From Methanolinea sp. (lineage in GTDB: Archaea > Halobacteriota > Methanomicrobia > Methanomicrobiales > Methanospirillaceae): 64,000 nucleotides of DNA. Numbering within the stretch: the stretch's first letter is position 1; every line of letters starts with the position of its first letter. The notes below the pieces were generated by a model, which searched no databases, had not been told where the DNA came from, and saw only the letters and a program-made list of their open reading frames with translations. The position numbers and the translations under genes were made by a program. Location: the NCBI GenBank assembly GCA_030055515.1, contig JASFYI010000001.1:434001-498000 (forward strand), in the 5' to 3' direction. This document shows, in pieces, positions 1 to 64,000 of this stretch.

Positions 1-63
1 GTTCTGCATATGAGAAGAATCTCATGATAGCTCCGCCATTTTCCACGGAAAAAACAGTCTGAA

Positions 64-135
64 CGCCCCAGCCGGGATTTGAACCCGGGTCGGAAGCTCC
101 GGAGGCTCCCAGGATGTCCACTACCCTACCGGGGC
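64..135 (-). tRNA. tRNA-Arg (anticodon CCG)
   Basis: Read on the minus strand, the sequence folds as a cloverleaf. The 7-bp acceptor stem begins GCCCCGG and closes with CTGGGGC. The T arm is CCGGG-TTCAAAT-CCCGG. The anticodon arm is GGAGC-CTCCGGA-GCTTC, giving anticodon CCG, which reads CGG (Arg). CCA is not encoded. A run of T on the minus strand just past the 3' end (positions 52-57 read in complement) is a plausible terminator. AT-rich sequence at about 150-180 is the likely promoter. Confidence 0.9.
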
Positions 136-245
136 AAAAAGGTCTTTAGTAATTGGCCCCTCCTCCCGTAAAAATATTTTCCGAAATTCCCAGAGGATAT
201 GGAATTAGTCTCCTGCCGGAAAGGATTGCAGGATCGACTCTCCCA

Positions 246-1277
246 TCATGCTCCATGCGACCTGTATGTATACCATATCCTGCACGCCCCCTCGTGGCTC
301 ACCATGCAGGGTCCAACAGGCTTTCGGGGCGTGCATGCGGTCCCGTAGAGCCTGCAGTCCGTCGGCGACGCGATCCCCCGGAGTACCCTGTCACAGATGC
401 ACGCGGTATGTTTCTCCACGTGGCGGATGGAAAGGTCGAACTTCTTCTCGGCGTCGTACTGTTCGAATTCCGGCCGGAGCTTGAGGCCTGATGCGGGGAT
501 GACGGGAAAGCCGCGCCACTCGGCGTCCACGGGCGCAAAGACCTCGTACATCATCTCCATTGCCCTCCTGTTCCCCTCCCTCGTGACCGCCCGGGGGTAC
601 GCATTCTCCACGCGTGCTTCCCCGTTCCTTATCTGCTTCACGAGCATGAGGAGACCGAGGAGGATGTCCTCCGGTTCGAATCCCGCGACGACCTGGGGGA
701 CAGGGAACTGCTCGTAGTCCCTGTACCCCGCGACGGTGCACACGTGCCCCGGGAGGATGAACCCGTGGAGGTGCGCCTCCCCTTGCTCGAGGAGCCACTT
801 CATCGCGGGGGGGACGAGCCGGTGGCAGGAGAGGATGCTGAAGTTCTCGGGGGGCCTTGAGAGGATGGTCGCGGCGACCGTGGGTGCGGTGGTCTCGAAA
901 CCGACGGAGATGAAGACAACCTCCTTCCTCGTATTCCGCGCGATCTCGACCGCCCTGTGGATCCCCTGCACGACCCTCACGTCCCCGCCGGAGGACTCGA
1001 GCGATCCGCTGCTCCCCGGGACCCTGAGGAGATCGCCGTACGTCGCGATGGTATACCCCCTGCCCGCGAGTTCGAGCGCGGCATCGATCTCCCCCTGCGG
1101 CGTGATGCAGACAGGGCAGCCGGGACCCATCACGACCTTCAATCCCGGGGGGAGCATCCGCCGGAGCCCAGAACGCGAGATCGAGGCCTCGTGCGTCCCG
1201 CAGATGTGCATGATGGTGATGTCCCTGTCGACGAGTTCCCCGAGTTTTTCCGATATTTCCCTTCCCACGGAAGCCAT
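246..1277 (-). CDS. hypD: Hydrogenase maturation protein HypD
   Basis: HypD is the [4Fe-4S] scaffold that, with HypC, assembles the Fe(CN)2CO unit of [NiFe]-hydrogenases. The 343-residue protein has the family signatures CGTHE (residues 26-30) and GPGCPVC (51-57), a GFETTAPT motif in the middle, and a C-terminal cysteine-rich region with ACICD, DCRLYGTAC and CMVSHEGAC segments that hold the cluster. Length is normal for archaeal HypD. It stands alone here; hypA and hypE lie about 50 kb away at 51.3-52.6 kb, so the hyp genes are split. Confidence 0.96.
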   Translation of the reverse strand: MASVGREISEKLGELVDRDITIMHICGTHEASISRSGLRRMLPPGLKVVMGPGCPVCITPQGEIDAALELAGRGYTIATYGDLLRVPGSSGSLESSGGDVRVVQGIHRAVEIARNTRKEVVFISVGFETTAPTVAATILSRPPENFSILSCHRLVPPAMKWLLEQGEAHLHGFILPGHVCTVAGYRDYEQFPVPQVVAGFEPEDILLGLLMLVKQIRNGEARVENAYPRAVTREGNRRAMEMMYEVFAPVDAEWRGFPVIPASGLKLRPEFEQYDAEKKFDLSIRHVEKHTACICDRVLRGIASPTDCRLYGTACTPRKPVGPCMVSHEGACRIWYTYRSHGA

Positions 1278-1318
1278 TTCCAGTTATATTTTGTATCCTG
1301 ACTGATAATGATACTCCC

Positions 1319-2413
1319 ATGGTCGGTCAATGGAGCCCGGAAAACTCGTTTTCGCCTGGCATGCCGTGGATCCCCGCCCTCCACGGGAACGTCCTCTCGG
1401 TCTTTATCCTCCTGTCCGGTGCCGTCATCGCGGTAGTGCTCTTCTTTTGCGTTGGCTGGCTGCAGAAGAAGGCAGACAGGACGGCCTCCCAGATCGACGA
1501 TATCGTCCTTGCGGCCATCGGTACCCCGGCGGTCATCGCGACGTTCATCGTCTCGATCTACCTCGCACTCAGGTTCGCGGACCTCCCCCCCTCGCTCGAC
1601 TGGCTGGTAGACAGCAAGTACTTCAACGCGGTGTACATCATCCTCGGCGCGTGGGCGGTCTCGAGCTTCGCATACAACTTCATCAGCACGTACGGACACC
1701 GGATCGCCTCCGTCACCGCGACGGACATCGACGACAGGATGGTCGCTCTCGGGCTCATCGTGGTGAAGTACATCATATGGTTCGCGGCGCTCCTCCTCAT
1801 CCTCCACATCCTTGAAGTCGATATCACGCCGCTGCTCGCGGGCGCGGGTATCGTGACACTCGCGGTCGCCCTCGCGGCGCAGGACATATTCTCCAACTTC
1901 TTCGGGGGCGCGGTCATCGCGGTCGACAAGCCGTTCCGCCTGAACGACCGCATCCAGATCGACCAGTTCTCTGGGGACGTGATCCACGTGGGCCCGAGGA
2001 GCACGCGCATCAGGACCCTCGACAACCAGATCGTCACGATACCGAACTCGAAGCTCGTGAACAATTACATCGTGAATTACGCCATGCCCGAGCCCCGGAT
2101 GAAGGTCAGGATCCCTGTCGGCGTGGCGTACGGTTCTGACGTGAGGAAGGTCAAGGAGACGCTCACTGCGATCGCGAGGGAGGCCGCGGAGACTTACCCG
2201 TTCATCCTCGCCGAACCGGCACCCGTCGCCTACTTCCTCGAGTTCGGGGAGTCGAGCCTGAACTTCCAGCTCGTCGTCTGGATCAACGATTTTTCCCTCG
2301 CGTTCGAGACGAAGGATGCCCTGAACATGCTCATCGCGGACCGGTTCGCGAGGGAAGGGATCGAGATCCCGTTCCCGCAGCTGGACGTCCGCGTCAGGGA
2401 CCGGGGCGGCTGA
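1319..2413 (+). CDS. mscS: MscS-family small-conductance mechanosensitive channel
   Basis: A 364-residue membrane protein with about four hydrophobic N-terminal segments (roughly residues 25-50, 65-85, 100-120, 140-165). These are followed by the glycine/alanine-rich pore helix LLAGAGIVTLAVALAAQDIF and the conserved FSNFFGGAVIAVDKPF stretch. The soluble beta domain follows, with TRIRTLDNQIVTIPNSKL. This is the MscS architecture: it releases osmolytes during hypo-osmotic shock at the cytoplasmic membrane. It is divergent from hypD with a 41-nt gap, so the two promoters must be compact or overlap. The ATG start is the first in frame. Confidence 0.93.
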   Translation: MVGQWSPENSFSPGMPWIPALHGNVLSVFILLSGAVIAVVLFFCVGWLQKKADRTASQIDDIVLAAIGTPAVIATFIVSIYLALRFADLPPSLDWLVDSKYFNAVYIILGAWAVSSFAYNFISTYGHRIASVTATDIDDRMVALGLIVVKYIIWFAALLLILHILEVDITPLLAGAGIVTLAVALAAQDIFSNFFGGAVIAVDKPFRLNDRIQIDQFSGDVIHVGPRSTRIRTLDNQIVTIPNSKLVNNYIVNYAMPEPRMKVRIPVGVAYGSDVRKVKETLTAIAREAAETYPFILAEPAPVAYFLEFGESSLNFQLVVWINDFSLAFETKDALNMLIADRFAREGIEIPFPQLDVRVRDRGG

Positions 2414-2467
2414 AAGGGGAAGGCCGCGAACACAACCTATTTCGTCGCCCCCGCGGAGGAGGTGTGT

Positions 2468-3190
2468 ATGATAGGGATCTCGACGTTCTGCCTCCACGAT
2501 AGACCGCTCGAGTCTGCCCTCGAGGAGCTCTCGTCGCGGACCGGCCTCGTGGAGATAATGGACGACGGGCTCCACCGCCTCGAGTCCGCGGAATTACTCG
2601 AGTCTTTCCCATTCCGCTACATGTTCCACGCGCCGTGCCGGAGCATCAACATCGCGAGCATCCACGAGCCCATCAGGAAGGCGAGCGTCGAGGTGATCGG
2701 GAACGCGTTCGACATCGCGTCGGAGGTCGGGGCGAACGTGGTCGTCCACCCCGGTTACTTCGCGTGGAAACAGGAGAGGGAACGCGCACTCTCGCAGATG
2801 AAACGGTCGCTCCGCGAGCTCTCTGTCCGCGCGTCGGAGAGGAGCATCGCGTTTTTCGTCGAGAACATGGGGAATTGGGACTACTTCTTCCTGCGCGAAC
2901 CGTCGGAACTCGAGCTCCTCGATGGCATAGGCCTCGCCCTCGACGTGGGGCATGCCCACCTCAACCGTTGTCTCCCCGGCTTCCTCGAGGCAAGGATATC
3001 ACACGTCCACCTCCACGACAACGACGGGAAGGAGGACGCGCACCTCGCCGTGGGCAGGGGCACCATCGATTTCCACCCTGTCCTGCGGGCAATCCGGAGG
3101 GATGCCGCCGTGCCCGTGCTCGAGGTAGCCTCGCTCGAGGGGACGGACGAGAGCATCCGTGCACTCGCCAAGATGCAGGGGCACCTGTGA
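2468..3190 (+). CDS. Sugar phosphate isomerase/epimerase-like TIM-barrel protein
   Basis: A 240-residue protein of the xylose isomerase/AP endonuclease 2 superfamily. It begins MIGISTFCLHDRPLE and carries metal-site style motifs: HAPCRSINIAS, VVVHPGYFAW, FFVENMGNWDYFF, LDVGHAHLNR and HVHLHDNDG. The His/Glu/Asp residues in these motifs match the divalent-metal ligands of the family. The substrate cannot be read from sequence. The ATG at 2468 is chosen because AGGAGG (2457-2462) lies 5 nt upstream; an in-frame GTG at 2462 overlaps that site. It is 54 nt after mscS and may be co-transcribed. Confidence 0.85.
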   Translation: MIGISTFCLHDRPLESALEELSSRTGLVEIMDDGLHRLESAELLESFPFRYMFHAPCRSINIASIHEPIRKASVEVIGNAFDIASEVGANVVVHPGYFAWKQERERALSQMKRSLRELSVRASERSIAFFVENMGNWDYFFLREPSELELLDGIGLALDVGHAHLNRCLPGFLEARISHVHLHDNDGKEDAHLAVGRGTIDFHPVLRAIRRDAAVPVLEVASLEGTDESIRALAKMQGHL

Positions 3191-3254
3191 GAAAAGCGCG
3201 GATGATTTCCCCGCGAAGGCTCGCGGTTACCCGCGCGGTGCACCCTCCGCAATC

Positions 3255-3262
3255 TTTTAAAC
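3255..3262 (+). promoter_or_regulatory. TATA box for tRNA-Thr
   Basis: TTTTAAAC about 30 nt upstream of the tRNA-Thr 5' end, the usual place for an archaeal TATA box in front of a tRNA gene. Confidence 0.6.
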
Positions 3263-3291
3263 GGTTCACGTCGATTATTGTTCCCACAACT

Positions 3292-3364
3292 GCCTTTGTG
3301 GCTCAGTCGGTAGAGCGACACCTTGGTAAGGTGTAGGTCGGGGGTTCGATTCCCCCCAAAGGCT
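3292..3364 (+). tRNA. tRNA-Thr (anticodon GGT)
   Basis: A complete cloverleaf. The acceptor stem is GCCTTTG/CAAAGGC, the anticodon arm is ACACC-TTGGTAA-GGTGT giving anticodon GGT (reads ACC, Thr), and the T arm is GGGGG-TTCGATT-CCCCC. The discriminator base is T and CCA is not encoded. The region immediately downstream is unusually AT-rich and gene-poor, but I saw no duplicated tRNA 3' end that would mark an integration site. Confidence 0.95.
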
Positions 3365-3395
3365 TGGTAAAAGTTCAATTCTCACACGGACTCTA

Positions 3396-3403
3396 TTTAT
3401 AAA
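3396..3403 (+). promoter_or_regulatory. Strong TATA box with no coding gene downstream
   Basis: TTTATAAA within CTCTATTTATAAATGG is a near-ideal archaeal TATA element. A start site about 25 nt downstream would fall near 3424, exactly where a set of inverted repeats begins (see the candidate RNA at 3425-3690). No credible reading frame follows. Confidence 0.5.
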
Positions 3404-3424
3404 TGGCACATTAAACCAGCAATG

Positions 3425-3690
3425 GAATCGTGTTTTCATGGAAGCGCAAAATAACACGCCAAGTATTCTGAAAGTGCGCTTCAAAAAGCAATCGCGGAAA
3501 AACGCATCACAGGAGAAAACCGCGATCTTTCGTTGATTTTTCAACGAGATTCACGGCACATCCCAACTTTCATCGCGACGCCGTTCAATGCTCTTCTCTG
3601 TTCTGGTGGGGTGTGAGTGCTACCCGGAAAAACCTCATAGGGGTGCCACTTATCCTGTTCGAAGTCGAAAGCTCGAACAATTTTTTTTAA
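3425..3690 (+). ncRNA. Candidate structured non-coding RNA, unknown family
   Basis: No convincing protein frame exists here, but the stretch is dense in exact inverted repeats. They are: CGTGTT (3429-3434) with AACACG (3453-3458); GAAGCGC (3441-3447) with GCGCTTC (3476-3482); ATCGCGG (3491-3497) with CCGCGAT (3520-3526); a tight hairpin TCGTTGA-TTTT-TCAACGA (3530-3547); and TGTTCGA/TCGAACA (3656-3679) followed by eight T. The first two helices interlock as in an H-type pseudoknot. The region is bounded by a strong TATA box upstream and a terminator-like hairpin downstream, giving a transcript of about 265 nt. I could not match it to RNase P RNA (no GAGGAAAGTC-like core) or SRP RNA. Confidence 0.35.
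3656..3688 (+). terminator. Hairpin plus T8 terminator-like element
   Basis: A 7-bp stem TGTTCGA/TCGAACA with a 10-nt loop (3656-3679) is followed within two bases by eight T (3681-3688). This is the expected end signal for the candidate RNA that starts near 3425. Confidence 0.5.
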
Positions 3691-4116
3691 AAGAGAGAGT
3701 CACTGTGAAGGCGATGTCCGGAGCGGGCCAACCTGTTTCCATGAATTGACCGGCAGTCCTTTTCACATCCCTTACACCGTACTCTCTCCCCCTGCGGGGA
3801 GGAGAACTCAAAGGATGAACGAGATGACAAACGGTATTCCTCCATTTCTCCTAAAGGTACTCGAGGGAGAATCGGTATCCAAGAATAAGCTGGCCATTCT
3901 CCCGAACATACCAATATTTCGGAGATCCGTACGATCCACATCCCGTCCCTCACTAAAGGTCAGGGGTGGATCCTCCACGCTCCCCATCCTATTTTTTCCG
4001 GCCGTGCCTGGGGGCTTGCCTTGCACCACAGAAGATTGTCAGCATTGGGTCAATTCTTCAGGAAATGACAGGTAATCTCGCCCCCCCATAATTAACCGGA
4101 CGATGAGACCTCCTCA
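3691..4116. other. Intergenic, no supported gene
   Basis: AT-richer than the rest of the window. Short frames on both strands (for example at 3746-4075 plus and 3687-3953 minus) have no recognisable motif and composition unlike the neighbouring genes. A small hairpin TCCCC-ctgc-GGGGA lies near 3790-3803. I see nothing else. Confidence 0.4.
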
Positions 4117-4854
4117 TCACGTTCTTGCTCGCGCCTGACCCTTATCATTCCAGAACATTCCCCCGTGCCCGGGGATGATGAAATCAGCAATCTCCCGAAT
4201 TTTTTTCACGCTGGCCAAAGCCTCCTCTTCTGAATAGAAATCCGGATTATAGTGCCATATGGTTCCGCTTGTGTAGCAGGATGGCGATACCACGGCATCA
4301 CCTGCAACGACCACGTTCACGCTCCCAATGCCCATGATTCTTCCTCCCCCGATCGTTCGACAGGTGTATCGGAGGTTTTCGGTCTTCACAAGGAGGGATG
4401 CATGGTCAACGGTATGGCCCGGCGTGGGAATGACCACCACCCCTGCAGCAATCTTTTGCCCAGGGCCTATGCCCCTGCAATCAAGGTGGTGCCGTTCAAC
4501 TGCATCCTTCAGCATGATAACCTCGGAATCATCGAAGATACGCTGGTTCATGAAGTGATCCGCATGCCAGTGTGTGATGAAGAGGATATCGATATCCTTT
4601 GAAGCAAGTCCCGCTTCTTTCAGGGCATGGATGAGCCTTTTCTGGTTTGACCTGATATTGTCAGCGCTCATATCCGATTCCTTGTCAAACCCGGTATCGA
4701 CCAGGATCGTTGCATCGGACCTGAGGAATGTCACAGTCGATCCACCCCCGATCCCGCAGAGATACTTCATCGCAAAGATGGGCGAACTCGCCGGTTCGAA
4801 CCAGTCGAGCGCGAGGGTTCCCGGCTTGATAATCTTTATTTCAGCGACGACCAT
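4117..4854 (-). CDS. Metallo-beta-lactamase fold hydrolase
   Basis: A 245-residue protein with the MBL signature HWHADH (about residues 96-101), a later TPGHTVDHASL segment (third histidine), a VAGDAV aspartate motif and a FIIPGHGGMFW C-terminal histidine motif. The binuclear metal site is therefore complete. The substrate is unknown; the family includes glyoxalase II, lactonases and many uncharacterised hydrolases. No partner genes flank it. Its codon use and base composition are less GC-rich than the genes outside 3.4-5.6 kb, suggesting later acquisition or relaxed ancestry. The GTG/ATG region at 4854 gives a natural start. Confidence 0.85.
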   Translation of the reverse strand: MVVAEIKIIKPGTLALDWFEPASSPIFAMKYLCGIGGGSTVTFLRSDATILVDTGFDKESDMSADNIRSNQKRLIHALKEAGLASKDIDILFITHWHADHFMNQRIFDDSEVIMLKDAVERHHLDCRGIGPGQKIAAGVVVIPTPGHTVDHASLLVKTENLRYTCRTIGGGRIMGIGSVNVVVAGDAVVSPSCYTSGTIWHYNPDFYSEEEALASVKKIREIADFIIPGHGGMFWNDKGQARART

Positions 4855-5080
4855 CGTGCACCAAAGGAAAGGAGAGAGAGGATCATTTCAGCCGGTTTCA
4901 GCCGGAATACACGTGGTATTCCCTTCGGCCGACAGGGAGGGAGGGACATGATTTCCCTTTGACATGCTCCTCCAATATGCCCCATCTTTTTCCCGCATGT
5001 TCCCTTTTACCAGGTATGACCTCGTTGCTCCTGCCCGGAAAATTCCAAAAAAAGCAGGTGGATGTCCAACTGCTCTGGTA
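4855..5080. other. Intergenic, no supported gene
   Basis: Part of the AT-richer stretch upstream of the metallo-beta-lactamase gene. Its promoter must lie here on the minus strand, but I could not single out a convincing TATA element. No other structure seen. Confidence 0.35.
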
Positions 5081-5470
5081 TCATCGCGCTTCCCCTTCGA
5101 GAATCATAATCATTTCAGGCACGATTGGATCTGGTGTTCCCGATGCATTCCACAGGAGTACGTGGACTATCGCACCATATATCCGTTGTGCGGAGACTGG
5201 AATTTCTCCTCCCCGTGCCTCAGGTTCAGAGAGTGGGTATATCGGTAACCTGCTGGACAAGATTGCCGATAGTGCGCACCAGGTGGAGATCCCGCGAGGG
5301 ATGTTATACTCAAGATACAGTATTTCTGGCAGGAAATATACCCCACCACCCGGACGGGAGAAAATTTGCGACGATCACCGATTCCTCAACCGCGCGATTG
5401 GTGTCTTTCCTCACCGCGATAAACGTGACCTCCGGTGAGACGATGCCATGTGGGACTCGGGATGTGGACA
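5081..5470 (-). pseudogene. Frameshifted coding remnant
   Basis: On the minus strand two adjacent frames read like protein and join near 5350. The upstream frame encodes VTFIAVRKDTNRAVEESVI then FLPSGW. The downstream frame continues from GVYFLPEILYLEYNIPRG through LLWNASGTPDPIVPEMIMI to a stop at 5081-5083, about 100 codons open. A one-base shift at the GGTGGTGGGG tract would join them. No start codon begins the downstream frame. The family is not recognised. It could be a genuine decayed gene or, less likely, a sequencing error in a G run. Confidence 0.35.
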
Positions 5471-5651
5471 GTCAGGAGATGCAATCTTGGGCATGTTTAT
5501 GCATGCATTCATTAATTTAAAATCTCTTTTTCCGTTCGCAAATCAGGCTTCGATTTGCGGGGAAATCAAAATAATGGAAGAATAGAAATCTTATCGCATC
5601 CCCTTTAAGATTTCGGGAATACGGTTCGAATTCCGGCGCAATCCCCTTTTT
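5471..5651. other. Intergenic with an 8-bp hairpin
   Basis: CGCAAATC (5537-5544) and GATTTGCG (5552-5559) form a perfect 8-bp stem with a 7-nt loop. No T run follows on either strand. It lies downstream of the small minus-strand gene at 5652-5834 and might mark its 3' end. Confidence 0.35.
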
Positions 5652-5834
5652 TTATCCTGCATCCCTCTCCGACTCCCAAAGTTCCACGTGGAGCCGCGCC
5701 ATCTCCCTGAGCTGTTCTGCAAGTGCAACGATCTCGGTCCCCTGCGCACTGTGAAACCTCCTGTTGAGGATGTCGATTGCCTTCGACGTGATGCGGAGGA
5801 TTGCCTCCCGGTCGTGGATCGTCTCCGTGTCCAT
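5652..5834 (-). CDS. Small hypothetical protein, 60 aa
   Basis: A charged, helical-looking 60-residue protein beginning MDTETIHDREAILRI and containing ALAEQLREMARLHVELW. Longer upstream extensions (to 5939) read as low-complexity shadow sequence, so the ATG at 5834 is preferred; no clear ribosome site was seen. It follows the pilin-like gene on the same strand by about 100 nt. The family is not recognised. The pattern of hydrophobic residues every three to four positions suggests a short coiled-coil or helical hairpin. Confidence 0.5.
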   Translation of the reverse strand: MDTETIHDREAILRITSKAIDILNRRFHSAQGTEIVALAEQLREMARLHVELWESERDAG

Positions 5835-5935
5835 ACAGTGCCCATGGACACTGCGCGTGAAGAATATTGCCCTCCCGCGCGGTGGAGTTCCCGGGGATGG
5901 CGATGCCTGACGGGAAACCGGCCCTCCCCTGCCCC

Positions 5936-6454
5936 TCACGCGATGCTCGTGTACCTCGAGAGGAGGATCTTCTTGGGCTCGAGGTATACCTCGACGGTGA
6001 CCGTGTCACCGGGATGGAACGTCCCGTCGGTGAAATCCACGACGATCTTCTCGTGCGGGTTCCATTTCTCGTCGCGGCACCCGAGTCCCTCGATCTTCTG
6101 GACGCCGAAGTGGTGCGTCTTTATGAACTGGTAGCCGTTGAGGGTCGAGATCACGCAGGGGAGCCTTGTACCGTTCCGGTAGAACGTCGCGCTGAGGTTC
6201 CCGTTCGGATAGGACTGCGTCCCGTTGTGGTAGAGGACCACCCTCGAATCATAATTGAGGATACCCCTCTCGTTCGCGTGGAGCACGGAGCGGATCTCGA
6301 TGAAAGAGGGGGGCTTCACCGGGTCAGGGAACTCGAACTGGAGGCTTGGAACGAGGAGGAGGACGAGGAGGGCAAGGAGAATGGTAATCGCGACGAGGAG
6401 AATGGTCGCAAGCGGGTGGGAGCCACCCCTCTCGGGATCCTTTCCCGGCGTCAA
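5936..6454 (-). CDS. Pilin-like membrane-anchored protein
   Basis: A 172-residue protein with a short basic N-terminus, then a hydrophobic helix beginning SHPLATILLVAITILLALL. This resembles the archaeal type IV pilin N-terminal domain, in which the processed helix carries the VAIT pattern. The rest is an extracellular beta-rich domain with several N-glycosylation-type NGT/NLS sites. The only in-frame start before the helix is TTG at 6454. A TATA-like GATAAAATCG about 35-45 nt upstream suggests a very short leader. It is a single gene without visible prepilin peptidase or assembly ATPase nearby, so a pilus role is inferred only. Confidence 0.6.
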   Translation of the reverse strand: MTPGKDPERGGSHPLATILLVAITILLALLVLLLVPSLQFEFPDPVKPPSFIEIRSVLHANERGILNYDSRVVLYHNGTQSYPNGNLSATFYRNGTRLPCVISTLNGYQFIKTHHFGVQKIEGLGCRDEKWNPHEKIVVDFTDGTFHPGDTVTVEVYLEPKKILLSRYTSIA

Positions 6455-6656
6455 GCATGTGGAATTTCTTGTAAATTTTAGATAAGAATAGCGATTTTAT
6501 CTCAGCCGTTGGTGCGTTTCCCCTGCCCGGGCCGGGTTCCCGCGTTGAAACCCGACGGGAAGAAACGGCAGTGGTAAACCCTCGTTTCAGGGTCAAGGCC
6601 TTTCCGGGCTTGCACGTCCCGGGGTGCGATGGTTCGTCCGCGCGAGGAAAAAAAGG

Positions 6657-6992
<336 letters not shown>

Positions 6993-7000
6993 TCACCCCT

Positions 7001-8197
7001 TCACACCCTCTCCCCGTGCTGGGAGATGTCGAGCCCCACGTACTCCTCCTCCTCCGAGACGCGCAGTCCTACGGTCCTGTCGATGACGAGCGCGAGGATG
7101 TACGTGACGACGAACGCGTACACGAGGGCAGAGAGGGCACCGACGGCGTTCGCGACGAACTGCTGGACATTCCCCTCTATGAGACCCGAGTACCCGTTGA
7201 CCGCGGCCGCGGCAAATATGCCCGTCGCGATTGCACCCCAGAGGCCACCCATGCCGTGGATCGACCACGCGTCGAGGCTCTCGTCGAGGCCCTTCCTGAT
7301 CCGCCAGAGCATGCACGCGTAGCACAGGACCCCTGCGACCAGCCCGATCACCAACGACGCGGGAACAGTGACGTACCCCGCGGCGGGAGTGATTGCGACG
7401 AGCCCCGCGATCGCCCCGCTCACCATCCCGAGCGAGCTCGGTTTCCCGTGGACCCAGCTCGCGAAGAGCCACGCGAGTGCACCGGCGGCAGCCGAGGTGT
7501 TCGTCACGATGAAGGCCGAGGCAGCAAGCCCGTTCGCAGCGAGGGCGGACCCCGCGTTGAAGCCGAACCACCCGAACCAGAGGAGCCCGGCGCCAAGGAG
7601 CGTCATCGGGATGTTACAGGGTTCCATCGTGTACTCGCCGAATCCGATGCGTTTGCCGATGACGAGTGCGATGGCGAGCGCTGCAAAACCTGAACTGATG
7701 TGGACGACCGTCCCCCCGGCAAAGTCGAGCGACCCGAATACCATCGCCCACCCCCCACCCCATGCCCAGTGGGCGAGGGGATCGTAGACGAGCGTCGTCC
7801 AGAGCAGTGCGAAGAGGACGAATGCGGATAACCGGACCCTCTCCGCGAACCCTGACGTCACGATTGCCATCGTCACCGTTGCGAAGACCAGCTGGAACGC
7901 GACAAAGAGGAGGGGCGGGTACGGTGCATCGCCTGATTCGACCCCAATGCCCGAGAGGCCGATGTGGTCCAGGCTCCCGATGATGCCCCCCACGTCGTCC
8001 CCGAACGCGAGCGTATACCCTATGATGATCCACTGGATACTCACGAGTGCAAAGACAACGAAGGAAAGGGCTATCATCGATATGAGGTTCTTCTTCCTCA
8101 CGAGCCCGCCGTAGAAGAAACCGACAGCCGGCGTCATCAGCATGACGAGGGCAGTCGATACAAGGAGCCATGCAGTCGTTCCTGAATCAAGTGCCAT
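7001..8197 (-). CDS. amt: Ammonium transporter Amt
   Basis: A 398-residue polytopic protein with the Amt/Rh family hallmarks: [19 protein letters not shown] near the N-terminus, [18 protein letters not shown] (signature region), [14 protein letters not shown], and [13 protein letters not shown] carrying the pore histidine. It conducts ammonium across the cytoplasmic membrane. The start [10 protein letters not shown] at 8197 is chosen by homology; GGAG lies about 9 nt upstream, while the longer frame to 8290 has no membrane or domain content. It heads the amt-glnK operon. Confidence 0.95.
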
Positions 8198-8293
8198 TTT
8201 CTCTACTCCAATCCCTATCGGAGTCAAACGGCAGTCGAGGAGCGTGCGCGATCCCGCGACCCGCGCTTGACATAAGAAGCTCTGTTCCACTCC

Positions 8294-8305
8294 TAATAAA
8301 TTTTG
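8294..8305 (-). promoter_or_regulatory. Probable amt-glnK promoter (TATA)
   Basis: Minus-strand AAATTTATTAGG about 100 nt upstream of the amt ATG, in a locally AT-rich patch of an otherwise GC-rich gap. I looked for a GGAA-N6-TTCC NrpR-type operator here and did not find a clean copy. Confidence 0.4.
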
Positions 8306-8467
8306 TTATAGGGAGGGCGAATAGAGGGAGTGAGCTCTTTCCGGGAAAGGGCAAATGGTGCGGGACGCGCGCACGGGCATGGTGGGACGGGGATCGGTGA
8401 ACCATACTCCCCGCGAGGGGAGGGGGGACATTTCGAACCCCTGCGCGCGTGGACGGGAGTGGATAAG

Positions 8468-8496
8468 GTGACACTGGACTTGCCTTGAGGTGTCAC
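8468..8496. repeat. Inverted repeat GTGACAC / GTGTCAC
   Basis: A perfect 7-bp inverted repeat (8468-8474 and 8490-8496) with a 15-nt spacer, placed between the glnA terminator and the amt promoter. It could be an operator or an RNA hairpin; function unknown. Confidence 0.4.
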
Positions 8497-8568
8497 CGGC
8501 AATGAATAGCTAACGCGTGACGACGGAGGGCGGAGAGAAGGCGGTTATCGTGGATTTCCGCGCGCACC

Positions 8569-8607
8569 AAAAAAGCAGGAAAGGAGGCGCGGGACAGGCA
8601 TGTCCCG
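8569..8607 (-). terminator. glnA terminator
   Basis: On the minus strand, downstream of the glnA stop, a perfect 7-bp hairpin CGGGACA-tgcc-TGTCCCG (8590-8607) is followed 15 nt later by six T (complement of 8569-8574). This is a convincing transcript end for glnA. Confidence 0.6.
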
Positions 8608-8635
8608 GGCCTTGGCTTTTCCCATGCGATTTTCC

Positions 8636-9964
8636 CTAGTAGATGGCGAGGTACCTCTCGTGCTCCCAGGGATGGACGGTGAGGCGGTAGAGGTCGGTCT
8701 CGAGCTGTGCGATGTTGTTCAGACCCTCCATGATGTGCGGCCCCATCGCTTCAGAGATGACAGGGTCCTTGTTGAGCTCGATGTTTGCCTCCATCAGGCT
8801 GCCGGGGAGCATCTCGATTCCCCTCTTCTTCCTCTCTGCCTCGGAGAGGTGGTAGATGTTGACGTCGGTGCTCTCCGGTGGCATGATCTTCTTCTTAATC
8901 CCGTCGAGGGCCGCCGCGAGCATTGCGGCGAAACAGAGGTACGGGTTGCACATCGGGTCGGGGCTCCGGAACTCCGCACGGGTGCTGTTGCCCCTCGCCG
9001 CGGGGACCCTCACGAGTGCGGACCTGTTCGTCGCGCTCCACGTGATGTACACGGGCGCCTCGTATCCGGGGACGAGCCTCTTGTACGAGTTGATGGTCGG
9101 GTTTGCGACCCTCGTGATCGCCTTTGCGTGGGCGAGAAGTCCCCCTATGTAGTACAGCGCGATGTCCGAGAGCCCGTCCTTTGCATTCGGATCATAGAAT
9201 GCGTTCTTCCCGTCCCGTGAGAGAGAACCGTGCGTGTGCATCCCGCTCCCGTTGATCCCCGCGATCGGCTTTGCCATGAAGGTAGCGTGGAGGTTCCTCT
9301 GGAGGGCGATCGATTTCGTGGCGAACTTGAATGTGATCACCTTGTCAGCCGTGTCCAGTGCATTGCTGTACTTGAAGTCGATCTCGTGCTGGCTCTCCGC
9401 GACCTCGTGGTGGGACGCCTCGATCTCGAAGCCCATCTGGGTGAGTGCGAGGACGATGTCCCTCCTCACGTCCTCGGCGGCGTCCGTGGGTGCGAGGTCG
9501 AAGTACCCCCCGAAGTCCTGGTACGTCGTCGAGGGTCTCCCGTCGACCATCTTGAAGAGGAAGAACTCGAGCTCTGGGCCCGTGTTGAAGACGAAACCCA
9601 TCTTCTTTGCTTCCTCGATCTGGGTCTTCAGGATGTACCTTGGGTCCCCCTCGAACGGCTTGTTCCCGTAGGTGTACACGTCGCAGATGAAGCGTGCAAC
9701 CCTCGTCTCCGCCGGCCTCCACGGGAGTATCGAGTAGGTCGCGGGATCGGGCTTCAGGAGCATGTCGGATTCCTCGATCCGCGCGAATCCTTCTATCGAG
9801 GAGCCGTCGAACCATATCCCCTCCGTCAGTGCCTTTTCGGCCTGCTGGACGGGTATCGCGACGTTCTTTGGCATTCCCTGGATGTCGGTGAACTGGAGCC
9901 GAATGAACTTGACGTTGTCCCTCTCTATCCGCTCCAGCATCTGTGACACGGTGTCTCTCGACAT
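8636..9964 (-). CDS. glnA: Glutamine synthetase type I
   Basis: A 442-residue GSI. It makes glutamine from glutamate, ammonia and ATP. Visible motifs: DGSSIEGFARIEESDM, GPELEFFLF (metal-binding Glu), ESQHEIDF, GSGMHTHGSL, KRLVPGYEAPVYI and the AEFRSPDPMCNPYL segment. The length and the NIYHLSEAER C-terminal region, with no NLYDLP adenylylation site, put it in the GSI-alpha group of archaea and low-GC Gram-positives, which is controlled by binding proteins rather than adenylylation. It is divergent from the gltB operon with a 115-nt gap. Confidence 0.97.
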   Translation of the reverse strand: MSRDTVSQMLERIERDNVKFIRLQFTDIQGMPKNVAIPVQQAEKALTEGIWFDGSSIEGFARIEESDMLLKPDPATYSILPWRPAETRVARFICDVYTYGNKPFEGDPRYILKTQIEEAKKMGFVFNTGPELEFFLFKMVDGRPSTTYQDFGGYFDLAPTDAAEDVRRDIVLALTQMGFEIEASHHEVAESQHEIDFKYSNALDTADKVITFKFATKSIALQRNLHATFMAKPIAGINGSGMHTHGSLSRDGKNAFYDPNAKDGLSDIALYYIGGLLAHAKAITRVANPTINSYKRLVPGYEAPVYITWSATNRSALVRVPAARGNSTRAEFRSPDPMCNPYLCFAAMLAAALDGIKKKIMPPESTDVNIYHLSEAERKKRGIEMLPGSLMEANIELNKDPVISEAMGPHIMEGLNNIAQLETDLYRLTVHPWEHERYLAIY

Positions 9965-9990
9965 ATGGAAACAAACTTCTACCTTATCGG

Positions 9991-10004
9991 ATATATATTT
10001 AACT
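9991..10004 (-). promoter_or_regulatory. glnA TATA region
   Basis: Minus-strand TTAAATATATATCC, 27-40 nt upstream of the glnA ATG. It is a strong archaeal TATA element in the divergent glnA/gltB1 gap and implies a very short leader. Confidence 0.55.
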
Positions 10005-10079
10005 TACGAGAATCCACTCTGAGGGAAAGATGAACAACGCAGGAGAATCCTTCTCTATAGGAAAGAAATTGTGATTACG

Positions 10080-11132
10080 ATGTGTGGAATAATCGCCGTG
10101 ATCGACCGGGCCGGCAGGCGGATGGATGGAACGGGAATCCGCGCCGCGCTCTCCATGATGGACGAGAGGGGGAGCGGAGAGGGGGCGGGATACGCGGTGT
10201 ACGGTGCTTTCCCCGAATTCTCCGATTCCTACGCGATCCACGTCTTCTTCGACGCGGTCCACGAAACGAAGGCAGCAGTCGACAGGGAGCTTGAGAAGTG
10301 GGGGACTATCGTGCACGACGAGGAGATCCCGACGTACGAGAACAGGAGGATCCGGAAAGTGCACACCCCTTGGAGGTACTTTTTCAAGCCGGATCCCGCG
10401 CTGATGCCGCGGAGCACGACGCCCGAAGACGACATCGTGATGCACCTCGCGATGAAGATCAACACGACCATCCCGGGAGCGCTCGTTTACTCCTCCGGGA
10501 AGAACATCGCGATATTCAAGGCGTCAGGGTGGCCGGAAGATGTTGCCGATTTTTACAGGATACAGGACTACGAGGGGTACATCTGGCTGGGGCATAACCG
10601 GTACCCGACGAACACTCCCGGCTGGTGGGGCGGGGCGCACCCGTTCAACCTCCTCGGGTGGAGTGTCGTGCACAACGGCGAGATCACGTCGTACGGGACG
10701 AACAGGAGGTACATCGAGAGCTTCGGGTACAGGTGCACGATGTTTACAGACACCGAGGTTGTCGCGTACCTCTTCGATCTCCTCGTCCGCCGCCACGGGC
10801 TGACCCCCGAGCTTGCCGTGAAGGCTCTCGCCCCCCCATTCTGGGATGAAATCGACTGCATGGAAGAGCGGGAGAGGACACTGTGCAAGGCGATCCGCCT
10901 CACGTACGGGTCCGCGATGATGAACGGCCCGTTCGCCATCGTTGTCGCGAAACCCGACGGGATCGTGGGATTCACTGACCGCATCAAGCTCCGACCGCTC
11001 GTCTGCGGTACTGCGGGGATGCGCCTCTACATCTCGAGCGAGGAGGCAGCGATCAGGGTGATGGAGCCGGAGCTCGAGAGTGTCACCATGCCCGCGGCCG
11101 GGGAGCCCGTGATCGGGAGGTTGTGCGTATGA
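10080..11132 (+). CDS. gltB1: Glutamate synthase glutaminase subunit (GltB1-type)
   Basis: A 350-residue class-II glutamine amidotransferase. The start is set at ATG 10080 so that Cys2 of MCGIIAVID is the N-terminal nucleophile after methionine removal. Other family motifs are GHNRYPTNTPGWWGGAHPF and the VVHNGEITSYGTNRRY segment that binds glutamine. In archaea the glutamate synthase large subunit is split into separate genes; this is the ammonia-releasing domain. It is the first gene of a four-gene operon and overlaps gltB2 by ATGA. It probably shares a divergent promoter region with glnA. Confidence 0.92.
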   Translation: MCGIIAVIDRAGRRMDGTGIRAALSMMDERGSGEGAGYAVYGAFPEFSDSYAIHVFFDAVHETKAAVDRELEKWGTIVHDEEIPTYENRRIRKVHTPWRYFFKPDPALMPRSTTPEDDIVMHLAMKINTTIPGALVYSSGKNIAIFKASGWPEDVADFYRIQDYEGYIWLGHNRYPTNTPGWWGGAHPFNLLGWSVVHNGEITSYGTNRRYIESFGYRCTMFTDTEVVAYLFDLLVRRHGLTPELAVKALAPPFWDEIDCMEERERTLCKAIRLTYGSAMMNGPFAIVVAKPDGIVGFTDRIKLRPLVCGTAGMRLYISSEEAAIRVMEPELESVTMPAAGEPVIGRLCV

Positions 11133-12637
11133 CGATCGGGAGCGTCCCGGTCAGGTTCGGGATCACGATTGACCGGGCGCGGTGCATGCTCTGCGGGCGC
11201 TGCGTGGAGAACTGTCCCTACGACGTCTTCCGCAGGGACGAGGATACCATCCACGTGAACTCGCGAAAGTGCGTGGCCTGCCACAGGTGCGTCGCGATGT
11301 GCCCGCGTGATGCGATAAGCATCAGGCAGCGGCCGGTCGACTACAGGGACCACCCCGTCTGGACGGAGGAAGTGCGCGAGGCGATCTACAACCAGGCCCG
11401 GACAGGCAAGATCATCCTCGCCGGGATGGGGAATGCAAAGCCATACCCTGTCATCTTCGATAGGCTCGTGCTCGACGCCTGCCAGGTGACGAACCCGAGC
11501 ATCGATCCCCTCCGCGAGCCCATGGAGCTGCGCACGTACATCGGGAAGAAACCCAAGAAACTCGAGTTCAGGTACGACAATGGCGACATTTCACTCGAGA
11601 CGACGCTCTCGCCAAACCTCGAACTCGCGACCCCCATCATGGTCGGCCACATGAGCTACGGCGCGATAAGCCTCAATGCCCAGAAGAGTATCGCGATGGC
11701 GGTCAAGGAGACAGGGACATTCATGGGGACGGGGGAGGGGGGGCTCCACCCCTCGCTCTACCCCTACCAGGACAGGATGATCGTCCAGGTCGCTTCCGGG
11801 AGGTTCGGCGTGAACATCGACTACCTCGAGAGGGGGGCAGCGATCGAGATAAAGATCGGCCAGGGTGCAAAGCCGGGCATCGGCGGGCACCTGCCGGGCG
11901 AGAAGGTGTGCGAGGACGTCTCCTGCACGCGGATGATCCCGGTGGGCAGCGATGCCATCAGCCCGGCGCCACACCACGACATCTATAGCATCGAGGATTT
12001 AAAGCAGCTCGTCCGGAGCCTGAAAGAGGCAACAAGTTGGCAGAAACCCGTCTTCGTGAAGATAGCCGCCGTGCACAACTCGGCTGCAATCGCGGCCGGT
12101 ATCGCCCGGTCGTCGGCAGATGCCGTTGTCATCGACGGGTTCAGGGGCGGCACGGGGGCCGCACCCCGCGTCTTCCGCGACCACGTGGGCATCCCCGTCG
12201 AGGCGGCGGTCGCGAGCGTGGACGCGAAGCTCCGGTCGCAGGGAATCCGCAACGAGGTCTCGATCATCGCGAGCGGCGGGATCAGGGAGAGCGCGGACGT
12301 CGCGAAGATCATCGCACTCGGCGCGGACGCCGTCTACATAGGGACAGCAGCCCTCGTCGCGATGGGGTGCAGGGTCTGCGGGACGTGCTACCGCGGGCTC
12401 TGCCCGTGGGGGATCGCCACGCAGAGGCCCGACCTCGTCGCGAGGCTCGACCCGGAGGTCGCGTCGAAGCAGGTTGCAAACCTCATCCACGCGTGGACAC
12501 TCGAGCTCTCCGAGCTGATGGGTGCCGCCGGCATCAACAGCATCGAGAGCCTGCGGGGCAACAGGGACAGGCTGCGCGGGTACCTCCTCGACGAGTCGAC
12601 CATGCGCGTCCTCGACGTCAAACCCGTGGGGGCCTGA
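11129..12637 (+). CDS. gltB2: Glutamate synthase catalytic subunit with ferredoxin domain (GltB2-type)
   Basis: A 502-residue protein. Residues 1-60 hold two [4Fe-4S] motifs (Cys19/22/25/29 and Cys48/51/54/58). The remainder is the FMN-binding alpha/beta barrel of glutamate synthase, with MVGHMSYGAISLNAQKS, GTGEGGLHPSLYPY, IKIGQGAKPGIGGHLPG, VVIDGFRGGTGAAP and the CRVCGTCYRGLCPWG cysteine cluster. It converts 2-oxoglutarate plus ammonia to glutamate. Electrons enter through the ferredoxin domain. The start ATG at 11129 overlaps the gltB1 stop (ATGA). Confidence 0.93.
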   Translation: MTIGSVPVRFGITIDRARCMLCGRCVENCPYDVFRRDEDTIHVNSRKCVACHRCVAMCPRDAISIRQRPVDYRDHPVWTEEVREAIYNQARTGKIILAGMGNAKPYPVIFDRLVLDACQVTNPSIDPLREPMELRTYIGKKPKKLEFRYDNGDISLETTLSPNLELATPIMVGHMSYGAISLNAQKSIAMAVKETGTFMGTGEGGLHPSLYPYQDRMIVQVASGRFGVNIDYLERGAAIEIKIGQGAKPGIGGHLPGEKVCEDVSCTRMIPVGSDAISPAPHHDIYSIEDLKQLVRSLKEATSWQKPVFVKIAAVHNSAAIAAGIARSSADAVVIDGFRGGTGAAPRVFRDHVGIPVEAAVASVDAKLRSQGIRNEVSIIASGGIRESADVAKIIALGADAVYIGTAALVAMGCRVCGTCYRGLCPWGIATQRPDLVARLDPEVASKQVANLIHAWTLELSELMGAAGINSIESLRGNRDRLRGYLLDESTMRVLDVKPVGA

Positions 12638-12644
12638 CAGAAGA

Positions 12645-13388
12645 ATGGCGAGAGTCACGATAGATGCGGCGGGGATGCACTACACCCCGCTCAACAGGCG
12701 AATCCGCGAGGCCGTCGCGTCGGGAGCCGACGAGATCGAGATCGTGAACGTCATGGGGCAGAGATTCATTGCGGACGGCCTCCGCGGGGACGTGACAATC
12801 ATCATCCACGGCGTTCCCGGAGGGGATCTCGGCATGTTCATGAGCGGTCCGACATGTATCGTCCATGGAAACTGCGACCACGCGCCCGGGAACACGATGG
12901 ACGGGGGGAAGATCGTGATCCACGGGAGTGCCGGGGATGCCGTTGCACACTCGATGAGGGGCGGCAGTATATTCGTGAGAGACAACATCGGGTACCGCGG
13001 GGGAATCCACATGAAGGAGTACAGGGAGAGGTGCCCGGTGCTCGTCGTCGGCGGATCGTTCCGTTCTTTCCTCGGGGAGTACATGGCGGGGGGCCTCATC
13101 CTCGCACTCGGCGATCCCGCGCGGAGGACAGGGAAGGAGAGGGGGATCGGCTCGGGGATCCACGGGGGGAGGATCGTCTTAAGGGGTGACTCGCTCGACA
13201 GGAGGTGCCTTGGCGTCGGTGCCCTCGCAAGACCCCTCCCGGACGAGGGATACGAGAGGATAGCACCTATCATCCGCGAGTACGCCTGCTGGTTCGGGCT
13301 CGATCCCGCGCCGTTCCTCTCCGACGAGTACGTCGAGGTCGTCCCCTCGAGCGCGAGGCCGTTTGCGAACAAGTACACGTGGGAGTGA
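12645..13388 (+). CDS. gltB3: Glutamate synthase GXGXG beta-helix subunit (GltB3-type)
   Basis: A 247-residue protein made of the right-handed beta-helix GXGXG repeats that form the C-terminal structural domain of glutamate synthase and also occur in FwdC/FmdC. Repeats seen include DVTIIIHGVPGGDLGMFM, TMDGGKIVIHGSAGDAVAHS and RGGSIFVRDNIGYRGGIHMK. Given its position 7 nt after gltB2, it is the glutamate synthase rather than formylmethanofuran dehydrogenase member. ATG 12645 is chosen; longer upstream frame content is a shadow of gltB2. Confidence 0.9.
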   Translation: MARVTIDAAGMHYTPLNRRIREAVASGADEIEIVNVMGQRFIADGLRGDVTIIIHGVPGGDLGMFMSGPTCIVHGNCDHAPGNTMDGGKIVIHGSAGDAVAHSMRGGSIFVRDNIGYRGGIHMKEYRERCPVLVVGGSFRSFLGEYMAGGLILALGDPARRTGKERGIGSGIHGGRIVLRGDSLDRRCLGVGALARPLPDEGYERIAPIIREYACWFGLDPAPFLSDEYVEVVPSSARPFANKYTWE

Positions 13389-13396
13389 GTGCAGGG

Positions 13397-14416
13397 ATGG
13401 AGAGGCGGAGTTACACGGGATTGAAGGAAAGGGTGTGGGACAAGGGGACGTGCTCGGGGTGCGGCGCGTGCGTCGCGGTCTGCCCGGCCGACGCGATCTG
13501 TTTCGACGAGCCTGGTGGCGCCGTCAGGCCGAAGAACATAGGGTACTGCAAGATGGAGAACGACGGCGTCCCCTGCGGTGCCTGCTACGACGCGTGCCCG
13601 AGGGCAGGAGGGCAGGGATCTACGGGTCTCGGGGCGTACAGGGAGATCCTCTCGGCCCGCGCGACCTTCGACATCCCGCGCAGGCAGGCGGGAGGAGCCG
13701 TCACCGCGATCCTCGCGACGGCGCTCGAGCAGGGGTTGATTGACGGTGTCGTGACCGTGACGGCGGACAGGCTGACCCTCGCCCCTCGGTCGGTGGTCCT
13801 CACGTCGGGGGACGCCGTGCTCGCGACCGCGGGGAGCAGGTACAGCTGGTGGGTCCCCCTCGTCTCCGCGCTCAAGACGGCGGTCATCGGGATGAAGCTC
13901 CGGAACATCGCCATCGTGGGTGTCCCCTGCGTCGCGAGGGCGGTATCTCTCATCCGGGAGAGTGAAAACGACCTGCTCGTTCCGTACGGGTCACGGATAC
14001 GGCTCTCCGTCGGCCTGTTCTGCACGGAGATCTTCGACTACAGGGTCCTCGTCGAGGAGATCCTCGGGAAAGAGCACGGTATCAGGAGGGAGGAGATCGC
14101 GCGCCTGGACGTGCGCGGGAAGCTCGAGGTGACGAAGAGGAATGGAGAAAAGCTCACGCTCCCCCTCTTGGAACTCGAGAGCGCGATTCGCCCCGGCTGT
14201 CACTCCTGCACGGATTTCACGGCAGTCTGCGCGGACATCTCGGCGGGCGCGGTGGGGAGCCCCCCGGGGTACACGACCCTCGTCGTGAGGACGATCGCGG
14301 GACAGGTATTCGTTGACGAGGCGGTTGCCCACGAAAGAATCGAGAGGGGCCCGCCTGTCGAGACGGCTGCGATAGAGAGGCTCGCGGCGGCGAAGGCAGC
14401 AAGGAACGGGGGATAA
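13397..14416 (+). CDS. FrhB-family F420-binding iron-sulfur flavoprotein, probable electron donor to glutamate synthase
   Basis: A 339-residue member of the coenzyme F420 hydrogenase beta-subunit family. An N-terminal ferredoxin-like region has CSGCGACVAVCPADAI and GACYDACP. The central part has GGAVTAILATALEQGLIDG and GVPCVARAVSLI. Near the end is CHSCTDFTAVCADISAG, a further cysteine set. FrhB relatives oxidise or reduce F420 through FAD. It starts 8 nt after gltB3, so it most likely supplies F420H2-derived electrons to GltB2 in place of an NADPH-dependent GltD. That electron path is inferred from context. Confidence 0.85.
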   Translation: MERRSYTGLKERVWDKGTCSGCGACVAVCPADAICFDEPGGAVRPKNIGYCKMENDGVPCGACYDACPRAGGQGSTGLGAYREILSARATFDIPRRQAGGAVTAILATALEQGLIDGVVTVTADRLTLAPRSVVLTSGDAVLATAGSRYSWWVPLVSALKTAVIGMKLRNIAIVGVPCVARAVSLIRESENDLLVPYGSRIRLSVGLFCTEIFDYRVLVEEILGKEHGIRREEIARLDVRGKLEVTKRNGEKLTLPLLELESAIRPGCHSCTDFTAVCADISAGAVGSPPGYTTLVVRTIAGQVFVDEAVAHERIERGPPVETAAIERLAAAKAARNGG

Positions 14417-14488
14417 AAGCCGGATTCCGGAAGAAGCCTTTAATGGGATGCGAAGCCCACCACGGGTAATACAGGTGTCTGTTATCCC

Positions 14489-15184
14489 ATGAAGTCGTCA
14501 ATCATCGTCACCTGCCTCCTCATCGTCGGCGCGATCGCCGGCAACGCGTGGGCAGCGGAAGCACCCCCCGGACCCAATGGTTCGAGCGCGGAAGGCCCGG
14601 GGACGGCCTACCCCCTCCTCCCCCATTCCTTCTACGGGAGTGTCTCGGCGGCAGGCTCTCCCGTTCCCGATGGTGTACGGATCGAGGCCACAGGCCCCGG
14701 CGTGCGCGGTGGTGTCCCCGGGAATCCCGTCTACACGTGCGAAGGAAAATACGGGTCTCCGGACCCGTTCGCGCAGCGGCTCGAGGTACAGGGCACGATG
14801 GAGCCGGGCACAGAACTCGCTTTCCTCGTGGGCGGTGTGAGGGCCGAAGTGAGACCCGCGGGGCAGGGGGGAGAGTGGATGGCCGGGTACCCCTATTCTC
14901 CCGGCGAGGTGACAGCGCTCGACCTCCGCGTTTCCGTCCCCGTCACCCCTGACCCTGACTTCAGGGGCGCGGGAGGATCTCCCGTTTCTGCCTCGCATGG
15001 AACCTCTCCCGGCCAAGTGCCCGGCAAGCCCTCGTCCACTGTCTTGGTCGTCCTCGCGGTCATCCTCGCCGTGCTTGGCGGTGCTGCATTCGTTCTCGGG
15101 AGGAGGGCCGAGAGGGAGAGGGTGACAAAAGGTGGGGGAGAGCCGGGCGGTGAGAACGAGGAGGAGGGATCGGGGGAAGGCTGA
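14489..15184 (+). CDS. Exported, C-terminally anchored protein of unknown function
   Basis: A 231-residue protein. A signal peptide (residues 1-22, cleavage near NAWA-AEAP) precedes a Gly/Pro/Ser-rich extracellular domain of about 150 residues. It ends with a transmembrane helix STVLVVLAVILAVLGGAAFVL and a charged cytoplasmic tail rich in Glu and Gly. This topology is common for archaeal surface proteins of the S-layer-associated kind. No enzymatic motif is seen. It precedes the papain-like protease gene by 140 nt on the same strand, so the two may act together at the cell surface. Confidence 0.7.
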   Translation: MKSSIIVTCLLIVGAIAGNAWAAEAPPGPNGSSAEGPGTAYPLLPHSFYGSVSAAGSPVPDGVRIEATGPGVRGGVPGNPVYTCEGKYGSPDPFAQRLEVQGTMEPGTELAFLVGGVRAEVRPAGQGGEWMAGYPYSPGEVTALDLRVSVPVTPDPDFRGAGGSPVSASHGTSPGQVPGKPSSTVLVVLAVILAVLGGAAFVLGRRAERERVTKGGGEPGGENEEEGSGEG

Positions 15185-15324
15185 CCGAGCGGTGAACCGG
15201 CACCATCCCACACATTTATGTGGGAAGGGGGTCTTCTGGTATTCACGTCCGGAAAACCGGGGAGGTACCCTCCCGTGGAGAGGTACACCCGGTTTTCCCC
15301 GCGCGAGCGCTTCCGGTGGATACC

Positions 15325-17775
15325 ATGGGGAGACAGGATAGGAAACCACGCGGGTGGCCGGGAATCGTGGGCATCGTCGCGCTCTGCATTCTCGCTCCCA
15401 TTCTCGTCCCGTGCTGCGTGGGGGATACAGTTGGCGGCGGACTCGAGGCAAACTGGTCGCCCCCCCTCACCGCGGGCACAAGCGCCGACACACTCCGCGG
15501 TGTGACCCGGGGGCCGGTGGAATTATCCCTGAAATCACCAAAGGTATCCTGGTCCACCGTCAATTTCTCCTCGATCCCATCCTTTCCATTCGCAGGCGCG
15601 GAGAATGCGAGCGCCGGCGCGCGGGAGAAGGCATCTTTTCTCTCTCCTCCCAAGACCGAGCTCGAAAAGATGGAGGACATCAGGGATCTCGTCGCGCGGT
15701 ACAGGATCGCCCCGCCGAGCCGTGACTTCAGGGAGGCGATAGATCGGTTGAAGTCGCTCCAGGATGGAGGACAATCCTCCCATCCCGAGGGCGAGGAGCC
15801 GCTCGGGCTGATCCCGTCACCCATCGACATCGTCTTCCTCGCCTCCGTGGGCACGGCGGGTGTTTCTGCCACGGTTGGTGCCGGCGGGGAAAGGGATCCC
15901 GCGGCCTACGGGGTTTCGTGGGCGGCGACGCTCCCCGCGAGGTACGACCTCCGGTCGACGGGCAAGCTCACTCCCGTCCGCGCGCAGGGCCAGTGCGGCG
16001 CGTGCTGGGCCTTTTCCTCCCTCGGTTCGCTCGAGTCAACGGAACTCCCCCTGCAGGAATGGGATTTCTCGGAGAACCACATGAAGAATAACCACGGGTT
16101 CGATCTCTCCCCCTGCCAGGGGGGGAATTACCTCATGGCCGCCGCGTACCTCGCGCGGTGGGCTGGACCCGTGAACGAGGCTGATGACCCCTACTCCGAG
16201 TCGGCCAGGAAGAAGGCCGTGAATCCACCCGTCCGGCAGCACGTGCAGGAGATCACGTTCATGCCGTCACGCGCCGGGCCGCTTGACAACGGCCGCCTCA
16301 AGGCAGCCATCCTGCAGAATGGCGCGGTGTACTCGTCTATCCGTTGGGAGAGGTCCTACTACTCCCCCGAGAAGTGCTCCTATTACTACCCCGGATCTTC
16401 CATCCAGAACCACGCGGTCGTCATCGTCGGCTGGGACGACGATTACCACCGCGAGAACTTCGCGGTCACGCCCCCTGGGGACGGTGCATTCATCGTCCGG
16501 AACAGCTGGGGCGCGGAGTGGGGGGACGGAGGGTATTTCTACGTCTCCTACTACGACACCGTGATAGGCAGGGAACTGGTCCAGTTCTTCGGGGATGACA
16601 CGTCCAACTACGACAGGATCTACAGCTACGACCCGCTCGGTTGGGTGACTGCTCTCGGTACCGGCGGGGAGACGCTCTATGCCGCGAACGTCTTTACCGC
16701 CGCGGGGAACGAGGAGCTCCGTGCCGTCAGCTTCTACACCCCCGTGCGGGGAACGTCCTACCAGGTCGAGGTGAGCCTCGACCCCTCGAACGGGCCCCGC
16801 GGCGCCTCCTCGCGAACCGTCGCCGCGGGAACCATCACGTGCGCGGGGTACCACACCGTGCCGCTCGACACGCCCGTTTCCCTCGCGAAGGGGGAGAAAT
16901 TCTCCGTGATCCTGAAGCTCTCGACCCCGGGGTACGGGTTCCCTCTCGCCGTGGAGTACCCGCTGGAAGGGTACTCGGGCAGGGCGGTGGCCCATGCGGG
17001 CGAAAGCTACATAAGCTCGGATGGAACGACGTGGATTGACCTCACGAAGGCCATCCCGAACGCAAACGCGTGCATCAAGGCCTTTTCCGTCGCGCGGAAG
17101 ACCCCGGCGGTGACCCCCTTGCCAACCCCGGCGTGGACGCTGCAGCCGTTCGCAACGCCATTCGTCCCCGCGCGCGGGGACAGGACTCCCCCCTCGGTGG
17201 CCATCACGTCCCCCGGGCCGGCCGCGTCGTTCTCGCCGGGCGAGACCGTCCACGTCGCGTGGACCGCGAGGGACAGCGGGGGGATCGCTTCCGTCACCCT
17301 CGAGTACTCCCTCGACGGTGGTTCGTCGTGGAAGGCCCTCTGTTCCCCGGCGGGGACGCAGGGGACGTGCGCGTGGAAGGTTCCCGACGACTGCCACGGG
17401 AGAGTGACCTTCCGCGTCACGGCGGTGGACACGGCGGGGAACTCTGCCTCGGCCTCGCGCACGGTCGTGGTCAGGGCGGGAAACACGGTGGCTCTCCCCG
17501 TGCACGCCGGGGGAAAGGCGGTGGTCGATTTCCCGAGGAAAAATGCGACAGCAATTACTCTTCCGCGTCCCGCCGCCGGCATCTCGGCCCCAGGTATCGC
17601 GCCGGGTCGGATAGGAACGCGGGACGACACTGCAGTTGATCTCTCCGGACTAAAGGACCTCTCTCTCCCGAAGAATGCTGCGGGGACCGCGGCAACGTCA
17701 CTCAAGAAGGGCAATGCCGGAATTCCCACGGGAATTAGCCTTGCCCCGCGCGCCCCCGCGGTGCGCGTCCGTTGA
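15325..17775 (+). CDS. Large secreted papain-family (C1) cysteine protease with Ig-like domain
   Basis: An 816-residue exported protein. A hydrophobic signal IVGIVALCILAPILVP follows the basic N-terminus. The C1 peptidase core has the catalytic Cys in QGQCGACWAFSSLGS (near nt 16003), His in NHAVVIVGWDDDY (near 16411) and Asn in VRNSWGAEWGDGGYFYVSY. After it comes a beta-sandwich domain typical of archaeal C1 proteases. A proline-rich linker (about nt 17100-17180) leads to an Ig-like domain with SGGIASVTLEYSLDGGSSW. ATG 15325 has GGTGG 5 nt upstream. A role in turnover of surface or environmental protein is inferred. Confidence 0.88.
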   Translation: MGRQDRKPRGWPGIVGIVALCILAPILVPCCVGDTVGGGLEANWSPPLTAGTSADTLRGVTRGPVELSLKSPKVSWSTVNFSSIPSFPFAGAENASAGAREKASFLSPPKTELEKMEDIRDLVARYRIAPPSRDFREAIDRLKSLQDGGQSSHPEGEEPLGLIPSPIDIVFLASVGTAGVSATVGAGGERDPAAYGVSWAATLPARYDLRSTGKLTPVRAQGQCGACWAFSSLGSLESTELPLQEWDFSENHMKNNHGFDLSPCQGGNYLMAAAYLARWAGPVNEADDPYSESARKKAVNPPVRQHVQEITFMPSRAGPLDNGRLKAAILQNGAVYSSIRWERSYYSPEKCSYYYPGSSIQNHAVVIVGWDDDYHRENFAVTPPGDGAFIVRNSWGAEWGDGGYFYVSYYDTVIGRELVQFFGDDTSNYDRIYSYDPLGWVTALGTGGETLYAANVFTAAGNEELRAVSFYTPVRGTSYQVEVSLDPSNGPRGASSRTVAAGTITCAGYHTVPLDTPVSLAKGEKFSVILKLSTPGYGFPLAVEYPLEGYSGRAVAHAGESYISSDGTTWIDLTKAIPNANACIKAFSVARKTPAVTPLPTPAWTLQPFATPFVPARGDRTPPSVAITSPGPAASFSPGETVHVAWTARDSGGIASVTLEYSLDGGSSWKALCSPAGTQGTCAWKVPDDCHGRVTFRVTAVDTAGNSASASRTVVVRAGNTVALPVHAGGKAVVDFPRKNATAITLPRPAAGISAPGIAPGRIGTRDDTAVDLSGLKDLSLPKNAAGTAATSLKKGNAGIPTGISLAPRAPAVRVR

Positions 17776-17932
17776 CGAAGGGGAACCGCGCGGGCCGGCG
17801 GGACGCACTTTTCGTCGATTCCCTCGGCACGCGCGTGCACTTCGTTCTCTCCCTCGCGCGGGGGAAGTTCCCGATGATCACCCTAATAACAGACGAGGGA
17901 AAAAGATGGACAGGGTAAAGGGGAGATAATAG

Positions 17933-18925
17933 GTGGGGAGGTACCGGCTTCTTGCGAGGGGCTGTGCGATCTGCCGGAAGGGGGCAACGATGGTCCTCTT
18001 CGTCACGGGAAAGTGTCACCGCACCTGCTGGTACTGTCCCCTCTCTGCCTCGCGGAAGGGGAAGGATGACGTCTACGCGAACGAGAAACTGGTCCGCTCC
18101 CCGGCAGAGGCGATCGCGGTCGCGCGCACGATGGACGCGCTCGGAACCGGCGTGACGGGCGGGGAACCCTTGCTCGTCGTCGGGAGGGTCGCCGAGTACT
18201 GCAGGGCACTGAAGGAATCGTTCGGCAGGGCCCACCACGTCCACCTCTACACCGGGCTTGTCCCCCGCGAGGAAGACCTCCGCGCACTCTCTGGGCTCGT
18301 CGACGAGATTCGGTTGCACCCCCCGCGGGAAGAGTGGGAGAATATCATCGAAAGCCCCTACATCGATGCGGTCGCGCGGGCGAGGAATCTCGGGTACTCC
18401 GCGGGATTCGAGGTGCCGGCCCTCCCCGAGGTGGAGTGCCTTCTCGCTGCCCTCCCGTACCTCGACTTCCTCAATATCAACGAGCTCGAGTGGGGGGAGA
18501 CGAATGCCGAGGCGATGCGGGAGAGGGGGCTTGAACCCGAGGACAGCCTCCACAATGCGGTTGCGGGTGCGCGCTCGTGGGCTGTCCCCCTCTTCGGCCA
18601 CCCGAAGGTGCACTGGTGCTCCTCCGCGTACAAGGACTCTCACCAGCTGCGCAAGAGACTCCTCCGCGTCGCGAGGAACACCGCGCGCCCCTTCGACCTC
18701 GTCACCCGGGACGGGACCATAATCTACGGTCTCATCAGGAATCCCCCCTCGTTCCCCGAAGTCCTCACACGCCTCGACCGGGAGATGTACGAGGTGGGGG
18801 AGGAGGGAATCGAGACCCTCTGGTGGATCGTCGCGGAGCACGCGCGCGAGATCCCCGGCGAGAAGTGCATCGTCGAGAGGTACCCTGACAGGGGCATCGT
18901 CGTGGAGGTGACCCCGGTCCCGTGA
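17933..18925 (+). CDS. Radical SAM protein of unknown function
   Basis: A 330-residue radical SAM protein. The cluster motif is CHRTCWYC (Cys-x3-Cys-x2-Cys) near residue 24-31 after VLFVTGK. A glycine-rich SAM motif follows in GTGVTGGEPLL, and HVHLYTGLVP and DEIRLHPPREEW match barrel strands of the pyruvate-formate-lyase-activase-like archaeal group. The substrate is unknown. The start is GTG at 17933, with AGGGGAGATAATAG upstream. Its stop overlaps the cis-prenyltransferase start by GTGA, so the two are translationally coupled, hinting at a lipid-carrier-linked modification (inference). Confidence 0.85.
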   Translation: MGRYRLLARGCAICRKGATMVLFVTGKCHRTCWYCPLSASRKGKDDVYANEKLVRSPAEAIAVARTMDALGTGVTGGEPLLVVGRVAEYCRALKESFGRAHHVHLYTGLVPREEDLRALSGLVDEIRLHPPREEWENIIESPYIDAVARARNLGYSAGFEVPALPEVECLLAALPYLDFLNINELEWGETNAEAMRERGLEPEDSLHNAVAGARSWAVPLFGHPKVHWCSSAYKDSHQLRKRLLRVARNTARPFDLVTRDGTIIYGLIRNPPSFPEVLTRLDREMYEVGEEGIETLWWIVAEHAREIPGEKCIVERYPDRGIVVEVTPVP

Positions 18926-19698
18926 TCGAGGACGCGGTCCTCTCGGTGTACGAGAGGGTGCTCCGGATGCAGTGCCGGCACATCCCCCGGCACATCGCCA
19001 TCATCCAGGACGGGAACAGGAGGTTCGCGAGGACGAGGAAGATCCCGCGGTCCGAGGGACACCGCGCGGGGGCGAACAGGACGGAGGAGGTCCTCTCGTG
19101 GGCGCGCGAACTCGGCGTGAAACACCTCACGCTGTACTCCTTCTCGACGGAGAACTTCAGGCGCGACTCGCAGGAGGTCGAGGACCTCTTCCGGCTCTTC
19201 AAGGAGAAGCTCTGCAGGGTGGTCGAGGACCCCCGGGTCCACTGCGAGAAGATCCGCGTCCGCGTGGTGGGGGCAAGGGAACTCCTCCCGGAAGACCTGA
19301 GGGAGGCGATAGAGAGGGCCGAAGAGGCGACGAAGCACTACGAGGGTTACTTCCTCAACGTCGCGCTCGCGTACGGGGGGAGGAACGAGATAGTCCGGGC
19401 GGCGAGGAGGATCCTCAAGGGGGTCGCCGAGGGGAGGTACAGGGTCTCTGACATCACCCCCGCCCTCGTCGAGTCCCACCTCCACGACGGCCAGGAGATC
19501 CCGCCCGTCGACCTCGTGATCCGCACGGGGAACGAGTACCGGACCTCCAACTTCCTGCCGTGGCTCGCGAACGGCCACGAGTGCGCGGTCTACTTCTGCG
19601 CACCCTACTGGCCGCGTTTCAGGAAGATAGATTTCCTCCGCGCGATAAGGACCTATTCACAGCGCGTGGACGCAATGGAGAGGGGCCGCGCCGGTTGA
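18922..19698 (+). CDS. uppS: cis-Prenyltransferase (undecaprenyl/dolichyl diphosphate synthase), catalytic subunit
   Basis: A 258-residue cis-prenyltransferase that extends an allylic diphosphate with isopentenyl diphosphate to make the glycosyl carrier lipid. Conserved motifs: IAIIQDGNRRFA with the catalytic Asp, SEGHRAGANR, LTLYSFSTENFRR, YGGRNEIVRAARR, PPVDLVIRTGNEYRTSNFLPW and YFCAPYWPRFRKIDFLRA. The C-terminus contains RAG, an RxG-type motif. It starts at GTG 18922 overlapping the radical SAM gene. A second, divergent family member faces it from the opposite strand 82 nt downstream. Confidence 0.94.
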   Translation: MIEDAVLSVYERVLRMQCRHIPRHIAIIQDGNRRFARTRKIPRSEGHRAGANRTEEVLSWARELGVKHLTLYSFSTENFRRDSQEVEDLFRLFKEKLCRVVEDPRVHCEKIRVRVVGARELLPEDLREAIERAEEATKHYEGYFLNVALAYGGRNEIVRAARRILKGVAEGRYRVSDITPALVESHLHDGQEIPPVDLVIRTGNEYRTSNFLPWLANGHECAVYFCAPYWPRFRKIDFLRAIRTYSQRVDAMERGRAG

Positions 19699-19779
19699 AG
19701 CGCTCCGGGGACGGAAAGTCCCCTCGCCGGGCTGCAACCATTCCCCTGAATTCCACGGGACGCCGCGCGATCCCGCGGG

Positions 19780-20424
19780 TTACCTCCCGAACCTCCGGAC
19801 CCTCGACTGGTAGTCCCGGAGAGCCCGGAGGAAGTCTGTCTTCCGGAAGAGGGGCCAGTTCACGTCGGAGAAGAAGAGCTCTGAATAGACGGACTGCCAT
19901 ATGAGGAAATCCGTGAGGTGGCTTCCCCCCGTCTTGATGACGAGGTCCGGCGCGTAGGGGTAGGTGAGGTGATCCTCGATCGTCTGTTCGGTCACCTCCT
20001 CCGAGGGTATTCCCTCGGCTGCAATCCGGCGGATGCACTCGGCGATCTCCTCCCTCCCGCTCTTCCCTATCGCGACGTGGACGTCCATGCCCTCGCCCGC
20101 GACCTCGGTCCCGCCCTCCCAGTGGAGCGAGAGCCGGGCGAACCGCGAGAGTTCCCTGATGCCCGGGAGGAGGGGGAGGATCTCCCCCGGATTCCGCGTG
20201 CTGACGTGGAACGTGACGCCCTGTATGCCCGCGTCTCTCCCCGTCACCGCGCCCTTCCCCTGCCGCTCGCGGAGGAGATCCGAGACCTCGATGCACCACC
20301 GCGTGACCTCGAGGATCTTTCCCGGTGCCTCCCTCTGCTCCTGCCCGGTTATCATGAAGCAGATACGGGAAGGGAGGATCTGGAGGCCGGAGAGGAGGTG
20401 CCTCTCGTAGAGCCAGCGTATCAC
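19780..20424 (-). CDS. Divergent cis-prenyltransferase homologue lacking the catalytic Asp motif
   Basis: A 214-residue protein with the overall plan of the cis-prenyltransferase fold: PDLVIKTGGSHLTDFLIWQ, ELFFSDVNWPLFRKTDFLRALRDY and a C-terminal RRFG (RxG motif). The N-terminal catalytic segment that should read like DGNxR is replaced by RICFMITGQEQREAP, so the essential Asp is missing. This pattern matches the non-catalytic partner subunit of heteromeric cis-prenyltransferases (NgBR-like). The start is GTG 20424, overlapping the polX stop by GTGA. Confidence 0.8.
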   Translation of the reverse strand: MIRWLYERHLLSGLQILPSRICFMITGQEQREAPGKILEVTRWCIEVSDLLRERQGKGAVTGRDAGIQGVTFHVSTRNPGEILPLLPGIRELSRFARLSLHWEGGTEVAGEGMDVHVAIGKSGREEIAECIRRIAAEGIPSEEVTEQTIEDHLTYPYAPDLVIKTGGSHLTDFLIWQSVYSELFFSDVNWPLFRKTDFLRALRDYQSRVRRFGR

Positions 20425-22109
20425 GAAGCCCACTCCAGTATGGAACGCGCGTCCATGGTATTCAGCACGTCCGCGGGAGTCGCCCATCCCCGCCTGCACA
20501 GGCCCACGCCATAGCGGATCCAGTCGAGGTCCCCGGGAGCGTGGGCGTCGGTCCCGACAGCGACCTTCACCCCCGATTTGACTGCCTCCCTGATGTAGAT
20601 GTCATCGATGTCCATCCTGAACGGCGAGGCATTGCACTCGAGGGCTTTCCCGTGCTCCGCGGCGGCCTCGATCACCCTGTGCATGTCTACCCCGTAGGGC
20701 TCCCTCTCTCCGATGATCCGCCCCGTGGGATGACCGATGATGTCGATGTGCTCGTTCTCTATGGCCGAGACCACCCTGCGGGTCAGCACGTCTTGGTCCT
20801 GCGAGAAGCCCGAGTGGACGGACCCTACCACGATATCGAGGTCGGAGAGGACCCGCGCGGGCAGGCCAGGCTTCCCGTCGGCGAGGATGTCCACCTCGAT
20901 CCCGTGGAGGACCCTGCACGGGGATGACCGGTTCACGACCTCGATCTCGTGGGCCTGCTTTGCGATCGCCTGCTCGTCGAGGCCGTGGGCGATCCCGAGC
21001 GTGGAGGAATGGTCCGTGCACGCGATGAACTCGTAACCCCTGCGTGCCCCGAATTCCGCGAGATCCCTGATATCCATGTGGCCGTCGCTCCAAGAGGAGT
21101 GGACGTGGAGATCGCCCCTTACCTCCCGTTCCTCGACGAGATTCGGGAGGGTATGCGAGAGGGCCGCTTCCACTTCCCCCCAGTCCTCGCGGAGCTCGGG
21201 GACGATGAAATCCATCCCGAGGAAGGAGAACACGTCTCCTTCCCTCGCGAAGGCGTGGAGTTCGCCCCTCTGCACGTCCTCGATGCCGTACTCGTTCAGC
21301 TTGAGCCCCTTAGAGAGGGCAAACTCCCGCAGTTTAATGTTGAAGTTCTTCGAGCCGGTGAGGTAGAGGAGCATTGCCCCGCACTGTCCCGGGGAGACGA
21401 ACCTCACGTCCACGCGCGTCTGCCCGTAGCGGAACGAGGTCTTCTTCGTTCCCTCGTCGAGGACCTCGCCCGCGATCTCCCTCACCCGCGGGTTCACGGC
21501 AGACGGGTTCTCGGTCGTGACGATGTCGATGTCGCCGATAGTGCTCTTCCTCCTCCGGAAACTCCCCGCGACGACGAACCTTCCTTCCGGGAATGCCACC
21601 CTGATGTTCCCGACGATACGTTCCGCCTCGAGGAGTGTCATCCGCCCCTGCGGTGCCTTCCGGTGCGCGATTGCCCGGAGGATTGCCTCCTCTTTCTTCG
21701 GCCCGAAACCCTTGAGTGCCCTTATGCGGTGACCCCTCGCCGCGCGCTCGAGCTCGTCGATCGAGAGGATGTTCATCTTTTTCCAGAGAGTGCTCACGGT
21801 CTTCGGGCCGACGCCCTCGAGGGAGAGCATCTCGAGGACGGAGGGGGGTATCTGCGTCCTCACGGTCTCGAGCTCGTGGAATGTCCCGGTCTCGACGATC
21901 TCCCTGATCTTCTTTGCGATGGCTGCGCCGATACCGGGCACGGCTTCCAGTTCGCCGGCGGAGAGCGTGTCCACGGGCACCGCGAGGCGGGCGACGCTCT
22001 CGGCTGCCCGCCTGTAGGCCCGCACCTTGAAGGGGTTGTCCCCGAGGATCTCGAGGATCTCGGCCATGAGGTTGAGCCTCTCGTAGACGACCCTGTTGGG
22101 ACCCTCCAT
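20421..22109 (-). CDS. polX: DNA polymerase X family protein with PHP exonuclease domain
   Basis: A 562-residue PolX. The N-terminal 8-kDa/helix-hairpin-helix region has AVPGIGAAIAKKIREI and LEGVGPKTVSTLWKKM. The polymerase palm has VVAGSFRRRKSTIGDIDIV with the metal-binding Asp pair. The C-terminal PHP domain has DLHVHSSWSDGHMDI, ACTDHSSTLGIAHG and GHPTGRIIGE. Such enzymes fill gaps in base-excision repair and have 3'-5' exonuclease/phosphatase activity from the PHP domain. Its stop overlaps the divergent prenyltransferase gene downstream. Confidence 0.95.
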   Translation of the reverse strand: MEGPNRVVYERLNLMAEILEILGDNPFKVRAYRRAAESVARLAVPVDTLSAGELEAVPGIGAAIAKKIREIVETGTFHELETVRTQIPPSVLEMLSLEGVGPKTVSTLWKKMNILSIDELERAARGHRIRALKGFGPKKEEAILRAIAHRKAPQGRMTLLEAERIVGNIRVAFPEGRFVVAGSFRRRKSTIGDIDIVTTENPSAVNPRVREIAGEVLDEGTKKTSFRYGQTRVDVRFVSPGQCGAMLLYLTGSKNFNIKLREFALSKGLKLNEYGIEDVQRGELHAFAREGDVFSFLGMDFIVPELREDWGEVEAALSHTLPNLVEEREVRGDLHVHSSWSDGHMDIRDLAEFGARRGYEFIACTDHSSTLGIAHGLDEQAIAKQAHEIEVVNRSSPCRVLHGIEVDILADGKPGLPARVLSDLDIVVGSVHSGFSQDQDVLTRRVVSAIENEHIDIIGHPTGRIIGEREPYGVDMHRVIEAAAEHGKALECNASPFRMDIDDIYIREAVKSGVKVAVGTDAHAPGDLDWIRYGVGLCRRGWATPADVLNTMDARSILEWAS

Positions 22110-22290
22110 CGTGAAAATCCCCTCCCGTCTCCCCTCATGAGTGGTGATCCGGGAGCCTCATATGCATTCCCCTCCGGGGGAGCGGCCTTCCGCGAGGGTT
22201 CGGCAATTCATCGGTCCCACCCGTCATGGGGTACTTGGGGAAAATCCCTCGCAAGCAATCCGGGCACGAAAAAAAAGAGGGGGGGGGAGG

Positions 22291-22848
22291 TCAGATGTGC
22301 TGGTCGATGTCCTTCAGGAGCTGCTTGATGTCGATCCAGATGATCAGCTCGTTGACCTCCCTGTCCTTGTCCTTCTCCTTCACGGATTTCTTGATGATGC
22401 CGAGGATCGCCGTGTCCTCGCCGATCTCGGACGCGGACTTCGTGTCGACGTCCTTCATGTCGAACGTGGAGACCGAGAGGACATCGTCGACCATGATCCC
22501 TATCTTCGACTTCGTGTTCTTCTCGTCGAGCACGATGATCCGGCAGTTCTCCTCCGGCTGGCCCGACTCTTCCGTGATGTGCAGCCTCTGCTTGAGGTCG
22601 ATGATCGTCGTGATCTCCCCGCGGAGGTCGATGATCCCCTTCACGTAGGAGGGGGTGTTGGGGAGCTTCGTGATCGTCGTGTACTCGACGACCTCTTTCA
22701 CGTCGAAGAGGTCTATCGCGAAGTGTTCCTTCCCGAGGAGGAACTCGACGACCTGGAGGGTGCCGGAGCCCCCTCCGCCGGAGGGGGCTTTCTTCCCCGC
22801 GGTTCCCGCCGCCCTCTCCTGCATTTCCCCGCTCTCTCTCGCTGTCAT
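22291..22848 (-). CDS. cheW: Chemotaxis coupling protein CheW
   Basis: A 185-residue CheW with a 30-residue Gly/Ser/Ala-rich N-terminal extension before the SH3-like core. Core motifs: VVEFLLGKEHFAIDLFDVKEV, YVKGIIDLRGEITTIIDL and GIMVDDVLSV. It couples methyl-accepting receptors to the CheA kinase. It lies 24 nt downstream of the large MCP gene on the same strand, so this is probably the receptor-specific adaptor. A second, distinct CheW gene lies at 28.1 kb. No CheA is present in the window. Confidence 0.93.
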   Translation of the reverse strand: MTARESGEMQERAAGTAGKKAPSGGGGSGTLQVVEFLLGKEHFAIDLFDVKEVVEYTTITKLPNTPSYVKGIIDLRGEITTIIDLKQRLHITEESGQPEENCRIIVLDEKNTKSKIGIMVDDVLSVSTFDMKDVDTKSASEIGEDTAILGIIKKSVKEKDKDREVNELIIWIDIKQLLKDIDQHI

Positions 22849-22872
22849 GTCTCTCTCGGCCTCCCGGGGGCG

Positions 22873-25791
22873 TCAGATCTTGAACTTCGAGACCTCGGTC
22901 GAGACCTTCACCACGATGTTGTTGACGTTGGCGATGACCTTCGAGATCTGGTCGATTGCCGCTGCAGTCTCCTCGCTCACCGCGGCAGAGTCGGTCGCCT
23001 CCTTCGCGGTGTTCCGGACGAGGTTGTTCACCTCGTTCATGCTCGCGGTGACCTCCTCTACGGATGCTGCCTGCTCTTCTGACGCGGCCGCGACCTCGGT
23101 CATCGCGCGGCTAATCTGGTCGATTGCCTCCACGATCTTGTTGAAGTTCTCGAGCGTCTCCTTGAGGGCGACACTGCCTTCCCTGACCTCGGTGTTCGAG
23201 ACCGCGACGGTCTCCGCGGCCATCTGCGTCTGCTTCTGGAGGTTTCCGATCATCTCGGCGATCTTCTCGGCAGAGACCCTCGACTCCTCGGCCAGCGACT
23301 TGACCTCGGTCGCGACGACCGCGAACCCTCTCCCCGCGTCGCCCGCGCGCGCGGCCTCGATCGCCGCGTTCAGTGCGAGCAGGTTCGTCTGGTTCGCGAG
23401 ATCCGTGATCAGGTTCACGATCTCGCCGATCTTGTCCATCTGGGACTTGATCTCGAGGATGATCGTGTTGACCTCGTTCGAGGACCGGGTGATGCCGTCC
23501 ATGCCCTTCTCGGTCTTCTTGGCAAGCTCGATGCCCTTGCGCGAGTAGTCGTTGGTCTGCTGGACGAGCTGGGAGACTGACTCGGCCTTCGCGGCGACCT
23601 GCTGGATGGTCTTGGAGAGGTCTTCCATCGCCTTGAGGACCTCGGCGATGCCCTGGCTGCTCTGCTCGGCGTTCGAGCTCACCGCCGCCGCGTTCTTCGC
23701 GACTTGGGCAGAGCCGGCCGAGACCTCCTCGATGCTCGCGTTCGCCTCCTCTGCGCTCGCGCCAAGCTCCGTGACCTGCTGGTTCACGACGGCGAGCGCC
23801 TTGCTCACCTGGATGCCGATGTTGTCGAGGGCCTCCCTGAACTTCTGGAAGTCGCCCGCCACGCTGAGGTTTTTATCGAACCGCCGCGTGAAGTCCCCTG
23901 CCGCGTACGCCTCGCAGACTTTCATCGCCTCGTTGAGGGGCTTGACCATGGCATCGAGGGTCGCGTTGATGCCCTCGACGAGCGTCCTGTACTCGCCCTC
24001 GTGCCTGCTCGCATCGGCACGGACATCGAGCCGTCCCTCGACGGCGGCCCTCGCGAGCATCTTCGTGTCCGCAAGGAGCCTGTCGACGGTCTCGAGGCAG
24101 TTGACGATAGCCGGGAGGAGGTGGTCCTGCTCGCTCCGCTTGCCGATCTTCTTCAGTTCTGCTAGCTCGCGCGTGTCGCCGACCGCGATCTCGTTTATCT
24201 GCTTGGTGACGGCAAGGAGCCTCTCCCTCACCTGGTTGGTGGAATCGGCCATCGTGCCGAAGATCCCCTGGTACTTGCCCTCGACACCACGCGTGTGGTC
24301 ATTGACCGCGAGCCTGTGGAGGATGTGGTCGCACTCGACGAGGCCCTGGAGTCCGTCGACGCAGCTGTTGATGCTGTTCTTGACGTCGTTGAACTCGCCG
24401 CGGTACGTCTCGGTGATCTTCTCCGGTACCTCGCCCTTCCCGATGCGCTCGATGTAGCGTGCAGTCATCCGGAGCGGGTTGACGATGGCATCGAGTGTCT
24501 CGTTCAGTCCCTTGATGAGACTCGCGTAGTCCCCCTTGAATTTCGACGGCTCGCCGCGGACCGAGAGCTGCCCTTCAGAAGCTGCCACGCTGACCTTCGC
24601 GATCTCGTCGGAGAAGTTCTGGATGGTCTTCACGACGTTTGCAAAGGCCTTTGAGACCTCCGCGATCTCGTCCCCGCCTGCTGCAGACTCAAGCCCGCTC
24701 TCGAGGGATTTCGAGGCACCGCCGAGGTCCCCCTCCATCACGCGGTTCCCGAGCGCGACGAGGTCACCCATCCTGCGGGCGATGGACCTCCCGAACATGA
24801 TGGAGACGAGTGCACCGATGGCGATGCTCGCGACGAGGATGATGATGATCGCGTTGCGAATGTTATCGACGGGGCCCATGTACTCGGCGGGATTTACCCT
24901 CGACCCGATGATCCAGTCGAGGGCAGGGAAGTACATGTAGTATGCATCGACCTCTTTCCCCTCCCATACGTACGAGATCTTCCCGGGCTTGTCCCTGACC
25001 TTGTCCTTGGTCGCGATCATCTCCTGGATGAACTTCTCGCCCGCCATGTTCTGGCCCTGGAGCGAGGGGTGGACGAGGAGCGTCCCCTTGCTGTCCATCA
25101 CGAATACGTATCCGCTCTGGCCGAGCTTCGTCGAGAGGATCTCCTTCTTCAGGGCACCGTAGACCGTCTCCTCGGGGACGCCGACGAAGAGGATCCCGAT
25201 GATCTCGCCGTTCGCATTCCTGATGGGCTCGTACGCGGTGATGTACGTCTTGCCCACGACGTCGGCAACCCCATAGTACGTCTCGCCCTTGCGGATGACG
25301 GCATCGTACACGGCGTCCGAGACCGGCGTCCCGAGTGCCCGCCGCCCATCAGCACCGACGACGTTCGTCGAGATCCGGATCGCCTGGCCATCGGTCTTCT
25401 GGAAGATCGTCGCCTTCGATCCCGTCATCTTCTCGATCTGGTCGACGATCTCGAAGTTGTCGTTGACGACGTAACTCTGCCCGCCCTTGCCCTTGAGGAC
25501 GAGTTTCCCCCCCGAGATCTCGGGCGTCCCGTACCCGTAGAAGGTGTTGTGCAGGACGCTTAAGTCACCGTTCAGCTTCATCTGCGCGAGCTGGTAATTG
25601 TTCGAGGTCATCTTATGGATGTCGCTGATCTCGGTGGAGAGGAGTTCGTCAATCTGTTCCTGGATAGCTCCTGTGGAACTTGTGTAGGCGACGATTCCGA
25701 GCAACAGCGTTGGAACGGCCACCAGGACAAGACAGAGGACGAGGATCTTCGTCCCGATCTTCATCTGTGAGAATCCAGCCATTCTGCCCAT
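22873..25791 (-). CDS. Membrane methyl-accepting chemotaxis protein with Cache sensor and repeated HAMP
   Basis: About 972 residues. Order: N-terminal transmembrane helix ([17 protein letters not shown]), an extracellular Cache-type domain ([29 protein letters not shown]-like end), a second helix ([20 protein letters not shown]), several successive HAMP-like modules, and the MCP signalling hairpin with [20 protein letters not shown]. The cytoplasmic part is unusually long because of the stacked HAMP units. The start is uncertain: ATG 25791, 25764 and upstream starts to 25890 are all possible; homology begins at MKIGTKI. It is divergent from the sensor gene at 26.0 kb across an AT-rich gap holding several TATA-like tracts. 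Confidence 0.92.
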
Positions 25792-25914
25792 AGGTGTACT
25801 ACCCCGCATCGTGTGGTATTGTCCATCCCGGGAGCTCCGATAATTCCGGCTCGATACGTTCCAGCCGGAAAATTCGGAGGGATGCCCCACGGACTACACG
25901 AACTTTCAAGCTGA

Positions 25915-25930
25915 TATTATATAAAATTAT
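25915..25930. promoter_or_regulatory. AT-rich divergent promoter tract
   Basis: TATTATATAAAATTAT, with a further TTAATATAG at about 25957, lies between the divergent MCP gene (minus) and the HTH-PAS sensor gene (plus). It could serve either strand; orientation is not resolved by sequence alone. Confidence 0.4.
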
Positions 25931-26033
25931 CTCATAATGAACATCAAATGCAATGGTTAATATAGTTATACATTCATGCTGGTATTATCTGAACCGTAGA
26001 TATCGTGCATCCTTAAGAACAATAGTGGGAACC

Positions 26034-27281
26034 ATGGCAGAGAGGGGGGACATCGACCAGATCAGGGAGCTCCTCGCCCGGCACCGGAAGGGTCTCACCA
26101 TCGACGAGGTCTCGCGGGAACTTGGGATCAACAGGAGCACCGCATCGAAGTACCTGAACCTCCTCGTCTCGTCCGGCTCGGCGACGATCAGGAAGCTGGG
26201 ACCTGCGAAGCTCTTCTACCTGCAGGAAAGGGTACCGGTCCACAACCTCATGGACCTCGTCGACGAGGGCATCGTGATCGTGAACGAGTCCCTCGCAATC
26301 CATTACCTCAACGGGAGACTCGCCTCCCTGCTTGGAGTCGAGAGGGACGCTTACCTCGGCGAGAACGCGACCCACACCCCCCTCGCTCCCCTCTTCGACC
26401 GGGACACCCTCCGTTCCATCGGCGATTCCATCCCTGCCACGGGGATCACCCTACGAGGATCCATCGGCATCAGTGGCGGGGAGGTCGCGGTCGAAAAAAG
26501 GCTCTTCCCGGTCCGATTCGAGTCGGGGACGACGGGGTTCTGCATCGTCTGCCGGTTCTTGAAGGAGCCAGCCGAGAAGCTATCAACGGCCGATGCCCCT
26601 GAAAAATCCCGGCGGGAACTCTATGCCCGTTTCTTCCAGCTCGATGCCCTCGTCCGGCGGTACGCGAAGAACCAGCTTGTCCGGGCACTCGAGATCGGGA
26701 GGAGGATCGCCGAGATCTGGGACCTCTCCCGCATGAGGGAACTCTCGAGGGAACAGGAAGAGATCCTCGACTCCCTCCTCGCCGAGGTGGGGAACTTCGA
26801 CGAGTTCCTCGGGGATACGCTCCCCGAAGTGAAGTGGCATTCCCTCGAGGACGTCGTCGGCGAGGCACTCTCGCTCGTGCAGCTCTCGCATATCAAGTTC
26901 TTTTCCGACATCAGGGGCGTAGAGGTCTGCGCCGAGAAGAGCATCCCCCGCGTCTTCCAGGCGCTCCTCGAGAACTCGGCCGTCCACGGCAGGAAGGTGA
27001 CGTCGATCAGGGTCGCGGCCCGGGAGACGCCCGAGGGACTCCTCGTGGTGTACGAGGACGATGGCATGGGCATCCCGGCCGAGGAGAAAGCGACGCTCTT
27101 TGAGTGGGGGCATGGGGAGAGGAGGGCCCACTCGCTCTTCCTCTGCCGGCAGGTCCTCGACGCGACGGGAATATCCATCAGGGAGACCGGCGAATTCACG
27201 AGGGGAGCGCGCTTCGAAATCCTCATCCCGCCGGGGAAGTACCGCGTCATTCCCGAGAACCCGCGCTCTAATCTCTCCTAG
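26034..27281 (+). CDS. Sensor protein: winged-helix domain, PAS domain, histidine-kinase-type ATPase
   Basis: 415 residues. The N-terminus is a helix-turn-helix (LTIDEVSRELGINRSTASKYL), followed by a PAS-like domain (LVDEGIVIVNESLAIHYLNG) and a C-terminal GHKL ATPase (LLENSAVHG N-box, YEDDGMGIP G1 box, GARFEILIPPG). A canonical phosphoacceptor H-box is not obvious, so it may not be a conventional kinase. An HTH plus GHKL plan is frequent in Methanomicrobiales. ATG 26034 is preferred over an upstream start whose added residues look random. Its 3' end overlaps the convergent cheR gene by 4 nt. Confidence 0.82.
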   Translation: MAERGDIDQIRELLARHRKGLTIDEVSRELGINRSTASKYLNLLVSSGSATIRKLGPAKLFYLQERVPVHNLMDLVDEGIVIVNESLAIHYLNGRLASLLGVERDAYLGENATHTPLAPLFDRDTLRSIGDSIPATGITLRGSIGISGGEVAVEKRLFPVRFESGTTGFCIVCRFLKEPAEKLSTADAPEKSRRELYARFFQLDALVRRYAKNQLVRALEIGRRIAEIWDLSRMRELSREQEEILDSLLAEVGNFDEFLGDTLPEVKWHSLEDVVGEALSLVQLSHIKFFSDIRGVEVCAEKSIPRVFQALLENSAVHGRKVTSIRVAARETPEGLLVVYEDDGMGIPAEEKATLFEWGHGERRAHSLFLCRQVLDATGISIRETGEFTRGARFEILIPPGKYRVIPENPRSNLS

Positions 27282-28072
27282 TCATTCCTCACGAAAATCT
27301 TGAGGAGAGGCTTGTACGGGGAAAAGAGGTGCTCGACTTCCCTCCCGAGGAACTCGGACATCCCCATGACGTAGTATCCGCCGGGCCGGAGTCCCTGGTG
27401 GATCATCCGGACGAGGTCGTTCTTCTGTTTATCGGAGAAGTAGATAGTGACGTTCCTGCAGGAGACGAGGTCGAGATTCCGCTGGACCGGCACCCCGGAC
27501 ATCAGGTCGTGGTGCTGGAACATCACGTGCTGCCGGATGTGTGGCTTGATCTCGAATTTCCCGTCAGGCCTCGCCGTGAAGTGGCGGTGCAGCTGCCTCT
27601 CGGAGACATATTCGAGCGTGGATTTCTCGTAGATTCCTTCCTTTGCCTTCCGGAGGATCGCCTCGTCGATGTCGGTCGCGATGATAAGCCAGTCCACGTC
27701 CTTGCGGATCAGGGTCAGGTCGTAGAGGAGCATGGCATACGAGTACGGTTCCTCCCCCGAGGAGCACCCTGCGCTCCATATCCTGACCCGGTTCTGCCGG
27801 CGGAGGAGCGGGGTGAGGATCTCGTCCCTGATACACTCGAAGACCTGGGGGTCTCGGAAGAATTTCGTCACGTTGATGGTGAGGGCATTCTTCAGGAGTT
27901 CGTGCTCCTCGGGGTGCGAGAGGAGGAACTCACGGTACTCCTTATAAGTCGCGATGCGCCGCGCGTTCATCCGGGAGGCGATCCGGCGCTTGATGTAGTC
28001 CTCCTTGTAACTGCCGCACTGGATGTTGAAGAGGCGCTGGATCGTCTGGAGGAGGCTCTGGAAATCGTCCAT
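27278..28072 (-). CDS. cheR: Chemotaxis methyltransferase CheR
   Basis: A 264-residue SAM-dependent methyltransferase that methylates receptor glutamates. Motifs: SYKEDYIKRRIASRMNARR (N-terminal helical domain), NVTKFFRDPQVFE, WSAGCSSGEEPYSYAML (SAM site), HDLMSGVPVQRNLDLVSCRNV and a terminal YYVMGMSEFLG. Length is normal. It lies 17 nt downstream of the second cheW, forming an MCP-cheW-cheR run on the minus strand. Confidence 0.95.
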   Translation of the reverse strand: MDDFQSLLQTIQRLFNIQCGSYKEDYIKRRIASRMNARRIATYKEYREFLLSHPEEHELLKNALTINVTKFFRDPQVFECIRDEILTPLLRRQNRVRIWSAGCSSGEEPYSYAMLLYDLTLIRKDVDWLIIATDIDEAILRKAKEGIYEKSTLEYVSERQLHRHFTARPDGKFEIKPHIRQHVMFQHHDLMSGVPVQRNLDLVSCRNVTIYFSDKQKNDLVRMIHQGLRPGGYYVMGMSEFLGREVEHLFSPYKPLLKIFVRND

Positions 28073-28088
28073 ATGCTCGGTTGAGTCC

Positions 28089-28571
28089 CTACCGCCTCGC
28101 GAGCTCGAAGAGGTGGGATAATATCTTCTCGGTGTCGAGATATAAAACGAGCTTTTGTTCGGCCTTCCGCTCGCCGAGGATAGCCTTCTCCTCCTCCAGC
28201 TTTATGATCCCCTTGATGAACGATCTCCCGGGTGCCTGCGGGTCTGCCTTCCGCATGTCGATATTTTCCTCGGGAACGGAACAGACACTGGAGACGTGGT
28301 CCACGATGAATCCTACCTTGTCCCCCCTCGCTGCCTCGGGCACGATGATGATGAATTTCTGGTCACGCGAGAGAGACCCCGTGTCCTGCCCGACGACCAT
28401 GGAAAGCGAGATGAGGGTCGTGATCTCGCCACGGATATTCGTCATCCCCGCGATGTAGGGGGGAGCCCTCGGGATGGGTGTGACGGGGAGAGCCTCCACT
28501 ATCTCCCTCGTGTACCTGATATCTATCGCGTACAGGTTTCCATCAAGGCCGAATATCAGGATCTCGGGCAT
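28089..28571 (-). CDS. cheW: Chemotaxis coupling protein CheW (second copy)
   Basis: A 160-residue CheW beginning MPEILIFGLDGNLYAIDI, with YIAGMTNIRGEITTLISL and GFIVDHVSSVCSV. It lacks the low-complexity N-terminus of the CheW at 22.3 kb and is clearly divergent from it. The position between the soluble MCP gene and cheR suggests it adapts that receptor. Confidence 0.92.
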   Translation of the reverse strand: MPEILIFGLDGNLYAIDIRYTREIVEALPVTPIPRAPPYIAGMTNIRGEITTLISLSMVVGQDTGSLSRDQKFIIIVPEAARGDKVGFIVDHVSSVCSVPEENIDMRKADPQAPGRSFIKGIIKLEEEKAILGERKAEQKLVLYLDTEKILSHLFELARR

Positions 28572-28593
28572 CCGACACTATCCCTTCTCGTGT

Positions 28594-30186
28594 TCAGGTT
28601 CTCACCTTGAATGACTCCACTATTCTCCGTGCCTCGGCCATCTTCTGCCGGATCTCGCTCGTCGCGCTCGCGATCTCCTCGATCGACGCGCTGCTCTCCT
28701 CCGCGAGTGCGGCGAGATTCTCGGTGTTCTTCTCGTTCGCGACGACTATGTTGTGGATGAGCTCGATGTCATGCATCAGGTTTTCGCTCGCGGCAGCCTG
28801 GTTCTCGGTTGCCTTCGAGATCTGGTTAATCGCTTCGGCCGTTGTCCGTATCCCTTCGGACATCTGGTTCAGGGCCTGGATCGTCACTTCCACGCTCTTT
28901 ATCCCGGTCATGATCTCCTCGTAGGCCTTCCGCATCGAGTCGACGGTCTGGCTGCTCGAGTGGGAGATGTCCCTTATCACCGTGTCGATGCTCTTCGTCG
29001 CATTCTTCGACCCCCCGGCGAGGTTCCTTACCTCCTCCGCGACGACCGCGAATCCCCTCCCGTGTTCGCCGGCCCTCGCGGCTTCTATCGCGGCGTTCAG
29101 CGCGAGGAGGTTGGTCTGGTTCGCGATATCGGTGATCATCCGGACGATCTTGCTGATCTCCTGTGTCTTAGCGTTCAGGGCCACCATCTCGTCCATGACG
29201 CGCTGGGAGAGGTCCTGGACGAGGTTCATCTTGAGCGAGGCCTCCTTCCCGAGCCTCCCCGCGTTGTCCCCCGCGTGGAGAACATTCCTTGATGTTTCTG
29301 CCATCTGGTGGGTCGTCCTTGCGATCCTCTCCACGTCCTCGTTCAGCGCGACGATCTGCCTCGTCACCTTCTCGAGCTGGGAGAGCTGGTTCTTCGCATC
29401 CTCCGAGTTCTTCTGGGCGGTGAGCGCGACGTTCTGGGATGCGCGGGCAATCTCGTCCGTCCCCGTGAGGATGTCTCCCACCGCGCCATCGAGGTACTCG
29501 ATTGTCCGGGCGAGGTTGGAGACGAGGGCATTGAGGCGGTCGATGGTCGCGTTGAGGTCGTCCTTGACAGACGCGAGGGGATCGTTCTCGTGGACGACGA
29601 CCTTCATCGTGAGATCGCCGTTCGCGAGCCGGGAGAGGGTCTCTCCTATCTCCCGCATGCTCCCCGCGAGGCGGTCCTCGAGTTTCCTCTTCTCCGTGAT
29701 ATCGTTGTACAACGCAAATACCGTCTTTACCTCGCCCCGCTCGTCGAGGATGGGGATACCGTATTGCTCGAGGATCTTCACCCCTGACGGCATCTCCACC
29801 GTCACCACCCCGTAAGACCTCTTCCTCTCGGTGATCGCGACCTTGAGTCCCTCGCCCTTCTGGTCGAGGACCTTGAAGTTCTTCACGCTCATGCCCCTGA
29901 GCTTCTTTTGCTCGATCCCCGAGAGCTTGCTGTACGACTCGTTCGCCGCGATGATGGTCCAGTCCCTGTCGAATATCAGGATGGGGAACGGATTCTCGTT
30001 GAACGTGATCTGGTTCCTGGTACGCAAGTCCGCGGCAACCCTGAGGAGCTCGTTGATGGTCTCCGCGAACTCCCGGCAGGCAGGATCGACCTTCCCGGGG
30101 TCGATCCGGAAACCATTGAGGGAAATCCCCTTCCGGAGGGCTTCCCGGATATCCGCGAGAGTATTCCCCGCCATTCCTGTCATCAT
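28594..30186 (-). CDS. Soluble PAS-domain methyl-accepting chemotaxis protein
   Basis: 530 residues with no transmembrane segment, so a cytoplasmic receptor. An N-terminal helical stretch is followed by a PAS domain ([20 protein letters not shown], then [17 protein letters not shown]), a HAMP-like linker, and the MCP signalling domain with the hairpin tip [23 protein letters not shown] domains often bind haem, flavin or small metabolites; no ligand residues can be assigned. It is the first gene of the mcp-cheW-cheR group. Confidence 0.93.
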
Positions 30187-30388
30187 TTCAAGATAGTGTA
30201 AAAGAAGGGGTATATTAATTCATTGGATTTAATCATCACAAGTGAAAATTAAAACCGATGATTACTGTTGCAATGCGGTTCCTCTGCCGCGGCGGATCCG
30301 CGCGGCGCTGCGAGGCAACCTTTCACGTAATTTTCTCACTGCGCATCATCCAAATCGTCAAATAATTTCTGGTCCAACCGAACCTCCG

Positions 30389-31018
30389 ATGAAGAGCTCC
30401 GCGGGGGAGGACATCCTCGAGGCCGCGTATACCCTCTGGGTGGCGAACGGGAGAATGCCGACTGTACGGGAGGTTGCAGCGCGGCTCGCAAAGGAGGAGG
30501 GGACCGTCCGCGAAGAGGCCCGGGACCTCGCGGCGGAGGGCTACGTCTCTCTCCGCGAGGGAGAGATCCTCGAGCTCTCCGACAAGGGGAAGGAGACGGG
30601 AGCACGGGTAGAGAAGAAACACAGGGTCCTCGAGTGCTTCCTCTCCGAGGTCCTCGGGATGGAGCGGTCCGCAGCGTCCGAGGAGGCCTGTATCCTCGAG
30701 CACGGGATCTCGGACGAGACCCTCGACCGGCTCGAGGGATTCATCTCCCGCCCGGGACCGGGGGGGTACCGCTTCCGGAGGGGCAGGAGGAGACTCCAGT
30801 CCCTCGCAGATTTCCGCGAGGGTTCAGAGCTGAGGGTCATCGCAATCCGTCCCATATGCGGGTGCGAGCGGCTCGGTGACCTCGGGATCCTCCCCGGGGA
30901 GACCCTGCGCGTTGTCCACGTCCTCAACCACAAGGCCGTCGTCGTGAGGGTGAAGGGGTGCGATATCGCCCTGAGCCCTGAGATCGCCTCCTCCATCCTC
31001 GTGGAGAAGGTCCCATGA
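30389..31018 (+). CDS. DtxR-type iron regulator fused to a FeoA domain
   Basis: 209 residues. The N-terminal half is a winged helix with dimerisation helices (GRMPTVREVAARLAKEEGTV, SEVLGMERSAASEEACILEH metal/dimer region). The C-terminal 75 residues are a FeoA/SH3-like domain (CGCERLGDLGILPGETLRVV, VVVRVKGCDIALSPEIA). DtxR proteins repress iron uptake when Fe2+ is bound, and FeoA binds the FeoB transporter. ATG 30389 is chosen; sequence upstream in frame does not look coding. Its stop overlaps the feoB start by ATGA, so the regulator and transporter are made together. Confidence 0.9.
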   Translation: MKSSAGEDILEAAYTLWVANGRMPTVREVAARLAKEEGTVREEARDLAAEGYVSLREGEILELSDKGKETGARVEKKHRVLECFLSEVLGMERSAASEEACILEHGISDETLDRLEGFISRPGPGGYRFRRGRRRLQSLADFREGSELRVIAIRPICGCERLGDLGILPGETLRVVHVLNHKAVVVRVKGCDIALSPEIASSILVEKVP

Positions 31019-32877
31019 AGATAGGCCTCGTCGGGAACCCGAACGTCGGCAAGTCCCTCATCTTCCACCAGCTGACGGGACTCGGAGTGGAGGTCAGCAA
31101 TTATCCCGGTACAACAGTGGACCTCTTCTCGGGCAGCCTCTGCTACGGCAGGGAGCGTCTCGAGCTCGTCGACCTCCCGGGTGTCTATTCCCTCGAGGGG
31201 AAATCGCCGGAAGAGGAGATCGCGAGGAGATTCATCGCGAGCGGGGAGGTCGAGAGGCTCGTTGCAGTCCTCGACGCGACGCACCTCGAGAGGAACCTCT
31301 ACCTCCTCCTGCAGGTCGCGGAGTACCGAAAGCCCCTCGTCGTCGTCCTGAACATGATGGACGAGGCAGAGAAGAACGGGATCGCGATCGACACGCGGGA
31401 ACTCTCTTCCATCCTCGGCGTCGAGGTGATCGAGGCTGCCGCGATACAGGGGAAGAATGTACAGGAGATAATCCCCGCCTCCCTCGAACGGTCGAGGGTC
31501 CCCCGGATCACGGTCCCCTACGACCTCCACGTCGAGGCTGCAATAAAGAGCCTCTGCTCCGTCCACGGCGTCGACAGGATCACGGCGCTCCTGGCCCTCC
31601 AGGGAATGGCCGCGCCGGGTGACCTCGCGGAATCCGCGGCGGCGCTCGCGTCGGAGATCGAGGAGATGCACAGGATGGCGGTCTCGCAGATCATCGCGGG
31701 GAACCGCCACCACTGCGCGCGCGCGATCGCGCGCCGGGTCGTGAAGGTGCAGGAAGCGGCGCGGGAGGGTGTCATGGCGGGATCCCTCGAGGCCGCCCTC
31801 ACATCCCGGACGTGGGGGGCTGTCATCCTCGCCGCTGTCCTCGTGTCCATCCTCTCCTGCGTCTTTTTCGTCGGGTCTTTCCTCGAGGAACTCCTCGTCG
31901 GGTCCTTCGATTCGTTCCTGGTACAGCCGTTCCTCTCGCTCGGCATCCCGCCTTTCCCAAGGCAGGTAGGGCACGCGGTGCTCCTCGCCTTCCAGGCTGG
32001 CCTCGGGATAGCCTTCCCCTTCATCTTCACGTTCTACGTCTTCATCTCCATCCTCGAGGACTCCGGGTACCTCACGCGGGCGGCTTTCATTGCGGACAGC
32101 CTCATGCACAGGCTCGGCATGCACGGGCAGGGGATAATCCCCCTCATCCTCGGGTTCGGCTGCAACGTCCCGGCCATCATGGGACTGCGCCTCCTCCGGA
32201 CCCGGAGGGAGCGGATCATCGCATCGTTCCTCGTGAGCATGGTCCCCTGCTCGGCGAGGACCGTGATCGTCGCGGGGATGGTCGCGGTCTTCGTCGGGTT
32301 CTGGGCAGCGATGAGCATCTACCTCGTCTCGCTTGTCCTGATCGGCCTCACCGGCATCGTGCTCTCCCGCGTCACGCCCGGCGAGCGGTACGGCATGATC
32401 CTCGAGCTCTCGCCGCTCCGGGTACCGAGGCCCGGCAACGTCATCGCCAAGTCGTGGACCCGGATACGCGAATTCCTCCTCGTCGCGATGCCGCTCCTCG
32501 TCGCCGCGAGCGTGGTGCTCGGCATCCTCCAGTACGCGGGATTCTTCGAACTCTTCTCGGAGGTCGTCGCGCCGTTCTCGGAGGCCGTCCTCGGGCTGCC
32601 CGGCTACGCGGCGAGTGCCCTCGTCTTTGGGATCCTGCGCAGGGAGATGGCACTCGAGACGCTCGTCGTCCTCGCGGGGACACCGGACCTCCCCTCGGTC
32701 CTCACGGCCGTCCAGATCTATGTCTTTGCCATCGTGAGTGTCCTCTTCATCCCCTGCGTCTCGACGATCGGTGTCCTCTCGAGGGTCGTGGGAAAACGCG
32801 TAACCCTCGCCGTCTCGGCGTACACGCTCGGACTCGGCCTGTGCATCGGAGCGCTTATAAACCTTCTTGCGAGATGA
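31015..32877 (+). CDS. feoB: Ferrous iron transporter FeoB
   Basis: 620 residues. An N-terminal G domain has GNPNVGKS (7-14), the switch PGTTVD (31-36), DLPG (53-56) and NMMD (113-116). A helical linker is followed by a polytopic membrane domain with the Gate regions ILGFGCNVPAIMGLRLLRT and VSMVPCSARTVIVAGMV. It imports Fe2+ across the cytoplasmic membrane. The length is typical of archaeal FeoB. It is co-transcribed with the DtxR-FeoA gene. Confidence 0.97.
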   Translation: MKIGLVGNPNVGKSLIFHQLTGLGVEVSNYPGTTVDLFSGSLCYGRERLELVDLPGVYSLEGKSPEEEIARRFIASGEVERLVAVLDATHLERNLYLLLQVAEYRKPLVVVLNMMDEAEKNGIAIDTRELSSILGVEVIEAAAIQGKNVQEIIPASLERSRVPRITVPYDLHVEAAIKSLCSVHGVDRITALLALQGMAAPGDLAESAAALASEIEEMHRMAVSQIIAGNRHHCARAIARRVVKVQEAAREGVMAGSLEAALTSRTWGAVILAAVLVSILSCVFFVGSFLEELLVGSFDSFLVQPFLSLGIPPFPRQVGHAVLLAFQAGLGIAFPFIFTFYVFISILEDSGYLTRAAFIADSLMHRLGMHGQGIIPLILGFGCNVPAIMGLRLLRTRRERIIASFLVSMVPCSARTVIVAGMVAVFVGFWAAMSIYLVSLVLIGLTGIVLSRVTPGERYGMILELSPLRVPRPGNVIAKSWTRIREFLLVAMPLLVAASVVLGILQYAGFFELFSEVVAPFSEAVLGLPGYAASALVFGILRREMALETLVVLAGTPDLPSVLTAVQIYVFAIVSVLFIPCVSTIGVLSRVVGKRVTLAVSAYTLGLGLCIGALINLLAR

Positions 32878-32886
32878 TATCTGGGG

Positions 32887-33594
32887 ATGTATACTTATAA
32901 GACCGGGATACGACTCATCGACGAGAAGAAAGATGGGCTTTCCCCGGGATCGAATATACTCATTCTCGCTCCCTCGCTGAGCCGGGGTGAACAACTGGGG
33001 TACTCGATCGCAAGGCCCCTCCCCGGCGAGTATGCCCTCATCCTCTCGACGGTCATGCGCTCGGTCGACCTCCTCGAGTTCTTCGCCGCGGCGCGGGTCG
33101 ACCACACCCGGATCGGGATCATCGACGCCGTCAGTAAGCTCTCCACGCCCGACATCGCGGACTCGACGAAGGTGCGGTACGTCTCGAGTCCAAGCGACCT
33201 CACGGGGATAGGGATCAAGTTCTCGGCGATGGTGGAGAGCATATTCAACGGGGAATTTCCCGAATCCGGCGACGCGCTCTTCCCCCCGCCCATCCGGTTT
33301 TATATCGACTCGCTCACCACGCTCCTCATGTACCGGAGACTGGAGGTCATCTACCAGTTCCTCCATGTCATCACCGCCAAGCTGAAGAAGATGGAAGCCA
33401 TTGGGATATACGCTCTCAACTCCGAATCGTTCGACGAGAAGACACAGTCCCTCATCAAGCAGCTCATGAACCTCGTGATCGAAGTGAAGAACGACCAGCA
33501 CGGAGACTTCCTGCGGGTGAGGGGGATACCCGGCGTATCCCCGGAGTGGGTCGCGTTCCAGATATCGGAGGAGGGCCTGGAGGTGATCGTGTGA
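32887..33594 (+). CDS. RecA/KaiC-like domain protein without Walker A motif
   Basis: 235 residues with the KaiC/RadA-type core topology: TGIRLIDEKKDGLSPGSNIL at the start, FYIDSLTTLLMYRRLEV (Walker B-like strand) and VIEVKNDQHGDFLRVRG near the end. The P-loop expected after PGSNILIL is absent (APSLSRGEQ instead), so ATP hydrolysis is unlikely. The family is found in archaeal signalling neighbourhoods. Its stop overlaps the next gene by GTGA, and that gene carries a related N-terminal domain, so the two products probably form a complex. Confidence 0.72.
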   Translation: MYTYKTGIRLIDEKKDGLSPGSNILILAPSLSRGEQLGYSIARPLPGEYALILSTVMRSVDLLEFFAAARVDHTRIGIIDAVSKLSTPDIADSTKVRYVSSPSDLTGIGIKFSAMVESIFNGEFPESGDALFPPPIRFYIDSLTTLLMYRRLEVIYQFLHVITAKLKKMEAIGIYALNSESFDEKTQSLIKQLMNLVIEVKNDQHGDFLRVRGIPGVSPEWVAFQISEEGLEVIV

Positions 33595-34754
33595 TCCGCA
33601 CGGGGATACTCGGGATCGACGAGATGCTCGGCTCGGGTATCCCGGCCGGGACGAGGGCGATATTCTCCCTTGAGCCGGGGGTTGACGGGCGTCCCTTCAT
33701 GTACAGGATCCTCCAGTCTGTCCTCTCGTCGGGGAAGAACGCGCTCGTCATCGCCCCGCACTCCACCCGCGGCGCGTTTGCCGCGGACTTTTCCCAGGCG
33801 ATGGGGACGCGCCTTGAGGGAGAGCGGGGGAAGGTTGCCATCCTCGACAGCGCCGTGCGCGACGGGATAAACGCGAGGGTGAAGGGCACGCGTGCCCGCC
33901 TCGCGGAATGGCAGAGGGCAATCCACGAGACGATCGCGCGCGAGGGGATCCACGTCGTCTTCGTCTACTTCGACCTCCTCTACGAGGACTTCGGCCTTGA
34001 GCCCGCGCTCTCCCTCCTCCCCGGCGGCAAGGAGGCGCGGAAACTCACGACGATCGTCGAGCACCTCAACCTCGAGGGAGACAGCCTTATTACGCACTTC
34101 GCGTCCGGTGGTTACTTCGACCTCATCATCTCTGTCCACTCTGCGCTGAGCTCCGTCCCCTTCTTCCACTTCTTCACGGTCGAGTACGTCTCGTGGAGCA
34201 GGATGCCCCGGCGCTCCGTTCCCTACGAGGTGAGCGAGGGTGTCGTCAGGCTCTACATCCCGAAGATCATCGTGACCGGGCCACCCTCGTGCGGGAAGAC
34301 CACGTTTGTCGCGAACGCGTCCGACACCGGCCTCAGCGCGGACCGGGGGGACCTCGATGGCTTCAGGACGACGGTCGCGATGGACCTCGGGTGGCTCCAC
34401 CTGAAGGGTTTCGACATCACGCTGTTCGGGACCCCCGGCCAGCCGAGGTTCGACCCGATCATCCCGAGGATCGTGCGAAACGCGATGGGGGCCATCATGA
34501 TGATAGACGCGACCCGGCCGGAAACGCTCCCCCGGGCAAGGGACCTCCTCACTCTCGTATTCTCGGCGAGGATCCCCTTCGTGGTCGCCGTCAACAAGGT
34601 CGACCTCCCCCACAGGATGGACGAGAGGATGGTCAGGGAGAGTCTTAAACTGAAAGACGACGTTCCCGTGTTCTTCATAAGCTCGCTCCGCCGCTCGGAT
34701 GTCCATTCCGTGCTCGAGTCGATGCTCGACCGCATCACGCGCCACTCGGCGTGA
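33591..34754 (+). CDS. KaiC-like domain fused to a Ras/MglA-like GTPase
   Basis: 387 residues. Residues 1-215 resemble a RecA/KaiC domain ([20 protein letters not shown]) but without a P-loop. Residues 225-387 form a small GTPase: GPPSCGKT (230-237), FGTPGQPRF (279-287; G3 region) and NKVDLP (335-340; G4). The fusion joins an apparently inactive RecA fold to an active-looking Ras-superfamily G domain. Its partner upstream is the stand-alone RecA-like protein, overlapping by GTGA. The function is unknown; a signalling or polarity switch is plausible by analogy with MglA. Confidence 0.78.
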
Positions 34755-34773
34755 GTCGGGGAAAGGCGTGGGA

Positions 34774-35523
34774 ATGCTCACGTTCGTTGGCCTGGGCCTG
34801 TACGACCACCGCGACGTCTCGGTGAAGGGCCTTGAAGCGATCCGCCGTGCCGGAATAGTCTTCTTCGAGGAGTACACCTCCCGGCTGGCGGGGACAACCA
34901 TCCTGGAGATGGAGGAGTACTTTGGGAGGGAGATCAGGTGCGTGGGGAGGAGAGAGATAGAGGAGGTTCCCGATGTGATCCTCGAAGCGGCGGAAAACCA
35001 GGACGTCGTCCTCCTGACAGGCGGCGATCCCATGGTCTCGACGACCCACGCCGACCTCCGCATCAGGGCACACAGGAGGGGGATAAAGACCGCGATCATC
35101 CACGGGGCCTCCATCGCGAGTGCCGTGTGCGGTCTGTCAGGCCTCCAGAACTACCGCTTCGGCAAGTCGTGTTCGGTCCCGTTCCCGCGGGAGAACTGGT
35201 TTCCCCTGACGCCCGCGGAGGTCATCTCGGCGAATCTCGCGCGTGATCTCCACACCCTCGTGTACCTCGATATCGCCGGGGACAGGTGCATGACGGTCCA
35301 CGAAGGTGTCAGGCTTCTCGAGGAGATGTCCCGGAGATGCGGTTTTTCCATCCCCCTCTACGTGGGGATCGCGAGGGCGGGATCCCCGCACCCTGACGTC
35401 TTTGCCGGGACCGCGGAGGAGATATTCGCCCACGACTTCGGTCCACCCCTCCACGTTCTGGTCGTCCCGGGCTCCCTCCACGTCGTGGAGAGGGAGTACC
35501 TCGAGGTGTTCGGGGGATTATGA
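34774..35523 (+). CDS. dphB: Diphthine synthase
   Basis: A 249-residue SAM-dependent methyltransferase of the tetrapyrrole-methylase fold that trimethylates the modified histidine of elongation factor 2 on the way to diphthamide. Motifs: [58 protein letters not shown] and [17 protein letters not shown] 34774 is preceded by a short purine-rich stretch. It overlaps the DUF357 gene downstream by ATGA. Confidence 0.96.
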
Positions 35524-36092
35524 CGATCGCGGCGTGGAGGGAGGCTGTCGCCCGGAGACTGGATGGTGCGGCAGTCCACCCGCCCCGGGGAACCGTTTAC
35601 CATGCCCTCGCGGGGGAGATGGAGGCGATGGCGAGGTCCTACCTCGCTGACGGCGACTTCTTCCTCTCGCGGGGAGACCATGTCAATGCGCTCGCGGCCT
35701 TCTCGTACGCGCTCGGGTGGCTCGACACCGCGGTCTCCCTCGGCCTCCTCTCGCCGGGGGATCACTCGTGCGGGTGGCTCTTTGCACCCGTCGCGGTCCC
35801 CGGGGAGGAGCGCGACAGGCTGGTGGAGAAGGCGGGCCGTTACGGGAAGATGCTGCGCGCGGCGCTCGGGTGCACGGTCCCCGCCCCGGAAGAAGGCACG
35901 CGGGTGCGTGCATCCTGCGACCGCATCTTTTGCGCCTGCACGGTCCTCCTGGAATTCGGGGACACCTTTGCATCACGGGGCATGGCCGGAAATGCGCTCG
36001 GCGCGTACAGCTACGGCCACGGGTGGCTCGACGCGGGGGTCCGGGCGGGGCTCTTCAGGATCACCGGCAACCGCGTGCTCTTCGCGGTGTGA
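35520..36092 (+). CDS. DUF357-type protein with internal duplication
   Basis: 190 residues. Two similar helical segments are visible: [20 protein letters not shown] with [17 protein letters not shown] (about residues 40-80) and [20 protein letters not shown] with [17 protein letters not shown] (about 140-180). These match the helical hairpin of the archaeal DUF357 family, here apparently present twice. The function is unknown. The ATGA overlap with dphB couples their translation; DUF357 genes are often found beside dphB in archaea (recalled, not checked). Confidence 0.78.
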
Positions 36093-36195
36093 GGGGTCTC
36101 GTAATGTTTCCGCGGATTAATCGTAAACTTTTATGCGCTCGGGAAGCTCCAACTATCACGCTTCTTGAACCCGCGATACCGGCGGCGTGAGGACC

Positions 36196-37227
36196 ATGGA
36201 GAAGAGCGAGAGACGCTGGTTGTGGGTGTCGCTTGGGTTCTCGCTCGTCGTGCTCGCGCTCATCCTCTTCTTCACGGTCGACTCGTCGACCTTCACGCTC
36301 CTCGAGCGGATGAACCCCCTCTTCATCGTCCTCGCGCTCTGCATCCACCTCCTCGCGCTCTTCTTCTGGTCCCTCCGGATATGGTGCATGAGCCGTGGCC
36401 TCGGGTACAGCGTCCCGCTCCTCCACTGCGTGAACCTCGTCTACGCAAATCTCCTCGTCGCGGCCATCACGCCGTCGCAGGCGGGGGGAGAGCCCGTGCG
36501 GGTCCACGAGCTCTACCGCGCGGGGGTGAAGGTCGGGGACGCGACCGCGATCGTCATCACGGAGCGGATCCTCGACGGGATCGTGCTCGGCGTGGGCGGG
36601 GCCTTCTTCATGTTCGTCCTCGGGAGTATCTGGCAGACGGTCGGGTCGATCTACAGCTACTTCCTCTACCTCTCGTGGATATTCATCACGGCACTCGTCG
36701 CCATGTTCCTCTACTCCGTGAAGAAACCGTATATCCTCAAGCGGTTCCTCGGGGGAATCACCCGGCACGTCGCGCGGTTCCGGGGGAAGGAGAAGGCCGA
36801 GTACTATGCCCGCCGCATCGACAGGGAGGTCGACAACTTCCACTCGACACTCGTCCTCTTCATCAGGCAGGGGAAGAGGGGTCTCCTCCTCGGGCTCGTC
36901 TTCACCGCGGTCTTCTGGTTCCTCGAGGCGATCATCGTCTCTGTCATCCTCGTGGGACTCTCCCAGCCCCCGATCCTCGTCGAGTCCATGATCATCCAGC
37001 TCATCATCGCCATCATCATGATGATCCCGCTCACTCCCGGGGGCTCGGGCATCGCGGAGATCCTCTTCTCGACGATGTACGGCCTCTACATCCCCCACGC
37101 CCTCATCGGGATAGTCGTCGTGCTGTGGCGCAGCATCCTCTACTATTCCAACATCCTGCTCGGGCTCCTCGGGTCCCTCGCCATCGTCCGCCGGGAGGCA
37201 CGGGGCAGCGGCGCCGATAAACCTTAA
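36196..37227 (+). CDS. UPF0104/AglD-type flippase-like integral membrane protein
   Basis: 343 residues with about eight hydrophobic segments, of the lysylphosphatidylglycerol synthase transmembrane-domain family. Characteristic motif: NLLVAAITPSQAGGEPVRVHELYRAG, containing the conserved TPSQAGGEPVR, and later MIPLTPGGSGIAEI. In archaea these proteins are linked to lipid-carrier or glycolipid handling. There is no soluble tRNA-dependent transferase domain. ATG 36196 is preferred over GTG 36187. Confidence 0.85.
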   Translation: MEKSERRWLWVSLGFSLVVLALILFFTVDSSTFTLLERMNPLFIVLALCIHLLALFFWSLRIWCMSRGLGYSVPLLHCVNLVYANLLVAAITPSQAGGEPVRVHELYRAGVKVGDATAIVITERILDGIVLGVGGAFFMFVLGSIWQTVGSIYSYFLYLSWIFITALVAMFLYSVKKPYILKRFLGGITRHVARFRGKEKAEYYARRIDREVDNFHSTLVLFIRQGKRGLLLGLVFTAVFWFLEAIIVSVILVGLSQPPILVESMIIQLIIAIIMMIPLTPGGSGIAEILFSTMYGLYIPHALIGIVVVLWRSILYYSNILLGLLGSLAIVRREARGSGADKP

Positions 37228-37257
37228 TGTAACGACAGGAGCAATCCTCTCACAGGT

Positions 37258-37713
37258 ATGGAAGCGATCCGCTGCAGCGTGAAAGGTGTCTACATGGCAA
37301 TCGGCCCGCTCGGGGCATCACCTGCAGTCGTCATCTCCCTCCCGGGCGAAGACATGTGCATCCCGATCTACATCGGGTTGTGGGAGGCAATCTCCATCCG
37401 CAACGCGCTGAAGGGGGAGATCCCCCCGCGGCCGCTCACGCACGACCTCTTCGTCGAGTTCATGAAGGCGTTCGGGATCGAACTCCGGGAGATGATCATC
37501 GATTCGCTCGAGGACGGCGTCTACTACGCGCGCGTGATATTCATCCACGACAACCAGCGCACGAGCATGGACTGCCGGCCGAGCGACGGCATCGCGCTCT
37601 CCCTCCGGTGCAACGCGGATCTCTTCGTGGACGACGAGGTCGTCGCGGATTCGTCGGTCCGGTTCTCGGAACTCACCGGCCTGCAGGATCTCGACGCGTT
37701 CCTTGGGAGCTAG
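37258..37713 (+). CDS. Bifunctional nuclease family (DUF151) protein
   Basis: 151 residues with the DUF151/BFN pattern: VVISLPGEDMCIPIYIGLWEA, RPLTHDLFVEFMKAFGI, GVYYARVIF and DCRPSDGIALSLRC. BFN members show weak nuclease activity in plants and bacteria; the archaeal role is unclear. Its 3' end overlaps the convergent hisE gene by 41 nt. Confidence 0.9.
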   Translation: MEAIRCSVKGVYMAIGPLGASPAVVISLPGEDMCIPIYIGLWEAISIRNALKGEIPPRPLTHDLFVEFMKAFGIELREMIIDSLEDGVYYARVIFIHDNQRTSMDCRPSDGIALSLRCNADLFVDDEVVADSSVRFSELTGLQDLDAFLGS

Positions 37714-38011
37714 TGCCTTTTCGCCGGGCCTCGAGCTCGCCGACCACGTCGTCCCACTCCGTTCCCGCCGCCCGGAGACCGATCATGAGGTGGAAGACGA
37801 GGTCTGCCGCCTCGCCCACGATCGCCTCTTTCTTCCCGTTCTTGACGGCGAGGATGAACTCCGTGGCCTCTTCGCCCACCTTCTCGAGCACCCTGTCGAT
37901 TCCCTTGGGGTCCGAGACGAGCGACGCGACGTACGAACCCTGCCGCGGGTGATCGACGCGGTCCCGTATCACCTCGAAGAGGGCGGTGAGGGTTCCCTCA
38001 CTGGGCGCCAC
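37673..38011 (-). CDS. hisE: Phosphoribosyl-ATP pyrophosphatase
   Basis: A 112-residue all-alpha NTP pyrophosphohydrolase carrying out step two of histidine biosynthesis. It has the MazG-like metal motif: KVGEEATEFILAVKNG and EAADLVFHLMIGL, with the acidic residues conserved. The length is normal for a stand-alone HisE. The start overlaps the nusA-like stop by 14 nt, and the end overlaps the convergent BFN gene by 41 nt. Confidence 0.93.
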   Translation of the reverse strand: MAPSEGTLTALFEVIRDRVDHPRQGSYVASLVSDPKGIDRVLEKVGEEATEFILAVKNGKKEAIVGEAADLVFHLMIGLRAAGTEWDDVVGELEARRKGTSSQGTRRDPAGR

Positions 38012-38450
38012 CCGTTCCCTCCTCGACGAGGACCTCGCCGATCTCCGGTCCCCCGAACCTCCTCGAGAGGATCCGCGCCTTCTCGATGGTGATTCCCCCC
38101 TTGCCTATCGCGAGGCCGAGGTCTGCCTTCTGCTTCACGACGATGTCGATCGTGCCCGGGACCGCGGATTGCCTCGTCGCGGTCACCGTCGCGGGCTTGA
38201 ACATGTGCGCGATGAACTGGAATAGGTCATCGGAGTATTCGACCATCTCGACCTTCTTGCCGAGCACCTTCTGGAGTCGGCGGATATTCTCGCCCTTCTT
38301 GCCGATCGCGAGGCCCATGTCCCCGGGCTTGATGACGTAGATGACGCGCCCGTATTTCTCGTCGATGACACAGTCTATTGCAGTTGCCTTCGTGAGTATC
38401 CGCAGTTCCTCGATATATCGCCTTTCCTTGAATCCGATCGTTCGCTCCAT
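37998..38450 (-). CDS. nusA: NusA-like KH-domain protein
   Basis: 150 residues, composed of two KH RNA-binding domains without the S1 and N-terminal domains of bacterial NusA: GDMGLAIGKKGENIRRLQKV (first GxxG loop) and ADLGLAIGKGGITIEKARIL (second). It matches the short archaeal NusA-type transcription factor. In many archaea it sits in the RNA polymerase/ribosomal operon; here it is instead beside hisE. The larger in-frame extension upstream is antisense noise over the SIMPL gene. Confidence 0.93.
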   Translation of the reverse strand: MERTIGFKERRYIEELRILTKATAIDCVIDEKYGRVIYVIKPGDMGLAIGKKGENIRRLQKVLGKKVEMVEYSDDLFQFIAHMFKPATVTATRQSAVPGTIDIVVKQKADLGLAIGKGGITIEKARILSRRFGGPEIGEVLVEEGTGGAQ

Positions 38451-38629
38451 CGAGTTTTCCGTATATATGTTCCCGGCACGAGGGATTAAAACCATTTGCC
38501 GGGGAACGTTGCCGGGGAACGAGTGGATTTTTCCACCGTCGGGCGGCAAAAGAGGGGGGGGCTTTGGAATCCGTCCGGCGGGACTCCCCCGGCGGGGGCA
38601 GGTGACCGCACCGCGACTCGCCGGCCAGG

Positions 38630-39373
38630 CTACCCGATGAGGTAGACCACGCTGACCTCTGCGGTGACCTTCACCTCGCCGGCCTCTATGGGCGTCGGCA
38701 CACCGTCGAGCCCCGTTTCTGCCCTCATCATCGCGATGTTGCTCGCGTAGATCCGCGGGGGATAGTACCCCGACACCGTGATCTGCTTCACGCCGGTGAT
38801 TTTGACACCCGCCGCGTTCGCGACCGCGGAGGCCTCGCTGTACGCCCTGTTGACGGCCTGCGCGAGCAGCTCGTTCCGGACGGACTGCTCGAGCTCGTCG
38901 CTCACGAAGAACCCGATCGATCCCACCTGGTTCGCACCCGCCGTGACCGCGGCGTCGATGACCTCGCCGGTCCGCGTGACGTCCCTCAGTGTCACCTGGA
39001 GGCTGTTCGTGACCTGGTAGTACTTCACCTTCGGCCGGAACAGGCCCTTTGAATCGTCGTAGACGGGGACGACCGAGTACCCGACTGTTTTCAGGTCCCT
39101 CCTCGGAATTCCGAGCCCCTCGATCGCGGCCTTCACGCCGTCCATTGTCCGCGCGTTCTCGCCCTGGGCGGCCTTCACGTCGGCGTTCTCCGTGACCACG
39201 GAGACCGTGACGACGGCGCGATCGGGCGTGACCATGGTCTCGGCCCTGCCCGACGTCGCGAGGGTCTTCTCGTCGCCCCCCTGTGCCGCTGCCGTTCCCG
39301 CGAGCACCGCCCCGACGAGGAGGACGAGGAGCCCGGCGAGGGCAACCCGCATTGCACGTGGTTTCGGTTCCAT
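38630..39373 (-). CDS. Secreted SIMPL-domain (DUF541) protein
   Basis: 247 residues. A signal peptide (about 1-30, ending GTAAA-QGG) precedes a SIMPL domain with TSGRAETMVTPDRAVVTVSV, YYQVTNSLQVTLRDV, GANQVGSIGFFVSDE and VTAEVSVVYLIG. Homologues include periplasmic proteins that form ring-like oligomers and relate to oxidative-stress protection. It probably acts outside the membrane. It is a single gene. Confidence 0.9.
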   Translation of the reverse strand: MEPKPRAMRVALAGLLVLLVGAVLAGTAAAQGGDEKTLATSGRAETMVTPDRAVVTVSVVTENADVKAAQGENARTMDGVKAAIEGLGIPRRDLKTVGYSVVPVYDDSKGLFRPKVKYYQVTNSLQVTLRDVTRTGEVIDAAVTAGANQVGSIGFFVSDELEQSVRNELLAQAVNRAYSEASAVANAAGVKITGVKQITVSGYYPPRIYASNIAMMRAETGLDGVPTPIEAGEVKVTAEVSVVYLIG

Positions 39374-39530
39374 GGTCTCCGTTATCCACCGTAAAATTCA
39401 AATATCTTTCCTAAACTTCGAAAATGTTCGCAGTTATACGTGCTCGTGGAAACCCCCCTGTGTCTCTGGCCCCGTCCCGCCGTCCCAAGCTACATGAAGG
39501 GAGAGGGCGTACATATTCGATCGTTCCCTT

Positions 39531-40781
39531 ATGGCCTCAACGCTGGTCGAGAAGATATTCTCAAGGAAGTGTTCGCGGGACGTGAAGGCAGGTGACGTCG
39601 TCATGGTGCCTGTCGACCTCGCGATGATCCACGACATCACCGGGCCCCTCGCCGTCCAGAAATTCCGTGAAATGGGTGGGGAAAAGGTATTCGATCCCCG
39701 CCGGGTATTCCTCCTCTTCGACCACCAGGTGCCTGCGGATTCCATCCCGGCGGCAGAAAACCACGCTTTCCTGAGACAGTTCGCGAGAGAACAGGGTATC
39801 GAGAACCTCGACGGGAGGGAGGGTATATGCCACCAGGTCGTGATGGAGCGGGGGCGCGCCGCTCCCGGCGAGGTGATCGTCGGCGCGGACTCGCACACCT
39901 GCATGTACGGCGCGGCGGGCGCGTTCGCGACAGGTATCGGGTCGACGGACATGGGATTCGTCCTGAAGTTCGGCGCCCTCTACTTCCGCGTTCCGCAGAC
40001 CGTGAAGGTCACGGCCGAGGGAGAATTCCCGTGGAGGGTCGGGCCAAAGGACCTCATCCTCGAGATCGTGCGGAGGGTCGGGGCCGACGGCGCGACGTAC
40101 CAGGCCATCGAGTTCTCGGGGGAGACCTTCAGGAAGATGGGGATGGCAGGACGGATGACCTGCTGCAATATGGCAGTGGAGATGGGCGCAAAGGCGGGGA
40201 TAGTCCCGCCGGACGACGTCACGTGGGAGTACCTCGCGGGGAAGAGGGACATCGCGCCGTTCCCGCTCGAAAGCGACGGGGGGGCACCATTCAGCGCGGA
40301 GTACACGGTCGACGTCTCACGGCTTGGGCCGCGTGTCGCCGTCCCGCACAACGTCGACCAGGTGGTCGACGTCTCCAAGGTCGCGGGGACACGCATCGAC
40401 CAGGTCTTCATCGGGTCCTGCACGAACGGGAGGTTCGAGGATCTCAAGGAGGCAGCCGACGTCCTCGGGGAGAGGGCATTCCACCCCGACGTGAGGGTCA
40501 TCGTCGTCCCCGCCTCGAGGACCGAGTACCTGAAGGCGCTGAGGGCGGGGCTAATAGAGAAGTTCGTCTCTGCGGGGGCACTCGTCGAGGCACCCTGCTG
40601 CGGGCCGTGCATGGGAGGGGCGTTTGGGCTCCTTGCCCGGGGCGAGGTCTCCCTCTCCACCTCGAACAGGAACTTCCGGGGACGGCAGGGGAGCACGGAA
40701 GCCTCCGTGTACCTCTGTTCACCGGCAACGGCAGCGGCGAGTGCGATCACCGGGGAGATCACGGACCCAAGGGAGGTGTGA
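39531..40781 (+). CDS. leuC: 3-Isopropylmalate/homoaconitate dehydratase large subunit
   Basis: A 416-residue aconitase-superfamily [4Fe-4S] hydro-lyase. Motifs: FLLFDHQVPADSI, VVGADSHTCMYGAAGAFATG, QVFIGSCTNGRFEDLKEAA and EAPCCGPCMGG, giving the three cluster cysteines. The short archaeal form may act in leucine, citramalate (isoleucine) or the 2-oxosuberate route to coenzyme B; the sequence alone does not settle which. It is followed after 3 nt by the small subunit. Confidence 0.93.
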   Translation: MASTLVEKIFSRKCSRDVKAGDVVMVPVDLAMIHDITGPLAVQKFREMGGEKVFDPRRVFLLFDHQVPADSIPAAENHAFLRQFAREQGIENLDGREGICHQVVMERGRAAPGEVIVGADSHTCMYGAAGAFATGIGSTDMGFVLKFGALYFRVPQTVKVTAEGEFPWRVGPKDLILEIVRRVGADGATYQAIEFSGETFRKMGMAGRMTCCNMAVEMGAKAGIVPPDDVTWEYLAGKRDIAPFPLESDGGAPFSAEYTVDVSRLGPRVAVPHNVDQVVDVSKVAGTRIDQVFIGSCTNGRFEDLKEAADVLGERAFHPDVRVIVVPASRTEYLKALRAGLIEKFVSAGALVEAPCCGPCMGGAFGLLARGEVSLSTSNRNFRGRQGSTEASVYLCSPATAAASAITGEITDPREV

Positions 40782-40784
40782 GGC

Positions 40785-41279
40785 GTGAGGGTCTGGAAGT
40801 TCGGCGATAACGTCGACACGGACGCGATCATACCCGGGAGGTACCTCGTCGAGTACGAACCGGCGGTCCTCGCCACCCACGCCTTCGAGGGGACGAGGGA
40901 CGAGTTTGCGCGCGATGCGAGGGAAGGGGACGTCATCGTCGCCGGGAGGAACTTTGGGTGCGGGTCGTCGCGCGAGCACGCTCCCCTCGCCCTCCTCGGC
41001 GCGGGCGTGAGGGTGATCATCGCCCGGTCTTTCGCGCGGATATTCTACAGGAACGCGATCAACGTCGGGATACTCCCCGTCGTCTGCCCCGGTGCCGACG
41101 AGATAGAGGACGGCGCGGAGATCGTCCTCCACCTCGATTCCGGGTACGTCGAGTCGGGTGGCAGGAAGTTCCCGGTCGAACCGGTGCCGGGGTTCCTCAA
41201 GGAGATCATCGACGCGGGAGGGCTCGTCGAGTACGCGCGGAGACTCGAGAGGGTGGAGACATGTACAGGGTCGCAGTGA
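40785..41279 (+). CDS. leuD: 3-Isopropylmalate/homoaconitate dehydratase small subunit
   Basis: A 164-residue swivel-domain subunit: [33 protein letters not shown] and [19 protein letters not shown]. The specificity loop reads YLVEYEP. The YLV start is closer to isopropylmalate/citraconate isomerases than to the YLRT type I associate with homoaconitase (from memory). GTG start 40785 has GGGAGG 8 nt upstream. It overlaps leuB by 19 nt. Confidence 0.92.
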
Positions 41280-42376
41280 TCGGGGGAGACGGGATAGGCC
41301 CCGAGATCGTCGCCGAGGGAAGGAAAGTCCTCGACGCGGCCGCGGAACGGTTCTCCTTCGAGATCCAGTGGGAGGAGTTCGATATCGGCGCGGAGCGGTA
41401 CCTGAAAACCGGCGAGCTCCTCACCGAGGACGACCTCTCCGAGCTCTCCCGGTTCAGAGCAATATACTTCGGCGCGGTGGGAGACGAGCGGGTGCGACCG
41501 GGGATCCTCGAGAAGGGCATCCTCCTCTCCCTGCGGTTTTACTTCGACCAGTACGTCAACTTGAGGCCCGTCCGGCTCCTCGAGGGCGCAAGATCACCGC
41601 TCGCGGGAAAGAGACCACAGGACATCGACTTCGTGGTCGTCAGGGAGAACACGGAGGATTTCTACGTGGGAGTCGGCGGGAGGTTCCGCGGCAGGGACCG
41701 GGCCCTCCACGAGGTCCATAGGGCGCTCTACAACATAAAGTTCGGGCTCGACTGCGAGAGCGACGCGGACGAGGTCGCGTACCAGATCGGGGTCATCACC
41801 CGCGAGGGGGCAAGGAGGGTGATATCGTACGCGGCGGACCTCGCGGAGAGGCGGAGGAAGAAACTGACGTCTGTCGACAAGGCAAACGTCCTCACCGAGG
41901 TGTACGGTCTCTGGAGGGAGGTTTTCTCCGAGGTGACCGCGGCGCACCCCGGCCTCGAGACCGAGTTTACATACGTCGACGCGGTGACGATGTGGTTCGT
42001 CAAGAATCCCGAGTCTTTCGACGTCGTGGTGACGCCGAACATGTTCGGGGACATCATCACGGACCTCGGGGCAATGATCCAGGGTGGCCTCGGCCTTGCC
42101 GCCGGCGGGAACATCAACCCCGAGGGGACATCCATGTTCGAGCCTATCCACGGGTCTGCACCGAAGTACAAGGGGAGAAACGAGGCCAATCCAATGGCGA
42201 CGATCTGGGCAGGTTCGATGCTCCTCGACCACCTCGGCGAGCGGGAGGCGGCCGAGGCCGTCCTCTCCGCGGTCGCCCAGTCGATAAGGGACGGGATCGT
42301 GACGAGGGACATGGGCGGGTCGGCCCGGACATCGGACGTCGGGGACTACGTCGCTGCCCTCGTGCGGAGGATGTAG
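41261..42376 (+). CDS. leuB: 3-Isopropylmalate/homoisocitrate dehydrogenase family
   Basis: A 371-residue beta-decarboxylating dehydrogenase. Motifs: [34 protein letters not shown] (substrate-recognition region), [30 protein letters not shown] and [13 protein letters not shown]. The substrate could be isopropylmalate, 3-methylmalate or homoisocitrate (AksF-type); RENTED is not the RELTGG of classical LeuB. It completes a dehydratase large/small plus dehydrogenase operon that performs isomerisation then oxidative decarboxylation. Confidence 0.93.
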
Positions 42377-42404
42377 GAAAACGAGGGGGTGATGCCCGCG
42401 TTCC

Positions 42405-42836
42405 TCACGCGGGGCACGGCGAGGGGACCTTCGCGAAGTCCCAGAGGACGTGGTTCCTCGGCTGGCCGATCCCCCGCTCCTCGGGGAGCTCCACCACGGG
42501 TGCAACCCTCTCCCTCGAGGAGAGGACGTCCCGCAGGGACTCGAGGGAGACCGTGAAACGGTCGCCGTTTCCGAGGGTAATGTTGAGGGCCTTTCCCGAG
42601 CGCGAAGGCGCGGCCTTGCCCGCCTCTCCCCCGAGGTACTCCATCCAGTTCTGCTTGACCTTCCACACTGTTACGGTCGCCCCCTGCTCGAGGATCGCCG
42701 AGAGGTCGTCGACGGGAATGCAGAGCCGTGCACCGTGGATGTAGAGGAGGGCGACCTCCCTCGGGACACCCTCGCCGTCGAGGACCCTGTACCCGTTCCT
42801 GCAGAGGTATCCCGCCCGTCTCATGGTATTTGTCAT
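42405..42836 (-). CDS. Hypothetical protein downstream of the nitrogenase-like operon
   Basis: 143 residues, no recognised family. It starts MTNTMRRAGYLCRNGYRVLD, has a hydrophobic strand EVALLYIHGARLCIPVDDL, a central basic/polar part, and ends VLWDFAKVPSPCPA. The pattern of short beta strands suggests a small soluble beta-rich protein. It lies 84 nt downstream of the NifK-like gene on the same strand and could be the last gene of that operon. Composition matches neighbouring real genes. Confidence 0.65.
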   Translation of the reverse strand: MTNTMRRAGYLCRNGYRVLDGEGVPREVALLYIHGARLCIPVDDLSAILEQGATVTVWKVKQNWMEYLGGEAGKAAPSRSGKALNITLGNGDRFTVSLESLRDVLSSRERVAPVVELPEERGIGQPRNHVLWDFAKVPSPCPA

Positions 42837-42920
42837 CCTGATCCACCTTCTGGCGAGGGGGGTATATAAACCCTCGATGGGCGCGGTGTGAAAGTGTGCG
42901 CGCCCGCGGGGCCGTCCCCG

Positions 42921-44075
42921 TCACGTTCCCCCTCGGGTACTCCTCGCGGCACGGTCGGCACAGGCGTTCAGCACCGATTCAAAGAGGGAGAGCGTCCCCT
43001 CTATTCCCGCGAGGGGCCTTGGAGTGAGCCTGAATACGCCGCGGAGGGGCGGCGTTACCCCCACGAACGCGGCGTTTGGGCACGCGTGCCTCTCGAACGA
43101 GGACCCTAGGACGAGGTCAGGGGATTCACTCGAGAGGATATCGCGCACCGATGCGTAATTCCTCGCCGGCTCGACGCGGAACCTCCCCGGGACGGGTTCA
43201 TTCCGCGAGCCGACCACGAGGATGTCTGCATCGAGGTACCGCTCGAGCATGGTGCCAATCTCGCGCATGGAGAGACACTGCCCGAAGAGTGCGACGCGGG
43301 GGGGATCGAATCGCCTCAGGAACCGGTCGCAGGCCGCGATCACCTTCTCTTCTGCCTCCGGGATCTCGTCGTCGAGTATCTCCGCGGTAGACTCGCTCTC
43401 CGGGTCGAGCCTCTCGAGGGCACGTGCGAGGTTGGAGAGGCCGAGGATGGTGCCAGCCCCCTCTCCCAGCGGGACGTCGAGGTCGGGATTCGTCGAGACC
43501 CTGAGCCGCGAGAGCGGCCGGCCGTACGCGTAGTGCCGGGTTGCGGGGATCGCGCCCGCCGGGATTCCGCACGCGGAAAGGATCCTCCGTGCCTCCCGGA
43601 GATCTCCCGCCGAGGAGAGGTCGTACGGCGAGAGGCCGACGATGTTCACGCCCTCGCCATCCGCCCGGAGACCGGCGCAGAGCGCCGCGGTGGCCCTCCG
43701 GTACCCTTCCTCGTACCCGCCCGAGAAACCGGGGGTCTCGATGACGCTGAACCTCGGCCTTTCGCCGTACCTCTCCTCGAGGATCTCCCTGATCTCCTCG
43801 CCCGTGACCGCGGGCACGCACGTGCACAGGACGGCAATCATCTCGTACCTGTGGGCGATCGCGTCGATCGTCCTCGCGAGGGCATCGCGGGTCCCAAGGA
43901 CGATGTCCTTTTCGGAGAGGGAGGTGCAGTGCAGGGAGGCGTGGAGCACCGAAGCGGGGTAGTAGTAGCATCCGAGCGAGCCGTGGACGACAACCCCCAC
44001 TCCCCCCGTCTCCGCGAGGGCGGCCGCGGCCCCCGTGAGCGCGCAGGGCCAGAGGGAACCGTCACACACGTGCAC
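42921..44075 (-). CDS. NifK/NifD-like component of an uncharacterised nitrogenase-like reductase
   Basis: 384 residues. Three cysteines sit at positions equivalent to nitrogenase-family cluster ligands: Cys11 ([12 protein letters not shown]), Cys36 (VVHGSLGCYYYP) and Cys86 (VLCTCVPAVTGEEI). TSLSEKDIVLGTRDAL matches the conserved SE.D..FG segment, and the C-terminal RPLAGIEGTLSLFESVLNA matches the terminal signature of D/K proteins. GTG 44075 is chosen because GGAGG lies 10 nt upstream; it overlaps the preceding gene by 14 nt. It is about 100 residues shorter than NifK. The substrate is unknown. Confidence 0.82.
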   Translation of the reverse strand: MHVCDGSLWPCALTGAAAALAETGGVGVVVHGSLGCYYYPASVLHASLHCTSLSEKDIVLGTRDALARTIDAIAHRYEMIAVLCTCVPAVTGEEIREILEERYGERPRFSVIETPGFSGGYEEGYRRATAALCAGLRADGEGVNIVGLSPYDLSSAGDLREARRILSACGIPAGAIPATRHYAYGRPLSRLRVSTNPDLDVPLGEGAGTILGLSNLARALERLDPESESTAEILDDEIPEAEEKVIAACDRFLRRFDPPRVALFGQCLSMREIGTMLERYLDADILVVGSRNEPVPGRFRVEPARNYASVRDILSSESPDLVLGSSFERHACPNAAFVGVTPPLRGVFRLTPRPLAGIEGTLSLFESVLNACADRAARSTRGGT

Positions 44076-45090
44076 GGCAGGCACGCCTCCAGAGCGAGAG
44101 GACCTTCCGTATCCCGCCCGTGCCGACGGGGAAAGGGTCCGGCACGGGGACTTGTCTCCCCGAAGGGTGGATTGCCATCCCTGCAGCCTCCGCGATCTCC
44201 CTGCACGCTCCAAGGGAGTCGGCGTGCCCGGACGCTTCGCCGAACCGTATCCTCTCCCCCCGTAGGTGGCGGAACTCCCAAAAGATCCGTTCCTGCCGGG
44301 CTTCTTCTCCCGCGACGGCGGTCGAGACGTCGAGGGAGAGGATCTCGCCCAGCTCCTCGAGGAAGCATATCGTCCCCGACGGGCCGAGGGGAAACGAGCT
44401 CACGTAAGGTGTTCCGAACTCCGCCTCGAGGTGCTCCCCCACCGCGACCATCGAGGGGTCCCTGAGGATGTTGACCGCGCCCTGCGGGAGGCGCGAGATC
44501 CCCTCGACGCTCGACCTGCAGACAAACCGGGTGCAGACGGGGACACCGATCGCCGAGAGGAGGCGGGAGACCTCGCCGTAGTGGGCCTCCCTCTCGAATT
44601 CGAGCGTTTTTTCGCCGACAATGTTCGCGGAGATTGTCTTTTTTCCCCCGCGCGCGGGCGGAACAAGGGAGAGGAGGGCCCGGACGTGGCCATCGTGGAA
44701 CCCGCCGCCGAGGAAACCCGCCGTGGGGATCGGGACCACGGGAACGCCGTAATCCTCCCCGCAGACGGAATCGACGTCGTCCCCGATCGCGCCGGAAACG
44801 CACGTCTGGAGGACGCAGACGAGGGAACAGTTCCCTGCCGCGGCGACCTCCCTAATGGTTCTTTCGAGGGACTCCTCCCCCCCGAAGATGATGTCGCTCT
44901 CGGAAAGGTCAGTGGAGACGATCGCCGGGAGCACCGGGTCGTCCCTCCCGGCGCAGAGCGCGTGGAAGAGGGAGAAATTGTGGTGCGCGCAGCCGGCGGG
45001 GCCGTGGATGACGGTGACCGCGCCTTCGATCTCCGTCGTCACGGAGAGCGCACCCGTGAGCGTGCACCCTCCCTCAAGGGGTGAATTCAT
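44062..45090 (-). CDS. Short NifD/NifE-like component of an uncharacterised nitrogenase-like reductase
   Basis: 342 residues. Candidate cluster cysteines are Cys9 (GGCTLTGAL), Cys34 ([10 protein letters not shown]) and Cys97 ([17 protein letters not shown]). [17 protein letters not shown] is the typical D/E-family motif. The later [20 protein letters not shown] with FPLGPSG recalls NifE. The protein ends well short of NifD/NifE (usually above 440 residues), so much of the third Rossmann domain is missing or remodelled. The start ATG 45090 lies inside the nifH-like 3' end (17-nt overlap), implying coupled translation. Confidence 0.83.
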
Positions 45091-45889
45091 ACGCGAGGGT
45101 CTCGAGCTCTTCCATCCCGAGCGGGACGGGGATGTCCATCCGCCGGTTCTCGAGGATCCTTGCCGCGAGGTCCCGGTAAATCGCTGCCTGCCTGCTCTCC
45201 GGCGCGAATTCCACGACGGTCTTCCTGTTCAGTTCTGCCTGCTGGACGACCGGGTCGCGGGGGATGAAACCGACGAGCGTGCTCCCTATCCTCCGGGCGA
45301 ACTCCCCGACGAGTTCTTCCTCCCCGCGGACGTCCCTTGCATTGCAGATGACCCCCGCGAGCCTGCAGGTCCCCCTCGTCCGGGAAGAGAGGCGCGCGAT
45401 CGCCTTGCAGATGTTGTTTGCCGCGTAGAGCGACATGAGTTCGCCGGACGTGACGAGGTAGACCTCCTGCGCGTACCCTTCGCGCATCGGCATCGCGAAT
45501 CCGCCGCAGACGACGTCGCCGAGCACGTCGTAGACGACGACGTCCGCGCAGAGTGCGCCGAGCCTCTCGAGGACCTGGAACGTGGCGATGATCCCCCTTC
45601 CCGCGCACCCGACGCCGGGCTCCGGTCCCCCCGCCTCGACGCACTTCACGCCCGCAAAGCCGGTGTAAACGACGTCCTCCCGCGATATCCCGGCATCCCC
45701 CCTCTCCCGAACAAGGTCCATCACGGTGGGGATCAGCCGCCCCTGCACGAGCATCCTCGTGCTGTCCCTCTTGGGATCGCACCCGATCTGCAGGACGTCG
45801 AGGCCCCGGAGGGCGAGTGCCGCGGAAATGTTCGCCGCCGTCGTCGACTTCCCGATACCCCCCTTCCCGTACAGGGCGATCTGTTTCAT
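45074..45889 (-). CDS. NifH-like ATP-dependent reductase (nitrogenase-like; CfbC alternative)
   Basis: 271 residues from ATG 45889 (GTG 45907 also possible). The P-loop is [10 protein letters not shown], the switch region has GCDPKRDST, and the [4Fe-4S] cysteines are in [12 protein letters not shown] and [23 protein letters not shown] and [14 protein letters not shown] resemble true NifH. It is a homodimeric electron donor that hydrolyses ATP to reduce a D/K-type partner. It heads the H-D-K operon. Because no cfbC lies beside cfbD at 56.9 kb, this protein could also be the CfbC that serves F430 synthesis. Confidence 0.9.
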
Positions 45890-45930
45890 CCGGTACCAGT
45901 TGGGCACGGCGCGTAATTATGTATTCTGAA

Positions 45931-45939
45931 ATTAATAAC
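45931..45939 (-). promoter_or_regulatory. TATA box of the nitrogenase-like operon
   Basis: Minus-strand TTATTAATT about 42 nt upstream of ATG 45889. A start about 25 nt downstream would give a leader of roughly 20 nt. No clear NrpR-type operator accompanies it, so nitrogen control is not supported. Confidence 0.4.
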
Positions 45940-45957
45940 AGGAAACTTGAATTGCGA

Positions 45958-47418
45958 TCACCGCTCCCCGCCCTTCAGGATGCCGGTGAAGAGGACGATG
46001 ACGGGGATGACGTCGAGCCGGCCCAGCCACATCACGAAGATGAAGACCCACTTCGAGACGAGCGGCATCGAGTGGTTCACGTACCCCGCGGAAACGCCGC
46101 AGGAGCTCAGTGCCGAGACGATGTCGAAGATGAGGACCGTGACGTCGACCGAGATGATGTGGACCTGCAGGATGACCATCGTCGCGACGAATACGGTGAT
46201 GACGGAGAGGATGATCACGAGCATCCCCTTGGAGAGCTCGGGTTCGGCGACCTCGATGGGGATGTTCCTCCCCTGGTACCGGAACGGGACGAGGACGGTG
46301 CTGCGCACGAACGCTTTCCTGAACCACCACACGATGCCTCTGTAACCGAGCGCGATGCGCGAGAGGTGGACACCGCCCGACGTGCTCCCGCTCGACCCCC
46401 CCACGAACATGAACATCGTGAGGAAGACGAGCGTCACGCTGGGGTAGAGGGCGGGGTTTGCATTCTGGAACCCCGTCGTGCTGATGACGGCGGTGGCCAT
46501 GAAGAGACCCTGCCTCACGGCGTCCGCGGGCGCGTACTTCGCGATGAAGAAGAGGTCGGATATGACGATGAGGTACGCGAAGGCGAGGAAAGAGAAGAGG
46601 ATCCTCACCTGCTCGTCCGAGAAGAAGGAGACTTTCCTGTTCCTGTAGGTCATGTAGAAGAGGGAGAACGGGATGGATCCCATGATCATCACGGGGATGA
46701 GGAGGAACTCGAGGGCTGCGTTGTGGTAGTGGGAGATGCCCCCCTCGACAGGCAGGAAACCGCCGGTGGATATCCCGGAGAGGGCGAGGTGCACCGCGTC
46801 CCAGAGCGGCACCCTCGCGATCGTGATGATTCCCACGGAGACCACGGTGAGAAGGATGTACACCGCCCATATCTCCTTCCCGTTCGCGACGATTGCCGGG
46901 ATGACCCGCTCCATCCTGCTCTCGGGCCTAATGAGCGGCAGGTTCTCGAGGCTGGACCGGAACGCGACGGACAGCGAGAGGGAGATGATGGCAAGTCCGC
47001 CGAGCCACTGCATGTACGTCCTCCAGAAGAGGAGGCTGTGCGGCACGGAGTCCAAGTCGGGGAGGAGGGAAAAGCCGGTACCCGTCCAGCCCGCCATCGC
47101 CTCGAAGAGGGCGTCCGTGAACGAAATATCGAGGACTACCATGAACGGGATGCACGAGAAGAGGGCGAACATGAACCACACGAGGGCGACAGAACTGAGG
47201 GCTGCAGAGAACCTCACCTCCTCGGCCTGCCGCGGGATCGCGTTCAGGATGGACCCCGTCGCGAAGAAAATGAGGGGAACGAGTCCAAGGGGGAAGAACA
47301 TCTCCCACTCTCCCCAGAGGAGGGCGACGAGGAGGGGAAAGAGCGTGAGGGGGCTCATGAAGACGAGCATTTCACCGAGCTCGCCGAGGACGATCGAAAA
47401 ATAACGGATACTGCCCAT
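45958..47418 (-). CDS. trkH: TrkH-family potassium transporter subunit
   Basis: 486 residues with eight or more membrane segments and four pore loops of the Trk/Ktr family: AMAGWTGTGFSLLPDLD, LSGISTGGFLPVEGG, VISTTGFQNANPALYP and SALSSCGVSAGYVNHS. The intervening MGGSSGSTSGGVHLSRIAL-type stretch matches the TrkH gate region. It imports K+ across the cytoplasmic membrane, normally with a TrkA regulatory subunit, which is not adjacent. ATG 47418 is chosen; upstream frame content is shadow sequence over the kinase gene. Confidence 0.92.
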   Translation of the reverse strand: MGSIRYFSIVLGELGEMLVFMSPLTLFPLLVALLWGEWEMFFPLGLVPLIFFATGSILNAIPRQAEEVRFSAALSSVALVWFMFALFSCIPFMVVLDISFTDALFEAMAGWTGTGFSLLPDLDSVPHSLLFWRTYMQWLGGLAIISLSLSVAFRSSLENLPLIRPESRMERVIPAIVANGKEIWAVYILLTVVSVGIITIARVPLWDAVHLALSGISTGGFLPVEGGISHYHNAALEFLLIPVMIMGSIPFSLFYMTYRNRKVSFFSDEQVRILFSFLAFAYLIVISDLFFIAKYAPADAVRQGLFMATAVISTTGFQNANPALYPSVTLVFLTMFMFVGGSSGSTSGGVHLSRIALGYRGIVWWFRKAFVRSTVLVPFRYQGRNIPIEVAEPELSKGMLVIILSVITVFVATMVILQVHIISVDVTVLIFDIVSALSSCGVSAGYVNHSMPLVSKWVFIFVMWLGRLDVIPVIVLFTGILKGGER

Positions 47419-47485
47419 CGATGATGGATCCTTTGGCCCTTCCCGGGTAATGTAAGTTTTCCCGGCGGGAATTCCCTTTTCCCTA

Positions 47486-48496
47486 TCACGCTTGGGAAGG
47501 AATGTCGCCGCGGGAAAATCCCACGATGTGCGACGCGATGCACGCGGACAGGAAGATGTACATGAACGTGGTCGGCGTGAGAAACATGCCGTCCCCTGCG
47601 TCCGCGGAAGGGTTCCTCCCCGTAATTTCCTCGAGGAACGAGAGGAGGGTACCCCCGCTCCCCTGCGGGAGGAACCCGTCCAGTTCGAGGGTAGCCGACC
47701 CGGCCACCTCGCGGGGAGGGCTGAAGGAGAGGAGGAAAGGTCTCCCGTGGGAGAGGAAGAGACCGCGGATGTCAAGGGAGAGGGATACCCCCGCGGGGTA
47801 GGAATCCCAGCGGGAGAACCCGAGGGAGACGCGGTAGACGTTTTCTTCCCACCCGAGGTTCCTCCCGAAGCGGGAGAACGATATCCCCGCGACCACGGTC
47901 GCGAGGGGCCGCTGGGGCGCGACGTAGGCGGCGTAGTCCCTCGCCCTCTGGGCAAGTTCATCCCTCACTTCCCTGTCGGTGTAACCCCGGCTCTTTGTGT
48001 CGCGCTTCAGCTTCCATTCCCTCTTCACGTCGGGATCGGGATCGATGAAGAGCGTGAAATCGCAATACTCGCGGAGTTTCTCGGTGGAGAACGCGTGCAG
48101 TCCCTCGAGGATGAGGATTTTCCTGGGCGAGAACGGGAACGGTCCCACGATGCGACCCGTCGCGTGGTCGTACACCATCTTCTCGACCGGCAGGCCCTCC
48201 CTGAGCCGCGCGACGTCGCGCTCGAGGCGCGCGAGGTCATTTGCGCGCGGGGAGAGGGGGGTTATCCCGAGTGCCTTCCTCTCCTCCCTCCCGTAGATGT
48301 GGTAATCGTCGAGGGAGATGACCGAGACGAGATCGTCCCCGAGGATGTGCCGTATCGCCGCTGCGCACATCGACTTGCCCGAACCGCTGTCCCCCGCGAT
48401 ACCGACGATGTACGTGGTGCCCCGTGCATCGAGGGCCGCGCGGAGGGGGGAACCCCCGCCCGTTCCGCGGGCGTCCCCATCATTCACGCGTGGCAA
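47486..48496 (-). CDS. prk: Phosphoribulokinase (archaeal type)
   Basis: 336 residues of the PRK/uridine kinase family. P-loop GIAGDSGSGKS (about residues 32-42), then SLDDYHIYGREERKALGIT, PLSPRANDLARLERDVARL, PVEKMVYDHATGRI and ILILEGLHAFST. The order and the SLDDYH/D.R...G motif fit phosphoribulokinase better than uridine kinase. In methanogens such PRK forms ribulose-1,5-bisphosphate in the reductive hexulose-phosphate pathway with type III RuBisCO. No RuBisCO gene is in this window. It is downstream of fprA by 48 nt. Confidence 0.83.
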   Translation of the reverse strand: MPRVNDGDARGTGGGSPLRAALDARGTTYIVGIAGDSGSGKSMCAAAIRHILGDDLVSVISLDDYHIYGREERKALGITPLSPRANDLARLERDVARLREGLPVEKMVYDHATGRIVGPFPFSPRKILILEGLHAFSTEKLREYCDFTLFIDPDPDVKREWKLKRDTKSRGYTDREVRDELAQRARDYAAYVAPQRPLATVVAGISFSRFGRNLGWEENVYRVSLGFSRWDSYPAGVSLSLDIRGLFLSHGRPFLLSFSPPREVAGSATLELDGFLPQGSGGTLLSFLEEITGRNPSADAGDGMFLTPTTFMYIFLSACIASHIVGFSRGDIPSQA

Positions 48497-48544
48497 GTCA
48501 CCGTCGCCCCCCGTCCCTCCCGGCCGCGTCTTCGTGGCAGGTGC

Positions 48545-49732
48545 TTACCCGTGTATCCCGATTTCACGGTGTTTCTCCTCGATCTTGGCGGCGAGCTCCT
48601 CGAGTTTCCTGTGGTCCTCTGCGCGGGGAGTCCCCTTGATGTACACGGGCTCGATCAGCTCTGGCTTCGTGCGGGTGAGCATCCCCTTGAGCGCCTCGAC
48701 GGTGTTCCCGGCCCACCCGTACGACCCGATGATCGAGACGAACCTCGTCTTTGGCCTGAGCATGTTGAAGAGGAAAGTCGCGTGGACTGCGAGGGGATGG
48801 GGGCCGAAGAGGACCGTCGGTGTGCCGATGACGACCGTCGCAGCGTCCACGAGGGCCATCGCGAGTTCGCCGGTGTCGGTGGCGACGAGGTTGAAGGGGA
48901 GGACGCGGATCCCCCTCTCCACGAGCGCGTCGCAGAGGACGCGGACCATCTTCTCGGTGCTCCCGTGCATGCTCACGTAGCAGACGACGACCTCGTCCCT
49001 GACGCTGTCGGATATCCAGTCCCGGTACGCGGCGAGGATGACCTCTGGGCGGGAATGGACCGGCCCGTGGCTGGGGGCGATGATGGAGATCGGGATACCC
49101 TTCAGTTTCTCCATGTGCTCCTGGATGTTCTTGCGGAAGGGCATCATGATCTCGGCGTAGTACCTCTTCGCGGATGTGTGGAACAGCCGCTCGTCGCCCA
49201 TGAAGAGGTCGCTCTCCGCGTGGTGAGTCCCGAACAGGTCGCAGGAGAAGAGGACGCGGTCCTCGACGGCGTAGGTGACCATCGTCTCGGGCCAGTGGAC
49301 CCACGGGGTCATGAAGAACTGGAGCGTCTTTCCCCCGAGGTCGAGCTTCTCCCCGTCGCCGACGACGAGGCACCGCGCCGGGTCCACCTCGAGGAGGTGA
49401 ACGACGAGGTCCCTGCATTTTTCGTTCACGACGATCTGCGCGCGCGGGAAGAGTTCCGCGATCATCGGGAGGGACCCCGAGTGGTCCTGCTCGGCGTGGT
49501 TGACGACGATGTAGTCGAGGTTCTCGACCCTTGCCTTGACGAGGTTCGTGACGAGCTCGAGCTCCTTTGTGGGATCCACTGTGTCGATGAGTGCGGTCTT
49601 TTTTGACCCCTTCACGATGTACGAGTTGTAGCTCGTCCCGTGGGGGAGGGGGATGAGTGCATCAAAGAGTCTCCGGTCGAAATCCTGTACGCCTACCGCG
49701 AGGATACCCGGAACGATCTCGCGAACTGCCAC
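48545..49732 (-). CDS. fprA: F420H2 oxidase / A-type flavoprotein FprA
   Basis: 395 residues. The N-terminal metallo-beta-lactamase-like diiron domain has the NHAEQDHSGSLPM motif, DLFGTHHAESD and the SHGPVHSRP ligand region. The C-terminal flavodoxin domain has VVCYVSMHGSTEKMVRVL (FMN phosphate site) and IIGSYGWAGNTVE. In methanogens this enzyme reduces O2 to water with F420H2. The rubredoxin gene lies 12 nt upstream, giving a compact oxygen-defence operon. Confidence 0.95.
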   Translation of the reverse strand: MAVREIVPGILAVGVQDFDRRLFDALIPLPHGTSYNSYIVKGSKKTALIDTVDPTKELELVTNLVKARVENLDYIVVNHAEQDHSGSLPMIAELFPRAQIVVNEKCRDLVVHLLEVDPARCLVVGDGEKLDLGGKTLQFFMTPWVHWPETMVTYAVEDRVLFSCDLFGTHHAESDLFMGDERLFHTSAKRYYAEIMMPFRKNIQEHMEKLKGIPISIIAPSHGPVHSRPEVILAAYRDWISDSVRDEVVVCYVSMHGSTEKMVRVLCDALVERGIRVLPFNLVATDTGELAMALVDAATVVIGTPTVLFGPHPLAVHATFLFNMLRPKTRFVSIIGSYGWAGNTVEALKGMLTRTKPELIEPVYIKGTPRAEDHRKLEELAAKIEEKHREIGIHG

Positions 49733-49744
49733 ACGGACCCCTCC

Positions 49745-49903
49745 TCACTTCCGCCGGAACAGGGACGGCGCTGCCTTGCAGACGGGGCACCGCCAACCCT
49801 CAGGTAACCGTGAAAATTCGACTCCCGGCGGGATCCCCATGTCGGGTTCCCCCCTCTCCGGGCTGTACTCGTGCCCGCATATCGTGCATATGTACGAATC
49901 CAT
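49745..49903 (-). CDS. rub: Rubredoxin
   Basis: A 52-residue rubredoxin read directly from the minus strand. It starts MDSYICTICGHEYSPERG and has the second iron motif GWRCPVCKAAPSLF. The two CxxC pairs hold one iron. The spacing is standard. It sits immediately upstream of fprA, so it is the likely electron carrier or accessory for that oxidase. Confidence 0.93.
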   Translation of the reverse strand: MDSYICTICGHEYSPERGEPDMGIPPGVEFSRLPEGWRCPVCKAAPSLFRRK

Positions 49904-50056
49904 TCCTCAAATCCTGCCTTTATTCTCGGAATCAGGCATTAGATCGTGGAGGACGGGCAGGCTTAATTGTTTTCCTGCGGGAACGAAAACCGGGAGCAAT
50001 TCATCAAAACGCTTTTTTGGTCCGCGCCCCGACGTGAGAGGAGGACGATTCCACGC

Positions 50057-51136
50057 ATGACGATAATGAAGATACGGGGGGGCGACCTCGACCTCGTCGA
50101 GTACGAGTTTGTCACTTTCCGGCCCGGGGAGATCGTGAAGACCGCCGGGATCGCGTGCGAAAAGCCACCCGTCCCGTTTCCCGGTACCGTCACCGCGAAG
50201 GCTCCCGCCCGGATACACCTGACCGTCCTCGACATGAACCGCTTCTCCCCGTCCCGCCCCGGCGGCGGTGGCGTCGGTTTCGCGATACAGCTGTACTGCA
50301 CCGTCACGGTCTCCTGCACGGGGGGAGAGGTAAATATCGATTACAGCCGGCCCGCGCTCATCCGCCATTTCATCGAGGTGTTCAGGAAGGTCTCCGGGTA
50401 CAGCGGGGGTTTTACCGTCGTGGCGAGGGACCACCAGTACCAGCACGTGGGCTTAGGCTCCACGAGCACCGTGATGATTGCGCTTGCCCACGCGCTCAAC
50501 CGCGCTGTCGGCTCGCCCTTCTCGCCTGACCAGCTCCGGAAGATGGTCGGGTACAACTACGTCGAGGAGACCGTCGAGGGGAACGTCGCGTTCGGGTTCG
50601 AGACGGGTGTCGGGCCGGCAGTCTCCACCCACGGCGGGATGGCGATCATGGGCGACGACCTCACCCTGGTCTACCACCACCCGTTCGCGGAAGGGATGAA
50701 AGTCTACGTCGTGATTCCCCCGAGCGACACGTCCTCGGCGGGCACGAAGGAGTTCGACCTCCTCATGAACAGGGCGCGGACCCTCGACTACCGGGACAGG
50801 GAGCTCAAGGCCTACCTCATCATGATGGATTTCATCCCCGCCCTCGAGAGGGGGGATCTCCGGAGGATGGGCGAGATCATATGGGAATTCGATTTCCGCG
50901 GGTCCAAGAGGGCGGAAGTGGAACACCACAGCTTCGAGATCTACCACTACATGCACAGGCTCCGGGCAGCGGGCCTCGAGTTCGTGGGGATGAGCTCGGT
51001 CGGCCCCTCGATCGCGATCGTCACGGGGAGACCGGAGCGGGAAGTGGAGGAGATCGTCGGGGACCTCGGTCTCTCCATCGCCGTGAGGACGGCCGTGGAC
51101 AACAGGGGCCTCGAGATCACGGTGCAGGAGGAGTGA
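50057..51136 (+). CDS. mptG: Beta-ribofuranosylaminobenzene 5'-phosphate synthase
   Basis: 359 residues of the GHMP-kinase fold. Motifs: VTAKAPARIHLTVLDMNR, SRPGGGGVGFAIQL and the glycine-rich HVGLGSTSTVMIALAHALN. This enzyme joins 4-hydroxybenzoate (or 4-aminobenzoate) to PRPP with loss of CO2, the first committed step of tetrahydromethanopterin side-chain assembly. GAGGAGG lies about 10 nt upstream of ATG 50057; ATG 50066 is also possible. It is divergent from the rub-fprA operon. Confidence 0.92.
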   Translation: MTIMKIRGGDLDLVEYEFVTFRPGEIVKTAGIACEKPPVPFPGTVTAKAPARIHLTVLDMNRFSPSRPGGGGVGFAIQLYCTVTVSCTGGEVNIDYSRPALIRHFIEVFRKVSGYSGGFTVVARDHQYQHVGLGSTSTVMIALAHALNRAVGSPFSPDQLRKMVGYNYVEETVEGNVAFGFETGVGPAVSTHGGMAIMGDDLTLVYHHPFAEGMKVYVVIPPSDTSSAGTKEFDLLMNRARTLDYRDRELKAYLIMMDFIPALERGDLRRMGEIIWEFDFRGSKRAEVEHHSFEIYHYMHRLRAAGLEFVGMSSVGPSIAIVTGRPEREVEEIVGDLGLSIAVRTAVDNRGLEITVQEE

Positions 51137-51260
51137 AAACCGGGCGTCCCTTCCCTGCCGCGGGGAAAAGGGGAACTTCGGAATGTTTTTTCCCGCGCGG
51201 GGTCATACAGGTATGACTGGAATCCCGGAGGGAATCCCCCGCGGGAATGGTGCGTTCCCC

Positions 51261-51602
51261 ATGCACGAATTCGGCATTGCCTACGACATCTACGCGACGG
51301 CCCGGAGGGCAGCCCTCGAGCGGGATGCAAGGGACGTCCGGACGGTCCACGTGGAGTTCGGGGAGCTCGCGATGGTCAACCCCGAGCAGGTATCGTTCCT
51401 CTACAACACCCTCGTCGAGGATGACCCCCTCATGAAATCTTCCCGGCTCACGTGGTCGGTCGTCCCTGCCGTGACCCGGTGCGGCTGCGGGTACGAGGGG
51501 ACTGAGCGGTTCGTCTGTCCCCGCTGCGGGAAGTTCCCCGAGCTCGTGAAGGGGCGGGAGGTCGTCGTGACCCACATGGAGATAGAGGTGGACGAGGAAT
51601 GA
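51261..51602 (+). CDS. hypA: Hydrogenase nickel incorporation protein HypA
   Basis: 113 residues starting MHEFGIAYDIY (His2 is the nickel ligand). The zinc site is formed by CGCGYEGTERFVCPRCG. HypA delivers Ni2+ during maturation of [NiFe]-hydrogenase. The MHE start at 51261 is firmly set by the need for His2; the longer upstream frame is rejected. It overlaps hypE by ATGA. Confidence 0.94.
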   Translation: MHEFGIAYDIYATARRAALERDARDVRTVHVEFGELAMVNPEQVSFLYNTLVEDDPLMKSSRLTWSVVPAVTRCGCGYEGTERFVCPRCGKFPELVKGREVVVTHMEIEVDEE

Positions 51603-52594
51603 AGGTCACGCTCATGCACGGCGCGGGGGGAGAGGTCATGGGCGAACTCCTCGCGGTACTGACGCGGTTCGAGCACCGGAACGCGGGGGGCATCGGGCTC
51701 GAGGCGCTCGACGACGGTGCGGTCATTCCCCTCGGGGGGCAGAACGTGGTCTTCACCACGGACTCGCACGTCGTCCGCCCCGTGTTCTTCCCCGGCGGCG
51801 ATATCGGGAGGCTCGCGGTCTGCGGGACGGTAAACGACCTCGCGGTGATGGGAGCTAGACCAGTCGCCCTCTCCTGCAGCATGGTCATCGAGGAAGGGTT
51901 CGACTCCGCGGACCTCGAGAGGATCGTGAGGTCGATGGACGAGGCCCTCGGGGAATGCGGGGCGAGCATCGTGACCGGGGACACGAAGGTCCTCGAGAAG
52001 GGTGCCCTCGACGGGATCGTCGTGAACACGGCGGGGATAGGGATCGCGGAGCGGGTTGTCAGGGACTGCACCCTGCGCCCGGGCGACGCGATCATCGTGA
52101 GCGGGACCCTCGGCGACCACGGGATGACGATAATGGCGGAGCGCGCCGGGCTCGCGCTCGGGTCGCAGCTGTCGTCGGACGTCGCGCCGATCTGGGGGGT
52201 CGTGGAGAAGGCTCTTGCGGCAGGCGACATCCACGCGATGAAGGATCCCACGAGGGGCGGGTTTGCGAGCGCCATCAATGAGATGGCGCGCAAGAGCGGC
52301 GTAGGGGTCATTGTCAGGGAGGAGGACATCCCCGTGAAGAGGAGCGTGCGGAGCCTCTCGGAGCTGCTCGGGATAGACCCGCTCGAGGTCGCAAACGAGG
52401 GGAAGGTGGTGATGGGGGTCGCCGCGGGAGACGCGGAGGCCGTCCTCGACGCGATAAAGTCCCACCCGTACGGCAGGGACGCCGCTATCGTCGGGGAGGT
52501 CGTCGAGGGATCGGGGGTCATTCTCCGCACGGGGGTCGGCGGGGAACGCTTCATCGAGCCCCCGATGGGGGATCCCGTCCCCCGCGTCTGCTAG
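51599..52594 (+). CDS. hypE: Hydrogenase maturation protein HypE
   Basis: 331 residues of the PurM/AIR-synthase fold. Motifs: MHGAGGEVMGELLAVL, DDGAVIPLGGQNVVFTTDSH, DLAVMGARPVALSCSMVIEEGF, GDTKVLEKGALDGIVVNT and KDPTRGGFASAINEMA. The C-terminus ends GDPVPRVC, with the essential terminal cysteine that carries the thiocarbamate converted to cyanide for the NiFe site. The gene is translationally coupled to hypA. Confidence 0.96.
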   Translation: MKVTLMHGAGGEVMGELLAVLTRFEHRNAGGIGLEALDDGAVIPLGGQNVVFTTDSHVVRPVFFPGGDIGRLAVCGTVNDLAVMGARPVALSCSMVIEEGFDSADLERIVRSMDEALGECGASIVTGDTKVLEKGALDGIVVNTAGIGIAERVVRDCTLRPGDAIIVSGTLGDHGMTIMAERAGLALGSQLSSDVAPIWGVVEKALAAGDIHAMKDPTRGGFASAINEMARKSGVGVIVREEDIPVKRSVRSLSELLGIDPLEVANEGKVVMGVAAGDAEAVLDAIKSHPYGRDAAIVGEVVEGSGVILRTGVGGERFIEPPMGDPVPRVC

Positions 52595-52599
52595 GTCTG

Positions 52600-53178
52600 C
52601 TAAGGTACCGGGAACCCCGTCTTCTCGAGGAGGTAGTGTCGCAGGAGCGAGAGCGCTTCCTCCTCCCTCGGGCCGCCACACTTGTGCACGATTCCCGCGT
52701 GGTGCACGATGAGCCGCGCGATCTCCTCGTCTTTCTGCCGGACGTAGCGCGTCGCATGGATCGTCGCCTCGATGACGCTCGAAAAACCCCTGTTCACGGG
52801 GTGGACGCGGGGCGTGACGACCTCCTCCCTCATGGGCTCGAGGACGGCGACGAGCGCGTCGGCCGTCTCCCTCGCCTCGGAAACGCGGAACGCGACCCAA
52901 GCCTCCGCCGCGCGGAGTCTCTGGACGACCGTGTCTCCCGCCTTCTCCTCGCAGAGTTCCCCGGGTTGCGGGTCCGAGAACGCCGTCCGGACGTAAAGGA
53001 CAGGGTCGTGGACGATGTTCGCGACGATCCACCGGTGCCGGCCCAGGTTGTCGTGGGTATGGCTCCCGCGGTACACGACCATCGAGTACCTGCCGCCGCG
53101 CAGGATGATCCCCATCGGCGCGGCATTGTCCCTCGTCGTCGCGATGACCTCGTTGATGCCCTCCCCTAGCAGTCCCAT
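52600..53178 (-). CDS. DUF447 family protein
   Basis: 192 residues beginning MGLLGEGINEVIATTRDNA, with PMGIILRGGRYSMVVYRGSH and NIVHDPVLYVRTAF, the pattern of archaeal DUF447 proteins (flavin-reductase-like split barrel expected). The function is not established. ATG 53178 overlaps the upstream CitG-like gene by 13 nt. From memory, DUF447 and CitG-like genes recur together in organisms with tetrahydromethanopterin, which agrees with mptG lying 2 kb away. Confidence 0.82.
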   Translation of the reverse strand: MGLLGEGINEVIATTRDNAAPMGIILRGGRYSMVVYRGSHTHDNLGRHRWIVANIVHDPVLYVRTAFSDPQPGELCEEKAGDTVVQRLRAAEAWVAFRVSEARETADALVAVLEPMREEVVTPRVHPVNRGFSSVIEATIHATRYVRQKDEEIARLIVHHAGIVHKCGGPREEEALSLLRHYLLEKTGFPVP

Positions 53179-53981
53179 TCCCACCCTTCCCCGAGCGCGG
53201 TGTAGATCGACGCGATGACGATGTCCGCCGTCGAGCCGGGATTGATCCCCTTCTCGATGCACTCCTGGTCGAATGACTGGAGGTCCCGCGTGCCCTCGAG
53301 GACCTGGCGCGCCATCTCCATGACCCGCGCGGCGACTTCCCTCCCGTGCTTCTTGATGACGAAAGTGTCGGGCTCGAGCGCGAGGAGGGAGAGGTAGGCA
53401 CTGACGATCCCCTGCCTCCCGCACCCCGCGGAGTGGAGGAGGTCCGCCCCCCTCCTCGTCACCTGGAAACCGGAGACCCACTCCCGGGCGACCATGTCCC
53501 GGGGCGCGGAGAAGAGCATCAGGTCGTAGAGGGTCATGCGCCTCCTCTGGATCTCGAGGATGGACGAGGGGTCGTTCACGTCGAGCTCGTGCCCAGGGAT
53601 GACGCGGACGGACGTCTTCCCGAATGCCCTGTAGAATTCCACGGCGTCCTCGACCGTCGTTTCCCGGACGAGTCTCCGCGCACCCTCTATCCCGTCCCCC
53701 GCCACGAGAGGGACGAGGAGGATGAATGCACCAAAGTGCGTGTTCCCCCCGGAGTGCCCGCCGGTCCGCTCCACGGCCTCGTGGATGAGGCTCCCGATTC
53801 CCCTCCCCCCTGTCTCCGCGGCCCGGAACACCGGTCCCGACATGATGGCAGAGGCGAGGAAGTGTTCGAGCCGGGTCCCGGGGAAGTCGTGGCAGCGGTC
53901 CACGTTGCCCGGCTTAGGGAACGCGGCGACCTCGAGGACCATCGCGAGCTGAGCCCGTTCAGCGCGTGTGAGGTTCCCCAT
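53166..53981 (-). CDS. CitG/MdcB-like triphosphoribosyl-dephospho-CoA synthase family protein
   Basis: 271 residues with FPKPGNVDRCHDFPGTRLEH near the start, GGHSGGNTHFGAFILLVPL, and KGINPGSTADIVIASIYTAL near the end, all typical of the CitG fold. In bacteria CitG makes the prosthetic group of citrate lyase. Methanogens lack that enzyme, so the protein must use a related substrate; a role in methanopterin assembly is my inference from context. It overlaps the genes on both sides (23 and 13 nt). Confidence 0.83.
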   Translation of the reverse strand: MGNLTRAERAQLAMVLEVAAFPKPGNVDRCHDFPGTRLEHFLASAIMSGPVFRAAETGGRGIGSLIHEAVERTGGHSGGNTHFGAFILLVPLVAGDGIEGARRLVRETTVEDAVEFYRAFGKTSVRVIPGHELDVNDPSSILEIQRRRMTLYDLMLFSAPRDMVAREWVSGFQVTRRGADLLHSAGCGRQGIVSAYLSLLALEPDTFVIKKHGREVAARVMEMARQVLEGTRDLQSFDQECIEKGINPGSTADIVIASIYTALGEGWEWDC

Positions 53982-55101
53982 GTTGGAAGAATAGGTAGTG
54001 CAGGATCTTATCAGCGAGCTGTTTCTTCAGCCTCATGTACTCCTGGCGCGAGAGCCCGCACTGGGAGAGGGTCATGTCGCGGAACATGCACGGTGAAGAG
54101 TCCTTGCAGCACCACGCGAGACTCCCAAAACATGTCTGCGCCCCGGGCTCGAGGGGAGTCCCCGCGACCGCTTCCATCTTGAATGACATGTACTCCTCCC
54201 GCGAGAGGCCGATCTTCTCGAGCATGGGCAGGAGGGGACAGTTCTTGACCGGCATGCAGCAGAACGTGAGGGCCCGGACATCCCCGCCGCGGCAGAGCTG
54301 CTTGGGCGCGTTGTACCACCCGTGCTCGTCCGCGTGGCGGGCGATCGCGGCATCGAGCCCCGCGAGTGTCCGGATGTCCGCCTTCCTCGCGAGCGAGACG
54401 AGATCGGCGCCGTGGGAGAACATCTCCCTCACCCGGTCGAAGGTGTGCATGGAATTGTTCGCGATGAGGACGAGGGGGCACGAATTCCGGATCTGCCGGA
54501 TCTTCTGGTAGCCAAAGTCCATCAGGTCGACGTGGATGATGTCGGCCCCGGCCCGCCATATCTTCCGCGCGAGGAGGCGGTCGTCCGCGCTCACGCCCGC
54601 CCGTATCTTCACGGAGACGCAGACGTCCTCCCGCTTCAGCGCGCGTATCTCCTCTTCGAGGAGGTCGGGGTGCAGGAGGAGGTACTCCCCCGAGCGTGCC
54701 TCCACCATGGGTCCCTGCCTGCAGTGGGCATCGATCTCGTACACGACCCCGTCACCGATCTGCGACGCCACCTCCGCGAAGGCCCCGGGGGTGCTCCCGC
54801 GGAGGTTCAGGCCGCACACGACGTCCGAGCCCTCCATCTGCCGTACCTGGCGCGAGAGTTCCTCGACGGGGTCATCGTACAGGAATTCCTTCCTGCCCGT
54901 GCGTTCCATCTCCCTGCTCGCCGCCATCGTGGGACCGTCGATGGAGAATCCCCCGAGGAACGCGAGCCCGACGTGGGACGCCCGGGCGAGGGCATACTCG
55001 GCGTTCACGGTGCCGGCCATCGCGGAGAGCGCGAGGGGGGACTTGATCGCCCGTCCATTGACGAGGAGGTCGTACCTTTGGTGACTGCGCGTGGAATCCA
55101 T
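53959..55101 (-). CDS. Methanogenesis marker 9-type protein (dihydrouridine-synthase-like barrel with Cys-rich C-terminus)
   Basis: About 380 residues. An FMN-type TIM barrel resembling tRNA-dihydrouridine synthase is seen in PLALSAMAGTVNAEYALA, VVCGLNLRGSTPGAFAEVA, CVSVKIRAGVSADDRLLARK and ADIIHVDLMDFGYQKIRQIR. It is followed by a cysteine-rich tail with RALTFCCMPVKNCPLLPML, AQTCFGSLAWCCKDSSPCMF and SQCGLSRQEYM, likely an iron-sulfur site. This fits the methanogen-specific marker 9 family. The start is uncertain: ATG 55101 follows two TATA-like boxes, so longer versions (to 55167) are less likely. Confidence 0.75.
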   Translation of the reverse strand: MDSTRSHQRYDLLVNGRAIKSPLALSAMAGTVNAEYALARASHVGLAFLGGFSIDGPTMAASREMERTGRKEFLYDDPVEELSRQVRQMEGSDVVCGLNLRGSTPGAFAEVASQIGDGVVYEIDAHCRQGPMVEARSGEYLLLHPDLLEEEIRALKREDVCVSVKIRAGVSADDRLLARKIWRAGADIIHVDLMDFGYQKIRQIRNSCPLVLIANNSMHTFDRVREMFSHGADLVSLARKADIRTLAGLDAAIARHADEHGWYNAPKQLCRGGDVRALTFCCMPVKNCPLLPMLEKIGLSREEYMSFKMEAVAGTPLEPGAQTCFGSLAWCCKDSSPCMFRDMTLSQCGLSRQEYMRLKKQLADKILHYLFFQHGEPHTR

Positions 55102-55143
55102 CGGGAGGCCGTCCGTCACGGGAACCGTGCTGTACACGAAGTT

Positions 55144-55174
55144 CTTATAAATTCGATCTCCTCCCATATAAAGG
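55144..55174 (-). promoter_or_regulatory. Promoter of the marker-9 operon
   Basis: Two TATA-like elements on the minus strand, CCTTTATATG (55165-55174) and AATTTATAAG (55144-55153). The second is correctly spaced for a short leader before ATG 55101. Confidence 0.45.
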
Positions 55175-55336
55175 TGGACTATCGGGAGTCTCCCCCGTGC
55201 ACGCGTGCGCCACTCCGTGCGGGACACGTTCCCACCCCCCGGACACGGAGGCGGGCCGGGCCCAAGTGTTACTCCCGGGGATCCGTTGTCTTAAATCGGC
55301 AACAATTTTACCGATGGTTGTAATACACTACGGTAC

Positions 55337-55738
55337 ATGGGTAAAAAAGGACTTTTACTGGTCGGGCACGGGAGTAAGCTCCCCTACAACAAGGAGCTCG
55401 TGGAGGCAACGGCCCGCCTGATAAGGGAGAGGCGACCGGACTACATCACGAGGTGCGGGTTCATGAATATCGATACCCCGACGATAAAGGACGCCCTCGA
55501 GGAGTTCCGGCACGACGAGATCGATGCCCTCGTGGTGGTCCCGCTCTTCCTCGCGAGGGGGGTGCACATCCTTGAGGATATCCCCGCCGAGCTCGGGCTA
55601 AAGAAAGGCCAATCAAGGGGGGAGTTCGCCCTGAACGGGAAGACCATCCCCCTCGTGTACGCCGAGCCCATCGGGAGCGACCCCCTCCTCGCGGACCTGA
55701 TGATCAGGAACGCCGAGAGGGCGCTCTCGACCCTCTGA
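55337..55738 (+). CDS. cfbA: Sirohydrochlorin nickelochelatase CfbA
   Basis: A 133-residue single-domain CbiX-type chelatase. Motifs: MGKKGLLLVGHGSKLPYN with the metal-binding His, CGFMNIDTPTIKDALEEF, VVVPLFLARGVHILEDIP with the second His, and VYAEPIGSDPLLADLM. It inserts Ni2+ into sirohydrochlorin, the first committed step to coenzyme F430. A TATA-like CTTAAATCGG about 45 nt upstream is the probable promoter for the cfb operon. Confidence 0.94.
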   Translation: MGKKGLLLVGHGSKLPYNKELVEATARLIRERRPDYITRCGFMNIDTPTIKDALEEFRHDEIDALVVVPLFLARGVHILEDIPAELGLKKGQSRGEFALNGKTIPLVYAEPIGSDPLLADLMIRNAERALSTL

Positions 55739-55747
55739 CGTCGTCCC

Positions 55748-56950
55748 ATGCGCGTCCTCGTCCTCGACACCATCCACGGCGGAAAGGAGATCGCGCAAGC
55801 CCTCGCGGAGAGGGGGCATGCCGTCGACATGGTGGACGTCTACAGGGGACAGGAGGGCATAAGTCCCTCCATTGCCCTGCGCGGGGAATACGACCTCGTC
55901 GTCGCACCCGTCCACCTCGACCCGTCGCACCCCCTCCTGCGGGATCTCCACGCCCCCGTCATCTCCCACCACCAGGCCGTGAGGTGGATCCTCGGGAAGG
56001 ATGCCCCGCCCCTGCTCGTCGAGGTGACGGGTGCGCGGGGGAAGACGACGACCGCGTGCGCGCTCGCGCACGTCCTCCGAGGTCCCGGGATCCTCCACAC
56101 GTCCCGCGGGACAGTCCTCCTCCCGGAAGGACAGGTGGTTGGGCGGGGGGGAATCACGCCGGCAGCCCTGATCGGGCCTGCCCTCCTCGCGCGCTCGCAG
56201 GACAGGTGGCTCGTCGCCGAGATCTCGCTAGGGTTCATCGGCCTAGGGAGGCTCGGCATCCTCACGTCTGGAGAGACATACCGGTTTGCCGGCGGCAAGA
56301 GGGACGCGCTCACCGAGAAGCTGAGGTCGGGTGACGCGCTCCCCGCCGTCGTGACGCCACCGGGAACCGGGGAGGCCTGGAACCGTGTCCCCGCGAACAG
56401 GATCGCGACCGCCAGTGGACGAACGTGTCGCTACTCGTGGGAGGGAATAGAGGGGTCGTACGAGAACCCCCTCCTCGGGACCGGGGCCTACTGCGAACCC
56501 CTCCTCCTCGCGACCGCCGCGGCCTGCATCCTCGGGATCGATCCCTCGCCCCTCTCGGATTTTTCTCCCCTCGAGGGGAGGAAAGTCGTCTCCCGGGAAG
56601 GGGATCTCCTCGTGGTGGACGACTCCAACTCCGGGACGTGCGGGAAGACCGCGAGGGACGCGATCTCGATCGCGCGGGCGATAGGCGGGAAGGATGCCCC
56701 CCTCACCCTCGTAATAGGAAAGGAGAGGGGCGCGATCTGCGAGGGGTTCCCCCCCGGCGAGATCGCCTCGGTCGCGCGGGAAGAATCGCCCGACAGGATC
56801 GTCCTCGTCGGTGACTACGACCCGTCCACCGTCGCTCTCCACGCGAGGGGAGGCGTACGGGTGGCAGGGACGCTCGCGGAGGGGAGGGAGATCGCGATGC
56901 AGTCACCGGCCGGGAGCATCGTCGTCCTCGCGGTGAAGACATGGCGGTGA
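55748..56950 (+). CDS. cfbE: Coenzyme F430 synthase CfbE (Mur-ligase-like)
   Basis: 400 residues of the Mur ligase superfamily. It has the ATP-binding VTGARGKTTTACALAHVL, a GGKRDALTEKLRSGDALP segment, and VVDDSNSGTCGKTARDAI near the C-terminal domain. CfbE closes the exocyclic ring of seco-F430 in an ATP-dependent final step to F430. It lies 9 nt after cfbA and overlaps cfbD by 10 nt. Confidence 0.9.
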   Translation: MRVLVLDTIHGGKEIAQALAERGHAVDMVDVYRGQEGISPSIALRGEYDLVVAPVHLDPSHPLLRDLHAPVISHHQAVRWILGKDAPPLLVEVTGARGKTTTACALAHVLRGPGILHTSRGTVLLPEGQVVGRGGITPAALIGPALLARSQDRWLVAEISLGFIGLGRLGILTSGETYRFAGGKRDALTEKLRSGDALPAVVTPPGTGEAWNRVPANRIATASGRTCRYSWEGIEGSYENPLLGTGAYCEPLLLATAAACILGIDPSPLSDFSPLEGRKVVSREGDLLVVDDSNSGTCGKTARDAISIARAIGGKDAPLTLVIGKERGAICEGFPPGEIASVAREESPDRIVLVGDYDPSTVALHARGGVRVAGTLAEGREIAMQSPAGSIVVLAVKTWR

Positions 56951-58020
56951 AGTTCCCAAGGTACGTGCAGCCGAGACCGAGCTCCATCGTTGCCGCGCTC
57001 TACACGGCGCGGGACCTCGGTGTCGATGTCTCGATCCTCCACGGCCCATCGGGCTGCTCTTTCAAGCACGCGAGGCTGCTCGAGGAGGACGGGATGAGGG
57101 TCCTCACGACCTCGCTCTCCGATCAGGAATTCATATTCGGCGGCCAGCAGTCCCTCGAGGCGGTCCTCGTGCACGCCGAGGAGACGTTTGCCCCGCGCCG
57201 GATGGCAGTGATCGGGACGTGCGTCTCCATGATCATCGGCGAGGACCTCGAGGCCGCAATAAGGAACTCGGGTATCTCGACCCCGACGATACCCGTCGAG
57301 ATCCACGCCGGCTTCCCGGAGAACATCTCCGGGGTGATCGCGACGCTCGAGCCTGCCGCGGAGATAGGGTGGATCACCCGCGAGGAGCTCGAGCGGCAGA
57401 AGGCCCTGCTCGCGAAGGCAAACGAGGTCGAGCGGCTGAGGGGTGCGGCATCGAAACCCTACATAGAGCCTTCGAGGGGTGACCTCAAGCACCTCGCCGC
57501 GGAAAGGCTCCTCTCGCTCGCGGGATCCGGGAAGCGGGGGGTTGCCGTCATGAACGCGAAGAAGGAGACTGCCTACATGTTCGCGGACATGCTGCTCGCC
57601 CTCCACGAGTCACGGCCCGGCGCGGACATCACGTACATCGCGAACCTCGAGGAGAGGGGGCTGCCCAAGGTGCGGGAGGATGCCCGCCGGATCAGGACCG
57701 AACTCGAGGAGAGGGGACTTGAACTCACCCCCACCGGCGCGCTCGACGAGTACGGTGCGCTGGGGGATCTCCTCGGGGAGAAGATACGGGCAGTCTCCCC
57801 GGACTTCGCGCTGATCGTCGGGGTCCCGCACGCGATCCCGCCGGAGGCCCTCGAGGGCATCGAGTGCATCTCGGTCACGAACGGCCCCCGGCAGGTCGAG
57901 CCCCTCCGGAAACAGGGTCACCGGTTCGTCGTGGTCGAGATCGACCTCCACCCGCGGACACTCGGCGCGAGGAGGATTGTGGAGAGCGAGTTCGGCGCCG
58001 TGGTAAGGAGCCTCGCATGA
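56941..58020 (+). CDS. cfbD: Ni-sirohydrochlorin a,c-diamide reductive cyclase subunit CfbD
   Basis: A 359-residue nitrogenase-like catalytic subunit. Motifs: YVQPRPSSIVAALYTARDLG, LHGPSGCSFKHARLL, TSLSDQEFIFGGQQSLE, IGTCVSMIIGEDLE and VVEIDLHPRTLGARRIVES. It catalyses the six-electron reduction and cyclisation of the Ni-sirohydrochlorin diamide, using electrons from the NifH-like CfbC. In many methanogens cfbC adjoins cfbD; here it does not. Confidence 0.93.
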   Translation: MAVKFPRYVQPRPSSIVAALYTARDLGVDVSILHGPSGCSFKHARLLEEDGMRVLTTSLSDQEFIFGGQQSLEAVLVHAEETFAPRRMAVIGTCVSMIIGEDLEAAIRNSGISTPTIPVEIHAGFPENISGVIATLEPAAEIGWITREELERQKALLAKANEVERLRGAASKPYIEPSRGDLKHLAAERLLSLAGSGKRGVAVMNAKKETAYMFADMLLALHESRPGADITYIANLEERGLPKVREDARRIRTELEERGLELTPTGALDEYGALGDLLGEKIRAVSPDFALIVGVPHAIPPEALEGIECISVTNGPRQVEPLRKQGHRFVVVEIDLHPRTLGARRIVESEFGAVVRSLA

Positions 58021-59399
58021 AGGCGCTGATGATCGCGGGCGATCGCTCCGGGAGCGGGAAGACCAGCATCACGCTCGCCATCGCGTCGATCCTCTCCCGC
58101 ACGATGGCCGTCCAGGCATTCAAGGTCGGGATGGACTACATCGATCCCTCGTACCTCTCCGCTGCGACGGGACGGCCGTGCCGTAACCTCGACTCGTTCG
58201 TGATGACGCGCGGCCAGATCCTCTCCGTCTACGCGAACGGCTGCCGCGGTGCCGACATCGCCATCGTCGAGGGCGTGCGGGGCCTCTTCGAGGGTGCCGA
58301 GTCCCTCGGCGACGCGGGGAGCAGCGCGTCTGTCGCGCGTATCCTCGGTCTCCCCGTCGTCCTCGTGGTGAACGCGCGGAGCATCACGCGGAGCGCTGCA
58401 GCCCTCGTGAAGGGGTTCCAGTCCTTCGACCCGGAGATCGCGATCGCGGGGGTCATCCTGAACAACGTCTCGGGAGAGTCGCACGCGGAGAAGGCCTGCA
58501 GCGCGATCGAGCACTACTGCGGGGTGCCGGTGCTCGGGACGGTGCCGCGTCTCCCGGAACTCTCCCTCGGCATGCGCCACCTCGGGCTCGTCCCCTTCAG
58601 GGAGTGCGGGGACACCCGGGAATTCCGGGAGAGGATCGGGAGGATCACGGAAGAGATCGGGCGTTCCGTGGACCTCGCGGCGGTCGTCTCCGCGGCGCGC
58701 GATATTACGCCACCTCCCGCGGACACGTCGTGCTTCTCCCCCGCGGCGGACCGCGACGTGAGAATCGGCGTCGCGTACGACCACGTCTTCAACTTCTACT
58801 ACGCGGACCTCTTTGACGTCCTCGCGGCGATGGGTGCAGAAGTGAGGTTCTTCTCCCCCGCCGGGGGTATCCTCCCCGACGCGGACGGCTACATCATCGG
58901 GGGTGGATACCCCGAGTTGCACGCGGCCGCACTCTCCGGCAACGATGCGGTGCGCGAATCCCTCCGGCACGCTGCTCGGGAGGGGGTTCCCATCTACGCC
59001 GAGTGCGGCGGGCTCATGTACCTGACCCGCGAGCTCGTGATCGCGAAGGGGTGGGAGGGCCATGGGGAAGAGACGAGGTATCCGCTCTGCGGTGTCTTTC
59101 CCGGAAAGACCCTCATGCCATCCCGGCGTGTCGTCTCGTACGTCGAGGGGGAGAGCAACGGGGAAAACCCCATGGGAACCGCCCGGTTCAGGGGGCACGA
59201 GTTCCACTACTCCGAGGTGGTTCTCCCGGAAGGCACACGTTACGCCTACAGGCTCTCGCGTGGCCGGGGGATCCGCGACGGTCTCGACGGGGCAGTCTGC
59301 GGGCGGACCATCGGGAGCTACACGCACCTCCACCCCGTCGCGAGCCGGTCCATGTTCCGCAGGTTCGTCGCGGCCTGCAGGAACGGCGGGGACGCCTGA
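58017..59399 (+). CDS. cfbB: Ni-sirohydrochlorin a,c-diamide synthase CfbB
   Basis: A 460-residue CbiA-family amidotransferase. The N-terminal dethiobiotin-synthase-like ATPase has [35 protein letters not shown] and [10 protein letters not shown]. The C-terminal class-I glutaminase domain has the nucleophile in [15 protein letters not shown] and the His in [16 protein letters not shown]. It converts two acetate side chains to amides using glutamine. It overlaps cfbD by ATGA. Confidence 0.93.
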
Positions 59400-59446
59400 T
59401 CCAATCAGCAGCTAAAAAATACTATGAGGGAACATTCTATGCTTGC

Positions 59447-60313
59447 ATGTTCGTGTACATTGACGGCAGGATGTACCCCAAGGAGGAGGCGAAGATCTCC
59501 GTCTTCGACCACGGTCTCCTCTACGGCGATGGTGTCTTCGAGGGGATCCGCATGTACAACGGGCGCATTTTCCGGCTCCCCGAGCACATCGACAGGCTGT
59601 ACGACTCGGCGAAGGCGATCGACCTCCGGATCCCGATGACGAAGGAGGAGATGACCGCAGCCATCATCGAGACCGTGAGGAAGAACAACCTGAAGGACGC
59701 GTACATCCGACCGATCGTCACGCGGGGGGTTGGCGATCTCGGGCTCTGCCCGACGAAGTGCCCGCGGCCGACCGTTATCATCATCGCGACGGAGTGGGGC
59801 GCGATGTACGGCGACCTCTACGAGAAGGGCCTGCGTGCAGTCACCGTGTCCGTCCGGAGGAACCCGGTCTGCAGCCTCCCGCCAAATATCAAGTCCCTCA
59901 ACTACCTCAACAACATCCTCGCGAAAATTGAAGCGAACTGCAAGGGCGGCGACGAGGCGATCATGTTCGACATGGAGGGACACATCTCCGAGGGATCCGG
60001 GGACAACATATTCGTCGTGAAGAACGGGACGATTTACACCCCCCCGACGCTGAACAACCTCCGCGGGATAACGCGCCTCGTCGTGCTCGAGCTCGCGAGG
60101 GGCCTCGGGATTCCCGTCGTCGAGACGCCCCTCGGCCACTACGACCTCTACACCGCCGACGAAGTCTTCGTGACGGGCACCGCCGCGGAGGTCGCGCCCA
60201 TCGTCCACGTGGACGGCCGTGACATCGGGTCGGGCCGTCCCGGGCCCGTGACCCGCCAGCTGATGGCGGCTTTCCGCGCTGCCACGGAGAGGGAAGGGAC
60301 ACCCGTCTATTGA
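59447..60313 (+). CDS. ilvE: Branched-chain amino acid aminotransferase
   Basis: A 288-residue class-IV PLP aminotransferase: [40 protein letters not shown], the PLP lysine in [15 protein letters not shown], and [15 protein letters not shown]. It performs the last step of leucine, isoleucine and valine synthesis and also their breakdown. It starts 48 nt after cfbB, so it may be transcribed with the F430 operon although metabolically unrelated. Confidence 0.94.
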
Positions 60314-60387
60314 AATCCTGCCACGCGCGGCCGATTCCCTCTCCATAACCCTTTTTTATCTGTGGTGCGAATAATCTAGGGTCGATT

Positions 60388-60462
60388 GCTGCTATGGTGT
60401 AGTCCGGCCAATCATGCCGGCCTTTCACGCCGGCGACTGGGGTTCAAATCCCCATAGCAGCA
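60388..60462 (+). tRNA. tRNA-Glu (anticodon TTC)
   Basis: A complete cloverleaf. The acceptor is GCTGCTA/TAGCAGC, the anticodon arm CCGGC-CTTTCAC-GCCGG gives anticodon TTC (reads GAA), and the T arm is TGGGG-TTCAAAT-CCCCA. The discriminator is A and CCA is not encoded. A TTTTTTATC element about 30 nt upstream is the likely TATA box. This tRNA also feeds glutamyl-tRNA to the tetrapyrrole pathway that leads to F430. Confidence 0.95.
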
Positions 60463-60705
60463 TCGGGATTCGCACGCGCAATTTCGCGTGTCCAAAATGC
60501 TTCTCCATCGGGTTTTCCCGCGTGCTATCCCATCGGGTGGTCGCAGGATGCAACCGGACCTCCCGGAAACGGCGTCTTGTGATTGCACTCCCTCCCGCGG
60601 ATTATTATCCATTCTTTCCGCAAAATGACTCTTATCGTGAGAGATTCGCACGCAAAAGATATATACAGCATCCGTGAGACGTAATGGAGGAGACGATTCA
60701 GTCCC

Positions 60706-62046
60706 ATGCATCTTCCGCGGCCATTTCAGCATCTCCCCGGCAAGATCCCGGTGTTTCCCCTCCTCCTCGTCGCCCTCTCCTCGGTACTCGTGTTCGCGTT
60801 CACCCTCCTCTCCCTCTCCCTCGGGTTCACGGCGATATTCCAGAACGCCTACTACATCCCCATCATCCTCTCTTGCTACTACTACCAGAGGAGGGGGCTC
60901 GTCTTCTCGCTCGGCCTCTCCGCGGTGTACCTCGCGGCCCTCGTCTCGTTCTTTCCCACGCTGGAGGCCCTGTACCCGGGAATTGTCAGGGTCCTCTTCT
61001 TCCTCCTGATCGCGGCAATCGTCACTTTCCTCTCCGAGAAGATCACGAGGGAGAAGGCGAGGTACCAGGGGATCTTTTACAACTCGGAGTCGGGAATCCT
61101 CGTCTGGGAAAAGCCGGGCGGGTCGATCGTGGAGGCAAACCCCGAGGCATCGAGGATCCTCGGGTATCCCCTCGGTGAACTCTCCCGCATGGGTATCCCG
61201 GACGTGTTCCCGGACCCTGGTATCACGGATGCCATCCTCTCCGGGAAGGGAGAGTTGATCCACCACCGGGAGACGGAAGTCCGGCACGCGGACGGGACGA
61301 CACGGATCGTCTCGCTCTCCGCGGGATCCATCGACGCGCGCTCGGGGATGGTCACATTCCAGGACATTACCGAGAAGAAGCGCGCAGAAGAGGCTATCTC
61401 CCTCGCGAACAGGAAGCTCAACCTCCTCAACAGCATCACCCGGCACGACATCCTCAACACCCTGACCGCGCTGCTCGGGTACCTCGAACTCGCGAGGGAG
61501 ACGGCGACAGGCAGGGAAACGGAGGGTTACATCGATTCCGCGACGAGGGCCGCGTTGATGATAAGGCGGCAGGTGGAATTCACGCGCGATTACCAGGACG
61601 TGGGCGTCCGGTCTCCCGGCTGGTTCTCGCTCCACGACCTCATCGGGAAGCAGAGGGCGCACGCCGAGCAGAAGGGCGTGAGGGTCGAGGCCAACCTCCC
61701 GGACATCCAGGTCTACGCCGATCCCCTCATCGAGAAGGTCTTCTACAACCTCGTGGAAAACTCCCTGCGGCACGGGGGGAACGTGACGAGGATCTGGTTT
61801 TCCGCCGAGAGGGTAGGAAATGACCTCGTCGTCCGGTGCTGCGACGATGGCAGGGGTGTCCCGGAGGACAAGAAGACCGCGATATTCAACAGGGAGTACT
61901 ACCAGCACTCGGGCTTCGGCCTGTTTTTGTCCCGCGAGATTCTCGCGATCACGGGCATACGGATAAGGGAGACCGGGACGCCGGGGAAAGGGGCGGTCTT
62001 CGAGCTCGTCATCCCGCAGGGTTCCTACCGGTTCCCTGAAAAATAA
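60706..62046 (+). CDS. Membrane sensor histidine kinase with PAS domain
   Basis: 446 residues. Four hydrophobic N-terminal segments (about residues 15-110) are followed by a PAS domain (YNSESGILVWEKPGGSIVEA, FQDITEKKRAEEAI), then a phosphoacceptor region ITRHDILNTLTALLGYLEL (His in RHDILN) and a GHKL ATPase with NLVENSLRHGG, CCDDGRGVP and GFGLFLSREILAI. No separate response regulator is nearby, as usual for methanogen kinases of this type. A TATA-like AAGATATATACAG lies about 40 nt upstream. Confidence 0.9.
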   Translation: MHLPRPFQHLPGKIPVFPLLLVALSSVLVFAFTLLSLSLGFTAIFQNAYYIPIILSCYYYQRRGLVFSLGLSAVYLAALVSFFPTLEALYPGIVRVLFFLLIAAIVTFLSEKITREKARYQGIFYNSESGILVWEKPGGSIVEANPEASRILGYPLGELSRMGIPDVFPDPGITDAILSGKGELIHHRETEVRHADGTTRIVSLSAGSIDARSGMVTFQDITEKKRAEEAISLANRKLNLLNSITRHDILNTLTALLGYLELARETATGRETEGYIDSATRAALMIRRQVEFTRDYQDVGVRSPGWFSLHDLIGKQRAHAEQKGVRVEANLPDIQVYADPLIEKVFYNLVENSLRHGGNVTRIWFSAERVGNDLVVRCCDDGRGVPEDKKTAIFNREYYQHSGFGLFLSREILAITGIRIRETGTPGKGAVFELVIPQGSYRFPEK

Positions 62047-62131
62047 TCTCTGGGAACGTATCCTTTTCGCACGTGCGAGCGAAGAGAGATGGAACATCCA
62101 TGCGTTGCGCGGAGAGGATGGAGGAAAGATC

Positions 62132-62269
62132 ATGCGGGGGAGAGATTTCAGTCTGGGAAAGGCGGGGATCGGGGGCAGGATCCCGCGGGACATGGTCGTG
62201 GACAATCCCACCGGGGGCAGCCCCCGGGGGGATCCCGGGGGGGATGGCATTGGGAGAGACCACGGCTGA
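62132..62269 (+). CDS. Possible 45-aa leader ORF overlapping rnc
   Basis: A 45-codon frame starting MRGRDFSLGKAGIGGRI and rich in Gly, Pro, Arg and Asp. A good ribosome-binding site GGAGG sits 7 nt before its ATG, better than that of the downstream RNase III gene, whose ATG (62244) lies inside this frame. It may therefore serve translational coupling. The protein itself matches nothing I know, and its G-rich composition means chance is possible. Confidence 0.3.
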   Translation: MRGRDFSLGKAGIGGRIPRDMVVDNPTGGSPRGDPGGDGIGRDHG

Positions 62270-62963
62270 CTACGAGGAGAGGCTGAAACAATTCCTCCTG
62301 CGCCACGGGATCGATCCCGCCGGCCGGTCACCGGGCGAGATGGCCCGGTTCGTCGCCGCGTTCACGCACCGGTCGTTTGCGAAGGGCCGGCCGCCCGGCG
62401 ATCGGGGGACCGATGACTACGAGGCACTCGAGTTCCTCGGGGACAGGGTCCTCAACCTCGTCGTGGCCGAGCGGATATTCCGTAATTCCGCCGGGTCCGT
62501 GGGCGAGATGGCGGAGAGGATGGAGTTCGTGAAGAATGCCCACCTCTCTGCCGTCGTCGCGGCACTCGGCGACGAGTTCCCGCATCTCGTGAGGCTCGGC
62601 CCGAACCAGGAGCTGACGGGGAGTATCGTTGCATCCGCGTTCGAGGCGTTCCTCGGCGCGTACTTCCTCGCGGCGGGATTCGAGGAGACGCGGGCTCTCC
62701 TCCTCGGCCTGCTCGGCGACACGCTCGATACCTTCACTCCCTTCGCAAACTACAAGAAGAGGCTGCAGGAGCACCTCCAGAAAACGTACCGCAAGCTTCC
62801 CGTGTACGAGCTCGTGAAAAAAGAGGGGCCGGACCACGCGCCGGTCTTCACCTACAGGGTCCTCCTCGATGGTACTCCCCTTGGCCAGGGGACGGGACGC
62901 TCGAAGATGGAAGCGACCCAGAACGCCGCGCGAGAGGCGCTCAGGGCACTCGGGATCGGGTGA
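62244..62963 (+). CDS. rnc: Ribonuclease III
   Basis: 239 residues. The catalytic domain carries the RNase III signature EALEFLGDRVLNLVVAE (equivalent of ERLEFLGDAVL) with the acidic residues present, plus AAFTHRSFAK and EAFLGAYFLAAGF. The C-terminal double-stranded RNA-binding domain has YKKRLQEHLQKTYRKLPVYE and GRSKMEATQNAAREALRAL. It cleaves double-stranded RNA. Most archaea lack RNase III, so this suggests acquisition from bacteria. The ATG 62244 has only a G-rich tract upstream; hairpins of the form CCGGGGG-CAG-CCCCCGG precede it. Confidence 0.92.
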   Translation: MALGETTADYEERLKQFLLRHGIDPAGRSPGEMARFVAAFTHRSFAKGRPPGDRGTDDYEALEFLGDRVLNLVVAERIFRNSAGSVGEMAERMEFVKNAHLSAVVAALGDEFPHLVRLGPNQELTGSIVASAFEAFLGAYFLAAGFEETRALLLGLLGDTLDTFTPFANYKKRLQEHLQKTYRKLPVYELVKKEGPDHAPVFTYRVLLDGTPLGQGTGRSKMEATQNAAREALRALGIG

Positions 62964-63098
62964 AGGCCCATCACCCGCAATCCCCCCGCCGCGGGGGTTC
63001 TCCCAAAGAACTATCTCCCCTTGGTTCTTACTCAGACGTGCATGGACCGGCCGGAAACGCCCGGATCGTTTGCCCGCTTTCCGGGGGAGGGAGGGGCT

Positions 63099-63539
63099 GT
63101 GACACGCAGGATCCTTGCTGCCGTCGACGGGTCGATCCTCACCTACAGCGTCATCCACGCCGCGATCGAGGAGGCCCTCTGCAGGAAGGCAGAACTGCAC
63201 ATCGTGCACGTGGTCCAGAGGGAGTGGGGAGACACCGATCCTGCTGCTGACATCTCGGTGAGCGACGAGGAGGAGGAGGCGGCCACGCTCCTCTCCTCGG
63301 TGAAGGCAGAGGTGGAAGCCCGTGGCGTCGAGGCCGTCGCCCACCTGCTCGTCGGCCACCCGGGTGACAAGATCGTGGATTGCGCGATCGACATCGGCGC
63401 CGAGCTCGTCATCCTCGGGTCCGTGGGAAAGAGCCAGATAAAGCGGATGATATCCGGGAGTGTCTCGTCCTTCGTGGTCACGCACTGCCCCGTGACGACA
63501 ATGGTCGTCAAGCCCGGGCAGAAGCGACACCCGGACTGA
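63099..63539 (+). CDS. Universal stress protein, UspA family
   Basis: 146 residues with the Usp fold: RILAAVDGSILTYSVIHAAI at the start and the nucleotide-binding motif LVILGSVGKSQIKRMISGSV followed by SSFVVTHCPVTTMVVKP. It probably binds ATP and aids stress survival. GTG 63099 has GGGAGGG 5-8 nt upstream; an ATG at 63042 would add an unconserved tail and is less favoured. Confidence 0.88.
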   Translation: MTRRILAAVDGSILTYSVIHAAIEEALCRKAELHIVHVVQREWGDTDPAADISVSDEEEEAATLLSSVKAEVEARGVEAVAHLLVGHPGDKIVDCAIDIGAELVILGSVGKSQIKRMISGSVSSFVVTHCPVTTMVVKPGQKRHPD

Positions 63540-63603
63540 TACAATCCCTCGCTGCGGGCCCCCGGGACCCCGGGGGTTTCTCGGCGCCGGGTCGTGTGGG
63601 AAC

Positions 63604-64000
63604 GTGGGGGAAATAGGACTCTGCGACAACCCCGGGGATTACCCCCCGCAACCGGTCACGAAAGGGGGGACAGGATCCGGGGGGAGTATCCAGCTGGCCC
63701 GCCGTGCACTGATCCGCGCCGTCGTCATGGCTGCAGTGGCGATGGCCGCGATCGACGGTATCGCGGTCGGGATAGCCCTGCCGACCATGACGAGGGCATT
63801 CTCCGTGGACGTCGCCCTCTCGCAGTGGGTCTTCTCCGCGTACCTCGTCACCGAGACGAGCCTCCTCCTCGTCTTCGGGAGGGTATCGGAATTCACGGGG
63901 AAGGGGAGGCTCTTTTTCTCGGGCCTCCTCCTCTTCACGGTCTCCTCGCTCGCGTGCGGGCTCTCCGCGAACCTCTGGGAACTCGTCTTCTCCCGCGTCC
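63604..64000 (+). CDS. MFS transporter (DHA2-like), partial
   Basis: The open frame runs to the window edge, 132 residues so far. After a polar N-terminus it shows MAAVAMAAIDGIAVGIALPT, SQWVFSAYLVTETSLLLVFG, RVSEFTGKGRLFFSGLLLFT and SSLACGLSANLWELVFSRV. These are the first three transmembrane helices and the motif-A loop of the 14-helix drug/proton antiporter branch. GTG 63604 is the first plausible start; ATG 63727 would cut into the first helix. The remainder lies beyond the window. Confidence 0.85.
   Translation, partial: MGEIGLCDNPGDYPPQPVTKGGTGSGGSIQLARRALIRAVVMAAVAMAAIDGIAVGIALPTMTRAFSVDVALSQWVFSAYLVTETSLLLVFGRVSEFTGKGRLFFSGLLLFTVSSLACGLSANLWELVFSRV

Follow-up and report, generated by a model that had tools for sequence, protein, structure and literature searches.

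D' and K', two overlapping genes in a Methanolinea sp. genome, encode a conserved pair of nitrogenase-like proteins which, by sequence comparison, is a distinct and uncharacterised family of nitrogenase-like reductases. We give roughly even odds (about 0.5) to the reading that this pair is an ATP-driven, cluster-only reductase that shares the Fe protein CfbC with the synthesis of coenzyme F430 and acts on a putative substrate of the tetrapyrrole type. To our knowledge, the nitrogenase-like reactions described so far are few, namely those on N2, protochlorophyllide, chlorophyllide, the F430 precursor, methylthio-alkanes and isethionate. A pair that is nearly universal in a major methanogen order and apparently draws on the F430 Fe protein could therefore stand for an undescribed reaction or a cofactor that has escaped notice, and its carriers matter for methane emission. 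We found no description of the Methanomicrobiales pair in the open-access literature, although an earlier mention is possible in subscription reviews or preprints, which lay outside the search.

The operon lies on the minus strand of the window, the 64-kb stretch of Methanolinea sp. DNA that was analysed. An earlier sequence-only reading had proposed three genes here, and the reading frames confirmed them: an Fe protein of the NifH/CfbC type (45074..45889; 271 aa; PF00142, 2e-106), the NifD/E-like component-1 subunit D' (44062..45090; 342 aa; PF00148, 6e-53) and the NifK/N-like component-1 subunit K' (42921..44075; 384 aa; PF00148, 2e-38). K' starts at a GTG codon at 44075 rather than in a longer TTG frame, and most of its aligned orthologues begin at or near the same residue. 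Both D' and K' belong to the nitrogenase component 1 superfamily (PF00148) by profile score and by fold. The overlaps between the genes are, as reported, 17 nt (cfbC/D') and 14 nt (D'/K'). The strict co-translation deduced from them holds only in part. Similar overlaps are found throughout the order: cfbC is the immediate upstream neighbour of D' and shares an overlap with it in 54 of 54 loci, and D' runs into K' in most of 41. In several Methanoculleus-type genomes, however, K' is not joined to D' and can stand 0.6–2 kb off or on the opposite strand.

No nif genes adjoin the operon, as had been claimed, and the cfbD reported at 56.9 kb is real. It is part of a plus-strand cluster at 55.3–58.0 kb that consists of cfbA, the sirohydrochlorin nickelochelatase (55337..55738; NF033198, 154 bits against a cut-off of 120), cfbE, the coenzyme F430 synthase (55748..56950; NF033197, 280 bits against 250), and cfbD, the catalytic subunit of the F430 reductive cyclase (56941..58020; TIGR03282, 504 bits against 268). 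D' and K' are not themselves CfbD proteins, as they score 46 and 40 bits against the same TIGR03282 cut-off of 268.

The sequence-only reading had presented the three genes as a self-contained system apart from F430 synthesis. This did not survive, because the Fe protein passes the cut-off for CfbC, is the only one in the genome and is kept where D'K' is lacking. The protein carries, as read from its sequence, a P-loop and both cluster cysteines; it scores 416 bits with the CfbC model NF033200, over the cut-off of 402, and 382 bits with the NifH model, under the cut-off of 394. It is the only NifH-family protein in the Methanolinea genome, where the second PF00142 match is MinD-like. Likewise, in G042, G048, G065, G074, G078 and other genomes, the operon Fe protein directly upstream of D' is the sole PF00142 match, and G042 also has a CfbD-like match. 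As the sole Fe protein present, it must, on this sequence evidence, do the work of CfbC in F430 synthesis, which implies electron delivery to CfbD, and the operon arrangement makes it most likely that the same protein also serves D'K'. The pair also bears on how an Fe protein acquired several partners within the nitrogenase superfamily.

In a tree of Fe proteins, the Methanomicrobiales sequences form a clade of their own (97/98), apart from both the CfbC of other orders (100/96) and NifH (97/98), so a grouping with the CfbC of other orders was not recovered. This position outside the other CfbC proteins suggests that the ancestral CfbC either gave way to another protein or changed greatly on joining D'K'. 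The gene order differs too: in other orders cfbC mostly adjoins cfbD, and in Methanomicrobiales it adjoins D'K' and cfbD stands without it.

The most informative loci are those in which the pair is missing. Four Methanospirillum-type genomes and G041 keep the operon-type Fe protein in place and lack D'K' there, and an HMM search of these genomes did not find a D' orthologue at any other site. The site is marked by a 143-aa gene (42405..42836 in the window, minus strand; no Pfam or NCBIfam match), which follows K' in several genomes; in loci without D'K', its homologue comes immediately after cfbC. In the Methanospirillum-type loci, flavodiiron and phosphoribulokinase-like genes are followed by the Fe protein and then by this homologue, with 168–183 bp where D'K' would stand; in G041 a short gap separates the Fe protein from the homologue. 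Because the Fe protein is retained without D'K', the pair is dispensable and separable, whereas the Fe protein is not, and D'K' is not needed for F430 itself. Methanospirillum therefore offers a natural D'K'-free comparison for finding the substrate. As a separate observation, the 143-aa protein adjoins the cfbC/D'K' locus in several genera whether or not D'K' is present.

These loci bear on the possibility that D'K' acts within or beside the F430 pathway, as an alternative or accessory nickel-tetrapyrrole reductase that uses the same CfbC, for example to make or repair a variant of F430. Such a role would suit a sole Fe protein of the CfbC type that serves both systems, the location of the cfbA-cfbE-cfbD cluster about 10 kb from D'K', and the position of cfbC beside D'K' in this order rather than beside cfbD as in others. 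We nevertheless regard it as unlikely, given that D'K' does not cluster with cfb genes and that Methanospirillum and G041 possess CfbC and a CfbD match in the absence of D'K'.

The distribution of the pair is sharply bounded. BLAST with D' found an orthologue in 137 of 150 Methanomicrobiales genomes (split in G075). Among the 109 genomes with at least 90% completeness and at most 5% contamination, only G041, G146, G020 and G116 lack D', and since G116 and G020 are also without an intact operon-type Fe protein, its absence from these two is probably due to assembly gaps. The phylum-wide sample of 296 genomes yielded no D'K' outside Methanomicrobiales; every match from outside the order scored at most about 120 bits, compared to about 189 bits or more for full-length orthologues within it. 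A wider scan of 84,980 species returned D' orthologues solely in records labelled as Methanomicrobiales lineages or simply as Euryarchaeota, and the next-best matches, at 28–32% identity, were NifE-like proteins from Firmicutes and other diazotrophs. Relatives on plasmids were, among the matches listed, Nif and Nfl proteins only (about 23–34% identity).

Conserved neighbours proved to be of little use for assigning a function. Across the loci compared within the order, cfbC is the sole constant partner of D'K', and the flanks vary between families: one set carries potassium transporter, flavodiiron protein and leucine/CoB-type dehydratase genes, and another a PF02579 protein, aminotransferases and nucleotide synthases. 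The D'K' operon itself contains no chelatase or tetrapyrrole gene. A functional assignment from the flanking genes was therefore rejected.

The residues of D' and K' are more telling. The cysteines named in the sequence-only reading (D' C9, C34 and C97; K' C11, C36 and C86) are correct and are invariant or nearly so in 30–47 orthologues. Those of D' align with NifD C62, C88 and C154, and those of K' with the equivalent residues of NifK, so that the pair keeps an intact cysteine site of the P-cluster type. The shortness of both proteins is a family trait, with orthologues of about 340–360 aa for D' and 365–400 aa for K'. The suspected reduction of the third domain of D' is borne out by its AlphaFold model (pLDDT 92.5), in which only two strands follow the second domain, while the K' model (pLDDT 93.8) keeps all three domains, including a full third one. 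The D' model matches NifD, NifE and MarD-type chains, several of its top matches being MoFe chains of which only about 380 residues are modelled. For K', the highest TM-scores among the listed matches belong to DPOR B chains and NifK, with the DPOR B chains (0.80–0.81) about level with NifK.

What D' has lost is equally consistent. At the position of NifD Cys275, the alignment shows an invariant Arg with Asp or Glu as the next residue, and the region of His442 is lacking because this residue belongs to the missing domain. An equivalent of Cys275 is kept in NifE, in the Nfl D subunits examined and in a lone component-1 protein described below. With the Cys275 position replaced and the His442 domain missing, D'K' would, by homology, have no site for FeMo-co or for an L-cluster. 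An identification with the nitrogenase NifDK was rejected on these two grounds.

NifEN comes into question because, of the single HMMs, that of NifE scores D' highest (108 bits). Both NifDK and NifEN share with D'K' the full set of P-cluster-type cysteines. D'K' could in principle be a NifEN-like scaffold that matures or passes on the [8Fe-9S-C] clusters that NifB produces, for instance to supply the activation complex of MCR (PMC12176620), and the genome does contain a NifB without nif structural genes. However, the cysteine that ligates the L-cluster in NifE is Arg-Asp/Glu in D', D' falls outside the NifE clade, and orders that possess MCR but lack D'K' manage without it, as does Methanospirillum. 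A scaffold of this kind is thus decidedly unlikely. NifEN as such was rejected, given the lost L-cluster cysteine and the placement outside the NifE and NifN clades, and in contrast to both NifDK and NifEN, D' has a reduced domain III and the pair branches outside either clade.

Whether D' and K' belong inside NifEN or Mar had been posed as the decisive question for phylogeny, and both fall outside the two groups, which upholds a distinct family; in these trees, Mar-like Nfl pairs from two loci (L156 and L158) stood in for MarDK, which was left out, as was the bacterial 'Group VI'. When the tree is rooted on CfbD, D' forms one clade (100/99) and K' another (100/100), and both lie outside NifD/E, NifK/N, Nfl and the lone protein, and apparently outside Bch. 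The Bch sequences do not group with D' or K', although their branches are long and few.

A sister system emerged when fused proteins were included. These are operons encoding an H-D fusion and a K partner (loci L203–L214), found in Methanospirillum, Methanosarcina-type genomes and some Methanomicrobiales together with BtuCD-type importer genes. Fusions of this NifH-NifE-like type with a NifN-like partner, linked to ABC transporters, have been described as a class without a function (PMC3464626). D' is sister to the fused D half (100/99) and K' to the fused K partner with moderate support (92/85), and these mirrored relations suggest that both systems descend from one ancestral pair. The fused D half resembles D' in keeping three cysteines and in lacking equivalents of Cys275 and His442. 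The fused K retains a single cysteine, with Asp at the first cysteine site and Pro at the third.

The fused system nonetheless differs from D'K', which does not belong to this class: its H and D form one protein, its K has one cysteine, and its operons are scattered and associated with importer and chelatase genes. D'K', by contrast, is unfused, has six cysteines in all and is nearly universal in one order. Peripla_BP_2, FecCD and ABC ATPase genes lie upstream in most of the fused loci, CbiK lies downstream in three, and CobN/Mg-chelatase proteins stand beside several; these neighbours were identified by Pfam for a sample of the genes and by the resemblance of their first residues and gene order for the rest. 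Identity between the two systems is low (22–29% for D' and the fused D, about 17–21% for K' and the fused K), so a common substrate is not assured, and since the fused K lacks two of the three cysteines, its cluster chemistry may differ from that of D'K'.

These neighbours of the sister family and the shared CfbC are the basis for proposing a tetrapyrrole. They also modify the initial claim that the operon fits no known relative and that its substrate is probably new: the family is distinct and a new substrate is possible, but with CobN, CbiK and FecCD beside its sister family and CfbC in common, D'K' probably stands nearer to Bch and CfbCD than was first stated.

In DPOR, COR and CfbCD, component 1 holds Fe-S ligands but no FeMo-co site, and electrons pass straight to a bound conjugated substrate (PMC7242693). 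By analogy, this scheme fits D'K', for which the predicted lack of a FeMo-co or L-cluster-type cofactor would point to the same kind of chemistry. In the scheme we propose, D'K' would form the catalytic part of a two-component reductase of the nitrogenase-like type, driven by ATP and confined to Methanomicrobiales. The CfbC-type Fe protein, which would also serve CfbD, would hydrolyse ATP and deliver single low-potential electrons to D'K'. There, the six conserved cysteines would bind Fe-S clusters at the interface of a predicted D'/K' complex, and the electrons would then move to an organic substrate that takes the place of the nitrogenase FeMo-co. The reaction may proceed by stepwise transfer of electrons and protons into a conjugated ring, most likely that of a tetrapyrrole.

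Each of the known systems matches this proposal in part. CfbC-CfbD would have its Fe protein in common with D'K', as expected of genomes with a sole Fe protein, and its proteins are of similar size, yet CfbD forms a homodimer and keeps two of the three cysteine positions, whereas D'K' would be a heteromer. DPOR and COR (BchLNB and BchXYZ) likewise have a heteromeric component 1 without a ligand of the FeMo-co type, and the fold of DPOR B is matched by K' (TM 0.81), yet they appear to stand on separate branches of the trees. The cluster ligands of DPOR are three cysteines and one Asp, compared to the six cysteines of D'K'. The Asp and Pro sites of the fused K recall this arrangement of three cysteines plus Asp, and the fused system is itself a candidate for the import and processing of tetrapyrroles.

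A stronger form of the tetrapyrrole reading can be imagined, in which D'K' would be a new tetrapyrrole reductase that provides nearly all Methanomicrobiales with an undetected reduced Ni or Co tetrapyrrole, running on the Fe protein of F430 synthesis, and in which D'K' and the fused system would together make up a new branch of the nitrogenase superfamily. We put this forward tentatively and hold it to be somewhat doubtful as a whole.

Two substrates of other kinds were weighed. Mar and Isr share the HDK gene set (PMC12552129, PMC11423573), as does the D'K' operon, which might then encode a similar C-S bond reductase for scavenging sulfur. This is very unlikely, as D'K' lies outside the Nfl/Mar-type clade in the trees, no radical SAM gene (MarB/IsrB-like) or sulfur gene recurs beside it, the Cys275 kept in the examined Nfl D subunits is not found in D', and IsrD has a single cysteine (PMC11423573) where D' has three. 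On the same evidence, assignments to Mar and group IV Nfl (clade, neighbours and loss of Cys275) and to the isethionate reductase Isr (one of the three cysteines in IsrD) were rejected. Alternatively, D'K' might take the place of CbiJ, the cobalt-precorrin-6A reductase that is missing from the cobamide pathway. CbiJ (PF02571) is indeed absent from all 150 Methanomicrobiales genomes, but none of the 296 genomes of the phylum sample has it either, and many of these lack D'K'; its absence is therefore not specific to D'K' carriers, and we consider this replacement highly improbable. The phylum-wide absence of CbiJ is an observation in its own right, as these genomes include many methanogens expected to make cobamides.

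Finally, a lone component-1 protein, here called X, is encoded about 7 kb past the end of the window (L008:6644-8206; C1:504.6-506.2 kb of the genome). Its best matches are DPOR BchB (136 bits) and NifE (126 bits), and it keeps the Cys275 equivalent as well as a Cys-Cys pair. The relatives of X group in a single clade (100/100), and in Methanoculleus-type genomes they stand about 2.5 kb from cfbD (L191, L201). No partner subunit is adjacent to X in the Methanolinea genome, and an Fe-protein gene follows it in L200.
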